Below are positions 1-64,000 of a DNA stretch of 64,000 nt, one piece after another. Each line of letters opens with the position of its first letter. Within the stretch, counting starts at the first letter, position 1. The notes beneath the pieces were generated by a model. It was not told the DNA's origin. It searched no databases and saw only the letters and a program-made list of their open reading frames with translations. The stretch comes from Arthrobacter sunyaminii (lineage in GTDB: Bacteria > Actinomycetota > Actinomycetes > Actinomycetales > Micrococcaceae), in the NCBI RefSeq assembly GCF_018866305.1, contig NZ_CP076456.1:2542001-2606000 (forward strand). Direction: 5' to 3'. The position numbers were made by a program, and so were the translations under genes.

Positions 1-682
1 ACAGGTACAGCACCGGGCTGCCGGGGTTTTCCCGGGACAGCCGGTCCATCATCACAGCCATTCCCGGAGTGGGCGTGCGCGCATGCTCATCCAGCACGAA
101 AGTGTTCCATGCCGCCAGGAACGGCCGCGGCAGGGCGGTCACCATGACGGTGTCGTCAATATCGGACACCACACCCACCCGGGCGGATGGATCCACAATG
201 TAGACGGGCGCGGCGGCGGCTTCGGAGTCTTCCGAGCGCAGCGTCACGGTGGTCCAGCCCGGCGTCAGCTGCACGGGAATTACGACGTCGATGACACCCC
301 CGCGGTCAGCGGTCACGGGATAGCACTCATCGCCGATTTCCACCGTGACTGAGGCCTTGTTGATGGGCGGGCTCATGAAGTTGCGCCAGCCGCGGATGCC
401 GTCACGGATCGCTTTGGCACCGGCCGAATTCTCATCGGGCGAGGCATAACCCGGCTTGGCGAGGATGACCCGTCCCAGGACACGGACCCACTCGGTGGTT
501 CCATATCCGGTGAACGGCAGGACGGTTTGGATTTCACCGCGTTTGCGGGCCCGGCCTTCGCGGTAACTGTGAAGGGCATCTTCCAGACGCATGCCAATGT
601 GGCTGGCCTGCTCTTTGACGGAAGGAGCAGCACCGGCGGACGCGGAGGGGCTGGCTGACGGGTCTGAGGGTGTAGACGACAT
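1..682 (-). CDS. App1-like phosphatase domain protein (DUF2183), 3' end cut off by the window
   Basis: The reading frame starts at the ATG at 682 and is still open at base 1, so about 227 N-terminal residues are visible. Residues 174-178 read DIDDT after a hydrophobic strand, the DxDxT signature of the HAD-like catalytic domain of the App1/DUF2183 family, whose yeast member is a phosphatidate phosphatase. The Pro/Ser-rich first 20 residues look disordered, and about 90-165 form the beta-rich region that precedes the catalytic core in this family. The substrate in bacteria is not established. The start is uncertain because GGAG lies only two bases from the ATG; the Met at residue 31 is an alternative. 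Confidence 0.75.
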   Translation of the reverse strand, partial: MSSTPSDPSASPSASAGAAPSVKEQASHIGMRLEDALHSYREGRARKRGEIQTVLPFTGYGTTEWVRVLGRVILAKPGYASPDENSAGAKAIRDGIRGWRNFMSPPINKASVTVEIGDECYPVTADRGGVIDVVIPVQLTPGWTTVTLRSEDSEAAAAPVYIVDPSARVGVVSDIDDTVMVTALPRPFLAAWNTFVLDEHARTPTPGMAVMMDRLSRENPGSPVLYL

Positions 683-772
683 GGCTCCAGTCTGTCAGAC
701 ACGGCCACCGGCTGCTGTCGCCCGCCGAAGCACCCGGCCGTGCGGCTGATCGGGGCGGGAACAGACAAAAAG

Positions 773-811
773 AAAACCGGCAGCACCGTCCGAAGACAGC
801 ACTGCCGGTTT
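773..811 (-). terminator. Rho-independent terminator after the desaturase gene
   Basis: The ten-base arm AAACCGGCAG at 774-783 pairs with CTGCCGGTTT at 802-811. Read on the minus strand the hairpin runs into TTTTCTTTTTG, a good U-tract, just beyond the desaturase stop at 826. Confidence 0.7.
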
Positions 812-825
812 CTGCCGGCTGCGGA

Positions 826-1908
826 TCAGCGCCGGAACTGTGAAGTCATGGGGCAGTCAAAGGGATCCCTCGCCGAAAGGCCCACCGTGTTGAGGTACCG
901 CACAACAATCCCGTAGGACTGCGTCAGGGACGTTTCGGTGTACGGAATCTTGTGCTCGGCGCAGTAGGCCTTGACGATCTCCGAAGCGCGCGCCAGGTGC
1001 GGGCGGGGCATGTTCGGGAACAGGTGGTGCTCAATCTGGTAGTTGAGCCCGCCCATCAGCGTGTTCATGCCCTTGCCCTTGATGTTGCGGGACGTGAGGA
1101 CCTGGCGGGAGAGGAAGTCCACCTTGGAATCCTTGGGGAGGATCGGCATGCCCTTGTGGTTGGGAGCGAAGGAAGCACCCATGTAGACGCCGAACACTGC
1201 CAGCTGGACACCGAGGAAGGCAAAGGCCATGCCCACGGGCAGGAAGAAGAACACTGCACCGACGTAGAGACCCAGGCGCAGGAATACCATGGTCAATTCC
1301 GTGAAGCGGCCCTTAATCTGCTTGTTGGCAAACAGGTGCTTGATGGACGTGGCATGCAGGTTGATTCCCTCGAGCATCAGCAGCGGGAAGAACAGCCAGC
1401 CCTGGCGGCGGGCGAACCAGGCCATGAAGCCCTTTTGGCGCGCAGCCTGCTCCGGAAGGAAGGAAATGGTGTCCATGTCGATGTCCGGATCCTTGCCCAC
1501 CGTGTTGGGGTTGGCGTGGTGCCGGCTGTGCTTGTTCATCCACCACTGGTAACTGATCCCGACGACGGCGTTGGCAACAAAGCGGCCTGCACGGTCATTC
1601 GCGGGACCGGACTCAAACACCTGCCGATGGGCTGCCTCATGGGCAATAAATGCCAGCTGAGTAAACAGCACACCCAGCGCTGCAGCAATCAGCAGCTGGA
1701 ACCAGCTTTCACCGATGAGGAAGAAACCCGTGCCTGCGGCCACTAGCCCGGCGCAGAGAAAAACAAACGTCGTGATGTAAAAGGAACGGCGCCGCTTTAG
1801 CAGGCCTTCATCACGGACGGCCTTCAGCAAGCCTGAATAGGCGCTGACGACGGAATTAGTGCGAGTCTTCGATGCTGCTCGTTTGGCTGGTTGTGCAGTT
1901 GTGCTCAT
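826..1908 (-). CDS. Membrane fatty-acid (acyl) desaturase
   Basis: A 360-residue di-iron membrane desaturase that should insert a double bond into acyl chains and adjust membrane fluidity. The three histidine clusters that bind the metal are visible: HEAAH at 90-94, HSRHH at 127-131 and QIEHH at 291-295. Between them lie paired hydrophobic segments at about 44-64, 68-90, 170-190 and 205-245. The QIEHH form is typical of front-end and related desaturases, so the position of the double bond cannot be read from the sequence. The frame is open up to an ATG at 2043, but the ATG at 1908 has GAGGG five bases upstream and gives the normal family length. A divergent YhhN gene starts 197 bases away. 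Confidence 0.88.
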   Translation of the reverse strand: MSTTAQPAKRAASKTRTNSVVSAYSGLLKAVRDEGLLKRRRSFYITTFVFLCAGLVAAGTGFFLIGESWFQLLIAAALGVLFTQLAFIAHEAAHRQVFESGPANDRAGRFVANAVVGISYQWWMNKHSRHHANPNTVGKDPDIDMDTISFLPEQAARQKGFMAWFARRQGWLFFPLLMLEGINLHATSIKHLFANKQIKGRFTELTMVFLRLGLYVGAVFFFLPVGMAFAFLGVQLAVFGVYMGASFAPNHKGMPILPKDSKVDFLSRQVLTSRNIKGKGMNTLMGGLNYQIEHHLFPNMPRPHLARASEIVKAYCAEHKIPYTETSLTQSYGIVVRYLNTVGLSARDPFDCPMTSQFRR

Positions 1909-2105
1909 GCGGCCCTCTGGGTCTTTCGGCTTCCCAGCCGTCGGTATACGAGCAAGTTCTGCTCTATAGATATCTCCCACCCTAACCCGAATCCGGCCGA
2001 GAACCTTGTGATCGGACGCACAGATAGTTCTTCCTTGGTGCAATCCGGCGGATCCCCGCGTCCGTCACGCCGTACTATGGGCCTCAGCCGATCGAAGGAA
2101 ACTCC

Positions 2106-2843
2106 TTGACAAACGCCCCCGCGCTTAGTGGAACCAGTGCCCCACCCCGCCCCCGGTGGTGGTGGGGCTTCGCACCGTTTGCGGCATTCTCCGTCATCCA
2201 TGTCGGTGCCCGCCTCGCCGGTGCAGCCGATATCGCGGAACCGACCAAGCTGACACTGATGCCGCTGCTCGCCGTCGCCGCCGTGTGGGCAGTCCGCGGT
2301 GCCGTCCGTGCCGGCTTCCGCCGATCCGGCCGCGTGTCCAACGCCGCTCTGCCCTCAGCTCTCCTGCTGGCGGCGCTTTTCTTCTCCTGGCTTGGCGACG
2401 GCGCCGGTACCTTCTTCCCGTTCGCCCCGGAGCTGCCGGTGATGCTCGGTTCCTTTGGCATCGCGCACATCTGTTACATCTGGCTCATGGCCCGGTTTGT
2501 GGCACATCGGCCGTTCCCCCGGTGGGCGCTCGTGTTTGCGTTGTGGTGGGTACTCATGCTGCTGGTGCTGTGGCCGACCCTGGGAAACCTGACGTTGGCC
2601 GTGGCGGCTTACGGGATCGTGCTTGCCGGCACAGCGGCCACGGCCGCACGGTGCAGTCCAATGGTTTCAGCCGGCGGCGTGCTGTTTCTGTCTTCCGACA
2701 CGATTCTGGCACTGCGCATCTTCATGCCCGAGGTGATGCCAAACTGGACCAGCGCTTTGGTCATGCTGACCTACTGTGCGGGACAGGGCCTCATTGTTGC
2801 CGGCCTGCTGCGAAGTACAGCCGCAGCCCGCCGGCCCCAATAA
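2106..2843 (+). CDS. Lysoplasmalogenase, YhhN family membrane protein
   Basis: A 245-residue polytopic membrane protein with about eight hydrophobic segments. The conserved acidic stretches of the YhhN/TMEM86 family are present: EPTKLTLMPLL near residue 42 and FSWLGDGAGTFFP near residue 95, which form the putative active site. Animal TMEM86 members hydrolyse the vinyl-ether bond of lysoplasmalogens; whether this host makes plasmalogens is unknown, so the substrate is inferred. The start is TTG at 2106, with AAGGAA seven bases upstream. Its 3' end overlaps the oppositely oriented NUDIX-NYN gene by 53 bases. Its divergent neighbour is the fatty-acid desaturase, also a lipid gene. Confidence 0.8.
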   Translation: MTNAPALSGTSAPPRPRWWWGFAPFAAFSVIHVGARLAGAADIAEPTKLTLMPLLAVAAVWAVRGAVRAGFRRSGRVSNAALPSALLLAALFFSWLGDGAGTFFPFAPELPVMLGSFGIAHICYIWLMARFVAHRPFPRWALVFALWWVLMLLVLWPTLGNLTLAVAAYGIVLAGTAATAARCSPMVSAGGVLFLSSDTILALRIFMPEVMPNWTSALVMLTYCAGQGLIVAGLLRSTAAARRPQ

Positions 2844-3738
2844 CCCGCGCGCCCGCCGATCGGCAGCGGTCAGCAAGCCCGCGGTCGCTGGTGACCGCCG
2901 TGACGCTGCGACCGCCGGACAGCAACTGCTCCACCTCAGCCACCACCGCGTCATCCCCGGAGCCATCCGCCCTGGCCAGCCTCACCAGCGGGTCCGGATC
3001 TTCCGGGCCGGCGACCTTTCGCGCTTGTCCCTCTACAACCACCACGTATTCAGGGAACCAGACAGCGTCCGGAAGCCCCAGGGGCTCTCCGGGAAGCCCC
3101 CGTGCAGCCAGGGCAGAAACTGCATGGAGCAGGCGTGCTGCCGCCCCGGCGCGGTCTTTCCACCAACCGTCCGGGACCACCCCAACAACGTTCGCGGCGT
3201 CGACAACCACCACCGGGCGGACGTCCAGCAACGGCCGCAGCCACCGCCAGGACCGGGCAAAAGCGGGGTGCAGCGGAAGAGCCTGAACCTCATCCGGGGG
3301 GACCCAGGCCAGCGCATGGCCCTCGGCGTCGCTAATTACGGGCTCGAACGGTACCGTCACGTCACCGATGAGGGTCGCGTACGTCCACACGCCCAGGTCC
3401 AGCACGCTCATCATGCGGACCCGGATGGACCCGGCCGGCACACCGGCTTCTTCTGCGGCTTCCCGCAACGCCGCCGCCGCTGCGGACTCGCCCTCATGCC
3501 GGGCACCGCCGGGCAGGGCCCAGGTATCCCCGTAATGGCTCCAGGAAGCACGGTGCTGAAGCAGGATTCCCCGCTCCGGATCCACGGCGAGAAGCCCGGC
3601 AGCACCGTATTTCCCCCAATAGCGCTGACCGTCCGGCCCAGCCACCCAGGCATCACCGGCGTTCCGCGCGCCCGTGGCACGTCCCGGGAGCGCTGCGGGG
3701 CGGTGCGGCTCATTGGCGGCAGACGGTTCACTGATCAT
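2791..3738 (-). CDS. NUDIX hydrolase fused to a NYN/PIN-like nuclease domain
   Basis: A 315-residue two-domain protein. Residues 45-165 form a NUDIX fold with the complete box G-x5-E-x7-REAAEEAG at about 78-99, which coordinates metal and hydrolyses nucleoside diphosphate linkages. Residues 172-310 form a second alpha/beta domain with VVVVDAANVVG (D180, N183), GDD at 261-263 and TSD at 283-285. This spacing of acidic residues is that of NYN/PIN-type RNases such as YacP. The substrate of either half is unknown; inference from the domains is that a nucleotide-linked RNA end or metabolite is processed. The gene is transcribed toward lysoplasmalogenase and overlaps its end by 53 bases. Confidence 0.8.
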   Translation of the reverse strand: MISEPSAANEPHRPAALPGRATGARNAGDAWVAGPDGQRYWGKYGAAGLLAVDPERGILLQHRASWSHYGDTWALPGGARHEGESAAAAALREAAEEAGVPAGSIRVRMMSVLDLGVWTYATLIGDVTVPFEPVISDAEGHALAWVPPDEVQALPLHPAFARSWRWLRPLLDVRPVVVVDAANVVGVVPDGWWKDRAGAAARLLHAVSALAARGLPGEPLGLPDAVWFPEYVVVVEGQARKVAGPEDPDPLVRLARADGSGDDAVVAEVEQLLSGGRSVTAVTSDRGLADRCRSAGARVIGAGGLRLYFAAGRQQ

Positions 3739-3768
3739 GCGGCCACCCTATGGAATCGCAGCGTGCCT

Positions 3769-5574
3769 TCACTGCTGACGCTCCGAGGAAGCGTTCAGTT
3801 CCCGGATCAGGGTTGATGCGTCGATGTGCCCGGCATGCCGCACCATGCCGATAAAGAAGGTGGGGGTGGACGACAGGTCCATGAACTCAGCATCCAGCGC
3901 GTCATCCTTGACCCGATTGGCCACCGGTGCGGACTGCAGGTCGTCGCGGAACTGTTCCATGTCCAGCCCCAGATCTCCGGCGTAACCAATCAGGTCCGCG
4001 GAATCCAGATGGTCCTGCCGCCGGAACAGCAGCTGGGCGTATTCCCGGAATGCACCCTGCCGGTCCGCGGCCTCACTGGCGCGCGCGGCCTCCTCCGCAT
4101 GCGGGTGGACACGGCTCAATGGCAGGTGCCTCCACACATAGACCAGCCGCGGCCCAAAGTGCTCCCGGACTTCATCAATGGAACCGGTGGCCCGCGAACA
4201 AAACGGACACTCAAAATCGCCGTATTCAATAAGCTGCAGCGGGGCAGCAGGATCCCCGCGGAAATGGTCCCGCTCCGGATCAAACGGCCGTGCCAGGATG
4301 CGCCCGGTAGAGGACGGAGGCTGCACCCGGTCCAGAATGCGAAACCAGGCCCAGCCCAGGAAGAAGGCGGTGCCGGACGCAGCGAGGATTCCCACCCGGG
4401 CCTGCGCCTGCAGGGCGGGATCTTCCACTGCAAGTTCCACAATGAACAGGGAGATGGTGAAACCAATTCCGCACAGTGCTGCTCCCCCGCCCACCCGGGC
4501 AAGCGTCAGCCCGGGCGCCAGCCGGCCAAGGCCTAGGGCGCGCATCATGGCGGCGGCTCCGGTGATGCCCACTATCTTTCCGACCACCAGCGCTGCAATG
4601 ATGCCCCACGTCAGACGGGAAGTCGCTGCGGACGCCAAAGTTTCACCGTCCAGTCGAACACCGGCATTGGCGAGGGCGAACAGCGGCAGTATCAGGAAGG
4701 ACACATACGGCCCGTAGGAACGCTGGAGACGTTCATTGATGGAAATGGATTCCTTCAGGCTGCGCGCCGTGGCAGCTGCGTATTCCGGGCTTGGCGACTG
4801 CCGGAAGGCCCGGGCCAGTTCCGCGGTCCGCTCCACCTGCCCGCGGCGCGGAGGGAAAACCGGAATGAGCAGTGCAATGGCCACCCCCGCGAGCGTAGGG
4901 TGCACTCCGGAGGCATACAGCGCGGACCAAGTCGCCAGGCTAAGCACTGCGTATGCAGGCCCGCGTCCAGCGGGCAGGAACCGGACCAGCCCCACCAGAG
5001 CCAGCAGGGCCACCGAGACGAGCAGCGGAACCGGGTCCAGGTCCGTCGTGTAAAAAACGACAATTGCCGCCAGTGCTCCGATGTCGTCCACCACCGCCAA
5101 GGTGAGAAGAAATACCCGCAGCCGGCCGGAGGACTTTGGTCCTGCCACCGCCAGGGCTCCCACCAGAAAGGCCGTGTCCGTGGAGATCACTGCGCCCCAC
5201 ACAGCGGCATTCTCGCCGGTGGGGTTAAGGAGCAAAAAGATGCCGGCCGGAACCACCAGCCCTGCCAGGGCACCCGCCACGGGGACCACCGCCCGCCCCG
5301 GCTCGGTGAGCTCACCGATGGTGAACTCCCGCTTGACCTCCAGCCCCACGGTAAAAAAGAAGAGAGCCATCAGTCCGTCATTCACAAGGTCGTGAAAGGT
5401 CATTTCCACCGCGGTGCCGCCTATGCGGAGGTCGACGGCGGTGCCCCAGAACTGCGCGTAGGTTGCCCCGAAAGGCAGGTTGGCCCACAGCAGCGCAATA
5501 AAGGTGAAGGCAAGGAGCAGCGCGGCCGAAATCTTCTCCATTATCGCGCGGCTGCCAGAGCGCGGGGGCAGCAT
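3769..5574 (-). CDS. nhaA: Na+/H+ antiporter NhaA with C-terminal thioredoxin-like domain
   Basis: A 601-residue fusion. Residues 12-415 are an NhaA-type antiporter that exchanges sodium for protons across the membrane. The transport aspartates are present and by chance keep the E. coli numbering: D133 in STDTAF and D163-D164 in VVDD. A lysine at 333 in the VVGKIVG helix matches the family. Residues 430-601 form a DsbA/thioredoxin-like domain with CPFC at 456-459 and the cis-proline segment SSTPTFF near 575. NhaA-thioredoxin fusions are known in actinobacteria; the redox partner is not. A bidirectional terminator and tRNA-Ala lie upstream. The start at 5574 lacks a clear ribosome-binding site; the Met at residue 12 is an alternative. 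Confidence 0.88.
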   Translation of the reverse strand: MLPPRSGSRAIMEKISAALLLAFTFIALLWANLPFGATYAQFWGTAVDLRIGGTAVEMTFHDLVNDGLMALFFFTVGLEVKREFTIGELTEPGRAVVPVAGALAGLVVPAGIFLLLNPTGENAAVWGAVISTDTAFLVGALAVAGPKSSGRLRVFLLTLAVVDDIGALAAIVVFYTTDLDPVPLLVSVALLALVGLVRFLPAGRGPAYAVLSLATWSALYASGVHPTLAGVAIALLIPVFPPRRGQVERTAELARAFRQSPSPEYAAATARSLKESISINERLQRSYGPYVSFLILPLFALANAGVRLDGETLASAATSRLTWGIIAALVVGKIVGITGAAAMMRALGLGRLAPGLTLARVGGGAALCGIGFTISLFIVELAVEDPALQAQARVGILAASGTAFFLGWAWFRILDRVQPPSSTGRILARPFDPERDHFRGDPAAPLQLIEYGDFECPFCSRATGSIDEVREHFGPRLVYVWRHLPLSRVHPHAEEAARASEAADRQGAFREYAQLLFRRQDHLDSADLIGYAGDLGLDMEQFRDDLQSAPVANRVKDDALDAEFMDLSSTPTFFIGMVRHAGHIDASTLIRELNASSERQQ

Positions 5575-5640
5575 CCGGGCAGTTCACCCATCCCTGCATC
5601 CTGCCACGGAGGCGGTGCGGGCGGACAGTCCGTCAACAAA

Positions 5641-5668
5641 AAATGTCCCGCTGTTAGGCGGGACATTT
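5641..5668. terminator. Bidirectional terminator between tRNA-Ala and nhaA
   Basis: AAATGTCCCGC at 5641-5651 pairs perfectly with GCGGGACATTT at 5658-5668 around a six-base loop. Runs of A on one side and T on the other give a U-tract on either strand. On the minus strand it ends the tRNA-Ala transcript before nhaA. Confidence 0.85.
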
Positions 5669-5680
5669 TTTATTAAAGTT

Positions 5681-5757
<77 letters not shown>

Positions 5758-5829
5758 AAAACAAGTGATTATCCGGTGACTTCTTCTCTACCGGGTTTCC
5801 ACCGCAAATCCTTCGATTTCCCGAAGAGT

Positions 5830-5906
<77 letters not shown>

Positions 5907-6056
5907 AATAATCTATTTCAACTATGCCCGAACCCTTGGAATTTGTATCCCCCGGGCCGAAGCAACTCCTCTACTTTAGTACAGAAATAACAGAGTGCAA
6001 AATCGAACTACACCAGTGAAATTCGTGTCCTGCTGCGGACGTGTCCGTCCGGCGGA

Positions 6057-6740
6057 CTAGCCTTCCAGCGGGCCGCTGGGGAGGGAATCGAGTCCCACAT
6101 TGTGCTGGGCCAGATTCCAGCGCACACCGCCCCCGGAGACATCGCGTTCCTCCAGCACCGACCAGTGGCAGTTGGATACTCCGCTGATGACCGTCCATGA
6201 GTTCGTGGGCAGACCCAGCAACGCGCAGATACCGGCGCGAATGGCGCCTCCGTGGCTGACCGCCACCAGGGTTCCGCCCGGTGCCAGCGCATCGGCGGCC
6301 TCTGTGACGGCTTCGGCTACCCGCCGCCCCACATCGACCCGGCTTTCGCCGCCGCCGGCCCGCACGTCACCGCTGCCGGCAGACCAGCCGGCCTGTTCCT
6401 CGGGAAACTTGGCGGAAATGTCTGCGAAGAGCATGCCCTCCCATGCTCCTGCGAAGGTTTCCCGCAGCCGGGGGTCTGTGTCCACAGGTTTGCTGGTGAC
6501 TGTCCCCAGAGCCTGCGCGGTTACCAGTGCACGGCGCAGGTCCGAGGAAATAACGACGTCGGGATGCAGGTGCGCCAGCACAGCGGCTGCTTCCACGGCC
6601 TGATGGGCGCCGGAGGGATCCAAGGCGATGTCCTGCTGGCCCTGGAACCTGCCCGCACGGTTCCATTCCGTCCGTCCGTGCCGCCAAAAGACAACTCGCC
6701 TTCCGGTACGGGCCGGATCCCAGGCCGCGGAAGAAGTCAC
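6057..6740 (-). CDS. Histidine phosphatase family protein (possible glucosyl-3-phosphoglycerate phosphatase)
   Basis: A 227-residue cofactor-independent member of the histidine phosphatase (phosphoglycerate mutase-like) superfamily. The phosphorylated histidine is H21 in FWRHGRTEWN, and the second active-site histidine is H163 in VSHGG; R70/R71 and E94 complete the usual pocket. The M. tuberculosis gene in the same place next to rsfS and nadD is Rv2419c, a glucosyl-3-phosphoglycerate phosphatase. That function is therefore plausible here but rests on gene order, not on substrate-specific residues. It is the last gene of the series and follows rsfS by nine bases, so it is probably in the same operon. 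Confidence 0.82.
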   Translation of the reverse strand: MTSSAAWDPARTGRRVVFWRHGRTEWNRAGRFQGQQDIALDPSGAHQAVEAAAVLAHLHPDVVISSDLRRALVTAQALGTVTSKPVDTDPRLRETFAGAWEGMLFADISAKFPEEQAGWSAGSGDVRAGGGESRVDVGRRVAEAVTEAADALAPGGTLVAVSHGGAIRAGICALLGLPTNSWTVISGVSNCHWSVLEERDVSGGGVRWNLAQHNVGLDSLPSGPLEG

Positions 6741-6749
6741 GGCCGGGTG

Positions 6750-7157
6750 TTATTCGGCATCCGGCACGGCGGGTGCGGAAGCAGCCGGAGCAGTCTGGTT
6801 TTCGATCTGCAGGTCAACTGCCGGGCAGTCTTTCCAGAGGCGTTCCAGCGCGTAGAAGACACGGTCTTCCTCGTGCTGGACGTGCACCACAACGTTGGCA
6901 TAGTCCAGCAGGACCCAGCGGCCTTCGCTGCGCCCCTCGCGGCGCACCGGCTTCAGGTTCTTCTTCGCCAGCTCCTCTTCAATGCCGTCCACGATGGCGT
7001 TAACCTGGCGCTCATTGGAGGCAGAGGCAATCAGGAACACGTCCGTGATGGCCAGGCGTTCGCTGACGTCGATGGCAACGATGTCGTTAGCCAGCTTTTC
7101 GGAGGCTGCCTGGGCTGCCACCCGTGCGATGTCGATGGATGATTCGGTGGCGCTCAA
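6750..7157 (-). CDS. rsfS: Ribosome silencing factor RsfS
   Basis: A 135-residue RsfS/DUF143 protein. It binds uL14 of the large ribosomal subunit and blocks subunit joining when nutrients are scarce. The family core is clear: VAIDVSERLAITDVF at about 30-44, the RQVNAIVD segment near 52, and GRWVLLDYANVVVHV followed by ALERLWKDCP near the C-terminus. I chose the TTG start at 7157 because GGAG sits five bases upstream; an in-frame ATG at 7196 would overlap the upstream gene. The roughly 20 residues after the core are Ala/Pro-rich and not conserved. Confidence 0.92.
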   Translation of the reverse strand: MSATESSIDIARVAAQAASEKLANDIVAIDVSERLAITDVFLIASASNERQVNAIVDGIEEELAKKNLKPVRREGRSEGRWVLLDYANVVVHVQHEEDRVFYALERLWKDCPAVDLQIENQTAPAASAPAVPDAE

Positions 7158-7176
7158 AGTGTCTCCTTGTATAACG

Positions 7177-8355
7177 TCAGCTGCCAAAGCCGCCAACGAT
7201 CATTGCTACTGAAATGATCAGGGCAAGAATGCCCAGACCACCAACTCCCAGCGATACAAAACGCAGTCGCCGGGTGCGGCCGAGTCCGGCCGTCTTTACG
7301 TCCAACGGGTCAAGCCCGAAAGCGCTTCGTGCACCGACGGGCTTGGCGCCGTCAGCAGGATCAAGTGGCGCGTTGACCAGGGCATCGGCCCGGGCCAGAA
7401 TGCGCGAATGCCGTACATCGGCGGAAGCCGGAGTCCGGCGAACCTCGAAGCGTTTGTCTCCGCCGCGGGGAGAGGCCTGAGGCGGTGCGGGGACCGTCTT
7501 GCCGGCCTGCTTCGGCGTGGTGGAAGTGACAACAGGCACGTGCGAGGTGGGCGGGCGCCGCATGACCGGCCGGTCCACGCCCGGAACCTTGACGAATTCC
7601 AGCGGGGTGACCATTGCCAGGTTGTGGGCGGTGGAGGGATCATTGGCGGACGGCTTGCGCTGCTCGTTCTCCTGCGAGATGCGCTGCATGTTCTGCGTGC
7701 GCCGGTTCAGGACCGCCGCGCGCTCCGCCAGCGCCTTCTGCTGGGCCAGCAGCTCAAGATCGACGGCGCTGGGATCCTTCTCCTGAATGGCCTCCATGGC
7801 TGCCACTTGGTTCCGGGCCTGCGCCTGCAGCGCTTCCCGCGCCACCAGCGCCTGTTCCACCGTCATACCGGCAATATCCGCATTGGGATCGGCACTCTTG
7901 GGACCGCTGCCGCCAGCCGAAGCGGCTGCGGCAGGTTTCCCTTCCGATCCCGAATCCTGCGCCGGTGTGCCTTGCGGCGGAGTGTCCTGCTGGGCGCGGC
8001 GGCGCCGGTCACGGCGTCCGCCTTCCCGGACCGGAGGCAGCGCTGCGGGCGGTGCGTCCACAACAGCGGCGGCGTCGGCGTCGGCGGAAGGCTTGGAGGG
8101 AACCGGTTTGGGGGCGGGGTCGGCTCCGGCCCGCTGCTGCTGCATCAACCTCAGCTGGCGGCGGGTCGGCGGATTCGCCGAGTCATCCGGGCGCGGCTGC
8201 TTGTCGGCCAGGGCTTTGTACGCACGCAGGGCCTCACGGTCCCTGGCCCGCTGCTGGGACTCCCTTTCGCGGGGCCCTACAGGGGCGTCCACCGGTACGT
8301 CAGCCGCGCGGCGGCTGCGCCGCGGTGCGTCTGCGGACTCTGGACCGTTAGTCAT
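7177..8355 (-). CDS. Hypothetical protein, long disordered region with one C-terminal membrane segment
   Basis: A 392-residue protein I cannot assign to a named family. Residues 1-160 are rich in Pro, Ala, Arg and Asp and look disordered. Residues 165-235 are Gln/Ala/Glu-rich and probably helical, likely a coiled coil. Residues 365-389 form one hydrophobic segment followed by only a few residues, so it looks tail-anchored with its bulk in the cytoplasm. It sits between nadD and rsfS, 24 bases after nadD and 19 before rsfS, and is probably translated from the same message. The position is suggestive, but no function can be read from it. Confidence 0.7.
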   Translation of the reverse strand: MTNGPESADAPRRSRRAADVPVDAPVGPRERESQQRARDREALRAYKALADKQPRPDDSANPPTRRQLRLMQQQRAGADPAPKPVPSKPSADADAAAVVDAPPAALPPVREGGRRDRRRRAQQDTPPQGTPAQDSGSEGKPAAAASAGGSGPKSADPNADIAGMTVEQALVAREALQAQARNQVAAMEAIQEKDPSAVDLELLAQQKALAERAAVLNRRTQNMQRISQENEQRKPSANDPSTAHNLAMVTPLEFVKVPGVDRPVMRRPPTSHVPVVTSTTPKQAGKTVPAPPQASPRGGDKRFEVRRTPASADVRHSRILARADALVNAPLDPADGAKPVGARSAFGLDPLDVKTAGLGRTRRLRFVSLGVGGLGILALIISVAMIVGGFGS

Positions 8356-8379
8356 TTCCTACCCATCCGGTTTCTTTGA

Positions 8380-9060
8380 TTAAGCTACTGGCTCTGAGGT
8401 TGCGGGCTCTTTGGCATGCTGGGATTCAGCGGCGTAGAGCCCGTGCTTGGCGATGTACTGCACCACTCCGTCCGGCACCAGGTACCAGACGGGTTCTCCA
8501 TCAGCCACCCGCTCCCGGCAATCTGTCGAGGAGATGGCCATGGCCGGCACCTCAAGCAGGCTGACATCATCCCGGCCCATGTTTTCCAGCACATGTCCCG
8601 GACGGGTCACACCCACGAAGTGGGCCAGGGACCACAGCTCCTGGATGTCTTTCCAGGAGAGGATCTGTGCCATGGCATCCGCACCGGTGATGAAGAACAG
8701 TTCCGCATCAGGACGCGACTCCCGCAGGTCTCGCAGCGTGTCGATGGTGTAGGTCGGTCCGGGACGGTCAATGTCCACGCGGCTGACCGTAAAACGGGGA
8801 TTGGATGCCGTTGCAATGACGGTCATCAGGTACCGGTGCTCCGGCGGACTGACTTCCCGTGCCGACTTGTGCCACGGTTCCCCGGTGGGCACAAAGACAA
8901 CTTCGTCCAGACCAAAAACTGAGGCCACTTCGCTGGCCGCCACAAGGTGACCATGGTGGATGGGATCAAACGTCCCGCCCATAACGCCCAGCCGGACCCG
9001 CCGGCCTGCGTGTTCCTGCTCCGGCTGTGCCGTCGGCAGATACGTTTCCTGTGATCCCAC
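8380..9060 (-). CDS. nadD: Nicotinate-nucleotide adenylyltransferase NadD
   Basis: Catalyses transfer of AMP from ATP to nicotinate mononucleotide to make deamido-NAD, a central step of NAD synthesis in the cytoplasm. The nucleotidyltransferase signature [12 protein letters not shown] lies near residue 28, and [12 protein letters not shown] near the C-terminus is the ISSTxIR-type motif. Length is about 226 residues with the GTG start at 9060, which has GAGGG ten bases upstream. An ATG at 9126 would add 22 residues and overlap the upstream small gene by 59 bases, so the start is not certain. The upstream small gene ends nine bases before the chosen start. Confidence 0.92.
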
Positions 9061-9067
9061 TGGGGAA

Positions 9068-9307
9068 TCAGCCCTCGATACCCTGGCCGTGGTCGTGCTT
9101 GTTCGGGAACTGACGCTGGGGATCAACGTGCTCGGGGGTTGCGTCGTGACGCTGTCCCACGCTCTGGAAAGAGATGGTTGCGAACATCAGCACCAGGAAG
9201 ACACCCATAATAATGGCGCCGTACATGATCGGGTCCATCGGAATGGAGACGTGGTGTTCGGCCGTCTCGCTGGCAGCAAGTACGGCGCTGGAAAGCTGGG
9301 TCAGCAT
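9068..9307 (-). CDS. Small single-pass membrane protein between proA and nadD
   Basis: A 79-residue protein preceded by a strong ribosome-binding site (AGGGGAG, four bases from the ATG), which supports real translation. Residues 26-46 form one hydrophobic segment ([19 protein letters not shown]), followed by a charged, histidine-rich tail containing [10 protein letters not shown] and NKHDHGQG. I do not recognise the family. It ends just before nadD and overlaps the longer possible nadD start, so the two are likely co-translated. Confidence 0.7.
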
Positions 9308-9410
9308 GAATCTCCCCTAGAGAGCTATGAGTAGTTGAGCCCGCCGGCCGCAGCAGACGGAGTAGTGGTTTCCAACAAGTCTACGCGTAAGCGCGGGTGA
9401 CCCGCACCCG

Positions 9411-9448
9411 GCGGGGTCCGGGGCGCAATGCGCGCACTCCGGACCCGC
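9411..9448 (-). terminator. Hairpin after proA
   Basis: GCGGGGTCCGG at 9411-9421 pairs with CCGGACCCGC at 9439-9448 with one bulged G, and a smaller GCGC stem nests inside. There is no strong U-tract. It lies in the 153-base gap between proA and the next minus-strand gene. Confidence 0.4.
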
Positions 9449-9460
9449 TGCGGCTGCGCA

Positions 9461-10825
9461 TCAGATCCGGATTTGGCCGTCGCCCTGGACGATCCATTTG
9501 GTGGTGGTCAGTTCCCGCAGCCCCATCGGACCGCGGGCGTGCATCTTCTGCGTGGAGATGCCCACTTCGGCGCCCAGCCCAAGTTCCCCGCCGTCGGTGA
9601 AGCGGGTGGAGGCATTGACGATCACCGCCGCGGAGTCGATCTCCGCGATGAAGCGTTCGGCGTTGGCAAGGTCATTGGTGATAATCGCCTCCGTGTGGCC
9701 GGTGGTCCAGCGGCGGATGTGCGCCAGCGCTTCATCCATGTCATCAACCATGGCCACTGCGAGGTCCAGGTCCATGTACTCACGGCCCCAGTCGTCATCG
9801 ACAGCCGGCTGTGCATCGACACCGGTCGGCAGCATCGCCCGAACCCTTTCATCGGCATGGAGCCGTACGCCAGCCGCAGCCAGTGCCGCCAGGACGTCCC
9901 CGGCGGCAGCCGCATCGCGGTGCACGAGGAGGGTTTCCACCGTGTTGCAGACGCTGGGCCGCTGGGTCTTGGCATTGAGCAGGATGTCCACGGCCATCTC
10001 CACCGGGGCGCTGTGGTCCAAATAGATGTGGACGTTGCCCTCCCCTGTTTCGATCACCGGCACGGCTGCGTTGGCGACCACGGTCTGGATGAGGTCGCGT
10101 CCCCCGCGCGGAATCAGCACATCAACTTTTCCGCGCGCCTTCATCAGGACATTGGCGCCGGCCCGCCCGTACGCGTCGACGCTCTGCACGGCGTCCGCCG
10201 GGAGCCCGACGGCGTCCAGGGAGTCGCGGATAATATCCACGAGCACGGCGTTGGTGTTTTCCGCCGCGCTGCCGCCGCGGAGCAGGACGGCGTTGCCGCT
10301 CTTCAGTGCCAGCCCGGCAATATCCACGGTCACGTTGGGGCGGGCTTCGTAGATGGCTGCCACCACCCCCATGGGAACGTGCACTTGGCGCAGCCGCAGC
10401 CCGTTGGGCAGGGTCTGCCCGCGCGCCACCGAGCCCACCGGGTCCGGCAGGCCGGCCAGCATCTGCAGGGCGGCCGCCAGGCCGTCAATCCGTTCCGGCG
10501 TCAGGGTCAGCCGGTCCAGGAGTGCCTCGGAGGTTCCCTTTTCCTTCCCGGCGGCAACGTCTTTCGCGTTGGCAGCCAGCACCAGGTCCCGTTTGGCAAC
10601 AATGTTCCTGCTGATCTCCTGCAGGCCAAGGTCCTTCCAGGCACGGTTCGCCCGGGCCAGGCGCCGGGCCGCAATTCGGGCCCGGTCGGCCGCTGCATGG
10701 ACGCCTGCCTCGACGTCTTCGGCTGCAGTTCGGAAACCGGATTGCTCCGGTGTTCCGGATCCGGCCTGTTCGCTTTCGGCTGTTACATCTTCGACGGTGT
10801 CGGAATGTGCATTCACGGTGCTCAT
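9461..10825 (-). CDS. proA: Glutamate-5-semialdehyde (gamma-glutamyl phosphate) dehydrogenase
   Basis: A 454-residue aldehyde-dehydrogenase-fold enzyme that reduces gamma-glutamyl phosphate to glutamate semialdehyde with NADPH, the second step of proline synthesis. The catalytic cysteine is C293 in QRPSVCNTVET, and the family segments YEARPNVTVD (159-168), LKSGNAVLLRGG (174-185) and GEVGIST-type LGAEVGISTQKMHARGP near the C-terminus are all present. The first 38 residues are an acidic, poorly conserved extension. Its ATG overlaps the proB stop by four bases, so translation of the two enzymes is coupled, as expected for a labile phosphate intermediate passed between them. Confidence 0.95.
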   Translation of the reverse strand: MSTVNAHSDTVEDVTAESEQAGSGTPEQSGFRTAAEDVEAGVHAAADRARIAARRLARANRAWKDLGLQEISRNIVAKRDLVLAANAKDVAAGKEKGTSEALLDRLTLTPERIDGLAAALQMLAGLPDPVGSVARGQTLPNGLRLRQVHVPMGVVAAIYEARPNVTVDIAGLALKSGNAVLLRGGSAAENTNAVLVDIIRDSLDAVGLPADAVQSVDAYGRAGANVLMKARGKVDVLIPRGGRDLIQTVVANAAVPVIETGEGNVHIYLDHSAPVEMAVDILLNAKTQRPSVCNTVETLLVHRDAAAAGDVLAALAAAGVRLHADERVRAMLPTGVDAQPAVDDDWGREYMDLDLAVAMVDDMDEALAHIRRWTTGHTEAIITNDLANAERFIAEIDSAAVIVNASTRFTDGGELGLGAEVGISTQKMHARGPMGLRELTTTKWIVQGDGQIRI

Positions 10826-12090
10826 CCTCCCAGTGTATTGGCGGACTCGGGGCTGGCAACGGCGGATCCGGGCGCCGCGGACGCACCGGACGGCGGTCCG
10901 GAAGGCGCTCCCCCGGATTTGTGGTCCTGCAGGATGACCAGGTCATTCACGTGCACCACGGCGCGTTCGAAGCTGCGCCCCAGTTCCTTGGACAGTTCAC
11001 GGGTGGACCGTCCAAGCATCTGCGGCAGCTCATCGGACGCGTAGTTGGTCAGGCCGTGGGCAATAACGTTTCCGGCCGGGTCGGAAATGGCCACCGGATC
11101 GCCCGGCTCGAAGTGTCCCGTCACGGCGGTGATGCCCGCCGCCAGCAGCGACCGGCGGCGGTCCGCAACAGCCTTGGCGGCGCCGTCGTCCACCACCAGC
11201 GTGCCCTGGATCCGGGCTACGTGCGCCAGCCAGAGCAGCCGGACCGGCTGGCGGCGGCCGCGGCCCACAAACCAGGTGCCCACGTCCTCGCCTGCCAGGG
11301 CAGCTGCGGCATTGGCCGTGGACGTCACCAGCGCGGGAATCCCGGACTGGGCCGAGATGGTGGCGGCTTCCACTTTGGTGGCCATCCCGCCGGTGCCCAC
11401 ACCGGCTTTGCCGACCTTGCCGATCCGGACGTCTTCCAGGTCCTGCATGCCGGTGACCTGCGGTATGCGCACGGCGCCTTCGGAGGGCGGCCCGTCATAG
11501 AGCGCATCGACGTCGGAGAGCAGGATCAGCGCGTCGGCTTTCACGAGGTGGGCAACAAGGGCGGCCAGCCGGTCATTGTCGCCAAAACGGATTTCGTGGC
11601 TGGCGACGGTGTCATTTTCATTCACGATGGGCACGACGCCGAAGTTCAGCAGCCGTTCCATGGCCCGGTTGGCGTTGGCGTGGGTGGTGCGTCGCATCAG
11701 GTCCTCAACGGTGAGGAGGACCTGGCTGACGGTGACGCCGTGGCGTCCGAAGGCTTCCGTGTAACGGGCCATCAGCAGTCCCTGTCCCACGGAGGCAGCA
11801 GCCTGCTGGGAGGACAGCTGCGTGGGGCGCTTGGCCAGTCCCAGCGGCGCCAGTCCGGCGGAGATGGCGCCGGAGGACACCAGGATGATTTCGGTGCCCG
11901 CTGCCCGCCGGACCGCCAGGACATCCGCCAAAGCGGTGAGGGCTTCATCGGAAATGCCGCCGGCAACGGTGGTGAGGGAAGATGAGCCCACCTTGACGAC
12001 GATGCGCTGAGCCCGGGCGAGCCCGGAGCGGGAGCGAAGCGCCCGTTTGGGCGCAGGAACAGAGGTCGGGGATGCTGTGTGTTCAGTCAT
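10822..12090 (-). CDS. proB: Glutamate 5-kinase with PUA domain
   Basis: A 422-residue enzyme that phosphorylates glutamate to start proline synthesis. The amino-acid-kinase domain covers about 28-285: VVKVGSSSL at 31-39, VSSGAISAG near 70, and NENDTVASHEIRFGDNDRL near 158, which holds substrate and metal. A PUA domain follows at about 300-385 and is usual in bacterial ProB. The last 35 residues are Ala/Pro/Gly-rich and extra compared with E. coli. In most species proline inhibits this enzyme. It starts 51 bases after obg ends and overlaps proA by four bases. Confidence 0.95.
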   Translation of the reverse strand: MTEHTASPTSVPAPKRALRSRSGLARAQRIVVKVGSSSLTTVAGGISDEALTALADVLAVRRAAGTEIILVSSGAISAGLAPLGLAKRPTQLSSQQAAASVGQGLLMARYTEAFGRHGVTVSQVLLTVEDLMRRTTHANANRAMERLLNFGVVPIVNENDTVASHEIRFGDNDRLAALVAHLVKADALILLSDVDALYDGPPSEGAVRIPQVTGMQDLEDVRIGKVGKAGVGTGGMATKVEAATISAQSGIPALVTSTANAAAALAGEDVGTWFVGRGRRQPVRLLWLAHVARIQGTLVVDDGAAKAVADRRRSLLAAGITAVTGHFEPGDPVAISDPAGNVIAHGLTNYASDELPQMLGRSTRELSKELGRSFERAVVHVNDLVILQDHKSGGAPSGPPSGASAAPGSAVASPESANTLGG

Positions 12091-12141
12091 GTCCCCACCA
12101 CTTTATGCATATCCTGCGCCCAACCGGGCAGTGTGAAGCCG

Positions 12142-13716
12142 CTATTCGCCGTCTTTGGGAGCTGCCGGCGGATTGTGCTTATAGTTCACCGATTCGGTCC
12201 AGATGCCGGCTTTACGCTCGGCTTCCAGCTCGGCCCGTGCTGCGGCGCGGGCGTCCCGGCGTGCCTGGTGGTCTTCCTTCTTTTCCTCGCGGGTGGGACG
12301 GGAGAACTCCTCGATGCGGATGTCAGATCCGCGCGGGGAGGCTGCCAGCAGCTCGGCGCCGCCGATCATGGTCGGTTCCCAGTCGAAGACGACGCCGTCG
12401 CCCTCGCCGATCACCACGGCATCGCCGGGCTTGGCACCGGCCTTGAAGAGCTTGTCTTCCACGCCGAGCTTGGCCAGGCGGTCGGCCAGGTAGCCCACTG
12501 CCTCGTCGTTGGTGAAGTCGGTCTGCTGCACCCAGCGAACCGGCTTGTCACCCAGGACACGGAAGAGCGGTTGCAGATTGCGCTCTTCCTTGCGGATGGT
12601 GAAGCCGCCCTTGGCGTCGGCGTTCCGGACCCGCAGCGTGGGGGTCTTGACCCGGGGCGGCGCGCTTTCAACGGAGGCACGGGCGTCACGGACAATTTCT
12701 GCCATGGCGTAGCCCAGGGCCTTGAGGCCCTCGTGGCTGGAGGCCGAGACTTCGAAGACGCGGTAGCCGCGCTTCTCCAGTTCCGGGCGCACGAATTCGG
12801 CCATGTCGCGGCCGTCGGGGACGTCCACCTTGTTCAGGGCGACAAGCCGAGGGCGCTGGTTCAGCGGAACGACGTCGCCGTCGGCGCCGGCGAAGCTCAT
12901 GTCCACGGCGTACTTCTCGAGCTCTTTTTCGATGATGTCCAGATCGCCCAGCGGATCGCGGTCCGTTTCCAGCGCGGCACAGTCCAGGACGTGCACCAGC
13001 GCGGCGCAGCGTTCAACATGGCGCAGGAAGTTGTGGCCCAGGCCCTTGCCTTCGGAGGCGCCCTCGATGAGGCCCGGAACGTCGGCCACGGTGAAGCGGA
13101 CGTCGCCGGCCTGCACCACGCCCAGGTTCGGCACCAGGGTGGTGAAGGGGTAGTCGGCAATCTTCGGCCGGGCCGCGGACATGGCGGCGATCAGCGAGGA
13201 CTTGCCGGCCGATGGGAAGCCCACCAGTGCGATGTCGGCAATGGACTTCAGTTCAAGGACGATGTCCCGCTCGTCACCGGGCACACCCAGCAGTGCGAAA
13301 CCCGGAGCCTTGCGCTTCTGGGAGGACAAAGAGGAGTTGCCCAGCCCGCCCTGGCCGCCGGCGGCGGCAATGTACTCGGCGCCTTCACCCACGAGGTCGG
13401 CGAGGACTTCGCCGTCCTTGTTCTTGACGACGGTGCCGTCCGGAACGGGCAGGATGAGGGTCTCGCCGGTCTTGCCGTTGCGCCAGTCGCCCATGCCGTT
13501 GCCACCGTTGGTGGCGTGGCGGTGCGGGAGGTGGTGGTAGTCGAGCAGGGTGGTGGAGCTGGAGTCAACGCGCAGGATGACGTCGCCGCCGTCGCCGCCG
13601 TTGCCGCCGTCGGGTCCGCCCAGGGGCTTGAACTTTTCACGCTTGACGGACACGCAACCATGGCCGCCTGTACCGCCCGAAACATGCAGCACTACGCGGT
13701 CTACAAAGCTGGCCAT
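12142..13716 (-). CDS. obg: GTPase Obg/CgtA
   Basis: A 524-residue essential GTPase of 50S ribosome assembly and stress control. The N-terminal glycine-rich Obg fold spans about 2-160. The G domain has its P-loop GFPSAGKSS at 166-174, with [10 protein letters not shown] as the G3/switch II region and NKVD as G4. The OCT domain follows at about 370-445, and a charged tail of some 70 residues ends the protein. The tail is longer than in E. coli and typical of high-GC Gram-positives. It follows rpmA, though a strong hairpin lies between them, so a share of its transcription may start independently or escape termination. Confidence 0.96.
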
Positions 13717-13770
13717 GGTTCTCCTTCAAAGGAACTACTTGATCATGCCAATTCTACTTGGCTTAAAAGA

Positions 13771-13802
13771 CGACGGGGCGGGCCATCAGGCCCGCCCCGT
13801 CG
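13771..13802 (-). terminator. Terminator or attenuator between rpmA and obg
   Basis: CGACGGGGCGGGCC at 13771-13784 pairs perfectly with GGCCCGCCCCGTCG at 13789-13802 around ATCA. On the minus strand it is followed by TCTTTTAAG, a short U-rich stretch. It may set a lower obg level relative to the ribosomal proteins. Confidence 0.7.
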
Positions 13803-13822
13803 GAAAAGCTAATTGCCGGTGA

Positions 13823-14086
13823 TTACTCGGCGGCTGCAGCAGCCACGATGTTCACGACGCGGCGGCCGCGACGGCTGCCGAATTCAACTGCGCCTGCTTC
13901 GAGGGCGAACAGTGTGTCGTCGCCTCCGCGGCCAACGCCCTCGCCCGGGTGGAAGTGGGTGCCACGCTGGCGGACGATGATTTCGCCTGCCTTAACAACC
14001 TGGCCGCCGAAACGCTTTACGCCGAGGTACTGGGCGTTGGAGTCGCGACCGTTGCGAGTGGAACTCGCACCTTTCTTATGTGCCAT
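13823..14086 (-). CDS. rpmA: 50S ribosomal protein L27
   Basis: An 87-residue L27 (bL27), a component of the large subunit whose N-terminus reaches toward the peptidyl-transferase centre. The start [17 protein letters not shown] and the GVKRFGGQ and [19 protein letters not shown] blocks are the family signature. There is no N-terminal extension of the kind cleaved in Firmicutes. It lies 90 bases after rplU in the standard rplU-rpmA-obg order. Confidence 0.98.
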
Positions 14087-14176
14087 TTTCTACTGCCTGC
14101 CTTTGCTAACTGATTATGAAACTCAGGGGCGGGATGCTTCCCGCGTTCCCGGCTCCTGGTGGAGCCGGCACGAGAA

Positions 14177-14488
14177 TCAGGAGTTGATGGACGTAACCTT
14201 GACCTTGGTCAGCGAGGAGCGGTAGCCCTGACGCTTCTTGTAGCCGGTCTTGTTCTTGAACTTCTGGATGACAATCTTCGGACCCCGAAAATTCTCAACG
14301 ATCTCTGCCGTCACGGTGACCTTGGCCAGGTCCTGTGCGGAAGAGGTGACCTGGTCGCCATCAACCAATAGCAGGGCGGGCAGCTCAAATGTGCTGCCGG
14401 CTCCACCGGGGACGCGGTCCAGGGTTACGAGGTCTCCAACGGAAACCTTTTCTTGGCGGCCGCCAGCGCGGACAATCGCGTACACCAC
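14177..14488 (-). CDS. rplU: 50S ribosomal protein L21
   Basis: A 103-residue L21 (bL21), a 23S rRNA-binding protein of the large subunit. The core [18 protein letters not shown] at the N-terminus and [14 protein letters not shown] near the C-terminus identify it. The frame is open upstream to 14632, but the GTG at 14488 gives the normal family length; a GTG at 14500, close after GAGAGAA, is a second possibility. It is the first gene of rplU-rpmA-obg, and the 250 bases upstream carry the terminator of rne and presumably its promoter. Confidence 0.96.
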
Positions 14489-14741
14489 TTGGGAACTCAC
14501 TTCTCTCGACGTTAATACTTGGATGCGCATTTGGCTGGGCTCAAATTGCCCGCCTTGCGCCATGCAGTCACGCCCTGTACCGAAAACGGTTTCGAAGGCG
14601 TTCGCACCGAAGTTCAAGGTTACGCTACGCAACCGATAACCCGCAAATGCTGGGCTTCCAGGCGCGCCGCCTCTTCGGACGTCACTGCTCTCGTTCTACT
14701 TTATAGCATTTCGCGCTGCACCGTGTCCCCCGGGCAAAGAA

Positions 14742-14779
14742 GGAGGCGGCCACCCCCTTTGATGGGGATGGCCGCCTCC
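14742..14779 (-). terminator. Terminator after rne
   Basis: GGAGGCGGCCACCCCC at 14742-14757 pairs with GGGGATGGCCGCCTCC at 14764-14779, with one mismatch. On the minus strand TTCTTTGCC follows. It separates rne (stop at 14815) from the rplU operon. Confidence 0.75.
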
Positions 14780-14814
14780 GTTGCGCTGTTCAGTTCAGAG
14801 CGCCGCTCAGCTTC

Positions 14815-17800
14815 TTAGAGTTCCGAAGCAGGGACACCAACGCCCAGGATCACCGGCGCGCTGCCACCGCTCTCGCGGCGCTTTTCCTGCTTCTGGACCG
14901 CGGCGGGAGCAACGGCGCGGCGCACAGCCACCGGAGCGGCAGGCACAGCGGAGGCTGTGTCGCCGGTCTGGATGGCGTCCGCCCCTGAGGCACCCTGGGG
15001 GCTGCCGGCAGCACGACGACGGCGCGGAGTCCGCACGGGCGCAGAAACTGCAACCGGTGCAGCAGATGACTCCGGTGCCTCTGTCCGGGCCGGAGTGGCA
15101 GCTGCCGCCCGGGCGGGCATTTCAGCGGCGGCGGGAGCCTGAACGTTCCGCGCGGCAGCACTGCTTCGGCGGGACCGGCGCGGCGGCCGTGCCGGCGTAT
15201 CCTGTGCAGGCTTCTCCTCCGCCTCGCGGTTTTCCTCCGGTGCCGCCGCCGCAGCTACCTCATTGAAGGCCTCAGTGAGGCTTTCAAGGGTGAACCGGGA
15301 CTCTTCCCGGGCCGGCTGGCGCCGGTCCCGGCGCGGAACCACCACGGTCTCGCCCTGAATGTTCAGGACGGCGCCGGCAACAGACTCGGGGACCCCGGCG
15401 TCGGCGGACGCGGCCGCCGGCTCCGACCCGGGCTGTTCCGGGCGGTTCCGGTCTGCGGCCTTCTCCCCCGATTCGACGGTGTCATGGGCTGCGGCGGTGG
15501 CGGCAGCGATCGTAGCCAGGGCGGCGCGGGCGGCCTCGGCCTTGGCCTTGGCCTGGCGCTCGGCTTCGCTCTGACCGGATTCCACCGTCTTGGCCGGCTC
15601 CTCGGCCGGCGCTGCAGCGTTGTGCTGCTGCGGAGCGCCGGAGCCGCGGCTGCGGTTGCGCTTGCGGTCCCCGCGGGACTGCTTCTCCTGCTTCAGGTGC
15701 TGCTGGTGGTTGTCCTCGGACACCGCATGAGCCACCACGCTGTTTGCGGGGTTGCCGTTGTAGCTGGTGCTGCGGCGGTGCTCCACGGGAATGTCGTGCG
15801 TGATGACACCGCGGCCGGCACATGCCTCGCACTCTTCACCGAAGACTTCGAGCAGGCCGGTGCCCATGCGCTTGCGGGTCATCTGGACCAGCCCAAGGGA
15901 GGTTACCTCAGCAACCTGATGCTTGGTCCGGTCCCGGCCCAGGCACTCCACGAGCCGGCGCAGGACCAGGTCCCGGTTGGCTTCAAGGACCATGTCAATG
16001 AAGTCGATGACAATGATGCCGCCAATATCGCGCAGGCGCAGCTGCCGGACAACTTCCTCGGCCGCTTCCAGGTTGTTCTTGGTGACGGTTTCTTCGAGGT
16101 TGCCGCCGGTGCCGGTGAACTTGCCGGTGTTGACGTCCACCACGGTCATGGCTTCGGTGCGGTCGATCACCAGGGAGCCGCCCGAAGGAAGGAACACCTT
16201 GCGGTCCAGCGCCTTGGCGATCTGCTCGTCAATGCGGCTGGCGGCGAAGATGTCTTCGTCCTTGGTCCATTTCTCCAGCCGGCCCACCAGGTCCGGTGCC
16301 ACGTAGGTGACGTAGGCCTCGATGGTGTCCCAGGCTTCCTCGCCCGAAACGATCAGCTTGGAGAAGTCTTCGTTGAAGACGTCGCGGACCACCTTGATGG
16401 TCAGGTCCGGCTCACCGTACAGGAGCTCAGGTGCCAGGGTCTTGGTGGACTTGGCCTTGGCTTCGATGTTCTCCCACTGCGCGCGGAGCCGGTTGATGTC
16501 ATTCATCAGCTCCTCTTCGGACGCGCCTTCAGCGGCCGTGCGCACAATGACGCCGGCATCCTGGGGGAGGTGGTCCTTGAGGATCTTCTTCAGCCGGTTG
16601 CGTTCAACGTCGGGCAGCTTGCGGGAAATGCCCGTCATCGAACCGCCCGGCACGTACACGAGGTAGCGGCCCGGCAGGGAGATCTGGCTGGTCAGGCGGG
16701 CGCCCTTGTGGCCCACCGGGTCCTTGGTGACCTGGACCAGGACGGAGTCGCCGGACTTCAGCGCGAGCTCAATGCGGCGCGGCTGGCCATCCAAGCCGGC
16801 GGCGTCCCAGTTGACTTCACCGGCGTACAGCACGGCGTTGCGGCCGCGTCCGATGTCCACGAAGGCGGCTTCCATGCTGGGCAGCACGTTCTGGACCTTG
16901 CCGACGTAGACGTTGCCGATCAGGGAGTCCTGCTGGGTGTTGGAGACAAAGTGCTCGGCCAGGACGCCGTCTTCGAGGACGCCGATCTGGATCCGCTCGT
17001 CACGCTGGCGGACAATCATCTGCCGGTCCACGGACTCGCGGCGGGCGAGGAACTCGGCCTCGGTGATGACGTGGCGGCGGCGTCCCGATTCGCGGGACTC
17101 GCGGCGGCGCTGCTTCTTGGCTTCCAGGCGGGTGGAACCCTTGACGCTGGTTACCCGGTCGGAAACAGGAGCATCGGCGTGGGCGCGCGGGGCCCGGACC
17201 CGGGTTACCGTGTTGGGCGGATCATCGTCGGTCCCGCCGGTGAGCTCAAGATCAGCATCCCCGCGGCGGCGCCGGCGGCGACGGCGGGAGGTGACACCTT
17301 CAGCGGCGTCCGGGGCGGCGGCTGCCTCTTCCGGGGAAGCCCCGGTTTCGGATTCACCCTCAGTTGCAGCGGCTTGGGAAGATTCGCTGCGGGTACGGCT
17401 GCGTCCGCGCCGGCTGCGGCGGCGGCTGCGGTTGTCCTCGGAATCCTCATCGGCTTCGGCACTCTCCTCGGCGGCGTGCGCCGGGACCGGACGGACAACG
17501 CTCAGGTCCGGTGCGTGGAACAGGGGCAGCGCCGGAATCGCGAACGGATTCAGGCTGGAGGGAGCATCCTCTTCTTCGGCTTTCGCTTCCTGCTGCTCCA
17601 CCGTTCCGGCCGGGGCTGCTTCAGCGGCCGCGGTCCCCTCGGGCGACGGGGTCTGCGCGGCGGCAGCGGAGGCAACCGTGTCATCCGCTGCGGCGTCGGC
17701 GACAGGCACGTCGGCAGGCGCACCCCCGGCGGACTCCACCGGCGTTTCGGCAGCCTTTGCGGGGCGGCGGCGGGCACGGGTCTTGGGTGCTGCCTTGGCC

Positions 17801-18306
17801 TCGGGAGCGCCGGCCGGGGTTTCCTCGGACGGAGCAAATTCAGCGGCCGGAGATGATTCAGCGGTCGGAACATCCGCCGCTGCGGTCTCAGTCACCGGCT
17901 TCTTGGCGGGGGCACGACGACGACGCACGGCTTTAGCGGGCGCTTCGACAGCAGGCTCAGTTCCCGCAGCGGTCTCAACGGTGCCGGTCTTTTCGGCTGC
18001 CGGCTCTGCAGTGACTTCAGCAGCAGCGGCGGGGGCTTCCCCTGCCGGAACCGTCTTGCGGCGCGGGGCCCGCACGCGCTTGGGCTTCTCGGCGGCAGGT
18101 TCGGCCGCCGCAGTATCCGCAGAATCGGCGGCTACCGGGCTTTCCTTGGCTGCCTCATCGGCAGCGGGTGCAGAAGCAGCCACCGACTTGCGGCGGCTGC
18201 GGGTGGCACGTTTTGCCGGTTCCTTAACCTGGGACGCATCTGCCGCAGGTGCGGATTCGATGCTGCTTTCATTTGCTGCTAGGTCATTATTCAGTGCATC
18301 ACTCAT
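14815..18306 (-). CDS. rne: Ribonuclease E/G family endoribonuclease
   Basis: An 1163-residue RNase E-type enzyme for mRNA decay and rRNA/tRNA processing. The catalytic core lies in the middle: S1 domain at about 438-530, then the DNase I-like domain with metal aspartates in DVNTG (724-728) and IDFIDM (767-772), and the zinc-link CEACAGRG (C826, C829). Both flanks are long, Ala/Glu-rich and probably disordered. The N-terminal flank (1-430) carries seven clusters of arginine at about 33-40, 77-84, 127-136, 175-183, 293-307, 341-348 and 399-411. This central-core layout is typical of actinobacterial RNase E. I chose the ATG at 18306, with GAAG six bases upstream, over an open frame reaching 18549. 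Confidence 0.95.
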   Translation of the reverse strand: MSDALNNDLAANESSIESAPAADASQVKEPAKRATRSRRKSVAASAPAADEAAKESPVAADSADTAAAEPAAEKPKRVRAPRRKTVPAGEAPAAAAEVTAEPAAEKTGTVETAAGTEPAVEAPAKAVRRRRAPAKKPVTETAAADVPTAESSPAAEFAPSEETPAGAPEAKAAPKTRARRRPAKAAETPVESAGGAPADVPVADAAADDTVASAAAAQTPSPEGTAAAEAAPAGTVEQQEAKAEEEDAPSSLNPFAIPALPLFHAPDLSVVRPVPAHAAEESAEADEDSEDNRSRRRSRRGRSRTRSESSQAAATEGESETGASPEEAAAAPDAAEGVTSRRRRRRRRGDADLELTGGTDDDPPNTVTRVRAPRAHADAPVSDRVTSVKGSTRLEAKKQRRRESRESGRRRHVITEAEFLARRESVDRQMIVRQRDERIQIGVLEDGVLAEHFVSNTQQDSLIGNVYVGKVQNVLPSMEAAFVDIGRGRNAVLYAGEVNWDAAGLDGQPRRIELALKSGDSVLVQVTKDPVGHKGARLTSQISLPGRYLVYVPGGSMTGISRKLPDVERNRLKKILKDHLPQDAGVIVRTAAEGASEEELMNDINRLRAQWENIEAKAKSTKTLAPELLYGEPDLTIKVVRDVFNEDFSKLIVSGEEAWDTIEAYVTYVAPDLVGRLEKWTKDEDIFAASRIDEQIAKALDRKVFLPSGGSLVIDRTEAMTVVDVNTGKFTGTGGNLEETVTKNNLEAAEEVVRQLRLRDIGGIIVIDFIDMVLEANRDLVLRRLVECLGRDRTKHQVAEVTSLGLVQMTRKRMGTGLLEVFGEECEACAGRGVITHDIPVEHRRSTSYNGNPANSVVAHAVSEDNHQQHLKQEKQSRGDRKRNRSRGSGAPQQHNAAAPAEEPAKTVESGQSEAERQAKAKAEAARAALATIAAATAAAHDTVESGEKAADRNRPEQPGSEPAAASADAGVPESVAGAVLNIQGETVVVPRRDRRQPAREESRFTLESLTEAFNEVAAAAAPEENREAEEKPAQDTPARPPRRSRRSSAAARNVQAPAAAEMPARAAAATPARTEAPESSAAPVAVSAPVRTPRRRRAAGSPQGASGADAIQTGDTASAVPAAPVAVRRAVAPAAVQKQEKRRESGGSAPVILGVGVPASEL

Positions 18307-18729
18307 AAAAAACTTCGCTCCGGCCCCTGCGGCACTGGCCACATTCCAATGCCCAGCGGGCAATGTGTCGGCTGTGCGGCGCATCAGTTGCTGCCGCCAG
18401 CCGGAAGTCGTCTGGATGTCATCCGAGGTCGCGCCATCTGTAGGGCGCGGTATCACTCGAAGACCAGCGGCGCTTTTCCTGCTACTCGCGGCACGTTCAC
18501 GACGTTGCCGCTGCGGGTAGGTCTTATCGGCGGATTCCCTGGTTCCCATCCGGATTGATGGGCGAACTGCTTGGGAAGCGTCACCGACAGAACCGGAAGC
18601 CTGTCGCTGGACCGGTGCCGGAATGTGGTTCCGCCATCAGCCAAAGCCATTATCTCACACGGCCGTCTTTTTGGCCCGCAACAACGCATAGACTCATTCC
18701 GTATCGCCACCAGCCAAAAGGAGTTCTTC
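18307..18729. other. Intergenic region between divergent rne and the VKOR gene
   Basis: These 423 bases carry the 5' regions of rne (minus) and the VKOR-type gene (plus). Frames extend into it from both genes but without good ribosome-binding sites. I see no tRNA, conserved riboswitch motif or repeat. A long rne leader could allow feedback on its own message, as in E. coli, but no homologous structure is recognisable. Confidence 0.5.
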
Positions 18730-19353
18730 GTGCCTTCCAGCGCAGCCCATCAGCAAGCCATCCGCCGGGCCCCGGAGCAGCAGGGTGCGGAGCGCGGTTT
18801 TGCGTGGATCATGCTCGTGACCGGAGTCGTCGGCTGGCTGGCCTCGGGCGTCCTCGTCCTGGAACGGCTGCGTGTCTTTGCCGACGCCAATTACATCACC
18901 AGCTGCGACATCAATCCCTGGGTTTCCTGCGGCACCGTCTTCAAAACCTGGCAGGCGGCCATCTTCGGATTCCCCAATCCGCTGATCGGCATCGTGGCCT
19001 TCGCCGTGATCATCACGTCCGCCATGGGAATGCTGGCCGGAGCCAGGTACGCCCGCTGGTACTGGCTCGGTATGCAGGCCGGGGTGACACTGGGCATGGT
19101 GTTTGTCGTGTGGCTGTGGAGCCAGGCACTGTTCGACATTTACGTACTCTGCATTTACTGCATTGTTGTGTGGGCCGCCATGATTCCGCTCTTTGTCTTC
19201 ACGACCGTGCGCAATCTTGCCCACGGCGTTATTCCTGCCCCGGCAGGCCTGGTGAAGTTCCTTTCAGAATGGGCCTGGGTCATTGTGGCTCTCCTGTGGG
19301 TGGCCACTGCCGCCTCAATCTTCTTCCGCTTCATGAACTCCTTCATCGGCTAA
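18730..19353 (+). CDS. Vitamin K epoxide reductase (VKOR) family protein
   Basis: A 207-residue membrane protein with about five hydrophobic segments. VKOR homologues in actinobacteria take the role of DsbB: they reoxidise secreted DsbA-like proteins and pass electrons to menaquinone. The four redox cysteines are present: C59 and C67 in TSCDINPWVSCG, and the CxxC pair C141/C144 in CIYC at the quinone site. The GTG start at 18730 is preceded by AAAAGGAG with six bases of spacing. An extracytoplasmic thioredoxin partner is not encoded next to it, although the NhaA-fused domain and other thioredoxins in the genome are possible. Confidence 0.9.
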   Translation: MPSSAAHQQAIRRAPEQQGAERGFAWIMLVTGVVGWLASGVLVLERLRVFADANYITSCDINPWVSCGTVFKTWQAAIFGFPNPLIGIVAFAVIITSAMGMLAGARYARWYWLGMQAGVTLGMVFVVWLWSQALFDIYVLCIYCIVVWAAMIPLFVFTTVRNLAHGVIPAPAGLVKFLSEWAWVIVALLWVATAASIFFRFMNSFIG

Positions 19354-19375
19354 GCACGGCGGATACCCGCTGGAC

Positions 19376-19411
19376 GGGGGCCCGACCCGCCGTGAGGCTG
19401 GTCGGGCCCCC
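19376..19411. terminator. Bidirectional terminator between converging genes
   Basis: GGGGGCCCGACC at 19376-19387 pairs perfectly with GGTCGGGCCCCC at 19400-19411. It lies between the VKOR stop and the stop of the converging maltokinase-cap gene and can serve both. Confidence 0.75.
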
Positions 19412-19417
19412 GCTTCG

Positions 19418-20053
19418 TTACTGAGCCGGCATAGCCCAAGCCAGCAGGACAGGAACGTCCTGCCCTGGCCAGGTGGCGGTCAGGGACGGATCGGCCACAG
19501 CCTCTCCCCCAAGCTCCAGCACCCGCACCACGGACAGGTCCCAGTCCCCGGCCCGGATCCGCGCCACAGTCAGGTCGGCCGGACCCGGCTGTGGGCCTTC
19601 GGCGAGCTCTTCGCCGCCCGGCAGCCCACTGGCAACCACGCTGACGGACTCCGGAATGTCTTCCCGGACGCCGCCGTTCTCAAAATACTGCGGCGCCTGG
19701 CCCTGTCCGGAAAGGATCGACGCCGTCAGTGCCTGAGCGTAAGCGGGATCCCCGCAGGCGTCGTAGACCCACCGTGTGCCCAGCACCGAATGTTCCATGG
19801 TGGTAATCAGGTGTTTCTCAGCACCTTCCAGCGGAGCTCCGCGGTAGGTGAGCGGAACCTGCACCACATCGGCCCCGACGGCGACAAGGTGGGTCTCAAT
19901 ACCCACCTCGCCGTCCGGGTCATCGAAGCGGAACGAGCCGACGCGCTCTATGGGCAGCTGCCCCACGCGGGGAAACCACGGCCGCGTGGGCAGCCAGGAG
20001 GCAAGAAGTTCCATTTTGTCCGGGTGCAATTCTGCGTGATAGATGAGTGCCAT
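19418..20053 (-). CDS. Maltokinase N-terminal cap-like domain protein
   Basis: A 211-residue soluble protein. The N-terminal sequence (MALIYHAELHPDKMELLASW with LPTRPWFP following) and the later GTHL-like HLVAVGADVVQVPLTYR block match the cap domain that precedes the kinase domain in actinobacterial maltokinases, here standing alone. Maltokinase makes maltose-1-phosphate for glycogen and alpha-glucan synthesis; a free cap domain might bind a sugar or another protein, but that is inference. It faces the plus-strand PRISE gene with divergent starts 99 bases apart. Confidence 0.7.
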   Translation of the reverse strand: MALIYHAELHPDKMELLASWLPTRPWFPRVGQLPIERVGSFRFDDPDGEVGIETHLVAVGADVVQVPLTYRGAPLEGAEKHLITTMEHSVLGTRWVYDACGDPAYAQALTASILSGQGQAPQYFENGGVREDIPESVSVVASGLPGGEELAEGPQPGPADLTVARIRAGDWDLSVVRVLELGGEAVADPSLTATWPGQDVPVLLAWAMPAQ

Positions 20054-20152
20054 GGGCCCAGCCTAGGGGCATTGGGCTCCGGCGTCAGGAATTTCCCCGG
20101 GCGGTGCCCGGTTGTCGCCTCTAAGCACTACCCCCAAGTCTTCAGGAGAACC

Positions 20153-21295
20153 ATGCTTCGAGAAACCCCCGCGCCCCGGCCCAACGGCGCTGCCCCTACT
20201 GCACTGGTGGCCGGAGCGACCGGAATTGCCGGCGCCGCCATCGTTGACCTGCTTGTCAACCAGGGCTGGACCGTCCTGGCACTGTCACGCAAGGGAGGCG
20301 CCCCCGATCCGGCGCGTCCCGGCGTCGTACCCGTTGCCGCGGACCTGACCAGCGCCGAAAGCCTCACTGCCGTCCTGGCAGACAAGAGTCCGACGCATGT
20401 CTTCTTCACCTCCTGGTCCCGCCAGGAAACCGAAGTGGAGAACATTGCGGTCAACTCCGCAATGGTCCGCAATCTCCTCACTGCACTGGAGCACGCACCG
20501 CTGGAACACGTGGCCCTGATGACCGGACTCAAGCACTACATGGGCCCCTTCGAGGCCTACGGCGAAGGTCCCATGCCGGACACTCCGTTCTCCGAGGATG
20601 AACCTCGGCTTCCGGTGGACAACTTCTACTACGCCCAGGAAGACGAGCTGATGGCGGCCGCGCAGCGGCAGGGTTTCGCCTGGTCCGTGCACCGGGCACA
20701 CACCGTCATTGGCTTCGCCGTCGGCAACGCCATGAACATGGGCCAGACGCTGGCTGCGCAGGCGACGCTGTGCCGCGAACTTGGGCTGCCGTTTGTTTTC
20801 CCGGGCTCGGAAACCCAGTGGAATTCGGTAACCGACATGACCGATGCCGGTCTGCTGGCCGAGCACATGCTGTGGGCCGCAACCGCCCCGAACACCGCCA
20901 ACGAAGCGTTCAACGTGGTCAACGGCGATGTGTTCCGCTGGCGTTCCCTGTGGCCGCGCCTGGCGGAGTATTTCGGCGTGGAACCGGTCGGATTCGACAC
21001 CAAGCCGCGCCCCCTCGAGGAGCAGATGGCGGACATGGACGAGGCGTGGGAAAAGCTGGCCGCCCGCCACGGCCTGGCTGAACCGAACCTCTCCCGGCTG
21101 GCAACCTGGTGGCACACCGACGCCGATCTGGGCCGCAACATCGAGGTCCTCACCGACATGAGCAAGAGCCGGGTGGCGGGGTTCACCGGCTACCGCCGCA
21201 CCGAAGATGCCTTCAAGGACCTCTTCGCCAGGCTGCAGTCCGAACGTTTGATCCCTCGGGTCCGGCAGGAAGGTCCCGGAGAAATCCAGGGCTAA
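20153..21295 (+). CDS. SDR-family oxidoreductase of the PRISE type (progesterone 5-beta-reductase/iridoid synthase-like)
   Basis: A 380-residue NAD(P)-dependent reductase. The Rossmann motif GATGIAG is at 21-27. The PRISE signature is visible: K127 in TGLKHYMGPFE and Y160 in NFYYAQED, the catalytic lysine and tyrosine that reduce enone C=C bonds in plant members. Bacterial homologues have broad ene-reductase activity on small enones; the natural substrate here is unknown. The ATG at 20153 has AGGAGA three bases upstream. Longer open frame to 19790 runs antisense to the neighbouring gene and is not used. Confidence 0.83.
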   Translation: MLRETPAPRPNGAAPTALVAGATGIAGAAIVDLLVNQGWTVLALSRKGGAPDPARPGVVPVAADLTSAESLTAVLADKSPTHVFFTSWSRQETEVENIAVNSAMVRNLLTALEHAPLEHVALMTGLKHYMGPFEAYGEGPMPDTPFSEDEPRLPVDNFYYAQEDELMAAAQRQGFAWSVHRAHTVIGFAVGNAMNMGQTLAAQATLCRELGLPFVFPGSETQWNSVTDMTDAGLLAEHMLWAATAPNTANEAFNVVNGDVFRWRSLWPRLAEYFGVEPVGFDTKPRPLEEQMADMDEAWEKLAARHGLAEPNLSRLATWWHTDADLGRNIEVLTDMSKSRVAGFTGYRRTEDAFKDLFARLQSERLIPRVRQEGPGEIQG

Positions 21296-21625
21296 GGTGT
21301 CCTCCCGCACCATCGCGGCAGGTCAACGCCTCATCTGGAGTAGGATCGGAGCACAACCCGGGTTTGATGTGCTGCTTTGGCGCGTCCACCCGGTTATGAA
21401 GGGTTAGAAGGACAGGAGGTGAACCGCACGCATGGACGACGGACATAGTCGATCCACCGCGCCGCGCGAGCCTCGCCTTCCAATCCGGGTCCCCTAAGCA
21501 CCTCGACCTGCTCTTTGGGGCGTGAGCTTGTGCGGCAGCGGTATTTCGCATCCCCGCTCATTTTCCCGCACCCGCCGCGGTAATGCCGCTGCCTTTAGGT
21601 GTGCCCCACCGGAGGAACCCGGACC
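21296..21625 (+). promoter_or_regulatory. Long 5' leader of mgtE containing a short ORF
   Basis: These 330 bases precede the mgtE start. They include a short hairpin (AGCACA at 21351-21356 with TGTGCT at 21368-21373), a complete Shine-Dalgarno sequence AGGAGGTGA at 21414-21422 serving a 21-codon ORF, and the mgtE ribosome-binding site GGAGGA at 21611-21616. ACCCGG occurs at 21357, 21388 and 21617, and its complement CCGGGT at 21485 inside the ORF, which permits alternative pairings. I do not see the conserved core of the M-box magnesium riboswitch. Control of mgtE through this leader is inferred, not shown. Confidence 0.55.
21432..21497 (+). CDS. Putative leader peptide of mgtE (21 residues)
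   Basis: The ATG at 21432 is preceded by AGGAGGTGA, a nine-base match to the 3' end of 16S rRNA, nine bases upstream. The peptide begins MDDGHSRSTAPREP and ends LPIRVP before TAA at 21495-21497. Two acidic residues directly after Met, followed by four prolines and four arginines, resemble the composition of enterobacterial MgtL (acidic and proline codons near the start), where low magnesium makes translating ribosomes unstable. The position in front of a magnesium transporter gene fits the same idea. No homology is claimed; expression is inferred from the ribosome-binding site. Confidence 0.55.
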   Translation: MDDGHSRSTAPREPRLPIRVP

Positions 21626-22984
21626 ATGATTAAGTCCCCCACCCTGACTTTTGATGCACGCGCCGAACTGCTGGCCGACGCCCTGGACAAAAACAGCCTG
21701 CCCGATGTTGCCCGCGCCTTGGACCGGCTGAGCGTGGCAGAGACCATGGAGCAGCTCGAACGGCTGAACAGCATTGACCGGGCGCTGGCCTTCCGCACAC
21801 TGTCCAAGGGGCGGGCCCTGGAGGTCTTCGAGAGACTCGATGCCCTGCTCCAGGCGGACCTCGTGGCGGGGCTGCAGGACGCGCAGGTGGCCGAGGTCTT
21901 TGCCGGGCTGAGCCCCGATGACCGGGTGGCGCTGCTCGATGAGCTGCCCGCGTCAGTGGCGAAGCGCCTGCTGCTGGGACTCAGCGACAAGGACCGTGCA
22001 CTCACGAACACCGTGCTCGGCTACCCGCAGGGTGCAGTGGGCCGCTATATGAGCCCGCAGTTTGTCACGGCCCGCCCCTGGTTCACCGCCGCCCAGACAA
22101 TGGCCCGCGTCCGGGCTCAACTGGATGATGCTGAAAGCATCTACACGATTCCGGTTGTCGACGAGGGCCGTCGCCTGGTGGGTGTGGTCTCCCTGCGGGA
22201 TTTGTTGCGCGCCGCGGAATCAGACCCTGTGGCGAGCCTGATGAAGGACCCGCTGTCCGCCCCCGCCACCCTGGATGCAGAGGAAGCGGCCAGGTACTGC
22301 GCCGACGCGAAAGTCCTGGTGCTCCCGATTGTCGACGCCGAAACCCGGCTTGTGGGAATTCTGACCGTGGACGACGCCCTGGGCATTCTGGAGGACGCTG
22401 AAAGCGAGGATGCGGCCCGGGCCGGCGGCGCCGAACCGCTGCGCCGGCCCTACCTCGCCACCCCCGTGCGCAGTATCGTTCGTGCGCGCGTGGTCTGGCT
22501 GCTGGTGCTGGCATTGGGTGCAACATTGACGGTCCAGGTCATGGGCGCCTTCGAAGCAACTCTGGCCGAGCAGGTGGTGCTGTCGCTCTTCATCCCCCTG
22601 CTGATAGGCACGGGCGGAAACACCGGAAACCAGGCAGCGACCACCATTACCCGCGCCCTGGCGCTGGGTGACGTCCGGCCGAGGGACGTCTTCAAGGTCC
22701 TGGCCCGGGAGCTGCGGGTGGGTGCCTGGCTGGGTATCTTGCTGGGCGGGCTGGGCTTCGTGCTTGCCTCCATCCTGTTCACCGTGCCGCTGGGCCTGGT
22801 GATTGGCCTGACGCTGCTGGGGGTCTGCACCATGGCTGCCGGCGTTGGAGGGCTGATGCCGCTGCTGGGCAAAGCGCTCAAGGTGGATCCGGCAGTGTTT
22901 TCGAATCCTTTTATTTCGACCTTTGTAGATGCAACGGGCTTGATCATCTACTTCCTGATCGCATCCTCGGTTCTGGGGCTCTAG
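21626..22984 (+). CDS. mgtE: Magnesium transporter MgtE
   Basis: A 452-residue MgtE channel that admits Mg2+ and closes when cytoplasmic Mg2+ is high. In order: the superhelical MgtE N domain (about 15-125, with the LSPDDRVALLDELP repeat), a CBS pair (about 130-255) that senses Mg2+, a connecting helix, and five membrane helices (about 285-450). The pore signature GTGGNTGNQAATTITRAL lies in the second membrane helix. I chose the ATG at 21626 after GGAGGA; an upstream GTG at 21599 is in frame. A 330-base leader with a short ORF precedes it, and a 26-base-pair terminator follows. Confidence 0.95.
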   Translation: MIKSPTLTFDARAELLADALDKNSLPDVARALDRLSVAETMEQLERLNSIDRALAFRTLSKGRALEVFERLDALLQADLVAGLQDAQVAEVFAGLSPDDRVALLDELPASVAKRLLLGLSDKDRALTNTVLGYPQGAVGRYMSPQFVTARPWFTAAQTMARVRAQLDDAESIYTIPVVDEGRRLVGVVSLRDLLRAAESDPVASLMKDPLSAPATLDAEEAARYCADAKVLVLPIVDAETRLVGILTVDDALGILEDAESEDAARAGGAEPLRRPYLATPVRSIVRARVVWLLVLALGATLTVQVMGAFEATLAEQVVLSLFIPLLIGTGGNTGNQAATTITRALALGDVRPRDVFKVLARELRVGAWLGILLGGLGFVLASILFTVPLGLVIGLTLLGVCTMAAGVGGLMPLLGKALKVDPAVFSNPFISTFVDATGLIIYFLIASSVLGL

Positions 22985-23026
22985 CCGGCCGGCCGTCCCT
23001 GTCCTCCGCTGGAGTGCCCGTCCCCT

Positions 23027-23085
23027 GTAAAGCCGCGAGGGCCTGGCCACGGATCCGTTCCGTGGTCAGGCCCTCGCGGCTTTAC
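23027..23085. terminator. Bidirectional terminator between mgtE and ndk
   Basis: A 26-base-pair stem, 23027-23052 with 23060-23085, with a single G.T mismatch and a seven-base loop. It starts GTAAAGCCGCGAGGGCCTG and ends with the mirror sequence. It lies between the converging mgtE and ndk genes; U-tracts are weak. Confidence 0.8.
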
Positions 23086-23099
23086 GCTTCTTGAGCGGG

Positions 23100-23519
23100 T
23101 TATTTGCCGAACCAGATGCCGATTTCGCGTTCTGCGGACTCGGGAGAATCCGAACCGTGGACCAGGTTCTGCTGAACTGCTGTGCCCCAGTCGCGGCCAA
23201 AGTCGCCGCGGATGGTGCCCGGAGCCGCCGTCGTCGGGTCGGTGGTTCCCGCCAGGGAGCGGAAGCCCTCGATGACGCGTTCGCCTTCGAAGATGGCCGC
23301 CACAATGGGGCCACTGAGCATGAACTCGACCAGCGGTTCGTAGAACGGCTTGCCTTCGTGCTCGGCGTAGTGCTCTTCGAGCACCTCGCGGGTGGCGTTC
23401 ACCTTCTTCAGTTCAGCCAGGGTGTAGCCCTTGGCTTCCACGCGGGCCAGGATTGCGCCGGAGATATTCCGCTTCACGCCGTCGGGTTTGATCAGTACAA
23501 GTGTGCGTTCGGTGCTCAC
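23100..23519 (-). CDS. ndk: Nucleoside diphosphate kinase
   Basis: A 139-residue enzyme that balances NTP and dNTP pools by phosphate transfer through a histidine. The active site is H121 in NLVHGSDSPESA, with K11 in LIKPDGV and R103/N118 also in place. Length and sequence are standard. It is the last gene of the minus-strand series ileS-folC-DUF4233-ndk; the gap to DUF4233 is 40 bases. In M. tuberculosis the corresponding order is folC, Rv2446c, ndkA. Confidence 0.97.
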   Translation of the reverse strand: MSTERTLVLIKPDGVKRNISGAILARVEAKGYTLAELKKVNATREVLEEHYAEHEGKPFYEPLVEFMLSGPIVAAIFEGERVIEGFRSLAGTTDPTTAAPGTIRGDFGRDWGTAVQQNLVHGSDSPESAEREIGIWFGK

Positions 23520-23559
23520 GGTAAATCTCCTTGCGAAGTAGCGGTTTTCGAATCTAAGC

Positions 23560-24033
23560 CTAGTCGGTGACGGCTGTGCCGGCAGTGCCCGTGTCCTCCA
23601 GGCCTTCGGGATGGGCCTTTTCCCATTCCTCCTGCTCGCGGTCCCGCTGCCGGTTCTCCCGGTCCAGGCGCATGCCGGTCTTCAGTCCGTACCACCAGGT
23701 CGCCGCAAAGATTGCTCCAATCAGGAACATCATCGGTTCCAGGAAACCGGTGGCGATGATGACCAGCTGCAGGATCCAGCCAATGACCGGACCAGCCGGC
23801 TTGGACAGAATTGCGCAGGTACCAATCAATGCCGCGAAGAGCACCAATCCGCCGGTGAGGATGATGGCGGGAGACAGGACGTCGCGCTGCAGGCCGAACA
23901 CGGCGAGCGTCGCAAAGAGCACCAGGAACGCTTCCAGAACCAGGACCGTCGAGGCGAACATGATGCGGATGGAACGCCGTTTCTTGGGCATTCCCGGGCG
24001 CCACTCGCGCTGCGCCTTGGTGAGTTTTGCCAT
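23560..24033 (-). CDS. DUF4233 domain membrane protein
   Basis: A 157-residue protein with four hydrophobic segments at about 24-46, 52-73, 80-101 and 102-115, then a charged C-terminal tail (RLDRENRQRDREQEEWEKAHP). DUF4233 proteins are found in actinobacteria directly downstream of folC, as here (five bases after the folC stop), and the M. tuberculosis gene in this place is Rv2446c. The function is unknown. The tight spacing suggests co-translation with folC. Confidence 0.85.
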   Translation of the reverse strand: MAKLTKAQREWRPGMPKKRRSIRIMFASTVLVLEAFLVLFATLAVFGLQRDVLSPAIILTGGLVLFAALIGTCAILSKPAGPVIGWILQLVIIATGFLEPMMFLIGAIFAATWWYGLKTGMRLDRENRQRDREQEEWEKAHPEGLEDTGTAGTAVTD

Positions 24034-24038
24034 GGTGA

Positions 24039-25418
24039 TTACTTTCCGAGAAGGGTGCGCGCTTCGGCCACCAGGGTAATGGAGCCGATGATGAGCACGC
24101 CGCCCGCCAGGTCATTGTTTTCCTCGGCCTTGGCCACCGCCCATTCAATGGCATTGTCCAGGCCGGGTTCCACCTGCAGGTCTTCGTCGGCAAAGCCGGC
24201 GTCGACGGCGTCCTGGACCAGGTCTTCGGCCGGGAGGGCGCGCGGCGAGCTGGACTGCGTGAGGCAGACGCCGGCGATCTGGTCGCCGAGGGTCTCCCTC
24301 AGTTCCGTAAGGATTCCCACCGAGTCCTTCTCCGCCAGGATGCCGACCACCAGCACCAGTGACGTGAAGCTGAAAGCTTCCAGTACCGCTTCGGCTGATG
24401 CCTTGGCACCGGCGGGGTTGTGCGCGGCGTCCACCACGATGGTGGGCGCAGTGCGCACCACTTCGAGGCGGCCGGGAGAGGAGACGGTGGAGAACCCGGT
24501 GCGGAGCAGTTCCACATCCAGTTCCTTGGTTCCGCCGCCGATGAAGGCCTCCAGCGCAGCCACGGCGACGGCGGCGTTTTCCGCCTGGTGCTTACCGTGC
24601 AGCGGCAGGAGCAGCTCCTCGTAGCGCCCGGCAAGTCCGGCGATGGTGAGCATCTGCCCGCCGACCGCCATCACACGGGACTCGACACCGAATTCGACGC
24701 CCTCGAAGCGGTACGGGACGCCCACTTCGCGGGCCTTCTCCAGCAGGACCTGCGCAGCTTCCATCGGCTGGGCGGCACTGATCAGGAAGCCGCCCTCCTT
24801 GATGATGCCGGCCTTTTCCATCGCAATGTCAGCGACGTCGTCGCCCAGCAGTTCGGTGTGGTCTAGGGAGATGGGCGTGACGACGGCAACGGAGCCGTCG
24901 CCCACGTTGGTGGCGTCGGTGATGCCGCCCAGGCCCACTTCAATGACCGCCACGTCCACGGGTTCGTCGGCGAAGACCGCGAACGCGAGGATGGTGACAG
25001 CTTCAAAGTAGGTCAGGCGCGGTTCCCCGGCGGCCTCGAGTTCGCCGTCGACAATGTCCAGGTAGGGGTGGATTTCGTCCCAGATCCGGACAAACGTCTC
25101 GTCGGAGACAGGTTCGCCGTCAATGCTGATCCGCTCGGTGACCTTGCTCAGGTGCGGGCTGGTGTACCGGCCGGTGCGCAGCCCGTAGGCCCGCAGCCCG
25201 GCCTCGATCATCCGCGCTGTGGAGGTCTTGCCGTTGGTTCCGGTGATGTGGATGATCGGGAACGCCTTGTTCGGCTCCCCCAGCACCTCCATCGCACGGA
25301 ACAGCGGAGCCATGCGCGGCTCCATCTTGTTCTCGGGGGCGCGGCTCAGCAGCTCGGCGTAAACGCTTTCGACGGAAAAACCGTCGATTGCCCCGGAGGG
25401 TCCGTCGGACATGCTCAT
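24039..25418 (-). CDS. folC: Bifunctional folylpolyglutamate synthase / dihydrofolate synthase
   Basis: A 459-residue Mur-ligase-type enzyme that adds glutamate to dihydropteroate and then to reduced folates, using ATP. The P-loop is GTNGKTS near residue 63, followed by the folate-binding YTSPHLSKVTERI segment; the GLGGITDATNVG loop and the conserved HAENAAVA-like QAENAAVAVAALEAF segment of the central domain are present, and VVDAAHNPAGA opens the C-terminal domain. The ATG overlaps the ileS stop by one base (TAATG), so the two genes are translationally coupled. Confidence 0.95.
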   Translation of the reverse strand: MSMSDGPSGAIDGFSVESVYAELLSRAPENKMEPRMAPLFRAMEVLGEPNKAFPIIHITGTNGKTSTARMIEAGLRAYGLRTGRYTSPHLSKVTERISIDGEPVSDETFVRIWDEIHPYLDIVDGELEAAGEPRLTYFEAVTILAFAVFADEPVDVAVIEVGLGGITDATNVGDGSVAVVTPISLDHTELLGDDVADIAMEKAGIIKEGGFLISAAQPMEAAQVLLEKAREVGVPYRFEGVEFGVESRVMAVGGQMLTIAGLAGRYEELLLPLHGKHQAENAAVAVAALEAFIGGGTKELDVELLRTGFSTVSSPGRLEVVRTAPTIVVDAAHNPAGAKASAEAVLEAFSFTSLVLVVGILAEKDSVGILTELRETLGDQIAGVCLTQSSSPRALPAEDLVQDAVDAGFADEDLQVEPGLDNAIEWAVAKAEENNDLAGGVLIIGSITLVAEARTLLGK

Positions 25419-28400
25419 TAGATCTTCTCCACTGTGACGGTGAATTCTTCGGCGTCGTCGGCAAGCTCGACGGCGGTGACCACCAGCTGGTCGGTCAGGG
25501 TTTCTGACTTGATCAACTCCGCGTTGGCCTCAAGGGCCGCAGCGGCGGTCGGTGAGGTTTTCACCTCGGTGCGAATGTGGTCGCTGATGTGCAGGTCCGC
25601 GTCACGGCGGGCCTGCTGGATGGCACGGATGCCGTCGCGGGCGGTGCCCTCGGCGGCCAGCTCCGGCGTGACCTCGGTGTTCAGCACCAGGAAGCCGCCG
25701 CCGGGCAGCACGGAGACAGCCTTGGAGGATTCGCCGTCGGCGGTTTCCACCACTGTTTCCAGCGTGTATTCCTGCGGCTGCAGTTCCAGGCCGCCCGCGG
25801 TGACCGTGCCGGCGTCGTCCACCGACCAGTCCCCTGACTTGGAGGCCTTGATCGCGGTCTGGACGTTCTTGCCCAGGCGGGGGCCTGCGGCACGGGCGTT
25901 GACCACGAGCTTCTGCGTGATGCCGAACTCGGCCGGATCAGCGGCAGCGGCTTCCATCAGCCGGACGGACTTCAGGTTCAGTTCATCGGCGATGATTGCG
26001 GCGAACTGGCCCTGCAGCGACTCGGCGTCGGGCGCAACGACGGTCAGTTCGGACAGCGGCAGCCGCACCCGGAGGTTCGCGGCCTTGCGCAGGGATGAGC
26101 CCACCGAGGCGATCCGGCGGGTACGGTCCATCCGGTCCACCAGGGCGGGATCCTGCGGGAACAGCTCAGCATCGGGCCAGTCGGTCAGGTGCACGGAGCG
26201 CCCGCCGGTGAGTCCGCGCCAGATCTCCTCGGAGACCAGCGGCAGCAGCGGAGCGGCGACCCGGCAGACCGTTTCCAGGCAGGTGTACAGCACGTCAAAC
26301 GCCTGGGTGTCTTCATCGAAGAACCGGGTGCGGCTGCGGCGGATGTACCAGTTGGTCAGCGTGTCCATGTACTGGCGCAGCGTTTCGCAGGCCTCGGACA
26401 CGTCGTAGCTGTCCAGCTCGGAGGTCATGGTCTGCACCAGGTCACCGGTGGCGGCCAGCATGTAGTTGTCCAGCGGTTCGGTGGACTCGTAGCGCGCCTT
26501 CGCCTCGTAGCCGTTGCCGTTGTTCGCGGCGTTGGTATAGAGCGTGAAGAAGTGCCACACGTTCCACAGCGGCAGGATGACCTGGCGGACGCCTTCGCGG
26601 ATGCCCTGTTCGGTGACGATCAGGTTGCCGCCGCGCAGGATGGGCGAGGCCATGAGGAACCAGCGCATGGCGTCGGAGCCGTCGCGGTCCAGGACCTCGG
26701 AGACGTCCGGGTAGTTGCGCAGCGACTTGGACATCTTCTGCCCGTCGGAACCCAGCACAATGCCGTGGCTGATGACGTTGCGGAAGGCCGGGCGGTCAAA
26801 GAGGGCGGTAGCCAGGACGTGCAGCGTGTAGAACCAGCCGCGGGTCTGGCCGATGTACTCCACGATGAAGTCGCCCGGGTTGTGATGCTCAAACCAGTCG
26901 GCGTTCTCGTGCGGGTAGTGCACCTGGGCGTACGGCATGGAGCCGGAGTCGAACCAGACGTCCAGGACGTCTTCGACACGGCGCATGGTGGACTGGCCCT
27001 CTTCGGGGGTCCGCGGATCGTCCGGGTTCGGGCGCGTCAGTTCGTCGATGAAGGGGCGGTGCAGGTCCGGCTCGCCGGCATGGTTCAGCGGCAGCCGGCC
27101 AAAGTCGGCCTTGAGCTCTTCCAGCGAACCGTAGACGTCGGTGCGCGGGTAGTTGGGATCATCGGAAACCCAGACCGGGATGGGGCTGCCCCAGTAGCGG
27201 TTGCGGCTGATGGACCAGTCGCGGGCGTTTTCCAGCCACTTGCCGAACTGGCCGTCCTTGACGTTTTCCGGGATCCAGTTGATCTGCTGGTTCAGTTCGA
27301 CCATGCGGTCCTTGATCTTGGTGACCTCCACGAACCAGGAGGAAACAGCCTTGTAGATCAGCGGGTTCCGGCAGCGCCAGCAGTGTGGGTAGCTGTGCTC
27401 GTAGCTGGCCTGGCGCAGCAGGCGTCCGTCGGCGCGCAGCACGCGGGTGATGAGCTTGTTGGCGTCGAAGACCTGCAGTCCGGCGATGTCGGACAGCGGG
27501 CCGTCGGCGAACATGGGCAGGAACTTGCCGCCCTCGTCCACGGACAGGATCACGGGGATGCCGTTGGCTTCGCAGATCTTCTGGTCATCTTCACCGTAGG
27601 CCGGAGCCTGGTGGACAATGCCGGTGCCGTCGGTGGTGGTGACGTAGTCGGCCACGACAATCCGCCAGGCGTTCTGCGTGCCCCACTTCTCGGTGTCCGT
27701 GTAGTAGTTCCACAGCGGTTCGTAGGCCAGTCCGGCCAGCTCGCTGCCCAGGTGCACGGAGGTGACGGCCGCGCGGGCGGCGTCGGCGTCGTCGTACCCC
27801 AGGTCCTTGGCGTACGCACCCACGAGGTCTTCGGCCAGCAGGTAGCGGGCCTCCGGGTTGTCCTGGGGCGTGCCGTTGGGTCCGGCGGGCACAACGGCGT
27901 AACGGACCGAGGGCCCGACGGCGAGGGCCATGTTGGTGGGCAGCGTCCAGGGCGTGGTGGTCCAGGCGATGGCGAGGACGCCGTCGAGCTCCGCGGAGAG
28001 TGCGTTGTCTCCGGCAGTGATGGGGAAGGTGACCGTGACGGTCTGGTCCTGCCGGTCCTTGTAGACGTCGTCATCCATGCGCAGCTCATGGTTGGACAGC
28101 GGGGTTTCGTCCTTCCAGCAGTACGGGAGCACCCGGAAGCCGCTGTAGGTCAGACCCTTCTCGTGGAGGGTCTTGAAGGCCCAGATGACCGACTCCATGT
28201 ACTCAACGTTGAGCGTCTTGTAGTCGTTCTCGAAGTCCACCCAACGGGCCTGGCGGGTGACGTAGTCCTTCCACTCACCGGCGTACTCCATCACGGAGGC
28301 ACGGCAGGCGTCGTTGAACTTGTCGATGCCCATCTTCTCGATCTGGACCTTATCGGACATGCCCAGCTGCTTCATGGCTTCAAGCTCGGCGGGCAGGCCG

Positions 28401-28717
28401 TGGGTGTCCCAGCCGAAACGGCGTTCCACGCGGCGGCCGCGCTGGGTCTGGTAACGGGCCACCAGGTCCTTGACGTAACCGGTGAGCAGGTGGCCGTAGT
28501 GCGGCAGGCCGTTGGCGAAGGGCGGGCCGTCATAGAAGACAAACTCGTTGGAGCCGTCCTTGCCGGCGGACCGGGCGTCAATGGAGGCCTGGAAGGTGCC
28601 GTCCTCGTCCCAGTACTTCAGAACCAGTTCTTCAAGTTCCGGAAACTTGGGGGAAGACGGGGCGGCGTTCTCTGCCGGGGCGGCGGCCGTAGTGGCCTTG
28701 GGATAGATAGAGGGCAT
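25418..28717 (-). CDS. ileS: Isoleucyl-tRNA synthetase, eukaryote-like (type 2)
   Basis: A 1099-residue class I synthetase that charges tRNA-Ile. The HIGH-type motif is H73-YGH in [12 protein letters not shown], and the KMSKS motif lies near residue 660 in [16 protein letters not shown] and the xxNYPD ending are features of the type 2 IleRS group, which includes eukaryotic and mycobacterial enzymes and tends to resist mupirocin. The editing (CP1) insert and long C-terminal domain fit the length. I prefer the ATG at 28717, eight bases after AGGA; the ATG at 28726 is an alternative. Expression is predicted to be set by the T-box leader. Confidence 0.95.
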
Positions 28718-28723
28718 ATTCGT

Positions 28724-28985
28724 CATCCTGATAGCGGCAAGTAAATCTGGCTGTAAAAAACAGGATGCGAGGGCGGAGTTTTTGCCGGCTCAAAGCCGGC
28801 GGAACCCGCGGTACCACCTCGCTTGCCGCCGTCGTCGTCCGCGCTGTGCTGTAAGACTTCAGTGCACCGCGCCGCCGAGTCAGGCTGCCGCTCGTTGACT
28901 GCTGTGACGGGCTTACCCGTCCGGTTCTACTGGGCACACGATCATTCCAAAATATCTGGAAAGGGGTACGGCGCCGTTCTTCCGG
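28724..28985 (-). promoter_or_regulatory. T-box leader of ileS, probably acting on translation
   Basis: On the minus strand the antiterminator/antisequestrator core GAGGTGGTACCGCGG (plus 28806-28820) matches the T-box consensus that pairs with the tRNA acceptor end. Upstream, GAATGATCGTG around 28936-28947 offers ATC (28942-28940) as the isoleucine specifier. Downstream, CATCCTG (plus 28761-28767) is exactly complementary to CAGGATG (plus 28724-28730), which holds the AGGA ribosome-binding site. Such sequestration is the mode known for ileS T-boxes of actinobacteria. Uncharged tRNA-Ile would free the site. Boundaries are approximate; the 344 bases between ileS and the next gene contain nothing else I can identify. 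Confidence 0.88.
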
Positions 28986-29070
28986 AAGCTCACCGGTGAT
29001 GGCCGGGTCAAAGCTGCTTCCGCCAGTTTAGGCCACACCCCCGGGGTTGTCGAAGTTGGGGCTGTGGACG

Positions 29071-29829
29071 TTAGGCCTGGGCCGTCTGACGGCGGATGAC
29101 CTTGTGGTTGGCGGCCTGGGCGACGGGGCGCAGCACCACCTTGTCCAAATTGATGTGGTGCGGCAGGTTCAGGGAGTATGCCATGACGTTAGCGACGTCC
29201 TCTGCGGTGAGGGGCTTCTCCACTCCGGCGTAGACCTTTTCCGCCGCGTCTTTGTCGCCGAGCCGGTTCAGGGAGAACTCCTCGGTCTTGACCATGCCGG
29301 GCAGGATTTCGATGACGCGGACGTTGTTCTCCGCTTCTTCCAGCCGCAGTGTTTCGGCAAGCGCCTGCTCAGCGGACTTGGCGGCGCAATATCCGCCGCC
29401 GCCCTCGTAGGAAGCGAGCGCCGCAGTGGAGGTCAGCATCAGGACAGAGCCTTGGCCGGAAGCACGCAGCGCGGGCAGGAAGGCCTGGGTGACGCGAAGC
29501 GCCCCGAGCACGTTGACGTTGTACATGGCTTCCCAGTCGCCAAGCTTTCCGGTTGCCACGGAGTCCACTCCCCAGGCTCCGCCGGCATTGTTGATCACGG
29601 CGTCCACTCCCCCGGTCGCCAGCACCTCTTCGGCCATCCGGGCCACGGATTGACCGTCGGTCACGTCGGCCGTGATTGCCTGTGCGCCGGTCTCGGCGGC
29701 GAGCGCCTGAAGCCTGTCTCCGCGGCGGGCCACGGCCACCACGTCCCAGCCCGAGTTTCGCAGGGCCCTTACAGCCGCCGCTCCAATGCCTGAACTTGCT
29801 CCGGTCACTACTGCGCGCTTAGGTGTCAT
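29071..29829 (-). CDS. Short-chain dehydrogenase/reductase (SDR)
   Basis: A 252-residue classical SDR. The cofactor motif TGASSGIG is at 9-16, NNAG at 80-83, and the catalytic set S140 (or S134), Y147 and K151 (YCAAK) is complete. R36/R37 after the second strand favour NADP(H). The segment ILPGMVKTEEFS and the C-terminal LNLPHHINLDKVVLRPVAQ match a common group of bacterial serine/3-hydroxy-acid dehydrogenase-like SDRs (YdfG-like), so a 3-hydroxy acid substrate is possible but not certain. It stands alone, downstream of a NUDIX gene on the same strand. Confidence 0.85.
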   Translation of the reverse strand: MTPKRAVVTGASSGIGAAAVRALRNSGWDVVAVARRGDRLQALAAETGAQAITADVTDGQSVARMAEEVLATGGVDAVINNAGGAWGVDSVATGKLGDWEAMYNVNVLGALRVTQAFLPALRASGQGSVLMLTSTAALASYEGGGGYCAAKSAEQALAETLRLEEAENNVRVIEILPGMVKTEEFSLNRLGDKDAAEKVYAGVEKPLTAEDVANVMAYSLNLPHHINLDKVVLRPVAQAANHKVIRRQTAQA

Positions 29830-29881
29830 GGCACCACCCTAGCGACTTCCCCTCCCGGGCACGCTTCCGTGTTGCGGTGTT

Positions 29882-30445
29882 TCAGTGTTGCGGTGTTGAG
29901 GTGTCCAGGTGGGGCAGTGACATGGCCGTGCGCCGGACAAGATCCAAACGGGCACCGAAACCTGCCGGCACCTGCGCCGGCAATGCGGAAACCGGGAACC
30001 AGCGGACTGCCTCGCTTTCATCGCTGACCGAAATGACGACGTCGGAGCTAACCACCGCTGCGTATCCCACGTCCCAGTGAGCTGAGCAGGAGAAGCCCCC
30101 GTGCAGATCATGCCGGTCAAGGTCCATGATGGCGGAGCTCAGCAGGTTCAGGTCACTGATTCCGGATTCCTCCCGGGCCTCCCGTTGGGCAGCTTCGGCC
30201 ACTGTTGCATCCTGCGGCTCAAGGTGCCCGCCGAACTGCACCCAGAACTGCCCCTTGCGGTGGAAACACAGCAGAACCCGATCGAAGTTCGGCGAAAACA
30301 CAAAACACGAGCCCGTCACATGCTCCGGACCCCCGTCCCGGCGCAGGGCAGCATCCCCCGCCGTGGTCACAAACCGCAGATATTCCTCCCGCGGCTCCGA
30401 TTCCGGAAGTGCCCTGAGGCTGGTCAGCAGATCATCAAGACGCAT
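29882..30445 (-). CDS. NUDIX hydrolase
   Basis: A 187-residue NUDIX protein. The box GGHLEPQDATVAEAAQREAREESG (written here in two parts: G-x5-type GGHLEPQD and REAREESG) lies at about 72-95 and holds the metal-binding glutamates. The preceding FVFSPNFDRVLLCFHRKGQFWVQ segment is the usual substrate-side strand pair. The substrate is not predictable. The ATG at 30445 is more likely than the GTG at 30463. The last few codons contain two copies of GTGTTGCGGTGT-like sequence and read into a low-complexity end, so the true C-terminus is probably not functionally important. Confidence 0.78.
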   Translation of the reverse strand: MRLDDLLTSLRALPESEPREEYLRFVTTAGDAALRRDGGPEHVTGSCFVFSPNFDRVLLCFHRKGQFWVQFGGHLEPQDATVAEAAQREAREESGISDLNLLSSAIMDLDRHDLHGGFSCSAHWDVGYAAVVSSDVVISVSDESEAVRWFPVSALPAQVPAGFGARLDLVRRTAMSLPHLDTSTPQH

Positions 30446-30449
30446 GCTG

Positions 30450-30869
30450 CTATCTTGCCGCACCAGGCGGCGAAGACTTGAATGTCATGGCCCGGCCGGG
30501 CCATGACAGGCCGAGCAGGTAATCCCGGAGCACCACGGCCTCGTTCTCCGTCTCCGAGCGCGCCCCGTAGAGCAGCACGGTGTCCGGCCGGGAAGCGCAG
30601 TCCCGGGAGAAGTCCGGAACCTCCGGGTTCGCGGCAAGCTCCTCCCGGTACCGTTCCTGGAATCCGGTCCAGCGGTCTTCCCGGTGCCCGAACCACTTGC
30701 GCAGGTCATTGCTGGGGGCCAGGTCCTTGAGCCACTCATCCAGTTCCGCCCGGGCCTTCGAAACCCCGCGCGGCCAGAGCCTGTCCACCAGGACCCGGTA
30801 GCCGCCGTCGGGCGGTTCATAGATGCGGCGGATGCGGATCGACGCCGGCTTCTCCTGAAGCGTTGCCAT
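30450..30869 (-). CDS. DUF488 family protein
   Basis: A 139-residue protein of the DUF488/YeaO type. The hallmarks VLVDRLWPRGVSK near residue 26 and the YREEL and VLLYGARS motifs toward the C-terminus are present. The family is small, soluble and widespread; the function is not established, although the fold resembles nucleoside-processing enzymes. The start at 30869 (MATLQEK) gives the normal family length. It ends four bases before the NUDIX start at 30445, so the two are probably one transcription unit, and it diverges from valS. Confidence 0.82.
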   Translation of the reverse strand: MATLQEKPASIRIRRIYEPPDGGYRVLVDRLWPRGVSKARAELDEWLKDLAPSNDLRKWFGHREDRWTGFQERYREELAANPEVPDFSRDCASRPDTVLLYGARSETENEAVVLRDYLLGLSWPGRAMTFKSSPPGAAR

Positions 30870-30982
30870 ACCCCGGATGCTACGGCCGCAGGCCCGGCTC
30901 CGAACAGGGCTTCCGACCGGCGGCGCCGGCAGGCAGCCGCAACAGTCCCCGTGCCGCGCTGCCCGCATGAAAGAATGGCAGT

Positions 30983-33625
30983 ATGGCTGAAAACTTTCCG
31001 GGCACAGACACGCCCGACAATGAACCCAAGACCGTATCCGTCCCCGACAAGCCCGCCCTTGAGGGGCTGGAAGCAACACTGAGCCGCCGCTGGCGCGATG
31101 AGGGAACGTACGCGTTCAACGAAGACACGGTCCGCGAGGACGTCTACTCGATCGACACTCCCCCGCCCACGGCCTCCGGCTCGCTGCACGTGGGGCACAT
31201 GTTCTCCTACACGCAGACCGACGTCATGGCGCGTTACCAGCGCATGACCGGCAAGAACGTCTTCTACCCCATGGGCTGGGATGACAACGGCCTGCCCACC
31301 GAACGCCGGGTGCAGAACTACTACGGTGTCCGCTGTGATCCTACAAAGCCGTACGATCCCGATTACCGGCCGCCGGCAACGGCGCCGAAGAACCAGCGCG
31401 ATTTCGATGTCATCTCCCGCCGGAACTTCATCGAGCTGTGCGAAGAGCTGGCGGTCGAGGACGAGAAGGTCTTCGAGGACCTCTTCTCCACCCTGGGCCT
31501 GTCCGTTGACTGGACCCGCACTTACCGCACCATCGATGACAACTCCCGCGCCGTCAGCCAGCGCGCCTTCCTGGAGAACCTCAAGGCCGGGGACGCCTAC
31601 ATGTCCGAGGCCCCCACTCTGTGGGACGTCACCTTCCGCACCGCAGTGGCCCAGGCCGAGGTGGAGGACCGCGAACAGGCCGGCGCCTACCACCGCATCA
31701 GCTTCCATGCGCCCGACGGCGAAAAGGTTTTCATCGAGACCACCCGCCCCGAGCTGCTTCCGGCCTGTGTGGCGCTGGTGGCCCACCCCGACGACGAGCG
31801 CTACCAGCGCTTGTTCGGCACCAAGGTCACCTCCCCGCTGTTCGACGTCGAAGTTGAGGTCCGGGCACATCCGCTGGCCAAGCCGGACAAGGGTTCGGGC
31901 ATCGCCATGATCTGCACCTTCGGCGACCAGACGGACGTCACCTGGTGGCGCGAGCTGAACCTTCCCACCCGCGCCGTCGTCGGCCGGGACGGCCGTCTGC
32001 TTGCTGATACCCCGGACTGGATCACCACGGACAAGGCGAAGGAAAACTACGCCGCTGTCGCCGCCAAGACCGTCTTCAGCGCCAAGGAAGCCGTCGTGGA
32101 AATGCTGCGCGAAAGCGGCGACCTCGAAGGCGAGCCGAAGAAGATCACCCACCCGGTCAACTTCTTCGAAAAGGGCGACAAGCCCCTTGAGGTTGTCACC
32201 AGCCGCCAGTGGTACATCCGCAACGGCGGCCGCGACGAGGACCGCCGTGCAGCCCTCATTGCCCGCGGCAGGGAAATCGACTTCCACCCGTCCTTCATGC
32301 GCTCACGCTATGAAAACTGGATCGAAGGCCTGAACGGTGACTGGCTGGTCTCACGCCAGCGCTTCTTCGGCGTTCCGGTTCCGGTCTGGTATCCCCTGGA
32401 TGCCTCCGGCAACCCGGACTACGACAACCCCGTGCTGCCGTCCTCGGAGCAGCTGCCCGTGGACCCGGCCGCCGAACCGGCTCCGGGCTACGAGGAATCC
32501 CAGCGCAATCAGCCGGGCGGTTTCGTGGGCGACGCCGATGTCTTGGACACCTGGGCTACGTCCTCCCTGACCCCGCAGATTGTGGGCGGCTGGAGCCGGG
32601 ACGAGGACCTGTTCAGCAAGGTCTTCCCGTTTGACCTGCGTCCGCAGGGCCACGACATCATCCGCACCTGGCTGTTCTCCTCCGTGGTGCGCGCCGATGC
32701 CCTGAACCACGCCGCACCGTGGAAGCACGCCGCCATCTCCGGCTGGATCCTGGACCCGGACCGCAAGAAGATGTCCAAGTCCAAGGGCAACGTGGTGGTT
32801 CCCACCGACGTGCTCAACGACTACGGATCCGACGCCGTGCGCTACTGGGCGGCCTCCGCCAAGCTGGGCGCGGACACGGCCTACGAGATTGCGCAGATGA
32901 AGATCGGCCGCCGCCTCGCCATCAAGCTCCTCAACGCCTCGAAGTTCGTCCTGAACCTGGGTGCCACCGAGGCAAACGTCGTCACGGCGGACACCTCGGT
33001 GATCACCAACGCCCTGGACTCCGCCCTGTTGAAGCAGCTGGCCGAGGTGGTCAATGCTTCCACCGCAGCGTTTGAACGCTACGACTACGCCAAGGCACTG
33101 CAGCTGACCGAATCCTTCTTCTGGTCCTTTACGGATGACTATGTGGAGCTGATCAAGGACCGCGCCTACGGTGCCGCCGGCGAAGCAGAGCAGGCTTCAG
33201 TGCTGGCTACCCTGGCCACCACACTGGATGCGCTGCTGCGCCTGTTCGCCCCGTTCCTGCCCTTCGCCACCGAAGAGGTTTGGGGCTGGTGGCGTAACGG
33301 CTCGGTGCACCGCGCCCCGTGGCCGAACGTTGACGCGCTGTCCTCCGCGGTCGCCACGGCCGACGCCGGCATCCTGGCTACCGTTGCCACCGCCCTGGGC
33401 GGCATCCGCAAGGCCAAGTCCGAGGCGAAGGTCAAGCAGCGCACCGAGGTCCTCACAGCCACGGTGACGGCGTCCGAGGCGCAGGTGGCGCAGCTGCAGG
33501 CCGGCCTCGCCGATCTGAAGGCAGCGGGCAATGTCCGCGAGCTCTCGCTGGCCACGGGCGAAGGTGAACTCGCCGTGTCCGGCGTCGAGCTGGCGCCGGT
33601 GGAACCGGCTCCTGCGGCCGAATAA
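30983..33625 (+). CDS. valS: Valyl-tRNA synthetase
   Basis: An 880-residue class I synthetase charging tRNA-Val. The HIGH-type motif HVGH is at 69-72 in PPPTASGSLHVGHMF, and KMSKS at about 596-600 in KKMSKSKGNVVV. The GWDDNGLPTERRVQNYYGVRCDP segment marks the ValRS subgroup found in many actinobacteria, different from the E. coli type. The editing domain at about 200-350 and an anticodon-binding domain with a short C-terminal coiled coil (TATVTASEAQVAQLQAGLAD) follow. No T-box is visible in the 113 bases upstream. A 20-base-pair terminator follows. Confidence 0.96.
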   Translation: MAENFPGTDTPDNEPKTVSVPDKPALEGLEATLSRRWRDEGTYAFNEDTVREDVYSIDTPPPTASGSLHVGHMFSYTQTDVMARYQRMTGKNVFYPMGWDDNGLPTERRVQNYYGVRCDPTKPYDPDYRPPATAPKNQRDFDVISRRNFIELCEELAVEDEKVFEDLFSTLGLSVDWTRTYRTIDDNSRAVSQRAFLENLKAGDAYMSEAPTLWDVTFRTAVAQAEVEDREQAGAYHRISFHAPDGEKVFIETTRPELLPACVALVAHPDDERYQRLFGTKVTSPLFDVEVEVRAHPLAKPDKGSGIAMICTFGDQTDVTWWRELNLPTRAVVGRDGRLLADTPDWITTDKAKENYAAVAAKTVFSAKEAVVEMLRESGDLEGEPKKITHPVNFFEKGDKPLEVVTSRQWYIRNGGRDEDRRAALIARGREIDFHPSFMRSRYENWIEGLNGDWLVSRQRFFGVPVPVWYPLDASGNPDYDNPVLPSSEQLPVDPAAEPAPGYEESQRNQPGGFVGDADVLDTWATSSLTPQIVGGWSRDEDLFSKVFPFDLRPQGHDIIRTWLFSSVVRADALNHAAPWKHAAISGWILDPDRKKMSKSKGNVVVPTDVLNDYGSDAVRYWAASAKLGADTAYEIAQMKIGRRLAIKLLNASKFVLNLGATEANVVTADTSVITNALDSALLKQLAEVVNASTAAFERYDYAKALQLTESFFWSFTDDYVELIKDRAYGAAGEAEQASVLATLATTLDALLRLFAPFLPFATEEVWGWWRNGSVHRAPWPNVDALSSAVATADAGILATVATALGGIRKAKSEAKVKQRTEVLTATVTASEAQVAQLQAGLADLKAAGNVRELSLATGEGELAVSGVELAPVEPAPAAE

Positions 33626-33643
33626 CAGACACAGCACAGAATA

Positions 33644-33687
33644 AAACAGAACGCCCGGCCGGAAATCTCCGGCCGGGCGTTCTGTTT
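33644..33687. terminator. Bidirectional terminator between valS and the DsbA-family gene
   Basis: A perfect 20-base-pair stem, 33644-33663 with 33668-33687, around a four-base loop. It begins AAACAGAACGCCCGGCCGGA and ends TTCTGTTT, so each strand ends in a T-rich tract. It serves the converging genes on both sides. Confidence 0.9.
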
Positions 33688-33704
33688 GCTGGAAGCAAAA
33701 GCAG

Positions 33705-34322
33705 TTAGTCGAACTGCGGGCTTTCGGTGCGGCTGCGCTTGAGTTCAAAGAAGGCGGGGTTTTCAGCCAGCATAACGGCGCCGTCGAACATCCGGCCCGC
33801 TTCCTCGCCGCGCGGTATGCGCGTCAGGACCGGCCCGAAGAAGGCGGTGCCATTGAAAGCAACAATGGGGGTTCCGACGTCGTCGCCCACCTTGGAGATG
33901 CCTTCCTGGTGCGAGGCACGAAGCTGGGTGTCGTACTCATCGCTGTCGGCAAACCGCGCCAGGTCGGCCGGGAGGCCAACCTCGTCGAGGGACTCGCGGA
34001 TGACAGCGTCGAGATCATCATTGCCGCCGACATGGATCCGGGTGCCCATGGCATCGTAGAGCGGCTTGATGTACTTGTCGCCGTGGAGCTCGGAGGCGGC
34101 AATGATGACGCGTACCGGCTTGATAGCCGCCTTCATGCGCTCCATGTAATCCTCGGGCAGGTCCCGTCCTTCATTCAGGAGGGACAGGCTCATCACGTGC
34201 CAGTCGGTGCTGACGTCGCGGACCTGCTCCACTTCACCCATCCAGCGGGACGTGACCCACGCGAACGGACAGATCGGGTCGAACCAAAAATCGGCTTTTG
34301 CTGCAGAATCGGGCAGGCTCAC
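33705..34322 (-). CDS. DsbA-family protein, Rv2466c-like (mycothiol-dependent reductase group)
   Basis: A 205-residue cytoplasmic protein with a thioredoxin fold and helical insert. The N-terminal DFWFDPICPFAWVTSRW is characteristic of the Rv2466c group, mycothiol-dependent reductases. The second cysteine of the Rv2466c CPWC motif is missing here: the site reads C18-P-F-A, so any catalysis would need a single cysteine together with mycothiol. The cis-proline segment is DVGTPIVAFNG. The GTG start at 34322 has AAGGAG six bases upstream. It follows clpX by 85 bases on the same strand. Confidence 0.85.
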   Translation of the reverse strand: MSLPDSAAKADFWFDPICPFAWVTSRWMGEVEQVRDVSTDWHVMSLSLLNEGRDLPEDYMERMKAAIKPVRVIIAASELHGDKYIKPLYDAMGTRIHVGGNDDLDAVIRESLDEVGLPADLARFADSDEYDTQLRASHQEGISKVGDDVGTPIVAFNGTAFFGPVLTRIPRGEEAGRMFDGAVMLAENPAFFELKRSRTESPQFD

Positions 34323-34407
34323 GAAATTCTCCTTCAGGGCATTGCGGACCCGCGGCGAAGATCGCGGGTTGCTGGGAACAGCATTAGTTATTCGTGCAAA
34401 CCCGCGG

Positions 34408-35700
34408 TCAGGCTGATTTGTTCCGGCGTTTGGTGGCAACTGCCTGCGAAATCAGTGTGGGTTCGGCCTTTTGGGTCACCACTTCTTCGGTGATGACCAC
34501 TGTGGCGACGTCGTCGCGGCTGGGCAGGTCAAACATGACCGGCAACAGGACTTCTTCCAGGATGGCGCGCAGCCCGCGCGCACCGGTGCCGCGGGACAGC
34601 GCTGCGTCCGCAACGGCGTCCAGGGCGGCGGGTTCGAAGGTGAGCTCAACGCCGTCAAGCTGGAACATTTTCTGGAACTGCTTGATGAGCGCGTTCTTCG
34701 GCTCGGTGAGGATCCGGATCAGTGCTTCCCGGTCCAGGTTCGAGACCGTGGTGATCACCGGGAGCCGGCCGATGAACTCCGGGATCAGGCCAAACTTCAG
34801 CAAATCCTCGGGCATGACGTCGGCGTACGAGTCGGCTTCCTTGGCGTTCTCATTCAGCGGTGCACCAAAGCCGATTCCCTTGCGGCCGGACCGTGACCCG
34901 ATGATCTCCTCCAACCCGGCAAAGGCGCCGGCAACAATGAAGAGGACATTGGTGGTGTCGATCTGGATGAACTCCTGATGCGGATGCTTGCGTCCTCCCT
35001 GCGGGGGAACCGAGGCAACCGTGCCTTCCAGGATTTTCAGCAGGGCCTGCTGCACGCCCTCGCCGGATACATCGCGTGTAATCGACGGGTTCTCGCTTTT
35101 GCGCGAGATCTTGTCGATCTCGTCAATGTAGATGATGCCCTGCTCGGCCTTCTTGACGTCATAGTCTGCGGCCTGGATGAGCTTGAGCAGGATGTTCTCG
35201 ACGTCCTCCCCCACGTAGCCGGCTTCGGTCAGTGCGGTGGCGTCGGCGACGGCGAAGGGTACGTTCAGACGGCGCGCCAGGGTCTGTGCCAGATAGGTCT
35301 TGCCGCAGCCGGTGGGACCGATCAGCAGGATGTTGGACTTGCCGATTTCCACGTCATCGGAGACCACGGCGTCAGACAGATTGCCTGTGTTGCGCGGTGC
35401 GTGGCCGGACTGGATGCGCTTGTAATGGTTGTAAACGGCGACGGCGAGGGAACGCTTGGCCGGTTCCTGGCCAATCACATACTCCTGCAGTGAATCGAAG
35501 ATCTCCCGCGGCTTGGGCAGCTCGAAGGAGCCGAGGTCAGCTACCTCGGAGAGCTCTTCTTCGATGATCTCGTTGCAGAGATCAATGCACTCGTCGCAGA
35601 TGTAGACTCCGGGACCGGCAATAAGCTTGCGGACCTGTTTCTGGCTCTTTCCACAGAAAGAGCACTTGAGCAGATCCGTGCTCTCACCAATGCGAGCCAT
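34408..35700 (-). CDS. clpX: ATP-dependent Clp protease ATP-binding subunit ClpX
   Basis: A 430-residue AAA+ unfoldase that feeds substrates to ClpP. The N-terminal zinc domain has CSFC and CDEC (residues about 17-42). Walker A is GPTGCGKT and Walker B IIYIDEID; the pore loop is GYVG, and the IGF loop that docks onto ClpP is present in [11 protein letters not shown]. The C-terminal small domain ends normally. A terminator lies between clpP2 and clpX, so clpX probably has its own promoter in the roughly 120 bases upstream. Confidence 0.97.
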
Positions 35701-35820
35701 AGTTCAGTCCCCTTAGATGGTCCATCGTTAATTCAGTGCCGGCAGTCGTCCCGAGGGGGACAGCGAAGCCGGTCAGCATGTTCCACTCTAGGACACTTGG
35801 TTCAGTGATACAGCAACCGA

Positions 35821-35855
35821 AAGGCCCGCGGTGCGATATTTCGGCCGCGGGCCTT
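35821..35855 (-). terminator. Terminator after clpP2
   Basis: AAGGCCCGCGG at 35821-35831 pairs perfectly with CCGCGGGCCTT at 35845-35855 around a 13-base loop. On the minus strand a short TTTC follows. It lies just after the clpP2 stop at 35864. Confidence 0.75.
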
Positions 35856-35863
35856 CCTGAGGC

Positions 35864-36535
35864 TTACATCCGGTTGATGGCCGGAGTCTTGATCTTGCGG
35901 GAGTCAAGCACCTGGTCAATCAGTCCGTATTCGAGGGCGCCGGCGGCCGTGAGAATCTTGTCACGCTCGATGTCACGGTTGACTTCCTCCGACGTGTGGT
36001 TGGAGTGAAGCGCCAGGGTGTCTTCCAGCCAGGTCCGCATGCGCATGACTTCAGCTGCCTGGATTTCCAGGTCCGAAGCCTGTCCACGCTCGCCTCCGCC
36101 CAGTGCCGGCTGGTGGATGAGCACGCGGGCGTTGGGCAGCGCGAGGCGCTTGCCCGGCGTGCCGGCTGCCAGAAGGACAGCTGCGGCGCTGGCCGCCTGG
36201 CCCAGGCAAACCGTCTGGATTTCAGGGCGGATGTACTGCATGGTGTCGTAAATGGCCGTCATGGCCGTGAACGAACCGCCCGGAGAGTTGATGTACAGGG
36301 TGATGTCGCGGTCCGGGTCATTGGACTCAAGGACCAGCAGCTGGGCCATGACGTCGTCAGCAGATGCGTCGTCGACCTGGACGCCCAGGAAGATGATGCG
36401 GTCCTCGAACAGCTTGGTGTAGGGGTCCTGGCGCTTGAAGCCGTACGGCGTGCGCTCTTCGAACTGCGGCAGTACGTAGCGGCTGGACGGCATCTGCGGC
36501 GCCGATCCGCCTGCGGTTCCGAAATTCATGTTCAT
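35864..36535 (-). CDS. clpP2: ATP-dependent Clp protease proteolytic subunit, ClpP2 type
   Basis: A 223-residue serine peptidase subunit. The triad is S116 in GQAASAAA, H141 in LIHQPALGG and an aspartate near 192 in the RDIERDK stretch. The N-terminal 30 residues form a longer propeptide-like segment, as in the ClpP2 of M. tuberculosis, where ClpP1 and ClpP2 assemble into a mixed tetradecamer that works with ClpX and ClpC1. It is 48 bases downstream of clpP1 and ends in a terminator. Confidence 0.96.
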
Positions 36536-36583
36536 TGCTTTGCTCCTGAAGTCTAAGAAAAGTGCGCTGGAAGAGAGGAAGGG

Positions 36584-37231
36584 TTAGTCCTCGGCCGGAG
36601 CCGCGCCCTTGTCCTGATCCGTTCCGCCGCCGCCGGTGACGCCGCCCGCATGTGCGGAGATCTTGTCAAAGAACCCGTATTCCAGTGCTTCCTGGGCCGT
36701 GAACCACTTGTCACGGTCATTGTCCTTCAGGATGGTCTCCACGGTCTGGCCGGTCTGTTCGGCGGTCAGTTCCGCCATGACCTGCTTCATGTGGAGGATC
36801 AGTTCAGCCTGAATCCGGATGTCGGAAGCGGTGCCGCCGATGCCGCCGGAGGGCTGGTGCATGAGGATGCGGGCGTGGGGGGTGGCGTAGCGCTTGCCCT
36901 TGGTGCCGGAGGACAGCAGGAACTGTCCCATGGACGCTGCCAGGCCGGTTGCCACGGTGACTACGTCATTGGGGATGAACTGCATGGTGTCGTAGATGGC
37001 CATGCCGGCCGTCACTGACCCGCCGGGAGAGTTGATGTAGAGGAAGATGTCCTTTTCGGGATCCTCAGCGGAGAGAAGCAGAAGCTGGGAGCAGATGGCG
37101 TTGGCGTTGTCATCGCGGACTTCCGAGCCCAACCAGATGATCCGCTCACGCAGCAGACGATTGTAGATGTAGTCGTCCCGGCTGGCCGGGTCCACCGTTG
37201 CCATTGTGGGTGTGTTGGGTGCAATTGCCAT
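36584..37231 (-). CDS. clpP1: ATP-dependent Clp protease proteolytic subunit, ClpP1 type
   Basis: A 215-residue serine peptidase subunit with the triad S100 (GLAASMGQF), H125 (MHQPSGG) and an aspartate near 174 in DNDRDKWF. It is the first gene of the clpP1-clpP2 pair, as in other actinobacteria. The C-terminal tail is Gly/Ala-rich. A candidate ClgR operator lies 36-46 bases upstream of the ATG. Trigger factor, encoded upstream on the same strand, ends in its own terminator, so the clpP pair should be transcribed separately. Confidence 0.96.
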
Positions 37232-37266
37232 ACTGAGTGACCTCTCGCTCTGGCGGGGTACAGAAC

Positions 37267-37277
37267 CGCTAACCGCG
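37267..37277 (-). promoter_or_regulatory. Candidate ClgR operator upstream of clpP1P2
   Basis: CGCTAACCGCG matches the actinobacterial ClgR consensus CGC-Y-N-A-N-R-GCG at every fixed position except the R (here C). ClgR activates clpP1P2 and clpC genes in Corynebacterium and Mycobacterium. The location, 36-46 bases before the clpP1 ATG, fits an activator site, although the presence of clgR itself lies outside this window. Confidence 0.45.
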
Positions 37278-37436
37278 TCAGCTGGTCCCGCCGTTTATCT
37301 CTCCTAGGACCCTAACCTGTTGCGCGTGTGATCTGCTTGCGTTTCGCGGGCTGTTCGCTGACGGCGCACGATGCCGGTCACAGCTCGGGGCGGGGCGGAT
37401 CACAGCACCGCGGGCGGCCGGGGGCACTTAAACGCA

Positions 37437-37472
37437 AATGCGCCGCCTGCCCTTCCGGGCGGACGGCGCATT
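37437..37472 (-). terminator. Terminator after tig
   Basis: AATGCGCCGCCTGCCC at 37437-37452 pairs with GGGCGGACGGCGCATT at 37457-37472, with two mismatches, around TTCC. On the minus strand it ends in TGCGTTTAAGT. It closes the trigger factor transcript. Confidence 0.65.
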
Positions 37473-37508
37473 GCTATGACCGGAGGTCATGCGCTGCTGT
37501 TGGGCAGG

Positions 37509-38888
37509 CTATGCCTTGTCGTCGCTCTTGGACTCTTCGGCAACCTCGGCCTCGGGAGCTTCGGTTTCGGCTTCTGCAACCGGTGCTTCTTCGCCTGCGG
37601 GGCGAACGAACTCGGTCAGGTCGATCTCATTGCCGGCGGTGTCGGTGACCTTGGCCAGCTCGAGAACCTTGGCCAGCGCCTTACGACGGCGGACTTCGCC
37701 AACCATCATGGGAACCTGGCCGCTCTGGTCGATCAGCTGTGCGAACTGGTTCGGATCCATGCCGTACTGGCCTGCTGCGGAAACGATGTAGTCAATCAGC
37801 TCGTTCTGGCTGACGCCCACCTCTTCCTTGTCGGCAACAGCGTCAAGGATGATCTCGTTCTTGAAGGCGGCGGCCGTGTTCTCGCGAACTTCTGCGCGGT
37901 GCTCTTCGGTGTCGTGATCCTCGCCCTGGGACTGGGCGCTCTCAGAGTTGAAGTGCTGTTCCAGCTGATCTTCGATGACGGATTCCGGAACCGGAACCTC
38001 GATCATTTCCAGCAGCTTCTCCAGAACCTTGTCGCGGGCTTCAACGCCCTGCTCCATGAGCTTGGACTCAGCGGCACGCTTGGTCAGGTCTTCGCGCAGC
38101 TCTTCGATGGTGTCGAATTCGCTGGCCAGCTGGGCAAAGTCGTCGTCGGCCTCGGGGAGCTCGCGCTCCTTGACTGCCTTGACCGTCACCGTGATGGTGG
38201 CGTCTTCGCCGGCGTGCTCGCCGCCGGCCAGCTTGGTTTCAAAGGTGGCGGACTCGTCAGCGGACAGACCGGCGACTGCTTCATCCATGCCCTCGAGCAT
38301 GGTGCCGGCGCCAACCTGGTAGGACAGGTCCGCAGCGGAGTCGACCTCTTCGCCGTCGACCTTGGCTACGAGATCCATGGTGAGGAAGTCGCCTTCGGCA
38401 GCGGGACGGTCCACGGACTTCAGCGTGCCGAAGCGGCCGCGCAGTTCATCCAGTGCCTTGGTGACGTCATCGTCGGAGGCTTCAGCAGGCTCAACCGTAA
38501 CCTCGAGGCCGGCGTAATCCGGGAGCTCGATTTCGGGGCGGATGTCCAGCTCAACGTTGAAGACCAGCTGGCCTTCGTTGGTGGCGGGATCCGGAACTTC
38601 GCTGATCTCAACCTCGGGGCGGCTCAGCGGACGGATGCCCGTTTCCTGCACGGCGCCCTGGTAGAAACCGTTCAGACCGTCATTGATGGCTGTTTCCAGG
38701 ACGTAGCCGCGGCCAACGCGCTGGTCGATGAGCCTGTTGGGGACCTTGCCCTTGCGGAAGCCAGGCACCTGCACCTGGGTGGCGATGGTCTTGTAGGCCT
38801 CGTCGATGCTCGGCTTCAGTTCCTCAAACGGAACTTCGACGACGAGCTTTACCCGCGTGGGTGTGAGGTTTTCTACAGCGCTCTTCAC
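37509..38888 (-). CDS. tig: Trigger factor
   Basis: A 459-residue ribosome-associated chaperone and peptidyl-prolyl isomerase. The ribosome-binding signature [17 protein letters not shown] lies at about 44-60. The FKBP-type isomerase domain spans about 150-240, and the helical C-terminal domain follows, ending in an acidic, Glu/Ala-rich tail. It lies just upstream of the clpP genes, the common tig-clpP-clpX order, here with a terminator between each unit. Confidence 0.97.
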
Positions 38889-38944
38889 AGCGTAGTTCTC
38901 CTGAGGTTTCTGGGGATTGGGTCTGCACCATGTGTACTACAGAG

Positions 38945-39018
38945 TCGGGGTGACAGGATTTGAACCTGCGACTTCCTGCTCCCAAAGCAGGCGCTCTTCC
39001 AAGCTGAGCTACACCCCG
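38945..39018 (-). tRNA. tRNA-Pro (TGG)
   Basis: A 74-base cloverleaf with acceptor CGGGGTG/CACCCCG, anticodon loop TTTGGGA giving TGG, and T-loop TTCAAAT. CCA is not encoded. Confidence 0.96.
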
Positions 39019-39132
39019 TCAGTGCACCTGACAGCCTACCGGCAGAAACCGCCCTGTGCACAATTGGAGGGAGCCCGGCCTTGCAGCAGGCCTGTTCTTG
39101 GACGGGATTACCGAACAGCGGAATTCCCGTGC

Positions 39133-39151
39133 TAAGGTAAAACCTGCCTTA
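39133..39151 (+). promoter_or_regulatory. DtxR/IdeR-like 19-base dyad, or -10 element, before tRNA-Gly
   Basis: TAAGGTAAAACCTGCCTTA agrees with the iron-box consensus TWAGGTWAGSCTWACCTWA at 15 of 19 positions and lies seven bases before the tRNA-Gly gene. The first six bases, TAAGGT, are also an ordinary actinobacterial -10 element at the right distance for this tRNA, so the match may be incidental. Confidence 0.3.
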
Positions 39152-39158
39152 GGGCGCC

Positions 39159-39229
39159 GGGGATGTAGCTCAATGGTAGAGCCTCAGTCTTCCAAACTGA
39201 TTACGCGGGTTCGATTCCCGTCATCCCCT
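39159..39229 (+). tRNA. tRNA-Gly (TCC)
   Basis: A 71-base cloverleaf with acceptor GGGGATG/CATCCCC, anticodon loop CTTCCAA giving TCC, and T-loop TTCGATT. CCA is not encoded. A good terminator follows 34 bases later. Confidence 0.96.
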
Positions 39230-39262
39230 CAGTAATATAACCGGCTGCCGCCGGCTTCGAAA

Positions 39263-39294
39263 GGGTCCTGCACTATTGTGCGGGGCCCTTTTTT
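39263..39294 (+). terminator. Rho-independent terminator after tRNA-Gly
   Basis: GGGTCCTGCAC at 39263-39273 pairs with GTGCGGGGCCC at 39278-39288 (two G.T pairs) around TATT, followed directly by TTTTTT. Confidence 0.9.
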
Positions 39295-39426
39295 GTTTGC
39301 CTTCACGAACCACGGGCAGGCGGGCGTTCATGGACGGCTTGTCCGGAAACGGCCGATAAGGTCCCCGCAAGAGCAATTCGGAGCTTTCCCCGTTCCTTTT
39401 TCCCTGCGCGCAACTATCCTTCCGGC

Positions 39427-41205
39427 ATGGGGAAGAACCGCCTGACAGCCGCCATCCTTGTTTTCTCGTTCCTGGGCCTTCCGCTGGCCGGATGTTCCGA
39501 TGCAGAGCGCCCCGGACCGGAAGAAGCCGTCGCCTCGCTGGCGGACGGGATCTCCCGCGTGGACGTCACCGGAAACGAGTTCGCCGGTTCAACCGTCGAG
39601 GCCGTGAACGGCATGCTTGAGTACGTGGTCTCCGGCATGAAGATTAAACCTTCCGTCACAGTGTCAAAAATCGACGAAGTCTCAGCCAACGAGGCCGTTG
39701 CCACCTTGAACTACGTGTGGGACGTCAACGCGTCAACGGAGGACTACACCTACCAGACCACTGTGACGCTGGAGCGCGGAAGTGACACCGGCTGGCAGAC
39801 CCGTTTCCGTTCCACCACGGTGCATCCGGACCTTCTTCCGTGGCAAAGGCTGGTGCGCAAGGCATCCCCGCCCACGCGGGCGGACATTCTGGGCGCCGGC
39901 GGGTCCGTGCTGGTGCGCCACTGGCCGGTTTGGCGGGTGGTCCTGGACAAGTCAGTGCTGGGCGAAAATGAGTACGCCGCTTCGGTCTATTACCTATCTC
40001 TCTTCCTCGGTCTGGATGCGGACGCACTCACGGCAAAAGTCCAGGCCGCCGGGCCCGATGATTTCGTTGAAGTCACTACCGTGCGCCAGGACAAGGTGTC
40101 GCCGTCCTTCGATTCCGAGATCGCAACCATTCCCGGCGCCGATGCCCTTCCGGAAAGGCGGGTACTGGGTCCCAGCCCCGGCTTTGCGGCAGACCTGTTG
40201 GGGACGGTGGGGCCCGCAACAGATGAAATGGCCGCTGACGGCCTGCTGGCTCCGGGGGACCTCACCGGGCTCTCCGGGCTCCAGCGTGAATACGATTCCC
40301 AGCTCAGGGGCTCAGACGCGGTGACTGTTCGTGTCCTGAACGCGGACAACACTCTTTCCCCGCCTCTTTTTGAAGCACCGGCGGAACCCGGCGTGGCCCT
40401 GGAAACCACCCTTGACCTGGGGATCCAGTCCCAGGCAGATGCCCTCCTGGCCGACACACCCGGTGGCTCGCTGGTGGCAATCCAGCCCTCCACCGGCAAT
40501 GTCCTGGCCGTCGCCAATTCATCCGGAGGCAAGGGGACCCAGACTGCCTTGCTGGGCGAATACTCCCTGGGCCGTTCGTTCCTCCCGGTTACCGAGCTGG
40601 CCCGGCTCCGTGCCGGCGCACCGGGAGGAACCGAAGAACCTGACATTCCCGCTGACGCGGACCTGGCGGCAGCGTCTCAGAGCCTGGGGCTGGGCACAGC
40701 CGAGGGTCTGGGAACGCCGGCGTTCTACGGCGGAGTGCCGGGCGGCGGAGCCGAGCAGACAGTGGCCGGGGACGTTCCGGGAACGGTACTCGCTTCACCC
40801 TTCGCCGTGGCAGCCGTGGCGGCCTCTGTGGGCAGGGGCGAAAGGGTCTCTCCCGTGCTGGTCCTTAACCCCGGGGCCCGGCAGGACTCCGGGGACGGAG
40901 AGACTGAGCCCCCCTCATCCGCCGGCGCCCCGGCCCTGTTCGCCGACGAGGCGGAACAGCTGCAGTCGATTCTGCGTGCCAATGTGGCCGGCGTACGTGC
41001 CTCGGAGGAGTTGGAGGTCCTGGGATACGTCTCCGGCAAACCTGTCATGGCGGCGGCAGGCACCGCGGGGACCGGCGGTGAGAAGCCCGACCACGCCTGG
41101 GTGGCGGCCATCCAGGGCGATCTCGCCGTCGCCGTCTTCCTGCCCGGCAGCTCCGCCGACGCAGTGGCCGTGACAGCGGCGTTCCTTGAGGCCCTGGCGG
41201 GCTAG
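39427..41205 (+). CDS. Penicillin-binding-protein-like lipoprotein without transpeptidase motifs
   Basis: A 592-residue predicted lipoprotein: signal segment to about residue 20 and a lipobox LAGC with C23. An NTF2-like N-terminal domain of the MecA type spans about 28-145, then a PBP dimerisation-like region and a transpeptidase-like domain from about 320. The latter keeps landmarks such as LETTLDLGIQSQAD, GGSLVAIQPSTGNVLAVAN and HAWVAAIQGDLAVAVFL. The catalytic signatures are gone: where homologues have GSTFKV the protein reads GRSFLPV, the KTG site reads AAGTA, and the SxN segment appears deleted. It is therefore likely a non-enzymatic, perhaps beta-lactam- or peptidoglycan-binding protein. 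The codon usage is normal and the frame intact. Confidence 0.8.
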   Translation: MGKNRLTAAILVFSFLGLPLAGCSDAERPGPEEAVASLADGISRVDVTGNEFAGSTVEAVNGMLEYVVSGMKIKPSVTVSKIDEVSANEAVATLNYVWDVNASTEDYTYQTTVTLERGSDTGWQTRFRSTTVHPDLLPWQRLVRKASPPTRADILGAGGSVLVRHWPVWRVVLDKSVLGENEYAASVYYLSLFLGLDADALTAKVQAAGPDDFVEVTTVRQDKVSPSFDSEIATIPGADALPERRVLGPSPGFAADLLGTVGPATDEMAADGLLAPGDLTGLSGLQREYDSQLRGSDAVTVRVLNADNTLSPPLFEAPAEPGVALETTLDLGIQSQADALLADTPGGSLVAIQPSTGNVLAVANSSGGKGTQTALLGEYSLGRSFLPVTELARLRAGAPGGTEEPDIPADADLAAASQSLGLGTAEGLGTPAFYGGVPGGGAEQTVAGDVPGTVLASPFAVAAVAASVGRGERVSPVLVLNPGARQDSGDGETEPPSSAGAPALFADEAEQLQSILRANVAGVRASEELEVLGYVSGKPVMAAAGTAGTGGEKPDHAWVAAIQGDLAVAVFLPGSSADAVAVTAAFLEALAG

Positions 41206-41354
41206 CGGCAGGACGGGCCCGGGTAGCGGGCTGATGCCGTAGGGGTCCCACCAAAACTCCCACCGGGAACAACTACCGATCCAACCTCCCCTTCCGTGGG
41301 ATGAAAACGGTCTCTACGCACAGGATAAAAACGGAGAACGGGAGGAGTTTAGCT

Positions 41355-42242
41355 TCAGCGTTCCTGACAGCTCAGGCACCAATAGAGCTTTCGGGCACCC
41401 ATCTCGGTACCGGCAACAGGCGTCCCGCATCGGCGGCACGGCAATCCGGTCCGCTGATAAACGTAGTGGGCGTCAGCCCGGGGCACCGGCAGAGCGTCGC
41501 TGGCCCGATCCGCAGGCAGGGTGGTGATTATCCTGCCCTCGGCAACGCCATCGCGCATAACGGACACAATGTCGGCCCACAGGTCCGCTGCTTCGTCCGC
41601 TGCCACATCCCGGCCCAGCCGGAAGGGCGAGATCCGCTGCCGGAAGAGCACTTCAGCCCGGTAGACGTTGCCTACCCCGGCAAGGATTTCCTGGTTCATC
41701 AGCAGCAGACCCACAGGGGAACCCCTCCCCCGCAGCCGCGCGGCAAACTCCGCACCGTCAGCGTCGTCCTGGAGCGGGTCGGGTCCCAAGCGGGCGACGA
41801 CGGCCGCACGCTCGGCTTCGGTGATTACCTCACAGGCAGTGGGGCCGCGAAGATCGGCCCAGCCGTGCTCCGACACCAGCCGCACGCGAACAGCACCCTT
41901 GGGAGGGGGCGGACCCGCATAGCTGCCGCCGTCGTCGTCGGACGCGATCTCCCGCTCCCCCACTTTCCGCGGGGCCCCAAAACTGGAGGCGCCGAGGAAG
42001 CTGGAGTCGCCGCCAAAGTCGAACGCGCCGTACAGCCCAAGGTGGACGCGCAGGTACAGGTCATTGTCGAAGCCCAGGAACAACTGCTTGCCGTGCGCCG
42101 CAGCGCCCGCCAGAACATGTCCGTCCAGCCGTTGTGCACCAGCCGCGAATCGTCCCTGCGGGCTGGATACTTCCAGCCGGTGGCCGGCAAACACCGAAGT
42201 GAACTGCCGGGCCAGCCGGTGGATGGAATGCCCCTCAGGCAT
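41355..42242 (-). CDS. Fpg/Nei family DNA glycosylase (Nei2-like)
   Basis: A 295-residue base-excision repair glycosylase/AP lyase acting on oxidised pyrimidines or related lesions. The catalytic N-terminus is MPEGH, with P2 as nucleophile and E3; a lysine near 53 in AHGKQLFLGF matches the beta-strand lysine. The helix-two-turn-helix contains NQEILAGVGNVYRAEVLF, and the zinc finger is C-RRC...C-LSC at the C-terminus. M. tuberculosis has nei2 (Rv2464c) in the same place beside rpiB. It overlaps rpiB by one base, so the two are co-translated. Confidence 0.92.
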   Translation of the reverse strand: MPEGHSIHRLARQFTSVFAGHRLEVSSPQGRFAAGAQRLDGHVLAGAAAHGKQLFLGFDNDLYLRVHLGLYGAFDFGGDSSFLGASSFGAPRKVGEREIASDDDGGSYAGPPPPKGAVRVRLVSEHGWADLRGPTACEVITEAERAAVVARLGPDPLQDDADGAEFAARLRGRGSPVGLLLMNQEILAGVGNVYRAEVLFRQRISPFRLGRDVAADEAADLWADIVSVMRDGVAEGRIITTLPADRASDALPVPRADAHYVYQRTGLPCRRCGTPVAGTEMGARKLYWCLSCQER

Positions 42243-42718
42243 CAGGAATCCGCGATGGTACCGGTGGTCTCGTACTCGGCAATCTTCGCGATGCGGCGGT
42301 TGTGCCGCTCGGCGTTGCTGTAGGGCTCGGCGAGGAAGGCTTCAATGATTTCGGTGGCTTCCTCAACCGTGTGCTGGCGGCCGCCCACCGCGACCACGTT
42401 CGCGTCATTGTGTTCGCGGGCAAGCTTGGCCGTGGACAGGTTCCACGCGAGCGCGGCACGGACGCCGCGGACCTTGTTGGCTGCAATCTGCTCGCCGTTG
42501 CCGGAACCGCCCAGCACGATTCCCAGTGCATCAATACCGCTCTGCTGGTCAACCACCACGGCCTCGGCTGCGGCAATGCAGAACGCGGGGTAATCATCTT
42601 CGGCGTCGTATACCTGCGGGCCGTGGTCTACCATCTCGTAGCCCTTGCCGCGAAGGTGGGCCAGAAGGTGGGCACTGAGTTCCATGCCCGCGTGGTCGGT
42701 TGCAATATGGACGCGCAT
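42242..42718 (-). CDS. rpiB: Ribose-5-phosphate isomerase B
   Basis: A 158-residue RpiB that interconverts ribose-5-phosphate and ribulose-5-phosphate in the pentose phosphate pathway. The sugar-phosphate site has TDHAG at 7-11. The GGSGNGEQ loop carries glutamate where the E. coli enzyme has its catalytic cysteine, the same variant as in M. tuberculosis RpiB (Rv2465c). The NWSTAKLAREHNDANVV-like segment (NLSTAKLAREHNDAN) is conserved. Coupled to the downstream glycosylase gene. Confidence 0.93.
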   Translation of the reverse strand: MRVHIATDHAGMELSAHLLAHLRGKGYEMVDHGPQVYDAEDDYPAFCIAAAEAVVVDQQSGIDALGIVLGGSGNGEQIAANKVRGVRAALAWNLSTAKLAREHNDANVVAVGGRQHTVEEATEIIEAFLAEPYSNAERHNRRIAKIAEYETTGTIADS

Positions 42719-42909
42719 GTTCCATCCGTTTTCTGTGAGGGGAAATCCTGCCCTTCCAGCCTAGCCCGTGATCGCCGGGCACAAATAATGCTCGGCGGTC
42801 TGCGTCATGGTGTGCCCGCACCCGAAAAACTGCACTCTTTCGCCGGAAATCCGCGGTTCCTTTCCACCCCGGGCGTTAACCAGTGAGACAATGTTGCAAT
42901 TGTTATAAG

Positions 42910-42939
42910 CCGTCAGGCCGAGTTCCGTCAGGCTGAGTT
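42910..42939 (+). repeat. Tandem 15-base repeat in the pepN upstream region
   Basis: CCGTCAGGCCGAGTT at 42910-42924 is followed directly by CCGTCAGGCTGAGTT at 42925-42939, one mismatch. They sit 47 bases before the pepN start, right after TTGCAATTGTTATAAG, a possible promoter with TATAAG as -10. Confidence 0.6.
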
Positions 42940-42985
42940 GTGGCGACGGCGGACTCCACTTCGCACATATTGGAAAGGCAACACC

Positions 42986-45547
42986 TTGCCAGGTATGAAT
43001 CTCACGCGCTCAGAAGCCCGTGAACGAGCAGAACTGATCAGCGTCGATTCCTATGACGTGAACCTGGACCTCACCCGCGGGGACGAGGTCTTCGGCAGCA
43101 CCACCGTGGTTCGGTTCTCCGCGCGGCAGGGCGCCTCCACGTTTATCGATGCGGTGACCGCCGCCGTCAGCCGTGTCACCCTGAACGGCGTTGACCTGGA
43201 CCCCGCCGAGGTGTCCGACGGCGTCCGCATCCAGCTGCCGAACCTTGCCGCCACCAATGAACTCGTGGTGGAAGCCGACGCCTTCTACATGAACACGGGC
43301 GAAGGACTGCACCGCTTCGTGGACCCGGTGGACAACGAGGTGTACCTCTACTCCCAGTTTGAGGTCCCGGATTCCCGCCGGATGTTCACCGTCTTTGAAC
43401 AGCCTGACCTGAAGGCCACGTTCCGCTTCACCGTCACGGCGCCCTCGCACTGGGATGTCATCTCCAACTCCCCCACCCCGGAACCGGTGCCCGCGGGTTC
43501 GCTGGAAGAAGGCGGCAAGAACGCCACGTGGTCCTTTGAACCGACCCCCCGCATTTCCTCGTACATCACTGCGCTGATCGCCGGACCGTACCAGTCAGTG
43601 CGCAGTGAACTCAGGAGCTCCGACGGCCGGGTAATTCCGCTGGGTGTGTTTGCCCGCAAGTCCCTCATGCAGCACCTCGACGCGGAGAATGTTTTCAAGC
43701 TGACCCGCCAGGGCTTCGAGTTCTACGAAGCGCAGTTCGGCACGCCGTACCCGTTTGAGAAGTATGACCAGCTGTTCGTCCCGGAATTCAACGCCGGAGC
43801 CATGGAGAACGCCGGAGCCGTTACCTTCCTGGAAAGCTATGTCTTCCGTTCCCGGGTGCCCGATGCCACGGTGGAGCGCCGTGCCATCACCATCCTGCAC
43901 GAGCTGGCGCACATGTGGTTCGGCGACCTGGTCACCATGCGCTGGTGGAACGACCTGTGGCTGAACGAGTCCTTTGCTGAATTCATGTCCACCCTCGCTG
44001 CCGCCGACGCCACTGAGTTCAAGCAGTCCTGGACCACGTTTGCGTCCATGGAGAAGGCCTGGGCCTACCGCCAGGACCAGCTGCCCACCACCCACCCGAT
44101 CGTTGCCGAGATCCGCGACCTCGAAGACGTGCAGGTGAACTTCGACGGCATCACCTATGCGAAGGGCGCCTCCGTGCTCAAGCAGCTGGTCGCCTGGGTT
44201 GGCCAGGACCAGTTCATGGCCGGTGTCCGCCAGTACTTCGGCAAGCACGCCTGGGGCAACACCGAGCTCAAGGACCTGCTCTCGGAGCTGGAAGCTGCCA
44301 GCGGCCGCGACCTGAAGGGCTGGTCCGAGCTGTGGCTCGAGACCGCGGGCGTCAACACCCTGCGTCCCGAGCTGGAAGTGGACGACGACGGCGTGATCAC
44401 CTCGTTCGCGGTTCTCCAGAGCGCCGTGGCCGAGTACCCGACGCTGCGCCCGCACCGGCTCGCCATTGGTTTCTACGACAGCGGCGAGGACGGAAAGCTG
44501 CACCGCACCCACCGGGTGGAGCTGGATGTCGACGGCGAACGCACCGACGTTGCCGAGCTCGTGGGACGGCAGCGTCCGGACCTTCTGCTGCTGAACGACG
44601 ATGACCTGGCCTACGCGAAGATCCGCCTGGATCCGAAGTCCGAGCACACCGCCGTCCGGCGCCTGCGGGACATTGCGGAGTCGCTGCCCCGCACTTTGGT
44701 GTGGGCCTCAGCCTGGGACGCTGCGCGCGACGGCGAGATCCCGGCCCGCAACTACGTGGAACTGGTGCTGCAGAACATCGGCTCCGAGTCCGACTCTTCG
44801 GTGGTCCAGGTGCTGCTGCGCCAGCTCGCCACCACCCTGGCCTTCTACGTGGCGCCGGCAGACCGGGAGGCCATGACGGCCGCCGCGGCGGACAGCCTGT
44901 GGGAGCTGGCGGCCGCGGCAGCACCCGGTTCGGATTCCCAGCTGCAGTTCGTGAAGTCCTTTGCCGGACACGCGGTGACGGATGAGCACCTGGACACGCT
45001 GGCCGGACTGCTTTCCGGGGACCGGACGCTGGAGGGCCTGCAGATTGATGCCGACCTGCGCTGGGAACTGCTCACCGGCCTGGTGGCCGGCGGCCGCCTG
45101 GGCGAAGCGGACATCGCAGCGGAGGCCGAGAAGGACGCCACCGCCACCGGCCAGCTCGCTGCCGCCATGGCCCGTGCCGCAATCCCCACCGCTGAAGCAA
45201 AGGCTGCAGCATGGGAAGCCATTGTGGAGCGCACCGATATGCCCAACGCCGCCCAGCGTTCGGCGATTGTCGGCTTCAGCCGCGTGCACGACTCAGCGCT
45301 GCTGGAACCCTACGCGGAGAAGTACTTCTCGTCGGTTCGTGAGGTCTGGAATACCCGGACCCATGAAATTGCCCAGCAGATCGTCACGGGACTGTACCCG
45401 TCCCGGCTGACGACTCAGGCCACTGTTGACACAACGGACGCGTTCCTGGAGTCTCTGGGCGACGAAGCTCCCTCGCTGCGCCGGCTCATCCTGGAAAGCC
45501 GTGACGGCGTGGTCCGTGCCCTGAAGGCCCAGGCTGCGGACAGGTAA
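42986..45547 (+). CDS. pepN: Aminopeptidase N (M1 family)
   Basis: An 853-residue zinc metallopeptidase that removes N-terminal amino acids from peptides in the cytoplasm. The substrate motif GAMEN is at about 271-275, the zinc site HELAH at 305-309 with the distal glutamate in NESFAEF near 328, and a tyrosine in GITYAKGASVL assists catalysis. The ERAP1-like helical C-terminal domain spans about 520-850. I chose the TTG at 42986 (MPGMNLTRSEA), seven bases after GGAAAGG, over the internal ATG at 42995. M. tuberculosis Rv2467 occupies the same neighbourhood. Confidence 0.94.
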   Translation: MPGMNLTRSEARERAELISVDSYDVNLDLTRGDEVFGSTTVVRFSARQGASTFIDAVTAAVSRVTLNGVDLDPAEVSDGVRIQLPNLAATNELVVEADAFYMNTGEGLHRFVDPVDNEVYLYSQFEVPDSRRMFTVFEQPDLKATFRFTVTAPSHWDVISNSPTPEPVPAGSLEEGGKNATWSFEPTPRISSYITALIAGPYQSVRSELRSSDGRVIPLGVFARKSLMQHLDAENVFKLTRQGFEFYEAQFGTPYPFEKYDQLFVPEFNAGAMENAGAVTFLESYVFRSRVPDATVERRAITILHELAHMWFGDLVTMRWWNDLWLNESFAEFMSTLAAADATEFKQSWTTFASMEKAWAYRQDQLPTTHPIVAEIRDLEDVQVNFDGITYAKGASVLKQLVAWVGQDQFMAGVRQYFGKHAWGNTELKDLLSELEAASGRDLKGWSELWLETAGVNTLRPELEVDDDGVITSFAVLQSAVAEYPTLRPHRLAIGFYDSGEDGKLHRTHRVELDVDGERTDVAELVGRQRPDLLLLNDDDLAYAKIRLDPKSEHTAVRRLRDIAESLPRTLVWASAWDAARDGEIPARNYVELVLQNIGSESDSSVVQVLLRQLATTLAFYVAPADREAMTAAAADSLWELAAAAAPGSDSQLQFVKSFAGHAVTDEHLDTLAGLLSGDRTLEGLQIDADLRWELLTGLVAGGRLGEADIAAEAEKDATATGQLAAAMARAAIPTAEAKAAAWEAIVERTDMPNAAQRSAIVGFSRVHDSALLEPYAEKYFSSVREVWNTRTHEIAQQIVTGLYPSRLTTQATVDTTDAFLESLGDEAPSLRRLILESRDGVVRALKAQAADR

Positions 45548-45570
45548 TACCCGACCGGCCAGCTAACACA

Positions 45571-45606
45571 ACGGCGGTGTCCCGGCGAAACCCGGGACAC
45601 CGCCGT
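45571..45606 (+). terminator. Hairpin after pepN
   Basis: ACGGCGGTGTCCCGG at 45571-45585 pairs perfectly with CCGGGACACCGCCGT at 45592-45606. No T-tract follows, so it may act as a weak terminator or as an mRNA 3'-end stabiliser between pepN and osmC. Confidence 0.55.
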
Positions 45607-45658
45607 CGTCGTGTCGTCAATTTCAACGAGCCACACCAGAAACGGGATGCCAGGAACC

Positions 45659-46135
45659 ATGAACCTTTCCGAACACCGGTACACCGTCTCCCTTGAGTGG
45701 ACGGGAAACCGGGGCAGCGGCACCTCCACTTACCGCGGCTACGGCCGCGACCACATCATCCGCGCCTCCGGTCTGCCGGATCTGGCCGGCACCGCAGACC
45801 CCACCTTCCACGGCGACCGGGACCGGTGGAACCCTGAACAGCTGCTGCTCACGGCGCTCTCTCAGTGCCACATGCTTTCCTACCTGCACGTTGCGGTGAA
45901 GCACGGCATCACCGTGGTGGCCTATACCGACGACGCCGAGGGCACCCTGCGCCTGAACCGCGACGGAAGCGGTGAGTTCACCGGTGCCGTGCTCCGTCCC
46001 CGGGTCACCGTTGCCGTGGGCGACTCGGCACATGCCGCCCAAGAGCTGCACGCGGAGGCCAACCGGCTATGTTTCATCGCCCGGAGCGTGAATTTCCCGG
46101 TGCTGCACGAGCCCGAGACCGCCGTCGCCACCTGA
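45659..46135 (+). CDS. OsmC-family peroxiredoxin-like protein
   Basis: A 158-residue OsmC/Ohr-type protein that reduces organic hydroperoxides with two cysteines, C70 in LSQCHMLSYL and C138 in NRLCFIARSVNFPV. The LPDLAGTADPTFHGD region and the Arg/Glu expected near the active site are present. The group looks like OsmC rather than the shorter Ohr. The ATG at 45659 has AGGA four bases upstream. It stands alone on the plus strand between pepN and a converging epimerase. Confidence 0.88.
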   Translation: MNLSEHRYTVSLEWTGNRGSGTSTYRGYGRDHIIRASGLPDLAGTADPTFHGDRDRWNPEQLLLTALSQCHMLSYLHVAVKHGITVVAYTDDAEGTLRLNRDGSGEFTGAVLRPRVTVAVGDSAHAAQELHAEANRLCFIARSVNFPVLHEPETAVAT

Positions 46136-46196
46136 ACCGCGCCACCTGAATCTGCACCGCCTGCTACTGCTGGCCTGACTGCTACTGCCGGCCTTG

Positions 46197-47213
46197 CTAC
46201 AGGCCGGTGGAACCCAATGCATCCAAAGCGGCCAGCAGGGACGTTTCGCGGGCAGCAGACAACCCGGATTTACGCTCCCGGTGCAGTCCCCTGGCTTCCT
46301 CATCGGTGAGGACATCGCGGACGGTGTGTTCAACGGGCCTCAACTCAAGCCCGGCGGCCACGGCGGCAGCATTCGAGCGGGTGGAGAAGCCTTCGTAGCC
46401 TTCCGGCATCCACAACGGCAGGGACTCGTTTCCGGCCCAATAGGCCACTCCCTGCTCATGCAGCCACTGCGGATCCGCTGTGCGGAAGCTTCCGTGGTAG
46501 CCCGCCGCAGCCGTGGACAGCGTCAGAAGCTCTCCGAAGGGAACGGAGGGACCCATCGTGTTGTACGTGCCGGTCCGGTTGTCCTCAGCTCCCGTCACCA
46601 GCCACAGCGCCAGGTCGCGGACGTCAATGGTTTGCGTCATGGTCTCGGCCATGTCGGGGATCAGGACCGGGCTGCGTTCCTGGGCCACCCGTGCGGGCCA
46701 GTAGCCAAACCGGTCGCTTTCATCCTCGGGACCGGCGATCAGACCGGGTCTTGTCACCAGCACGTTCCCCGGGCCCAAGTCCCACACCAGTTCTTCGCAG
46801 GCAACTTTGCCGGCACCGTATTCATTGTCGGCGGGGTCCGGAAACACTCCGTCGACGGGCTTCAGCGCCGGAACAAGTGCGGCATTCTCGTCTTCTCCCG
46901 GGGTGTCGTTGGAGGCGTACACCGAGGCTGTGGACACCAGCGACCAGTGGCTGCTGCGTCCTGACAGTGCGGCCAGGGCTTCCTGAACCTGCTGCGGCTT
47001 GCGGGCGACGTCGATCACTGCGTCCCAAACGCCGTCGAGCTCCTCGTAGGCGGACGCGCCTGCGTCCCGATCCGCTCGAACAAAGTCCGCACCGGTGACG
47101 GGCGGCCCGGATTCTCCCCGGGCCAGACAGGTCACATCATGACCGCGGGCAACGGCCTGCCGGGCAACTTCGCGGGACAGGAATCGGGTTCCACCAAGAA
47201 TAAGGATGCGCAT
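46197..47213 (-). CDS. NAD-dependent epimerase/dehydratase family protein
   Basis: A 338-residue Rossmann-fold protein. The dinucleotide motif is GGTRFLSR at 8-15, and the SDR-type serine and tyrosine are in VSTASVYASND and EYGAGKVACEE. The GGTRFLGR-type motif and the C-terminal PEGYEGFSTRSNAAAVAAGL resemble the reductase-like epimerases found in actinobacteria and plants, which are often of unknown substrate. Divergently transcribed from the mechanosensitive channel gene. Confidence 0.82.
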   Translation of the reverse strand: MRILILGGTRFLSREVARQAVARGHDVTCLARGESGPPVTGADFVRADRDAGASAYEELDGVWDAVIDVARKPQQVQEALAALSGRSSHWSLVSTASVYASNDTPGEDENAALVPALKPVDGVFPDPADNEYGAGKVACEELVWDLGPGNVLVTRPGLIAGPEDESDRFGYWPARVAQERSPVLIPDMAETMTQTIDVRDLALWLVTGAEDNRTGTYNTMGPSVPFGELLTLSTAAAGYHGSFRTADPQWLHEQGVAYWAGNESLPLWMPEGYEGFSTRSNAAAVAAGLELRPVEHTVRDVLTDEEARGLHRERKSGLSAARETSLLAALDALGSTGL

Positions 47214-47309
47214 GTTGGGAGCCTATCCCGGTAGCCTTGTTTGTGCCCGCAGCTTGGTTGCCAACACGGCAGAGAAGCTCCATCACACGAAAGGGACGGT
47301 ACCCGTCCG

Positions 47310-48062
47310 TTGCTGACCGCCGCAGAAATCGACACCCCATCCGTCCCCATTGAGGACTTTGACTGGTCCGGGCTGATCCAGGCAGGGTTCATTATCCTGA
47401 CCGGCCTGCTGCTCTGGACGGCAGCACGGTTCCTGATCAACCGCGTGGTCCAGCGCGCACAGAAGGGGTATGCGCTCTTCAGCTCATCGAAGCTGAAATG
47501 GGCCCAGCCCGTCATGCGCACCCTGGACAGGAAACGCCGCGCCCAGCGTGCAGACACCATCGGCGCACTGCTGCGCAGCGCCGTGAGCCTGTTCATTTGG
47601 ACCACCGTGATCATCATGGTGCTCAAGGCCGTCGGCATCGACGTTGCCCCCTTGATTGCCAGCGTCGGAATTGTCGGCATCACCCTCGGTTTTGGTGCCC
47701 GCGAGCTGATCCGCGATGCCCTGGCCGGATTCTTCATTACCATCGAGGACCAGTACGGCATCGGCGATGTGATTGAAGTGGGCGACACCATCGGTACCGT
47801 GCAGTCAGTGGGCATCCGCATCACCCGCATGGTCGATGACCGCGGCGTGATCTGGTATATCCGCAACGGCGAGCTGGCCAAGGTGGGCAACCGCTCGCAG
47901 GGGAATTACCGTGAGCCCCAGGAGGTTCCCGGAGAGGGCACCGCAGGCAACGTTGCTTCCGGAAACATTGCCGCGGGCAACGATGCCGCGGCTCCCGCCG
48001 AAGCTGCGCCTGCCGCGGCGCCGGCCGCACCTGCCGATTCGACCAAGGGGAAAAACCTGTGA
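47310..48062 (+). CDS. Mechanosensitive ion channel, MscS family
   Basis: A 250-residue small-conductance channel subunit that opens on membrane tension during hypo-osmotic shock. A first hydrophobic segment lies at about 21-40, the second at 88-112, and the pore-lining helix with its Gly/Ala pattern ([17 protein letters not shown]) at about 120-140. The beta domain follows ([21 protein letters not shown]), and the protein ends in an Ala/Pro-rich tail. The TTG at 47310 gives a sensible N-terminus but a poorly spaced ribosome-binding site; a GTG at 47241 is also in frame. Its stop overlaps the start of the globin gene (GTGA). Confidence 0.85.
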
Positions 48063-48502
48063 GCACACCGTCAGAGAACCGTCCTTCCATGCCGCTGTCC
48101 GTACAGCCTGCCTTTACGCAGCCTGGCTACACGGAGAACTTCTACGAGGCAGTGGGCGGACATCCAACCTTCGTCAAACTGGTTGACGTCTTCTATGACG
48201 GTGTTGCCGAGGACCCGCTGATGCGGCCGATGTACCCCGAAGAAGATTTGACCGCAGCCAAAGAGCGTCTGCGGGGATTCCTGGAGCAGTATTGGGGCGG
48301 GCCGAAGACCTACTCGGAGCAGCGCGGACATCCGCGGCTGCGGATGAGGCACATGCCCTTTACCGTCACTCCCCAGGCCCGCGACGCGTGGCTAAAGCAC
48401 ATGCGCGACGCCGTCGACGCCTTGGACCTCTCCCCGCTGCACGAAGCGACGCTGTGGGATTACCTGGAGCGCGCCGCACACTCGATGGTCAATTCCGCTT
48501 AG
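48059..48502 (+). CDS. glbO: Group 2 truncated hemoglobin (GlbO type)
   Basis: A 147-residue heme protein. The proximal histidine is H98 in LRMRHMPF, the G8 tryptophan is W111 in AWLKHM, and [21 protein letters not shown] is the signature stretch of group 2 globins. Such proteins bind oxygen and have been linked to respiration and to peroxide or nitric-oxide chemistry in mycobacteria. About 20 residues precede the globin fold. The GTG start at 48059 overlaps the channel gene stop by four bases. Rv2470 is the M. tuberculosis counterpart. Confidence 0.93.
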
Positions 48503-48523
48503 GGCAGGCGCGTTCAGCCGTAC

Positions 48524-49210
48524 TTAGGACAGGACAGCTGCCGATCGGATCAGCACGTGGCCCCGGGGCATGCTCAGCCGGATCCAGCGGCCGCAGCGGA
48601 ACACCGCTGCGGCCCCGTCCGATCCGGCCGGTAAGAAGCCCAGCGTCAGCGCAGCAAACGCCGCACCGGCCGGGACGGGCGCGGAAACGTCCGGCAACTG
48701 CTGTCCCCAGACCGCACCGCGTGCAGTCTGGACCACCGGCGCTCCCGAGCTGGCGGGAACCAGTGCAGCAACTTCCCTGATGCCGCGGTGCGCGGCCTGT
48801 TCCAACGCTTTGAACGGAATATCCTCGCTGCGCTCCCATCCGCTGCGCGGCGCCCCGACACCGGTCCAGCTTTCCGTAACCGTCATGGGCGGCACCGGCA
48901 GTACCGTCTCGGTCTCCCCCATTCGGGCCAGCCGGTCCGCGACTGAGGCCAGGGATACGGCAGTATCAAGCCGTGCCTCGGCAGCGAGCGGCATCGTCCG
49001 CATCCCAAGGACGGTGGGGGTGTCCTCTCCCAGTGCACGCGGCCGGAGAACGCAAACATAGGCAGCCAGCACGGATCCCACTGCTTGAAGCCGCACGGCG
49101 CCGTCCTCTGCTGCCCTGGCGCGCACGACGAATGTCCTCAGATCGGCTGTGACCTGGGGGTCTGCGAGGACCAGTTCGGTGGCCGCCGGCAGTGACGAGG
49201 GCCCGGTCAT
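48524..49210 (-). CDS. Conserved hypothetical protein
   Basis: A 228-residue soluble protein without a recognised domain. It is rich in Ala, Val and Arg, with a hydrophobic central section (AAYVCVLRPRAL near 50) and the repeated ESW/ERSED region near 110-125. It has no signal peptide or clear membrane segment. Its start overlaps the end of the thioesterase gene by four bases (ATGA). The M. tuberculosis genes Rv2474c-Rv2475c show a similar pairing of an uncharacterised protein with a hot-dog thioesterase, so it may be the counterpart of Rv2474c; this is from gene order only. Confidence 0.7.
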   Translation of the reverse strand: MTGPSSLPAATELVLADPQVTADLRTFVVRARAAEDGAVRLQAVGSVLAAYVCVLRPRALGEDTPTVLGMRTMPLAAEARLDTAVSLASVADRLARMGETETVLPVPPMTVTESWTGVGAPRSGWERSEDIPFKALEQAAHRGIREVAALVPASSGAPVVQTARGAVWGQQLPDVSAPVPAGAAFAALTLGFLPAGSDGAAAVFRCGRWIRLSMPRGHVLIRSAAVLS

Positions 49211-49722
49211 CGGTTTGCTCCGGCGGACGCGGACATCCCGTTGCCGGCGTTGGCCGGTCTGCTCCTCCGGAAAGGCACGGGGTCCCCGCGCCAGCTCTCC
49301 AACACCCGGATCTGCAGATCGGACAGGGCTGTGGGACGGCCGGTTTCCGCGTCAGCCATCACCAGTGTGCATTCAGCGAGGGCGTAGACCGTGCCGTCGT
49401 CGTCGGCGATGCGGAAGCCGTACGCGAGGCTGGAACCGCCGACTCCGGTCACCCAGACCTCAACCCATACGGGCTCCTGCCGGTACACCATGGGGGCTCG
49501 GTATTCGATTTCCTGATGTGCCACCAGCGTCATCCCGGTTCGGGAGGTCACTGATCGGAAGGTCGCGGCAGGTTCGGCCGGGCTAAGTTCCTCACCAAGC
49601 GGCAGGAGACTCAGGCGTACCCGTGCCTCTTCCAGGAACTGGACAAAACGCACGTTGTTCACGTGTCCGTTGGAATCCTCGTCGCCGAAGCGCAGCTGGA
49701 TGGGAAAGCGATTCATAGGCAT
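49207..49722 (-). CDS. Acyl-CoA thioesterase, 4HBT hot-dog family
   Basis: A 171-residue single hot-dog domain. FPIQLRFGDEDSNGHVNNVRFVQFLEEARV at the N-terminus contains the D-x5-HVNNxxYxxxxxxAR pattern of 4-hydroxybenzoyl-CoA-type thioesterases, with D16 as the likely catalytic acid. It should hydrolyse acyl-CoA thioesters; the acyl chain is unknown. The tail of about 25 residues is basic. Co-translated with the hypothetical gene downstream; a TesB-type thioesterase lies divergently next to it. Confidence 0.88.
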   Translation of the reverse strand: MPMNRFPIQLRFGDEDSNGHVNNVRFVQFLEEARVRLSLLPLGEELSPAEPAATFRSVTSRTGMTLVAHQEIEYRAPMVYRQEPVWVEVWVTGVGGSSLAYGFRIADDDGTVYALAECTLVMADAETGRPTALSDLQIRVLESWRGDPVPFRRSRPANAGNGMSASAGANR

Positions 49723-49877
49723 GACCCCATCCTCTCAAACGAGGCGGACACCTGCGCATTCCTGCTCCGGCTTGGGTGTGGCCGGACGGTGCGTCTAATC
49801 TCGAAGGGGGCCTCCGCGATTTTTCCGGAGCTCTCACCCATGCATATTTTATTTTTGTCCAAGGAGACCAACCACCC

Positions 49878-50762
49878 ATGGCCGACACCGTCGATCCCAC
49901 CGCTTCCCTGCTGAGCCTGCTTAACCTCAGCCCTGCCGACGGCGCGCAAACAGATGAAGACATTTTTGTGGGCCGATCACAGCAGGAACCGCGGAAACGG
50001 GTGTTTGGCGGGCAGGTGCTCGGACAGTCGCTCGTGGCGGCCGCACTGACCGTGGAGCCCGGACGCCTGATGCATTCGATGCACGGCTACTTCCTGCGGC
50101 CCGGAGACACGGATATCCCCATTACCTTCGGTGTACAGCGGTTGCGTGACGGCCGGTCCTTCTCGGCCCGGCGGACGCATGCGTACCAGAACGGCGCCCC
50201 CATCCTGTCCATGATCTCCTCATTCCAGGAGCCGGGCGAGGGGCTCGACCACCAGGTAGAGATGCCGGACGGAGTTCCGGAGCCGGAGTCGCTGCCGACC
50301 ACCGCCGAACTGCTTCAGGGCATCGACCATCCCGTAGCCAAGGCTTGGTCCCACGAGCGGCCGATGGACATCCGGCACGTGGAAAAGCCCGTGTACTTCG
50401 AAGCCGGACCGGAGAAGGTGGCCCGCAATGCCGTGTGGATGAAGACCTTCGGTCCGATGCCCGATGATCAGAACCTGCACCGTGCGGCCCTGGCCTACGC
50501 CAGCGACTACACGCTGCTGGAGTCGGTTCTGCGCCGGCACGGCCTGGCCTGGTCCGCCCGCGGCATGTCCGTGGCCAGCCTGGACCACGCCATGTGGTGG
50601 CACCGCCCGCTGCGGGTTGACGACTGGCTGCTCTATGTCCAGGAATCGCCGAGTGCCTCCGGAGCCCGCGGACTGGCAAGCGGCAGGATTTTCAACCGGG
50701 CCGGTGAGCTCGTAGCCACTGTCGCGCAGGAAGGCATGATCCGCATTCCGGAACAGCCGTAA
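49878..50762 (+). CDS. tesB: Acyl-CoA thioesterase II (TesB family)
   Basis: A 294-residue double hot-dog thioesterase that releases fatty acids from acyl-CoA. The N-terminal half carries VFGGQVLGQSLVAAALTV and HSMHGYFLRPGD. The C-terminal half has the catalytic aspartate in ASLDHAMWWHRP, with the Gln/Thr partners also present. The ATG at 49878 follows AAGGAG by eleven bases, and longer frames upstream overlap nothing conserved. It is followed by a strong terminator. Confidence 0.92.
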   Translation: MADTVDPTASLLSLLNLSPADGAQTDEDIFVGRSQQEPRKRVFGGQVLGQSLVAAALTVEPGRLMHSMHGYFLRPGDTDIPITFGVQRLRDGRSFSARRTHAYQNGAPILSMISSFQEPGEGLDHQVEMPDGVPEPESLPTTAELLQGIDHPVAKAWSHERPMDIRHVEKPVYFEAGPEKVARNAVWMKTFGPMPDDQNLHRAALAYASDYTLLESVLRRHGLAWSARGMSVASLDHAMWWHRPLRVDDWLLYVQESPSASGARGLASGRIFNRAGELVATVAQEGMIRIPEQP

Positions 50763-50819
50763 CGCTGACGTAGGCCGCGTTCTGGCCGCGTTAACGCGCT
50801 TTGGAAGGAACCCGGTTAA

Positions 50820-50857
50820 AAAAGAACCCGCCCCGTTTGTACGGGGCGGGTTCTTTT
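50820..50857. terminator. Bidirectional terminator between tesB and ettA
   Basis: AAAAGAACCCGCCCCGT at 50820-50836 pairs perfectly with ACGGGGCGGGTTCTTTT at 50841-50857 around TTGT. T-rich tails exist on both strands. Confidence 0.92.
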
Positions 50858-50897
50858 GGTTCCGGCGGCTGCCGCCGGTGCCTGTCTGGCCGCTGTA

Positions 50898-52580
50898 CTA
50901 GTCGCGGGTCAGACGGCGGTGGGTCACGCGGTGCGGCTTGGCTGCATCGGGGCCCAGACGCTCGATCTTGTTCTGCTCGTAGGCTTCGAAGTTACCCTCG
51001 AACCAGTACCAGTTCGCCGGGTTCTCCTCGGTGCCTTCATAGGCCAGGATGTGGGTGGACACGCGGTCCAGGAACCACCGGTCGTGCGAGACAACCACTG
51101 CACAGCCGGGGAATTCCAGCAGCGCGTTTTCGAGGCTGGAGAGGGTTTCCACGTCCAGGTCGTTAGTGGGCTCATCAAGCAGGAGAAGGTTTCCTCCCTG
51201 CTTCAGGGTCATGGCCAGGTTCAGGCGGTTCCGCTCACCACCGGAGAGCACACCGGCCTTCTTCTGCTGATCCGGGCCCTTGAAGCCGAACGCGGAGACG
51301 TAGGCACGGGAAGGCATTTCCACCTGGCCGACCTGGATCCAGTCATGGCCGTCGGAGACTACCTCCCACAGGCTCTTCTCGGGGTCGATGCCGCCGCGGG
51401 ACTGGTCCACATAGGAAATCTTGACGGAATCACCGATCTTGAGCTCACCGCCGTCGAGCTCTTCAAGGCCAACGATGGTCTTGAACAGCGTGGACTTACC
51501 AACACCGTTGGGGCCGATCACGCCGACGATGCCGTTGCGCGGCAGCGAGAAGGACAGGCCGTCGATGAGCTTGCGGTCGCCGTAACCCTTTTCCAGGTTC
51601 TTGGCTTCCAGCACCAGCGAGCCCAGGCGCGGGCCCGGCGGAATCTGGATTTCTTCGAAGTCCAGTTTGCGGGTGCGGTCCGCTTCGGCAGCCATTTCCT
51701 CGTACCGGGCCAGACGGGCCTTGGACTTGGTCTGGCGTCCCTTGGCATTGGAACGGACCCAGTCCAGTTCCTCGGTGAGGCGCTTGGCCAGTTTCTGGTC
51801 CTTCTTGCCCTGGACTTCGAGGCGGGCGCGCTTCTTCTCCAGGTAGGTGGAGTAGTTGCCCTCGTACGGGTAGAGGTGTCCGCGGTCCACTTCGGCGATC
51901 CACTGGGCAACGTGGTCCAGGAAGTACCGGTCGTGGGTCACGGCCAGGACGGCGCCGTGGTAGGCGGAAAGGTGCTGCTCAAGCCACAGCACGCTCTCAG
52001 CGTCAAGGTGGTTAGTGGGCTCATCGAGAAGCAGCAGGTCCGGCTTCTGCAGCAGCAGCTTGCACAGTGCAACACGGCGGCGCTCACCACCGGAGAGCAG
52101 GGTGACATCGGCATCGGCCGGCGGGCACCGCAGCGCGTCCATGGCCTGTTCGAGCTGGGAGTCAATGTCCCAGGCGTCGGCAGCGTCAATGGCTTCCTGC
52201 AGCTTGCCCATTTCTTCAAGCAGACTGTCGAAGTCTGCGTCGGGCTCGGCCATTGCCTCGGAGATCTCGTTGAAGCGCTGGATCTTGGCATAAATCTCGC
52301 CAACGCCCTCCTGGACGTTGCCGAGTACGGTCTTTTCCTCATTCAGGGGTGGTTCCTGGAGCAGGATGCCCACGGTGTAGCCGGCGCTGAGCCGTGCTTC
52401 ACCGTTGGAGGGGGTGTCCAGTCCGGCCATGATTTTGAGGATGGTGGACTTACCCGCACCGTTGGGACCCACCACGCCGATCTTGGCACCGGGGTAGAAG
52501 GACATGCTTACGTCGTCGAGGATAACTTTGTCGCCAACGGCCTTGCGGGCCTTGGTCATCGTGTAGATAAATTCCGCCAT
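50898..52580 (-). CDS. ettA: Energy-dependent translational throttle protein EttA (ABC-F)
   Basis: A 560-residue ABC-F ATPase with two nucleotide-binding domains and no membrane part. First domain: Walker A GPNGAGKST at 38-46, signature LLSGGERRRVALC near 160, Walker B LLLLDEPTNHLD. Second: Walker A GPNGVGKST near 357, signature VLSGGERNRLNLA, Walker B LLLLDEPTNDLD. The arm insertion between strands of the first domain and the PtIM linker with its charged helices are present. EttA binds the ribosomal E site and gates the first peptide bond by ADP/ATP ratio. Rv2477c is the M. tuberculosis counterpart in this order. Confidence 0.95.
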   Translation of the reverse strand: MAEFIYTMTKARKAVGDKVILDDVSMSFYPGAKIGVVGPNGAGKSTILKIMAGLDTPSNGEARLSAGYTVGILLQEPPLNEEKTVLGNVQEGVGEIYAKIQRFNEISEAMAEPDADFDSLLEEMGKLQEAIDAADAWDIDSQLEQAMDALRCPPADADVTLLSGGERRRVALCKLLLQKPDLLLLDEPTNHLDAESVLWLEQHLSAYHGAVLAVTHDRYFLDHVAQWIAEVDRGHLYPYEGNYSTYLEKKRARLEVQGKKDQKLAKRLTEELDWVRSNAKGRQTKSKARLARYEEMAAEADRTRKLDFEEIQIPPGPRLGSLVLEAKNLEKGYGDRKLIDGLSFSLPRNGIVGVIGPNGVGKSTLFKTIVGLEELDGGELKIGDSVKISYVDQSRGGIDPEKSLWEVVSDGHDWIQVGQVEMPSRAYVSAFGFKGPDQQKKAGVLSGGERNRLNLAMTLKQGGNLLLLDEPTNDLDVETLSSLENALLEFPGCAVVVSHDRWFLDRVSTHILAYEGTEENPANWYWFEGNFEAYEQNKIERLGPDAAKPHRVTHRRLTRD

Positions 52581-52705
52581 AGGTTCAAGGCTAGTGGGTC
52601 AGGCCGGAATAGTGCCATTTGGCCTTTGACGCATAACTATGGACAGCCGGTCGCCCAACAGGCTCATTTCCCGCAGGCAGCCCGGCGGCCCCTCCCGGAC
52701 GAGGC

Positions 52706-53197
52706 TTAGCGCTGGTCGCCCACGAAGCAGTACCCGCTGTCCAGCACGGGCAGAACACTGACCGAGACTGCGCCTTGCCGCACCTCTCCGAAGAGACAGG
52801 AGCCATCCTCTGCCGCCGCTCCGCGAATGGAATCGACGGCCAGACCGGTAGGCGTAATGTCCAGCGACACTTCCACTGATTCACCGGGGAACCCGGCCTC
52901 CGTGAATGCCTTTCGGATCATGGCACGGTCCGGAGTGGGAGATTCGGCGGCGAGCGCTTCAAGTGCCTTCGTCAGGCTTTCCGGGGTCCGCTCTGCTGCC
53001 ATTGGAAGCAGGGTTTTCGCGTCCGGCTGGACGGCTGCCCCCTGAATGGGAGTCACCGCCTGGGCAGCGGTGCTGTTTTGCAGGGATCCCGCAGGCGATG
53101 CCGGCACGGCAGCCGGAGCAAGCAGGCCTGCGGAGCCAATCAAAAGCAGAGAAAGAGTAACCCCGGAGAGCCTGCTGCTGCGGTGAACGCGAATCAT
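52706..53197 (-). CDS. Secreted protein, possibly DUF6993 family
   Basis: A 163-residue protein with an N-terminal signal sequence (basic start, hydrophobic segment at about 12-30, Ala-x-Ala cleavage near 33). After a linker rich in Ala and Gln, the mature part has paired cysteines in GSCLFGEVR and SGYCFVGD, likely a disulfide. The closing pattern SVLPVLxSGxCFVGD resembles the DUF6993 family, an assignment I make from memory and hold weakly. Function unknown. It lies between ettA and ssb on the same strand. Confidence 0.65.
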   Translation of the reverse strand: MIRVHRSSRLSGVTLSLLLIGSAGLLAPAAVPASPAGSLQNSTAAQAVTPIQGAAVQPDAKTLLPMAAERTPESLTKALEALAAESPTPDRAMIRKAFTEAGFPGESVEVSLDITPTGLAVDSIRGAAAEDGSCLFGEVRQGAVSVSVLPVLDSGYCFVGDQR

Positions 53198-53247
53198 TCG
53201 CCTATTGTGCCACGCCCCTGCACCCCACGCGCCGCTGCAGCTCCCGT

Positions 53248-53841
53248 TCAGCGCTTCGTTTTGGACAACGCTGCCTCCGACAATCCGCTCTCCGGCAACG
53301 CGTTGGGATCCTGTGGATTGTTCTCTGATCCGTCCCCTTCAATCCCGTCGGACGCAGTTCCGACCAGTTCACCCGTGTCCAGGTCCAGATCTGCGGGAAG
53401 GTCATCGGTACCGCCGTCCTCGCCGTCCTCGCCGGCAGAACCTTCACTTCCCTCAGCCCCGGCCCCGCCCACGGCCCGGTCCTGAACATTTCGGCGGTAA
53501 TTGGCCGTACCCCACATGAGGTCATGTCCGACGCTCTCGGCGTCAATGTCTACGGAGGTTCCGCTCCTACCATCCTCAGAGACCCATTGCCGGACCTTCA
53601 GCCGGCCGGTGACGATGACCCGATCCCCTTTGTGAACGCTGAATGCAGCATTGGTGGCCAACTGGCGGAAGAGGGAAACGGAGAACCAGTTCGTTTGGCC
53701 GTCAGCCCAACTTCCGGTGTCCCTGTCATAGCGCCGTTCCGTGGTGCACATGCGGAACCCTGCAATCGCGAGTCCGCTGTCCGCAGTGGTGCTTCGAACG
53801 TCCGTGGCAACGTACCCCCGGAGTGTGATGGTGTCGCTCAT
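53248..53841 (-). CDS. Single-stranded DNA-binding protein, SSB paralogue
   Basis: A 197-residue OB-fold protein. Residues 2-110 contain ITLRGYVATDV, RRYDRDTGSWADGQTNWFSVSLFRQLA and GDRVIVTGRLKVRQWVSEDG, the SSB core with aromatic DNA-stacking residues. The tail is acidic but does not end in the DDDIPF-type peptide that recruits partner proteins; it ends in ALSKTKR. That, and the position beside ettA as for Rv2478c, suggest the accessory SsbB-type paralogue rather than the replicative SSB. The ATG at 53841 has AGGGAA four bases upstream. Confidence 0.88.
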   Translation of the reverse strand: MSDTITLRGYVATDVRSTTADSGLAIAGFRMCTTERRYDRDTGSWADGQTNWFSVSLFRQLATNAAFSVHKGDRVIVTGRLKVRQWVSEDGRSGTSVDIDAESVGHDLMWGTANYRRNVQDRAVGGAGAEGSEGSAGEDGEDGGTDDLPADLDLDTGELVGTASDGIEGDGSENNPQDPNALPESGLSEAALSKTKR

Positions 53842-54202
53842 GCTGTTCCCTGCCTGTCTGTGGATGGTCCGAATCCTTCGCTCGGGCAACCAGATCACCT
53901 GGGGTCGCTGCGAAGTCATGGCCGGCCGCTTCGGGCCCGCTCAGGCAAGTCTTCTTCGCACGATGCAACAACGGGCGGCAATCACCCCTTTTGTGGATGG
54001 GCCCCGCCAACGGGGGCTATGTGGAGGGAACACACCGGCACACAGCCAGGCCGGCCAAACCGCTTAAAGCACTGGTGCCGAAACGCTCACGGGATCTCCC
54101 GGAATGTACCGGAGATCCCGTGAGCCGTTTCGGCACCACGAAAACACATCACAGACTCAACTACTGACAGACAGCTGCAGAAGTTCTCAGCTGCAGAAAC
54201 TG
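53842..54202. other. Intergenic region between ssb paralogue and tRNA-Arg
   Basis: These 361 bases hold the 5' region of the ssb paralogue and, at 54074-54137, a large near-perfect palindrome. I see no further gene: the short frames have no ribosome-binding sites or recognisable sequence. Confidence 0.5.
54074..54137. terminator. Large imperfect palindrome after tRNA-Arg
   Basis: The arms 54074-54102 and 54109-54137 pair along about 28 bases (GGTGCCGAAACG with CGTTTCGGCACC at the ends) with two single-base bulges and a six-base loop. It lies 66 bases downstream of tRNA-Arg on its strand. No T-tract follows, so termination is a guess; a protein-binding dyad is possible. Confidence 0.45.
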
Positions 54203-54275
54203 TGCCCCCGGCAGGATTCGAACCTGCGACCAAGAGATTAGAAGGCTCCTGCTCTATCCCCTGAGCTACGGAGGC
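54203..54275 (-). tRNA. tRNA-Arg (TCT)
   Basis: A 73-base cloverleaf with acceptor GCCTCCG/CGGGGGC, D-arm GCTC/GAGC, anticodon loop CTTCTAA giving TCT, and T-loop TTCGAAT. The base pair next to the anticodon loop is C-T, a mismatch. CCA is not encoded. Confidence 0.93.
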
Positions 54276-54467
54276 GACCTGACGATAATACTACGCAGCG
54301 GCAGGGGCTCAGCCACGGGGTGGCCGGCCGGGTCCGGCAGGTCACGGGAGCCTGGAAAAAAACTTTGTAGAAATTTGCATCCAAACTCCCGGCCCCGGAA
54401 GTAGAGGAGATGTAAGCAACATAAAAACTCTTCGCTGCCGGCGGAGATGCGACCCCCAGGAGAGATC

Positions 54468-55289
54468 ATGCGTAAGACCGTCACCGCCCTTGCAGCAGCC
54501 GCAGGTTTGACTGCCGCAGTTGGTTTTATGACCCCGGCCGCAGCAGCAGACACTGCTCAGCTCTCGGTCCTGCACGCGGTACCCGACACGACGGTGGATG
54601 TGTATGTGAACGGTGCACTGACCCTCGACGACTTCACCCCGGGCACCCTTGCCGGACCGCTTGACCTGCCCGGCGGCAGCTACGACCTGGCCATCACCGC
54701 CCCCGACGCCGCCGATGCTTCGGCACCGATTATCGGTCCGGTGACGGTGGAAATGGCTGCGGGCGGTAACTACACCGCCGTGGCCAACCTTGATGCAACC
54801 GGTAAGCCGACGGCAAACTTCTACACTAACGACCTCTCCATGGTCGAGCCGGGTAAGGCGGACCTGACCGTGCGCCACGATGCAGCAGCACCTGCCGTGG
54901 ATGTGCTGGCCAACGGAACGCCGGTGATCACCGGGTTGGAAAACCCAAATGAGAAGTCCCTGACCGTTGATGCCGGAACCATCTCCGCATCCGTGGCTGC
55001 AGCAGGAACCACCGATCCCGTTATCGGCCCGGCAGATCTGACGCTGGCCGAAGGCACCCACACCTTCGTGTACGCATGGGGTTCGCTGGAGGACGGCAAC
55101 CTTGCTCTGGCCACCCAGACAATCCACGGCATGGAATCTGCCCCGAACGCAGTTCCCGGGGCGCTGGCCTCCTCCGATGAGGGCAACGGCGGCGCTCTGG
55201 CCGCAGGTGCCGGCGTCGCAATGATGCTCCTGGTGGGCGCAGCAGCAGTGGCACGCCGCAAGCACTCCGCATCAGCAGCCCGCAGCTAG
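54468..55289 (+). CDS. DUF4397 domain surface protein with C-terminal membrane anchor
   Basis: A 273-residue exported protein. Signal peptide at 1-29 (cleavage after PAAAA). Two DUF4397-like beta repeats follow: about 31-125 (LSVLHAVPDTTVDVYVNG) and 126-225 (LTVRHDAAAPAVDVLANG), each opening with the HAVP/VRHDA type motif. Residues 243-262 are a hydrophobic segment, and the tail ARRKHSASAARS is basic, so it is membrane- or wall-anchored. There is no LPxTG, though the LPxTG-like position before the segment reads SSDEGNGG. AGGAG lies five bases before the ATG. It precedes a class F sortase and a SigK-like operon. Confidence 0.85.
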   Translation: MRKTVTALAAAAGLTAAVGFMTPAAAADTAQLSVLHAVPDTTVDVYVNGALTLDDFTPGTLAGPLDLPGGSYDLAITAPDAADASAPIIGPVTVEMAAGGNYTAVANLDATGKPTANFYTNDLSMVEPGKADLTVRHDAAAPAVDVLANGTPVITGLENPNEKSLTVDAGTISASVAAAGTTDPVIGPADLTLAEGTHTFVYAWGSLEDGNLALATQTIHGMESAPNAVPGALASSDEGNGGALAAGAGVAMMLLVGAAAVARRKHSASAARS

Positions 55290-55350
55290 CTGTTCCGTCC
55301 ATCCCCCCGTGCCGCAAGGCACGCCGGGTGGGCGGCGGCTGAGATCCGCA

Positions 55351-55382
55351 GCCGGCGGCCGGACCAATCTCCGGCCGCCGGC
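55351..55382 (+). terminator. Hairpin between the DUF4397 gene and the sortase
   Basis: GCCGGCGGCCGGA at 55351-55363 pairs perfectly with TCCGGCCGCCGGC at 55370-55382 around six bases. No T-tract; it may reduce but not stop readthrough to the sortase gene. Confidence 0.5.
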
Positions 55383-55448
55383 GTCCGCCTTCACTGGCCT
55401 TTCCCCGACTACATATCGTTTACACCTTCTGGATTGGAAGTTCTTCCT

Positions 55449-56129
55449 ATGCCCCGCACCGCCGCCGGCCGCAAATTTTGGGCCAGTGCCGCTCTCCTTG
55501 CCGCGCTGGCCGCAGGAACCTCTGCCTGCGGAAGCCCGGCAGAGCAGCCGGCGGAGAATTCCCCGGCGGCTGTCAGCTCTCCTTCAACGTCCGCTGCAGC
55601 CCAGCCTGCCAGCCCCGCCCCGCCGGTTCCTGCGCCGTCAAGCATCCCCATCCGTCCGGCAACTCCGGAACCCAGCGTCAGCATCCCGGCGCCGGTGCGG
55701 GTCGAGGTCGAGGGAACCGGGATCAGCCTGGAAGTGATTCCCGTGGGCGTAGAGGACAACGGCGCCATGACTCTTCCCGACAACCACTATCAGGCCGGCT
55801 GGTATCAGTATGGTCCCGCACCGGGAGCAGATGCGGGTTCCAGCGTGCTCGCAGCGCACGTGGACTCCCGCACCGAGCAGCTGCCGATCGCCGGACTCAA
55901 GAACGTTGCCCCCGGCACCATCGTCACTGTTACCCGCGAGGACGGTTCCGTGCAGCGGTACGCCACCGAGAAGGTGGAAAACATCGCCAAGCGAAGCCTG
56001 GACGGTCACCGGCTGTTCGACCGCACCGGAGAACCCCGGTTGAAACTAGTCACCTGCGGCGGCAAATGGCTCGAAGCGGAGGACGACTACGAAGATAACG
56101 TGGTCTTGACCGCGGCACCGGTATCATAG
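55449..56129 (+). CDS. Class F sortase
   Basis: A 226-residue cysteine transpeptidase. The N-terminus is a signal-like segment ending in GTSACG, possibly a lipoprotein cysteine (about residue 27). A Pro/Ser/Ala-rich linker to about residue 80 leads to the sortase beta barrel. The catalytic histidine is in LAAHVDSRTEQLP and the cysteine in LVTCGGKW. The arginine that usually follows in YRDNVV is glutamate here (YEDNVVLTA). Sortases join surface proteins to the wall or to each other; a DUF4397 protein lies directly upstream. ATG at 55449 after GGAAG. Confidence 0.87.
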   Translation: MPRTAAGRKFWASAALLAALAAGTSACGSPAEQPAENSPAAVSSPSTSAAAQPASPAPPVPAPSSIPIRPATPEPSVSIPAPVRVEVEGTGISLEVIPVGVEDNGAMTLPDNHYQAGWYQYGPAPGADAGSSVLAAHVDSRTEQLPIAGLKNVAPGTIVTVTREDGSVQRYATEKVENIAKRSLDGHRLFDRTGEPRLKLVTCGGKWLEAEDDYEDNVVLTAAPVS

Positions 56130-56209
56130 GGAAAACTGCCGATCCTCGGGGCGGGCCGGACGGCCGCACCGCAGAGGACCGGCTTCCCGAGATCAGGAGT
56201 CCGCACCCG

Positions 56210-56782
56210 ATGCCACTTGGTTCCCCGGAGGAGGACGCAGGCCTCGACCAAGCCTTCGCTTCCGGCAATCAGAGCGCGCTCGCTGAAGCCTACCGGCGGT
56301 TTGCACCCCTGATCCGTTCGCTGGCCCTGCGGCGCCTCTCCGATTCCGCAGCAGCGGATGATGTGGTGCAGGAAGTTTTCATCAGGGCCTGGAAGTACCG
56401 GGACAGCTACTCCCCACAGCGGTCAAGCCTTGTGGCCTGGCTGGTTGGCATTACCCGCAACGTTGCGGCCGGCATGGGCACCTCGCGGGCACGCGAAGAG
56501 AACCTGCGGGAACTGGCTGCCGCCCAGCACCGGGAGGAGGACGACGACGGAACCGGAAACCCCGACCGTGTTGCCGACAAGGTGGTCATCGAAGCGGAAC
56601 TGGACCGGCTGGGAGAGCCGCAGGGTTCCATCCTCCGGCTGGCTTTCCATGCGGACCTGACCCACCAGCAGATCGCCGACCGGCTCGAAATGCCGCTGGG
56701 AACCGTTAAGAGTCATATACGCCGAAGTCTCGTCCAGTTGAGGCAAAGATTGGAGGTCAGTGATGCAGCACCTGCACGATGA
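56210..56782 (+). CDS. ECF RNA polymerase sigma factor, SigK-like
   Basis: A 190-residue group 4 sigma factor. Region 2 spans about 20-90 with AADDVVQEVFIRAWKYRDSY (core-binding and -10 recognition), and region 4 about 130-182 with the helix-turn-helix LTHQQIADRLEMPLGTVKSHIRRSLVQLRQRL. In mycobacteria SigK is held by RskA and controls surface antigens; the RskA-type gene next to it supports that comparison. The ATG at 56210 gives a standard length. Its stop lies within the start of the anti-sigma gene, which overlaps by 20 bases. Confidence 0.9.
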   Translation: MPLGSPEEDAGLDQAFASGNQSALAEAYRRFAPLIRSLALRRLSDSAAADDVVQEVFIRAWKYRDSYSPQRSSLVAWLVGITRNVAAGMGTSRAREENLRELAAAQHREEDDDGTGNPDRVADKVVIEAELDRLGEPQGSILRLAFHADLTHQQIADRLEMPLGTVKSHIRRSLVQLRQRLEVSDAAPAR

Positions 56783-57554
56783 CGCGCTCACCCTCCTGGC
56801 TCTGGGTGAAGAAGCCACTGACGAGGAGCGTGCCCATCTTGAGGCCTGTCCGCGCTGCAGCGCGGATCTGGGTTCTTTCCGCCGTGTGGTGTCCGCCGCC
56901 CGCCTGGCCGGCACGGCAAACGAGGACGACGACGCATCAACCGCCGGAGCAACGGACGGAACCGGACAGCTCTTCACCCTGCAGGCACCGGACTCCGCGG
57001 TGTGGGAGAGCATTCACCGCGAACTGAATCTGGATGAAGAGCTGAGGCCGGACCCGCTGTCAGCTCCCGCCTCATCACAGCCTTCGCCAGTGGCCTCTCT
57101 TGACGCAGCCCGCCGCCGGCGCCGGCGCACCGGGCCGTGGCTGGCAGCCGCGGCAGCCGCCGTCGTCGTGGCGGCCGCAGGAACCTGGGGTGCGCTGGGA
57201 GCGCTAGATTCCAATCCGGAACCCGTTGCTATCGCCTCGGTGGAGCTGTCCCCGCTGGCCTCGTACTCGGACACGGGCCGCGCCGTCGTGGACGAGCTTC
57301 CGGACGGCAAGCGGGAACTTGTGGTGACCTCCAGCAGCGATGCAGCCCAGGGCTACCGGGAGGTGTGGCTGCTCGCCCCGGACGCGACGTCGATGGTGAG
57401 CCTTGGAACCATGGAAGGCACCGAAGGACACTTTGTGCTGCCGCAGGATCTTGACCTCAGCAAGTATCCCGTCGTGGACATTTCAGACGAGCCGTATGAC
57501 GGCGATCCTGCGCACTCCGGTGATTCCATTCTGCGCGGGCAACTGGATCTTTAG
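56763..57554 (+). CDS. Anti-sigma factor, RskA-like
   Basis: A 263-residue single-pass membrane regulator. The cytoplasmic N-terminus is a zinc anti-sigma domain with HLEACPRC (HxxxCxxC) and an earlier histidine at about residue 4. Residues 119-140 form the membrane helix. The extracytoplasmic part carries the RskA pattern YREVWLLAPDATSMVSLG and YPVVDISDEPYDGDPAHSGDS. It should sequester the SigK-like factor until cleaved. ATG at 56763, six bases after GGAGG; a GTG directly before is also possible. It overlaps the sigma gene and abuts the M50 gene by one base (TAGTG). Confidence 0.9.
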   Translation: MQHLHDDALTLLALGEEATDEERAHLEACPRCSADLGSFRRVVSAARLAGTANEDDDASTAGATDGTGQLFTLQAPDSAVWESIHRELNLDEELRPDPLSAPASSQPSPVASLDAARRRRRRTGPWLAAAAAAVVVAAAGTWGALGALDSNPEPVAIASVELSPLASYSDTGRAVVDELPDGKRELVVTSSSDAAQGYREVWLLAPDATSMVSLGTMEGTEGHFVLPQDLDLSKYPVVDISDEPYDGDPAHSGDSILRGQLDL

Positions 57555-58303
57555 TGGACGCAGGAACCGCCGGCTCCATCATCAGCACGTGGTTTTCGAA
57601 GGTCGCGGACGGCTTTTCCCGCGGAGATCCGCTGGAGCTCCCGCTGCCTGTCCTGCTGCTCATTGCTGCTGCGGCGGCCCTGCTGACCGTGCCCCGGCCG
57701 GTGTGGCGGTGGTTCGGTCTTTTCGTCACGTTTGTCCATGAACTGGGGCATGCCTTTGCCGCCCTGATGACCGGACAACTGGTTAAGGGCATCCAGCTCC
57801 GGTTTGACCACTCAGGCCAAATGCGCAGCATGGGCCGCAGCCGCTTCGCCGCGGCCTGGACCGGGTTCTGGGGTTATCCCGTACCCGCCGTCGTGGGTGC
57901 ACTGCTGGTCTGGGCGGCCTTTAACGGCTGGGCCGGATTTGCCCTGTCCGCCGGTGCGCTGGTCCTGCTGGCGGGCCTGCTGTTCATCCGCAATGCCCAG
58001 GGTCTGCTCATTGCCCTGGGCTGCACCACGGTTTCAGTGCTGCTGGTGTGGTTTGCCTCGCCCAATGCCGTCTCATACGTCACCCTGGGCACGGGCCTCG
58101 CCCTGCTGGCCGGTGCGGTGCGCGACTGGTTCAACGTGCTCAGCGTCCACACCCGGCGACGCCGTTCCCTGCAGAGCTCGGACGCCTTCATCCTGTACCA
58201 GCGCACAGGCGTCCCGTCCGCGATCTGGCTTGCTGCCTTCGCCGCGGTCATCGCGGTGTCGGTGGTTGCTGCCCTGTGGTGGTTCCGCCCGGCGACCGGC
58301 TAA
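57554..58303 (+). CDS. M50-family metalloprotease-like membrane protein
   Basis: A 249-residue protein with about six hydrophobic segments. The zinc motif HELGH is in the second one (residues 62-66), as in site-2 proteases that cut membrane-bound regulators; a second conserved motif with an aspartate is not obvious, so activity is likely but unproven. It starts at a GTG that overlaps the anti-sigma stop by one base, so sigma factor, anti-sigma and protease are translated as one unit. That position makes RskA processing an attractive but inferred role. The stop overlaps the converging DUF3224 gene by four bases. Confidence 0.85.
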   Translation: MDAGTAGSIISTWFSKVADGFSRGDPLELPLPVLLLIAAAAALLTVPRPVWRWFGLFVTFVHELGHAFAALMTGQLVKGIQLRFDHSGQMRSMGRSRFAAAWTGFWGYPVPAVVGALLVWAAFNGWAGFALSAGALVLLAGLLFIRNAQGLLIALGCTTVSVLLVWFASPNAVSYVTLGTGLALLAGAVRDWFNVLSVHTRRRRSLQSSDAFILYQRTGVPSAIWLAAFAAVIAVSVVAALWWFRPATG

Positions 58304-58716
58304 ACGTCTTCGGGGAGCGTAATGCGCAGTTCCAGCCGGTGCTGGCCGTCGGGTTCCTGCGTGAAAATGGCTTTTCCGGCGATTCCGGCCAGCCCGTCAG
58401 TCCCGGAGCCGGGAACGATATGTCCGGAGCTGGCCGTGGCTGTACCCTCAGCAACGCCCCAGTGCTGGATCACCATGGTGCCTTCACGTCCGGCGATCGT
58501 GCCGGCGAAAACCTCGGAACAAACGTAACCGGCCCCCACGGCGTTTCCGGCCATAAGGAGGTCGGCAACACTGGTCCCCACAATGTCCCCCTCGAAGATC
58601 TTTACCGCGCGGACCGTCGAGAGTTCGCTGTTGGTTCCTTCCACCTGATAGGGCGTGGGCTCCCACTGCGAGACATCAAAATCGGCCGTTATTACCTGTT
58701 CTGTTCCGTCGGTCAT
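58300..58716 (-). CDS. DUF3224 domain protein
   Basis: A 138-residue beta-barrel-like protein of the DUF3224 family, recognised by DFDVSQWEPTPY near the N-terminus, the ADLLMAGNAVGAGYVCSEVFAGTIAGREG centre and GSGTDGLAGIAGKAIFT near the end (given in parts). The fold resembles allene-oxide-cyclase-type barrels and function is unknown. The start at 58716 (MTDGTEQV) gives the usual length; GGGA lies ten bases upstream. It converges on the M50 gene with a four-base overlap. Confidence 0.82.
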   Translation of the reverse strand: MTDGTEQVITADFDVSQWEPTPYQVEGTNSELSTVRAVKIFEGDIVGTSVADLLMAGNAVGAGYVCSEVFAGTIAGREGTMVIQHWGVAEGTATASSGHIVPGSGTDGLAGIAGKAIFTQEPDGQHRLELRITLPEDV

Positions 58717-58833
58717 GCGTCCAGTATCCCGTGTCCGGCAATGGATTGCATGCCGCGGCGCGGCCGCCGGTACCCTTATCGCTGTGCCTGATCCCGGCAC
58801 GGCACCTGCATCACCTAAGGAGAATCACCCGGA

Positions 58834-60105
58834 ATGCCGCAGAAAAAGACCTCTCTGCAGGAGCGCTTTATGCGCCGGAAATCGTTATGGATTTGCTTCA
58901 CTATTGTCCACCTGGTCTTTTTTGCCGCATTGTCCTCCCTGATCTTCTCCGGCGGCGTCCTCAGCGACATCAATCTCTACCGGCTGTGGGCCTTTGAAGG
59001 CATCAATGAAGGGACCTGGCAGGGCATCAGCACGGACTGGGTGTATCCGATCGGGGCGCTCCTGCCGATGCTTGTCTCCGCTGTTTTCGGCTGGGGAGCG
59101 TATCAGCTGGTCTGGTTCGCCATCTTCACGGCTCTGAACGCCGCAGCCGTGGCCGTCATCAGCAAGCCGGGAACCCCGTCCCGATACGCGGCCTCCTACT
59201 GGTGGCTGGTGGTTACCGGGCTGCTGGGGCCGGTGGCGGTGGGCCGGGTGGACGGTCTCACGGCCCCCCTGGTGATTATGGGCCTGCTGCTCCTGGCGAG
59301 CCGCCCCGTAGTTGCCTCGTCGCTGCTTGCCGTGGCGACCTGGATGAAGGTCTGGCCCGCTGCCGTGATCCTCGCGGTGCTGGTCGCCTCGCGCCGGCGC
59401 CTGACAGTGGTGGCCACCGGGGCGGCGGTGTCCGCCGTGATGGCCGGGATTGTCATCGCCGGCGGCGGCATCCGTCACCTGCTGTCCTTTGTGGGCGCCC
59501 AGGGTGCACGCGGCATGCAGATGGAGGCGCCCTTCACCACTCCGGGCCTCTGGCAGGCCATCCTCGGCGGCGATTCCGGTGCCTACATCTTCGAGGACAA
59601 GATCATCAACACCCGCGAAGTGCGCGGTGCCCTCGGCGAGCCGGTGGCCGCACTGATGACGCCGCTGCTCGCGGCGGCGGCCCTCGCCGTCGTCGTTCTG
59701 CTGATCTGGGCACTGCGGCGGGGCGCCGATGCCGGCCAGCTGCTCATTGCCGGTTCACTGGCCCTGGTGGCGGCGTTCATTGTGTTCAACAAAGTGGGTT
59801 CGCCCCAGTTCATGCTGTGGCTGGGCGCCGTGGTGGCCGTTGGTGTGGCCTGGGAGGGCCGGAGCTGGCGGGTCCCGGCGGTCCTCATGCTGGCCATCGC
59901 TTCCCTGACCACCCTGGTGTATCCGATGTTCTACGCCGCGCTCTACAACGATCTGAACATCGGGGTTGCCCTGCTGCTGACCATCCGCAACATTGCGCTG
60001 CTGGTGCTCTTCGGCTGGTCGCTGGTCCGGATTGTCCGGTTGACGAAGGCGGGCAGCAGCCGTCCGCTCAGCGCACCCGAAGTTCGCCCGGAGACGGCTC
60101 CGTAA
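58834..60105 (+). CDS. Membrane glycosyltransferase, GT87 family (DUF2029)
   Basis: A 423-residue polytopic membrane protein with about ten hydrophobic segments. It has the GT-C architecture of GT87 polyprenol-phosphate-dependent mannosyltransferases: an acidic pair in the first external loop (SDINLYRLW), and the KVWPAAVI and FNKVGSPQFMLWLGAV motifs of the family. These enzymes build mannose-containing lipids of the actinobacterial envelope (e.g. PimE-type steps). The exact glycolipid here is not known. It converges on the MptB-like gene, overlapping its end by 38 bases. Confidence 0.82.
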   Translation: MPQKKTSLQERFMRRKSLWICFTIVHLVFFAALSSLIFSGGVLSDINLYRLWAFEGINEGTWQGISTDWVYPIGALLPMLVSAVFGWGAYQLVWFAIFTALNAAAVAVISKPGTPSRYAASYWWLVVTGLLGPVAVGRVDGLTAPLVIMGLLLLASRPVVASSLLAVATWMKVWPAAVILAVLVASRRRLTVVATGAAVSAVMAGIVIAGGGIRHLLSFVGAQGARGMQMEAPFTTPGLWQAILGGDSGAYIFEDKIINTREVRGALGEPVAALMTPLLAAAALAVVVLLIWALRRGADAGQLLIAGSLALVAAFIVFNKVGSPQFMLWLGAVVAVGVAWEGRSWRVPAVLMLAIASLTTLVYPMFYAALYNDLNIGVALLLTIRNIALLVLFGWSLVRIVRLTKAGSSRPLSAPEVRPETAP

Positions 60106-61606
60106 GTTTCTTCCGGAACAGGACCTTGGTCTTGGGATCCAGGAAGATCAGGTAGAGCGCGAAGCCCAGTGCTATGACGGCAGCAATCTGGCGGGCGGCG
60201 CTGAGGCTGAAGTCGAAATACGGCCAGATATCCAGCTGGTCGCTGATCGCGTACACCATGAAGAACGAGACCAGCAGATACAGGGTTTTAACCTGCCAGT
60301 CGTTCCGGATGCCGGTCACGGCAAACAGCGGAATCAGCCACACCACGTACCAGGACTGGATCATCGGCGCGAGCATAACGACGGCGGCAAAGGCCAGGGC
60401 GAGCCGGCGCACCAGCCTGCTGTACTCCCCCACGAACATCTGCCAGAACACGATGAGCACCGAGGCCACTCGGCCCAGGGTGTGAACAATGTCGCCAAAG
60501 GTCCAGCCCGGCAGGCCCAGGGCATTGCCCAGGGTGGCAACAAGCATGCCGAGGAAGCCAACCGGCGCGTACCAGATCCAGACGCTGCCCGGCGTGCTCA
60601 GTGCACTCACCCAGCCGAAGCCCAGACCGTTGATGATGCCCAGGATCCACAGCAGGCCCAGGGAGATTCCCGCGGTCATGAACCAGTAGAGGAACTTGCG
60701 CGGCCAGGATGCACCTTTGCCGGCCCACATGAGGCCCACGAAGGGCAGCAGGATCAGTGTGATCGGCTTGATCCCCACGGAGAGCGTAATGAGGAGAATG
60801 CCGGGAATGGCGTGCTTGGTTGCGGCAAGGTAGAGGCCTGCCAGGGCCAGGCCGATCATCAGCGCATCGTTGTGGATGCTGGCGATGAACGTGGTCAGGA
60901 ACAACGGGTTTGCGGTTGTCAGCCACAGTGCACGGTTGGGGTTGATGTTGTGCAGTTCCGCGAGCTTCGGCACGTAATACACGCACAGCGCCACGCCGAT
61001 CAGGGAGATGACCCGGAACAGCAGAATGGAGTATTCCGGCTGGCCGCCGGTGGCCCGGACCACGAGTTCCTCCAGCCAGAGGAAAATCGGACCGTAAGGA
61101 GTGGGGCTCTGGGCCCACAGGTCGTCGGCGCCAATCTGCACGTAGTTGGAGATCTGGGAGTAGCCGTCTTTGTACGGGTCCAGTCCGCTGACCATTACCA
61201 GGCCCTGGGCGATGTAAGCGAACACGTCGCGGCTGAAAAGCGGAAGAGCCACGCACATGGGTGCAGCCCAGGCGATGGTGGCCTTCAAAACCACCGGACG
61301 GCTCTCGGGACCCCACGAGGTTATGCGCTGGCCCAGCCGCAGCCAGGAGCGGACCAAGAGCATTCCGCCCAGGGCCAGCAGGAAGACGGAGAGCACTGCA
61401 CCCTCCGGCTCAAAGCGGAGCCACATGATCACGGGGTTGCGGCGGAGGTCGTACGAGGCCAGAGACAGCCATCCGACGCCGAGCGAGCCCGCGAGCATCA
61501 TGAGGGAACCGATGAGGCCCTGGATGATCGCGACATTGGGGTGGTTGGCTTTCGCTAGCTCCGGGCCGGGAGACGAAGGCTCGGTCGCGGGGACCTGGGC
61601 GGTCAT
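60068..61606 (-). CDS. mptB: Polyprenol-phosphate-mannose-dependent alpha-(1->6) mannosyltransferase, MptB-like
   Basis: A 512-residue GT-C enzyme with at least twelve hydrophobic segments. MptB adds alpha-1,6-mannose to the core of lipomannan in mycobacteria and corynebacteria, and family marks are visible: LFSRDVFAYIAQGLVMVSGLDPYKDGY in the first large loop (the D-V-x-Y acidic motif), the QSPTPYGPIF loop, IHNDALMIGLALAGLY and the QSWYVVWLIPLF helix near the end (segments given in part). Start at 61606 (MTAQVPATEP); a Met at 61690 is another possibility. It converges with the GT87 gene. Confidence 0.88.
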   Translation of the reverse strand: MTAQVPATEPSSPGPELAKANHPNVAIIQGLIGSLMMLAGSLGVGWLSLASYDLRRNPVIMWLRFEPEGAVLSVFLLALGGMLLVRSWLRLGQRITSWGPESRPVVLKATIAWAAPMCVALPLFSRDVFAYIAQGLVMVSGLDPYKDGYSQISNYVQIGADDLWAQSPTPYGPIFLWLEELVVRATGGQPEYSILLFRVISLIGVALCVYYVPKLAELHNINPNRALWLTTANPLFLTTFIASIHNDALMIGLALAGLYLAATKHAIPGILLITLSVGIKPITLILLPFVGLMWAGKGASWPRKFLYWFMTAGISLGLLWILGIINGLGFGWVSALSTPGSVWIWYAPVGFLGMLVATLGNALGLPGWTFGDIVHTLGRVASVLIVFWQMFVGEYSRLVRRLALAFAAVVMLAPMIQSWYVVWLIPLFAVTGIRNDWQVKTLYLLVSFFMVYAISDQLDIWPYFDFSLSAARQIAAVIALGFALYLIFLDPKTKVLFRKKLTEPSPGELRVR

Positions 61607-61943
61607 CTGCGTGGTTCCAATCTTTGGGTTCGTACAGTTTGCCCAACGGCAGCGGCGCATGCCTGGCATCACGGCGAAGCCGGACTTCATGGGAGCACTC
61701 ACCAGCAGTAAACCAGCGCGGCCGGCGGAACCGCGGTACACGCGACAAAGGCACCGCGGCAAGGACCGTCAGTAGCCAAGATATTAGCACCGCAGGGTGT
61801 ACAAAGCCGGGATGCACGGACGCGCCGGAGGCGGATCCTACGGATGCGCAGTACGTCACATAGACTGAAAACCGTTGAAACAACAAGGCAAGGCGGTACG
61901 GGCTGTGGGGCGCCACCGGGCAGACACTGGAGATAAGCAGCAC
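61607..61943. other. Intergenic region between divergent mptB-like and hypothetical genes
   Basis: These 337 bases contain the upstream regions of both divergent genes and the alternative starts of each (Met at 61690 for the mannosyltransferase; TTG at 61875 for the hypothetical gene). GATATTAGC at about 61780 is A+T-rich and may belong to a promoter. I see no RNA gene or repeat. Confidence 0.4.
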
Positions 61944-63230
61944 GTGGACACGCGACAGCAGGTCCGCGGGCAGCAGAAACCCGGAGGGCCGCAGCTTGCT
62001 GACAGCCCGAAACCGGATGTATCGGGTGGTGCGGCGCCTGAGGCTGCGGGGCTGCGTCCCCGCAGGGAGTCCCGGCGAAAGCCCCGGGAGGCAGGACAGA
62101 CGACCCTGGAGTCCCGGGAGAGATCCGCCGCCGTATCTGCCGTCGGTTCAGCTGCCGCCGTTGAGCCGGCTTCGGGCGCCGCACAGGCAACGCCGGCAAC
62201 GCCTGCATCTCTGCCAACCGCGCTCCCGGGCAGCGTACGGCGGAAAAACCATGACCTGCTCCTTTGGGGCGTCTTCCTGGCCGTCACGGCTGTCGGAGCG
62301 ATGACGTGGGCCGAGATTGATTGGCGCATAACCGGAGCCGTTGCCTTCCTGCTGCTGCTGTCCTTCACTGCCGTCTGGCAATTTTCCTCGGATTCCCCTG
62401 CGGTGCATGACGCGGCGGACCAGGCCGGCTCAGAGCACCCGAACCCTTCAGCACCGGTCACGTCAGAGCCGGCGCACTCAATATCACCCGCCCCGGCGCT
62501 GAGCACCTCAACACCGACAATCCCGGCACCGGCACCGGCAGCCACAGCGACAGTCTCGGGGCCCGCACCAACCGGGCACGCCTCCGGGACGGACCCGAAA
62601 CCTCCGATCACCCGCAAGGAAATGCGCGCGGCCGATCCCACCACGGGGGTCTTGCCGGTGGTTTCGGTTTTCGCCCGCAAGCCCGGCGCGGGAAACAGCC
62701 GTCCTTCTGCGCGGCCTGCCCCGGGAGCCCCTGGAACGAAAACGAATGCTGCAACCAGCCCCGGCGTCCCTCTGGCACCCGCAGGACAAGAGCTGCTGGG
62801 AATCGATACCGGACAGGCAAAGGCAGGAAGCAGGAAGGCACGGCGGCGGGCTGAGGCTTCGACGCCTGAAGCGACAAAGCCCGCGCAGGCCCCTGAAGCT
62901 GCAAAGCCTGCGCAGGCCCCTGATTCCGCAGAGACACGCAAACCCGCCCAGACACTCAAAACCTCCGAAGCCGCCAAATCCTCGGCGTCCTCAGCGTCGT
63001 CCAAATCCTCGGCGTCGTCAGAGTCTTCCGAACCTGCAGAGTCCACCAGGGCAGACAATGCTGGCACAGCAGACCAGAACGGTTCCGGCGACAGCCGCTG
63101 GACGCGTACCTTCGGTCCGCCTGAAACCGGCCAGCTGCCGATCCAGCAGTATGACGCAGCGGCGGCCGCCGTCGTGCCCTCCCAGCCGGAGTCAGCGGAC
63201 CGCCGCCAGCGGAGCCATTCAAGCCTCTGA
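61944..63230 (+). CDS. Hypothetical membrane protein of low complexity
   Basis: A 428-residue protein I do not recognise. Two hydrophobic segments at about 104-118 and 128-144 (HDLLLWGVFLAVTAVGAM and GAVAFLLLLSFTAVWQF) form a hairpin. The N-terminal 100 residues and everything after 150 are Pro, Ala, Ser and Thr-rich. Around residues 310-340 the unit KPAQAPEAA recurs three times, and SSASS-type serine runs follow, so the tail is probably disordered. The GTG at 61944 has GGAG eleven bases upstream; a TTG at 61875 is possible. It lies between mptB and orn. Confidence 0.65.
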   Translation: MDTRQQVRGQQKPGGPQLADSPKPDVSGGAAPEAAGLRPRRESRRKPREAGQTTLESRERSAAVSAVGSAAAVEPASGAAQATPATPASLPTALPGSVRRKNHDLLLWGVFLAVTAVGAMTWAEIDWRITGAVAFLLLLSFTAVWQFSSDSPAVHDAADQAGSEHPNPSAPVTSEPAHSISPAPALSTSTPTIPAPAPAATATVSGPAPTGHASGTDPKPPITRKEMRAADPTTGVLPVVSVFARKPGAGNSRPSARPAPGAPGTKTNAATSPGVPLAPAGQELLGIDTGQAKAGSRKARRRAEASTPEATKPAQAPEAAKPAQAPDSAETRKPAQTLKTSEAAKSSASSASSKSSASSESSEPAESTRADNAGTADQNGSGDSRWTRTFGPPETGQLPIQQYDAAAAAVVPSQPESADRRQRSHSSL

Positions 63231-63305
63231 ACAGGACGGAGTCCTGAGCGGGACGAAGCGGTTGTCTCGGGCCGGTACCCGGGGGCAGCGCGGTACATTG
63301 GTTGT

Positions 63306-63908
63306 GTGCCAATAACTAATGAACGCATTGTTTGGATTGACTGTGAAATGACCGGTCTGGACATCAAGAATGACGCCCTCATTGAGGTTGCGGTCTTGGT
63401 GACGGACTCCGAGCTGAACATCCTGGGTGACGGAGTGGATGTGGTCATCCGCCCCGATGACGCCGCGCTGGCGCAGATGGGTGATTTTGTGCGAAACATG
63501 CACACCACCTCCAAGCTCCTGGACGAGCTGCCCAACGGGATGACCATGGCCGAGGCTGAGGCCCAGGTCATCGAGTACATCACCAAGTGGGTGCCGGAGC
63601 CGAAGAAGGCCCAGCTGGCTGGAAATTCCGTGGGAACCGACAAGATGTTCCTGGCCCGGGACATGCCGGAAGTCATTGACTACCTGCACTACCGGATCAT
63701 CGATGTTTCCACCATCAAGGAACTCGCCCGCCGCTGGTACCCGCGCGCCTACTTCCAGGCACCGGCGAAAACCGGGAACCACCGTGCGCTGGGCGACATC
63801 GTGGATTCCATCAACGAACTCCGGTACTACCGCGAGGCGATTTTTGTGCCGGCTCCGGGCCCGGATTCGGCGACGGCAAAGAAGATTGCGGAGGGCATCA
63901 AGAGTTAG
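63306..63908 (+). CDS. orn: Oligoribonuclease
   Basis: A 200-residue 3'-5' exonuclease that degrades two- to five-nucleotide RNAs, including pGpG, to mononucleotides. The DEDDh set is complete: D12 and E14 in WIDCEMTG, an aspartate in GTDKMF near 110, and H158/D163 in NHRALGDI. Family-standard length. The GTG start at 63306 gives MPITNERIVWID. In M. tuberculosis this gene is Rv2511. The final 92 bases of the window after its stop hold no recognisable gene. Confidence 0.96.
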   Translation: MPITNERIVWIDCEMTGLDIKNDALIEVAVLVTDSELNILGDGVDVVIRPDDAALAQMGDFVRNMHTTSKLLDELPNGMTMAEAEAQVIEYITKWVPEPKKAQLAGNSVGTDKMFLARDMPEVIDYLHYRIIDVSTIKELARRWYPRAYFQAPAKTGNHRALGDIVDSINELRYYREAIFVPAPGPDSATAKKIAEGIKS

Positions 63909-64000
63909 CTCGGTCACATTTTGGGGTCTTGGGCGCCAGTTGGTCAGGACCACCCCAAAAACCGTGTAAGCTTGATTCCGCTGCCTCAGATAAATGAGTT

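Follow-up and report, generated by a model that had tools for sequence, protein, structure and literature searches.

A conserved short leader ORF upstream of mgtE in Arthrobacter sunyaminii and related actinobacteria is a candidate translation-sensing attenuator

The window analyzed here, a 64,000-nucleotide stretch of Arthrobacter sunyaminii contig NZ_CP076456.1, contains mgtE preceded by a short open reading frame (Table 1). The mgtE product is a full-length MgtE magnesium transporter (TIGR00400, 351.8 bits versus a cut-off of 232.75), and the gene is the only one of its kind in this genome. A weak protein match elsewhere (G000:C1:3044644-3045330, L002) comprises only MgtE residues 33-255 at 30% identity, outside the channel domain. 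The leader ORF translates to MDDGHSRSTAPREPRLPIRVP, including four proline and four arginine residues, and ends 128 nt before mgtE. As the preliminary description had stated, this 21-codon ORF has a better Shine-Dalgarno (SD) sequence, AGGAGGTGA, than mgtE itself with its shorter GGAGG. Rfam models at gathering score matched only five tRNAs in the whole window, and at E ≤5 the leader region gave CcsR1 (20.7 bits versus 65.3, E 0.0087, 21489-21597) and MIR528 (14.6 versus 62 bits) alone, both far below their cut-offs. In ten relatives searched at E ≤0.1, no match overlapped the leader. The M-box model remained unmatched in the window, the leader region, and the ten relatives, in line with the preliminary description, which had seen no M-box core.

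Table 1. Features of the mgtE leader region, in window coordinates
Feature	Position	Strand	Basis or remark
Putative -10 element TAGGAT	21341..21346	+	predicted transcription start near 21353
Leader Shine-Dalgarno AGGAGGTGA	21416..21424	+	read from sequence; conserved in alignment
Leader ORF, 21 sense codons + TAA	21432..21497	+	ATG at 21432; codons 1-8 conserved
Predicted hairpin P2: UGGACGAC - 7-nt loop - GUCG A UCCA	21433..21456	+	holds part of start codon
Strand A of long-range helix (codons 9-16)	21456..21479	+	duplex and permutation tests; 3' part could also pair with leader SD
Strand B of long-range helix	21516..21543	+	duplex with codons 9-17
C-rich, G-poor, rut-like stretch	21544..21578	+	possible Rho loading site, judged from composition
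mgtE Shine-Dalgarno core GGAGG	21611..21615	+	read from sequence
mgtE, magnesium transporter, gene presumed regulated	21626..22984	+	TIGR00400

Downstream, mgtE converges with a gene that we take, from its ORF, to be ndk. Between the two genes, an inverted repeat (23026-23086) with a 28-bp stem and a five-base loop folds with a z score of -8.1 (none of 200 shuffles as good) and is probably an unusually long bidirectional terminator.

The leader was sought in 29 genomes of the genus with a 40-base pattern (GGAGGTG..AGTCGATC, ≤3 mismatches). One match each was found in 11 genomes, exactly the 11 of 29 that contain mgtE at E ≤1e-100, and the pattern read backward gave no match. A 25-base core (≤2 mismatches) matched 56 of the 395 genomes of a family sample, once each and in 4 of 32 genera, with a single match in the backward control; all 56 stand before mgtE. 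Reading of mgtE upstream regions added three leader genomes (G101, G164, and G218). Thus, the comparison of Micrococcaceae mgtE upstream regions proposed in the preliminary description recovered the leader ORF with its SD in 59/59 genomes with mgtE (E ≤1e-60) from four genera (g1, g23, g24, and g25; 85 genomes), while the remaining 26 genomes contained neither mgtE at this threshold nor, in the pattern search, the leader. The distance from leader to mgtE is 194-351 nt in these genera, and extrapolation gives 180 nt for one genome in which mgtE is matched only in part. A second mgtE copy in G150 of genus g24 (L174) has no leader by the filter used; the first copy has one.

The reading of mgtE upstream regions covered 129 mgtE loci, a subset of the places listed for the family sample. 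An ORF was retained there only if an SD preceded it and residue 2 or 3 was acidic, and a further comparison required acidic or SSD/NSD starts, which biases the apparent acidic conservation beyond the four main genera. Diverged leaders were found in genera g3, g4, g18, g21, and g22; the rest of the family genera, several of them with mgtE, had none by the SD and acidic-residue filter, and one g13 ORF (G250) was judged spurious and dropped from structural counts. For 18 of 19 related loci taken from named genomes, the sequences preceding mgtE were aligned; the titles of 16 of the 18 give Arthrobacter or Paeniglutamicibacter. In 17 of the 18, the flanks diverge around an alignable block of codons 1-8 (in six of the 17 the SD falls outside the 350-nt cut), the eighteenth (L017) has a diverged MDDGPS leader nearer to mgtE, and the nineteenth (L019) has no such leader. 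ORFs of similar build precede mgtE in some genomes from other families of the order (MSSDSHSRRH, MSSDSCSHH, GTG-started MNSDSSRH, MDTGSSSR, and others). Seven of the 26 loci read there were taken as similar leaders, six of which entered the further comparison. The MSSDSHSRRH leader occurs in 3 of 99 genomes of one such genus, each with an mgtE relative (61-62% identity) just downstream, and another genus has its own version in one of four genomes. A covariance model searched over 396 genomes with strict filters, by which weak matches were lost, gave seven matches; six stand before mgtE, and one (G537, outside the family) is false and lies inside an ORF that we presume to be a polyphosphate kinase gene. 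Judged from these comparisons, the observation of a conserved leader ORF before mgtE is confirmed, and the leader is kept in many soil actinobacteria.

Upstream of the leader, the hexamers TAGGAT, TACCAT, or TACGAT, picked after inspection of the sequences, occur 68-115 nt before the leader ORF begins in 28/40 sequences from g1, g23, and g25 (25 of the 28 at 87-100 nt) and are absent from the 12,831 nt that separate leader and mgtE in the 57 sequences concerned. By genus, they are found in 4/11 (g1), 12/14 (g23), 12/15 (g25), and 0/17 (g24) sequences. In the window, such a promoter-like -10 element precedes the leader ORF, in keeping with the position of the ORF in a leader of mgtE, as originally described. 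In 7 of the 11 genus loci (L024-L026 and L028-L031), the leader is instead preceded by tRNA-Ser(GCU), the reader of its conserved AGU codon, with a terminator-like hairpin seen there by eye. Because the conserved block starts at the leader SD in both upstream settings, leader and mgtE look like one unit. A link between this tRNA and the leader was considered and rejected: the tRNA stands upstream at 0 of 33 loci of other genera, several of which hold only about 0.8 kb of upstream sequence, and its best match in this genome is at 397 kb with the leader at 2,563 kb, so the adjacency is treated as local synteny.

Conservation within the leader comprises the SD, the start codon, and codons 1-8, which read M-D/E-D/G-G/S-x-S-R-S with exceptions. 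In 48 aligned sequences, two G of the SD are invariant, and five more positions are conserved to ≥90%. The start codon is ATG, with GTG or TTG in six rows behind a conserved SD. Codon 2 is acidic in 59/59 sequences of the four main genera (GAC 35, GAT 12, GAA 12), and codon 3 is glycine in 6/59, all from g24. Thus, the early acidic codons to which the preliminary description had drawn attention (Met-Asp-Asp) hold fully at position 2 and only in part at position 3. The signal is also confounded with RNA pairing, because the predicted stem pairs TCT with the GGA within ATG-GAC, and since any GAN encodes Asp or Glu, an acidic residue is kept whatever the third base. In codons 6-8 (AGT CGA TCT), third positions are almost fixed despite possible synonymous changes, and CGA is invariant in the 48 sequences.

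After codon 8, the picture changes. Two genus-mates (G007 and G015) carry 1-nt deletions at this point that alter the peptide and keep the downstream GCGCG-rich sequence, which corresponds to strand A. The expected conservation of the frame among close relatives therefore extends to codons 1-8 and is lost beyond them in these two genomes. By this comparison, the Pro/Arg-rich tail, proposed earlier as part of a sensing peptide, is not a conserved peptide but a stretch of RNA helix strand, and the conserved frame ends at codon 8. The ORF varies in length from 17 to 34 codons. Across the four genera, 56/56 sequences place the earliest in-frame stop downstream of the initial 18 nt of strand A but upstream of strand B (56, 56, 56, and 55 of 56 with four query lengths). 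The remaining two frames stop in this interval in 24-37/56 and 4/56 sequences, the figures varying with how the limits of B are set; these counts used 56 of the 59 rows, with duplicates and G121, a partial mgtE match, left out. Conservation thus suggests a short translated ORF before a Mg2+ importer gene, and the leader probably serves as both ORF and RNA.

The pairing of strands A and B was evaluated by duplex energies. In the window, strand B and codons 9-17 form a duplex of -41.9 kcal/mol (none of 100 shuffles as good). Across 73 of 77 rows, own pairing averaged -26.6 kcal/mol versus -25.45 (sd 0.29) for partners permuted within genus, with the tree not modeled, and none of 2000 permutations was as good. 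The z scores of four control stretches were -0.4 (-64..-40), -0.2 (-40..-16), +1.2 (codons 1-8), and +0.9 (codons 17-24, in 72 sequences). The advantage is one of averages: many individual duplexes are no better than shuffles, own partners have no advantage in g25 (14 sequences, -30.0 versus -30.1) or g3 (3 sequences, -22.3 versus -25.8) and a small one in g24 (-19.1 versus -18.3), and the segments of g18 pair better with those of other genera (-26.9) than with their own (-23.7). Within g24, one pair changes from CTGCGAGCTC:GAGTTCGCAG to CTACGAGCTC:GAGTTCGTAG, with the G-U intermediate CTGCGAGCTC:GAGTTCGTAG in G164; the tally of pair types leans toward pairing because pairs were read from the best duplex. 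Strand B, sought only ≥57 nt past the start codon and misplaced in a few sequences (e.g., G177, G137, and four of g24), ends 83-130 nt before mgtE in 37/39 sequences from g1, g23, and g25; in g24, this distance is 109-158 nt for 13/17. In the folded ensemble, just 0.09-0.39 of strand A (group means) is paired with B, as A also pairs near the leader SD. Taken on average across sequences, these data support codons 9-16 as one strand of a long-range helix.

Candidate outputs of this helix were then compared. An intrinsic terminator was rejected, since a consistent U-tract is missing (≥5 T in the 9 nt after strand B, the stretch scanned, in 4/56 sequences). A terminator or antiterminator partner for strand B was likewise dropped: the data did not support a second helix between B and downstream sequence (z 0.0 and -0.3), and other pairings tried alongside gave z scores of -0.5 to +1.6. 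Direct control of the mgtE ribosome-binding site was discarded as well, because blocking A in silico hardly altered the predicted accessibility of the mgtE start (group-mean shifts ≤0.04; 0.49 to 0.37 in the window). The 43 nt that follow strand B average 0.43 C and 0.16 G, with C exceeding G in 38/39 sequences of g1, g23, and g25, and C minus G is ≥0.25 in 30/39, a difference reached by approximately 1.5% of 43-nt stretches on one strand of the window and 1.2% on the other. To a milder degree, C is also in excess upstream of B and over the initial 60 nt of mgtE. By composition, the stretch fits the expectation for a Rho loading site. Between B and mgtE, many relatives from g1, g23, and g25 show, by eye, a CACCACACCCATTTTCTGCACAC-type stretch and, between it and the mgtE SD, a GCACAC/GTGTGC hairpin.

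We propose, with moderate confidence, that the mgtE 5' leader acts as a translation-sensing attenuator that resembles MgtL and MgtQ in logic; this confidence applies to the attenuator and not to the magnesium or Rho steps. A ribosome would initiate the leader ORF at the strong SD and, on completing the ORF, would pass over strand A (codons 9-16) and be released before strand B. Failure or drop-off of the ribosome within codons 1-8 would leave A free to pair with B, and the state of A:B would determine if transcription extends into mgtE, in the simplest case by controlling the access of Rho to the C-rich stretch. Because the ribosome would cross A and leave before B, leader translation is well placed to set A:B formation. 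Comparative support comes from the conserved ORF before mgtE, the A:B helix, and the stop between A and B. That Rho provides the output falls a little short of an even chance in our estimate, and early drop-off at Met-Asp-Asp caused by low magnesium is a more tentative suggestion.

A different explanation for much of the same sequence would be a ligand-binding structured RNA switch, perhaps for Mg2+ itself, in which a hairpin at the start site would mask the AUG and SD of the leader, strand A would alternate between B and the SD, and the ORF would merely be the switched element. Minimum-energy folds are in its favor, with ≥3 SD bases paired with codons 9-19 in 64/76 sequences and ≥2 start-codon bases paired downstream in 64/76, as are the near-fixed third positions of codons 6-8 and the invariant CGA. 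Hairpin P2, however, with 93.5% of cells paired, has 0 compensatory changes in 48 sequences. Apparent covariation in P2 thus failed when changes were counted within the family, and the cross-family support comes from a hand alignment with a few distant lineages (one position C-G, U-G, G-C, and U-A; unpaired in 11/47). The leader fold (z -0.90) hardly beats the upstream control stretch (-0.80), which in g1 includes a terminator-like hairpin; g23, g24, g3, and the other families do beat the control. Pairing of the SD with A exceeds that in shuffles only mildly (mean z -0.83; 71% of 68 sequences do better), so sequestration of the SD by A is not clearly beyond shuffles or control, and an alternative pairing of A with the leader SD is only suggestive. 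As the conserved core is also very short for an aptamer, we consider a ligand-binding switch improbable.

Much the same codons could be read as a classical amino-acid attenuator, at which the ribosome waits at Ser/Arg codons (AGT, CGA, and TCT) when charged tRNA is short. These codons are rare in high-GC genomes, and AGT serine codons recur in the diverged leaders of other families, but the four main genera have no run of one regulatory codon, a consistent U-tract after A:B is absent, mgtE encodes a magnesium transporter and does not belong to a biosynthetic operon, and pairing with ATGGACGAC also explains the Ser/Arg codons. Such attenuation therefore appears very improbable. A conserved small protein that merely happens to be encoded upstream of mgtE would account for the N-terminus with its own SD; yet only approximately eight residues are conserved, the tail varies in sequence, length, and, in two cases, frame, and the matches of pattern and covariance model stand before mgtE bar the one false match, which makes this scarcely credible.

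The attenuator favored here can be set beside known leaders. MgtL, the mgtA leader peptide of Salmonella and E. coli, has early acidic codons (E2 and D4) that destabilize ribosomes at low Mg2+, although two acidic codons alone need not do so (PMC11282234). The leader described here has, like MgtL, a short ORF that stands before a Mg2+ importer gene and begins with acidic codons (D/E2, mostly D3), and possibly also a choice of RNA pairings through which the access of Rho could be set (PMC11282234). It differs in the transporter family (MgtE), the phylum, the lack of an EPDP motif in the leader peptide, and the Pro/Arg stretch, which here forms helix strand A; the likeness is one of logic, and relatedness is not claimed. 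MgtQ, encoded before mgtB in Salmonella, likewise has acidic codons (D2 and E5) that destabilize ribosomes in a short ORF overlapping alternative stem-loops (PMC8092293), but it frees the mgtB ribosome-binding site, in contrast to the nearly unaltered predicted accessibility at mgtE. In Mycobacterium tuberculosis, Rho-dependent leaders with uORFs are documented, and the pe20 M-box is an actinobacterial Mg2+-linked leader with a uORF and Rho-dependent termination (PMC12810186); the mgtE leader has no M-box, and its ORF itself carries the helix strand. The Thioalkalivibrio mgtE motif (riboswitch candidate SRC-65-1) also precedes mgtE, but by its description, on which the comparison is based, it is a structured RNA whose stem P4 contains the mgtE SD, and it is reported in Thioalkalivibrio only (PMC11109978). 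The Corynebacterium ilvB uORF motif is another actinobacterial regulatory uORF found by conservation, with Ile/Leu/Val codons and an intrinsic terminator (PMC11109978), neither of which is seen here (for the terminator, in the 9 nt scanned after strand B). In searches of openly accessible journal literature, no such leader before mgtE was described in actinobacteria.

The leader is probably a control switch for magnesium uptake, and this would explain control of mgtE in bacteria in which no M-box had been found. A further-reaching reading, which we regard as doubtful, is that a leader ORF with which magnesium is read via ribosome stability at early acidic codons arose in actinobacteria separately from that of enterobacteria and controls MgtE, not a P-type importer. 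As the same approximately 60 nt would then serve as ORF, start-site hairpin, and long-range switch strand, Met-Asp-Asp and the RNA stem would be one compromise. The natural series of variants (Asp or Glu at codon 2, Asp or Gly at codon 3, and changing tails) would make the link between acidic codons and drop-off testable in a high-GC Gram-positive bacterium. If magnesium is indeed sensed through ribosome stability, reading of Mg2+ by the translating ribosome would have arisen at least twice and would be a general strategy, not an enterobacterial peculiarity.
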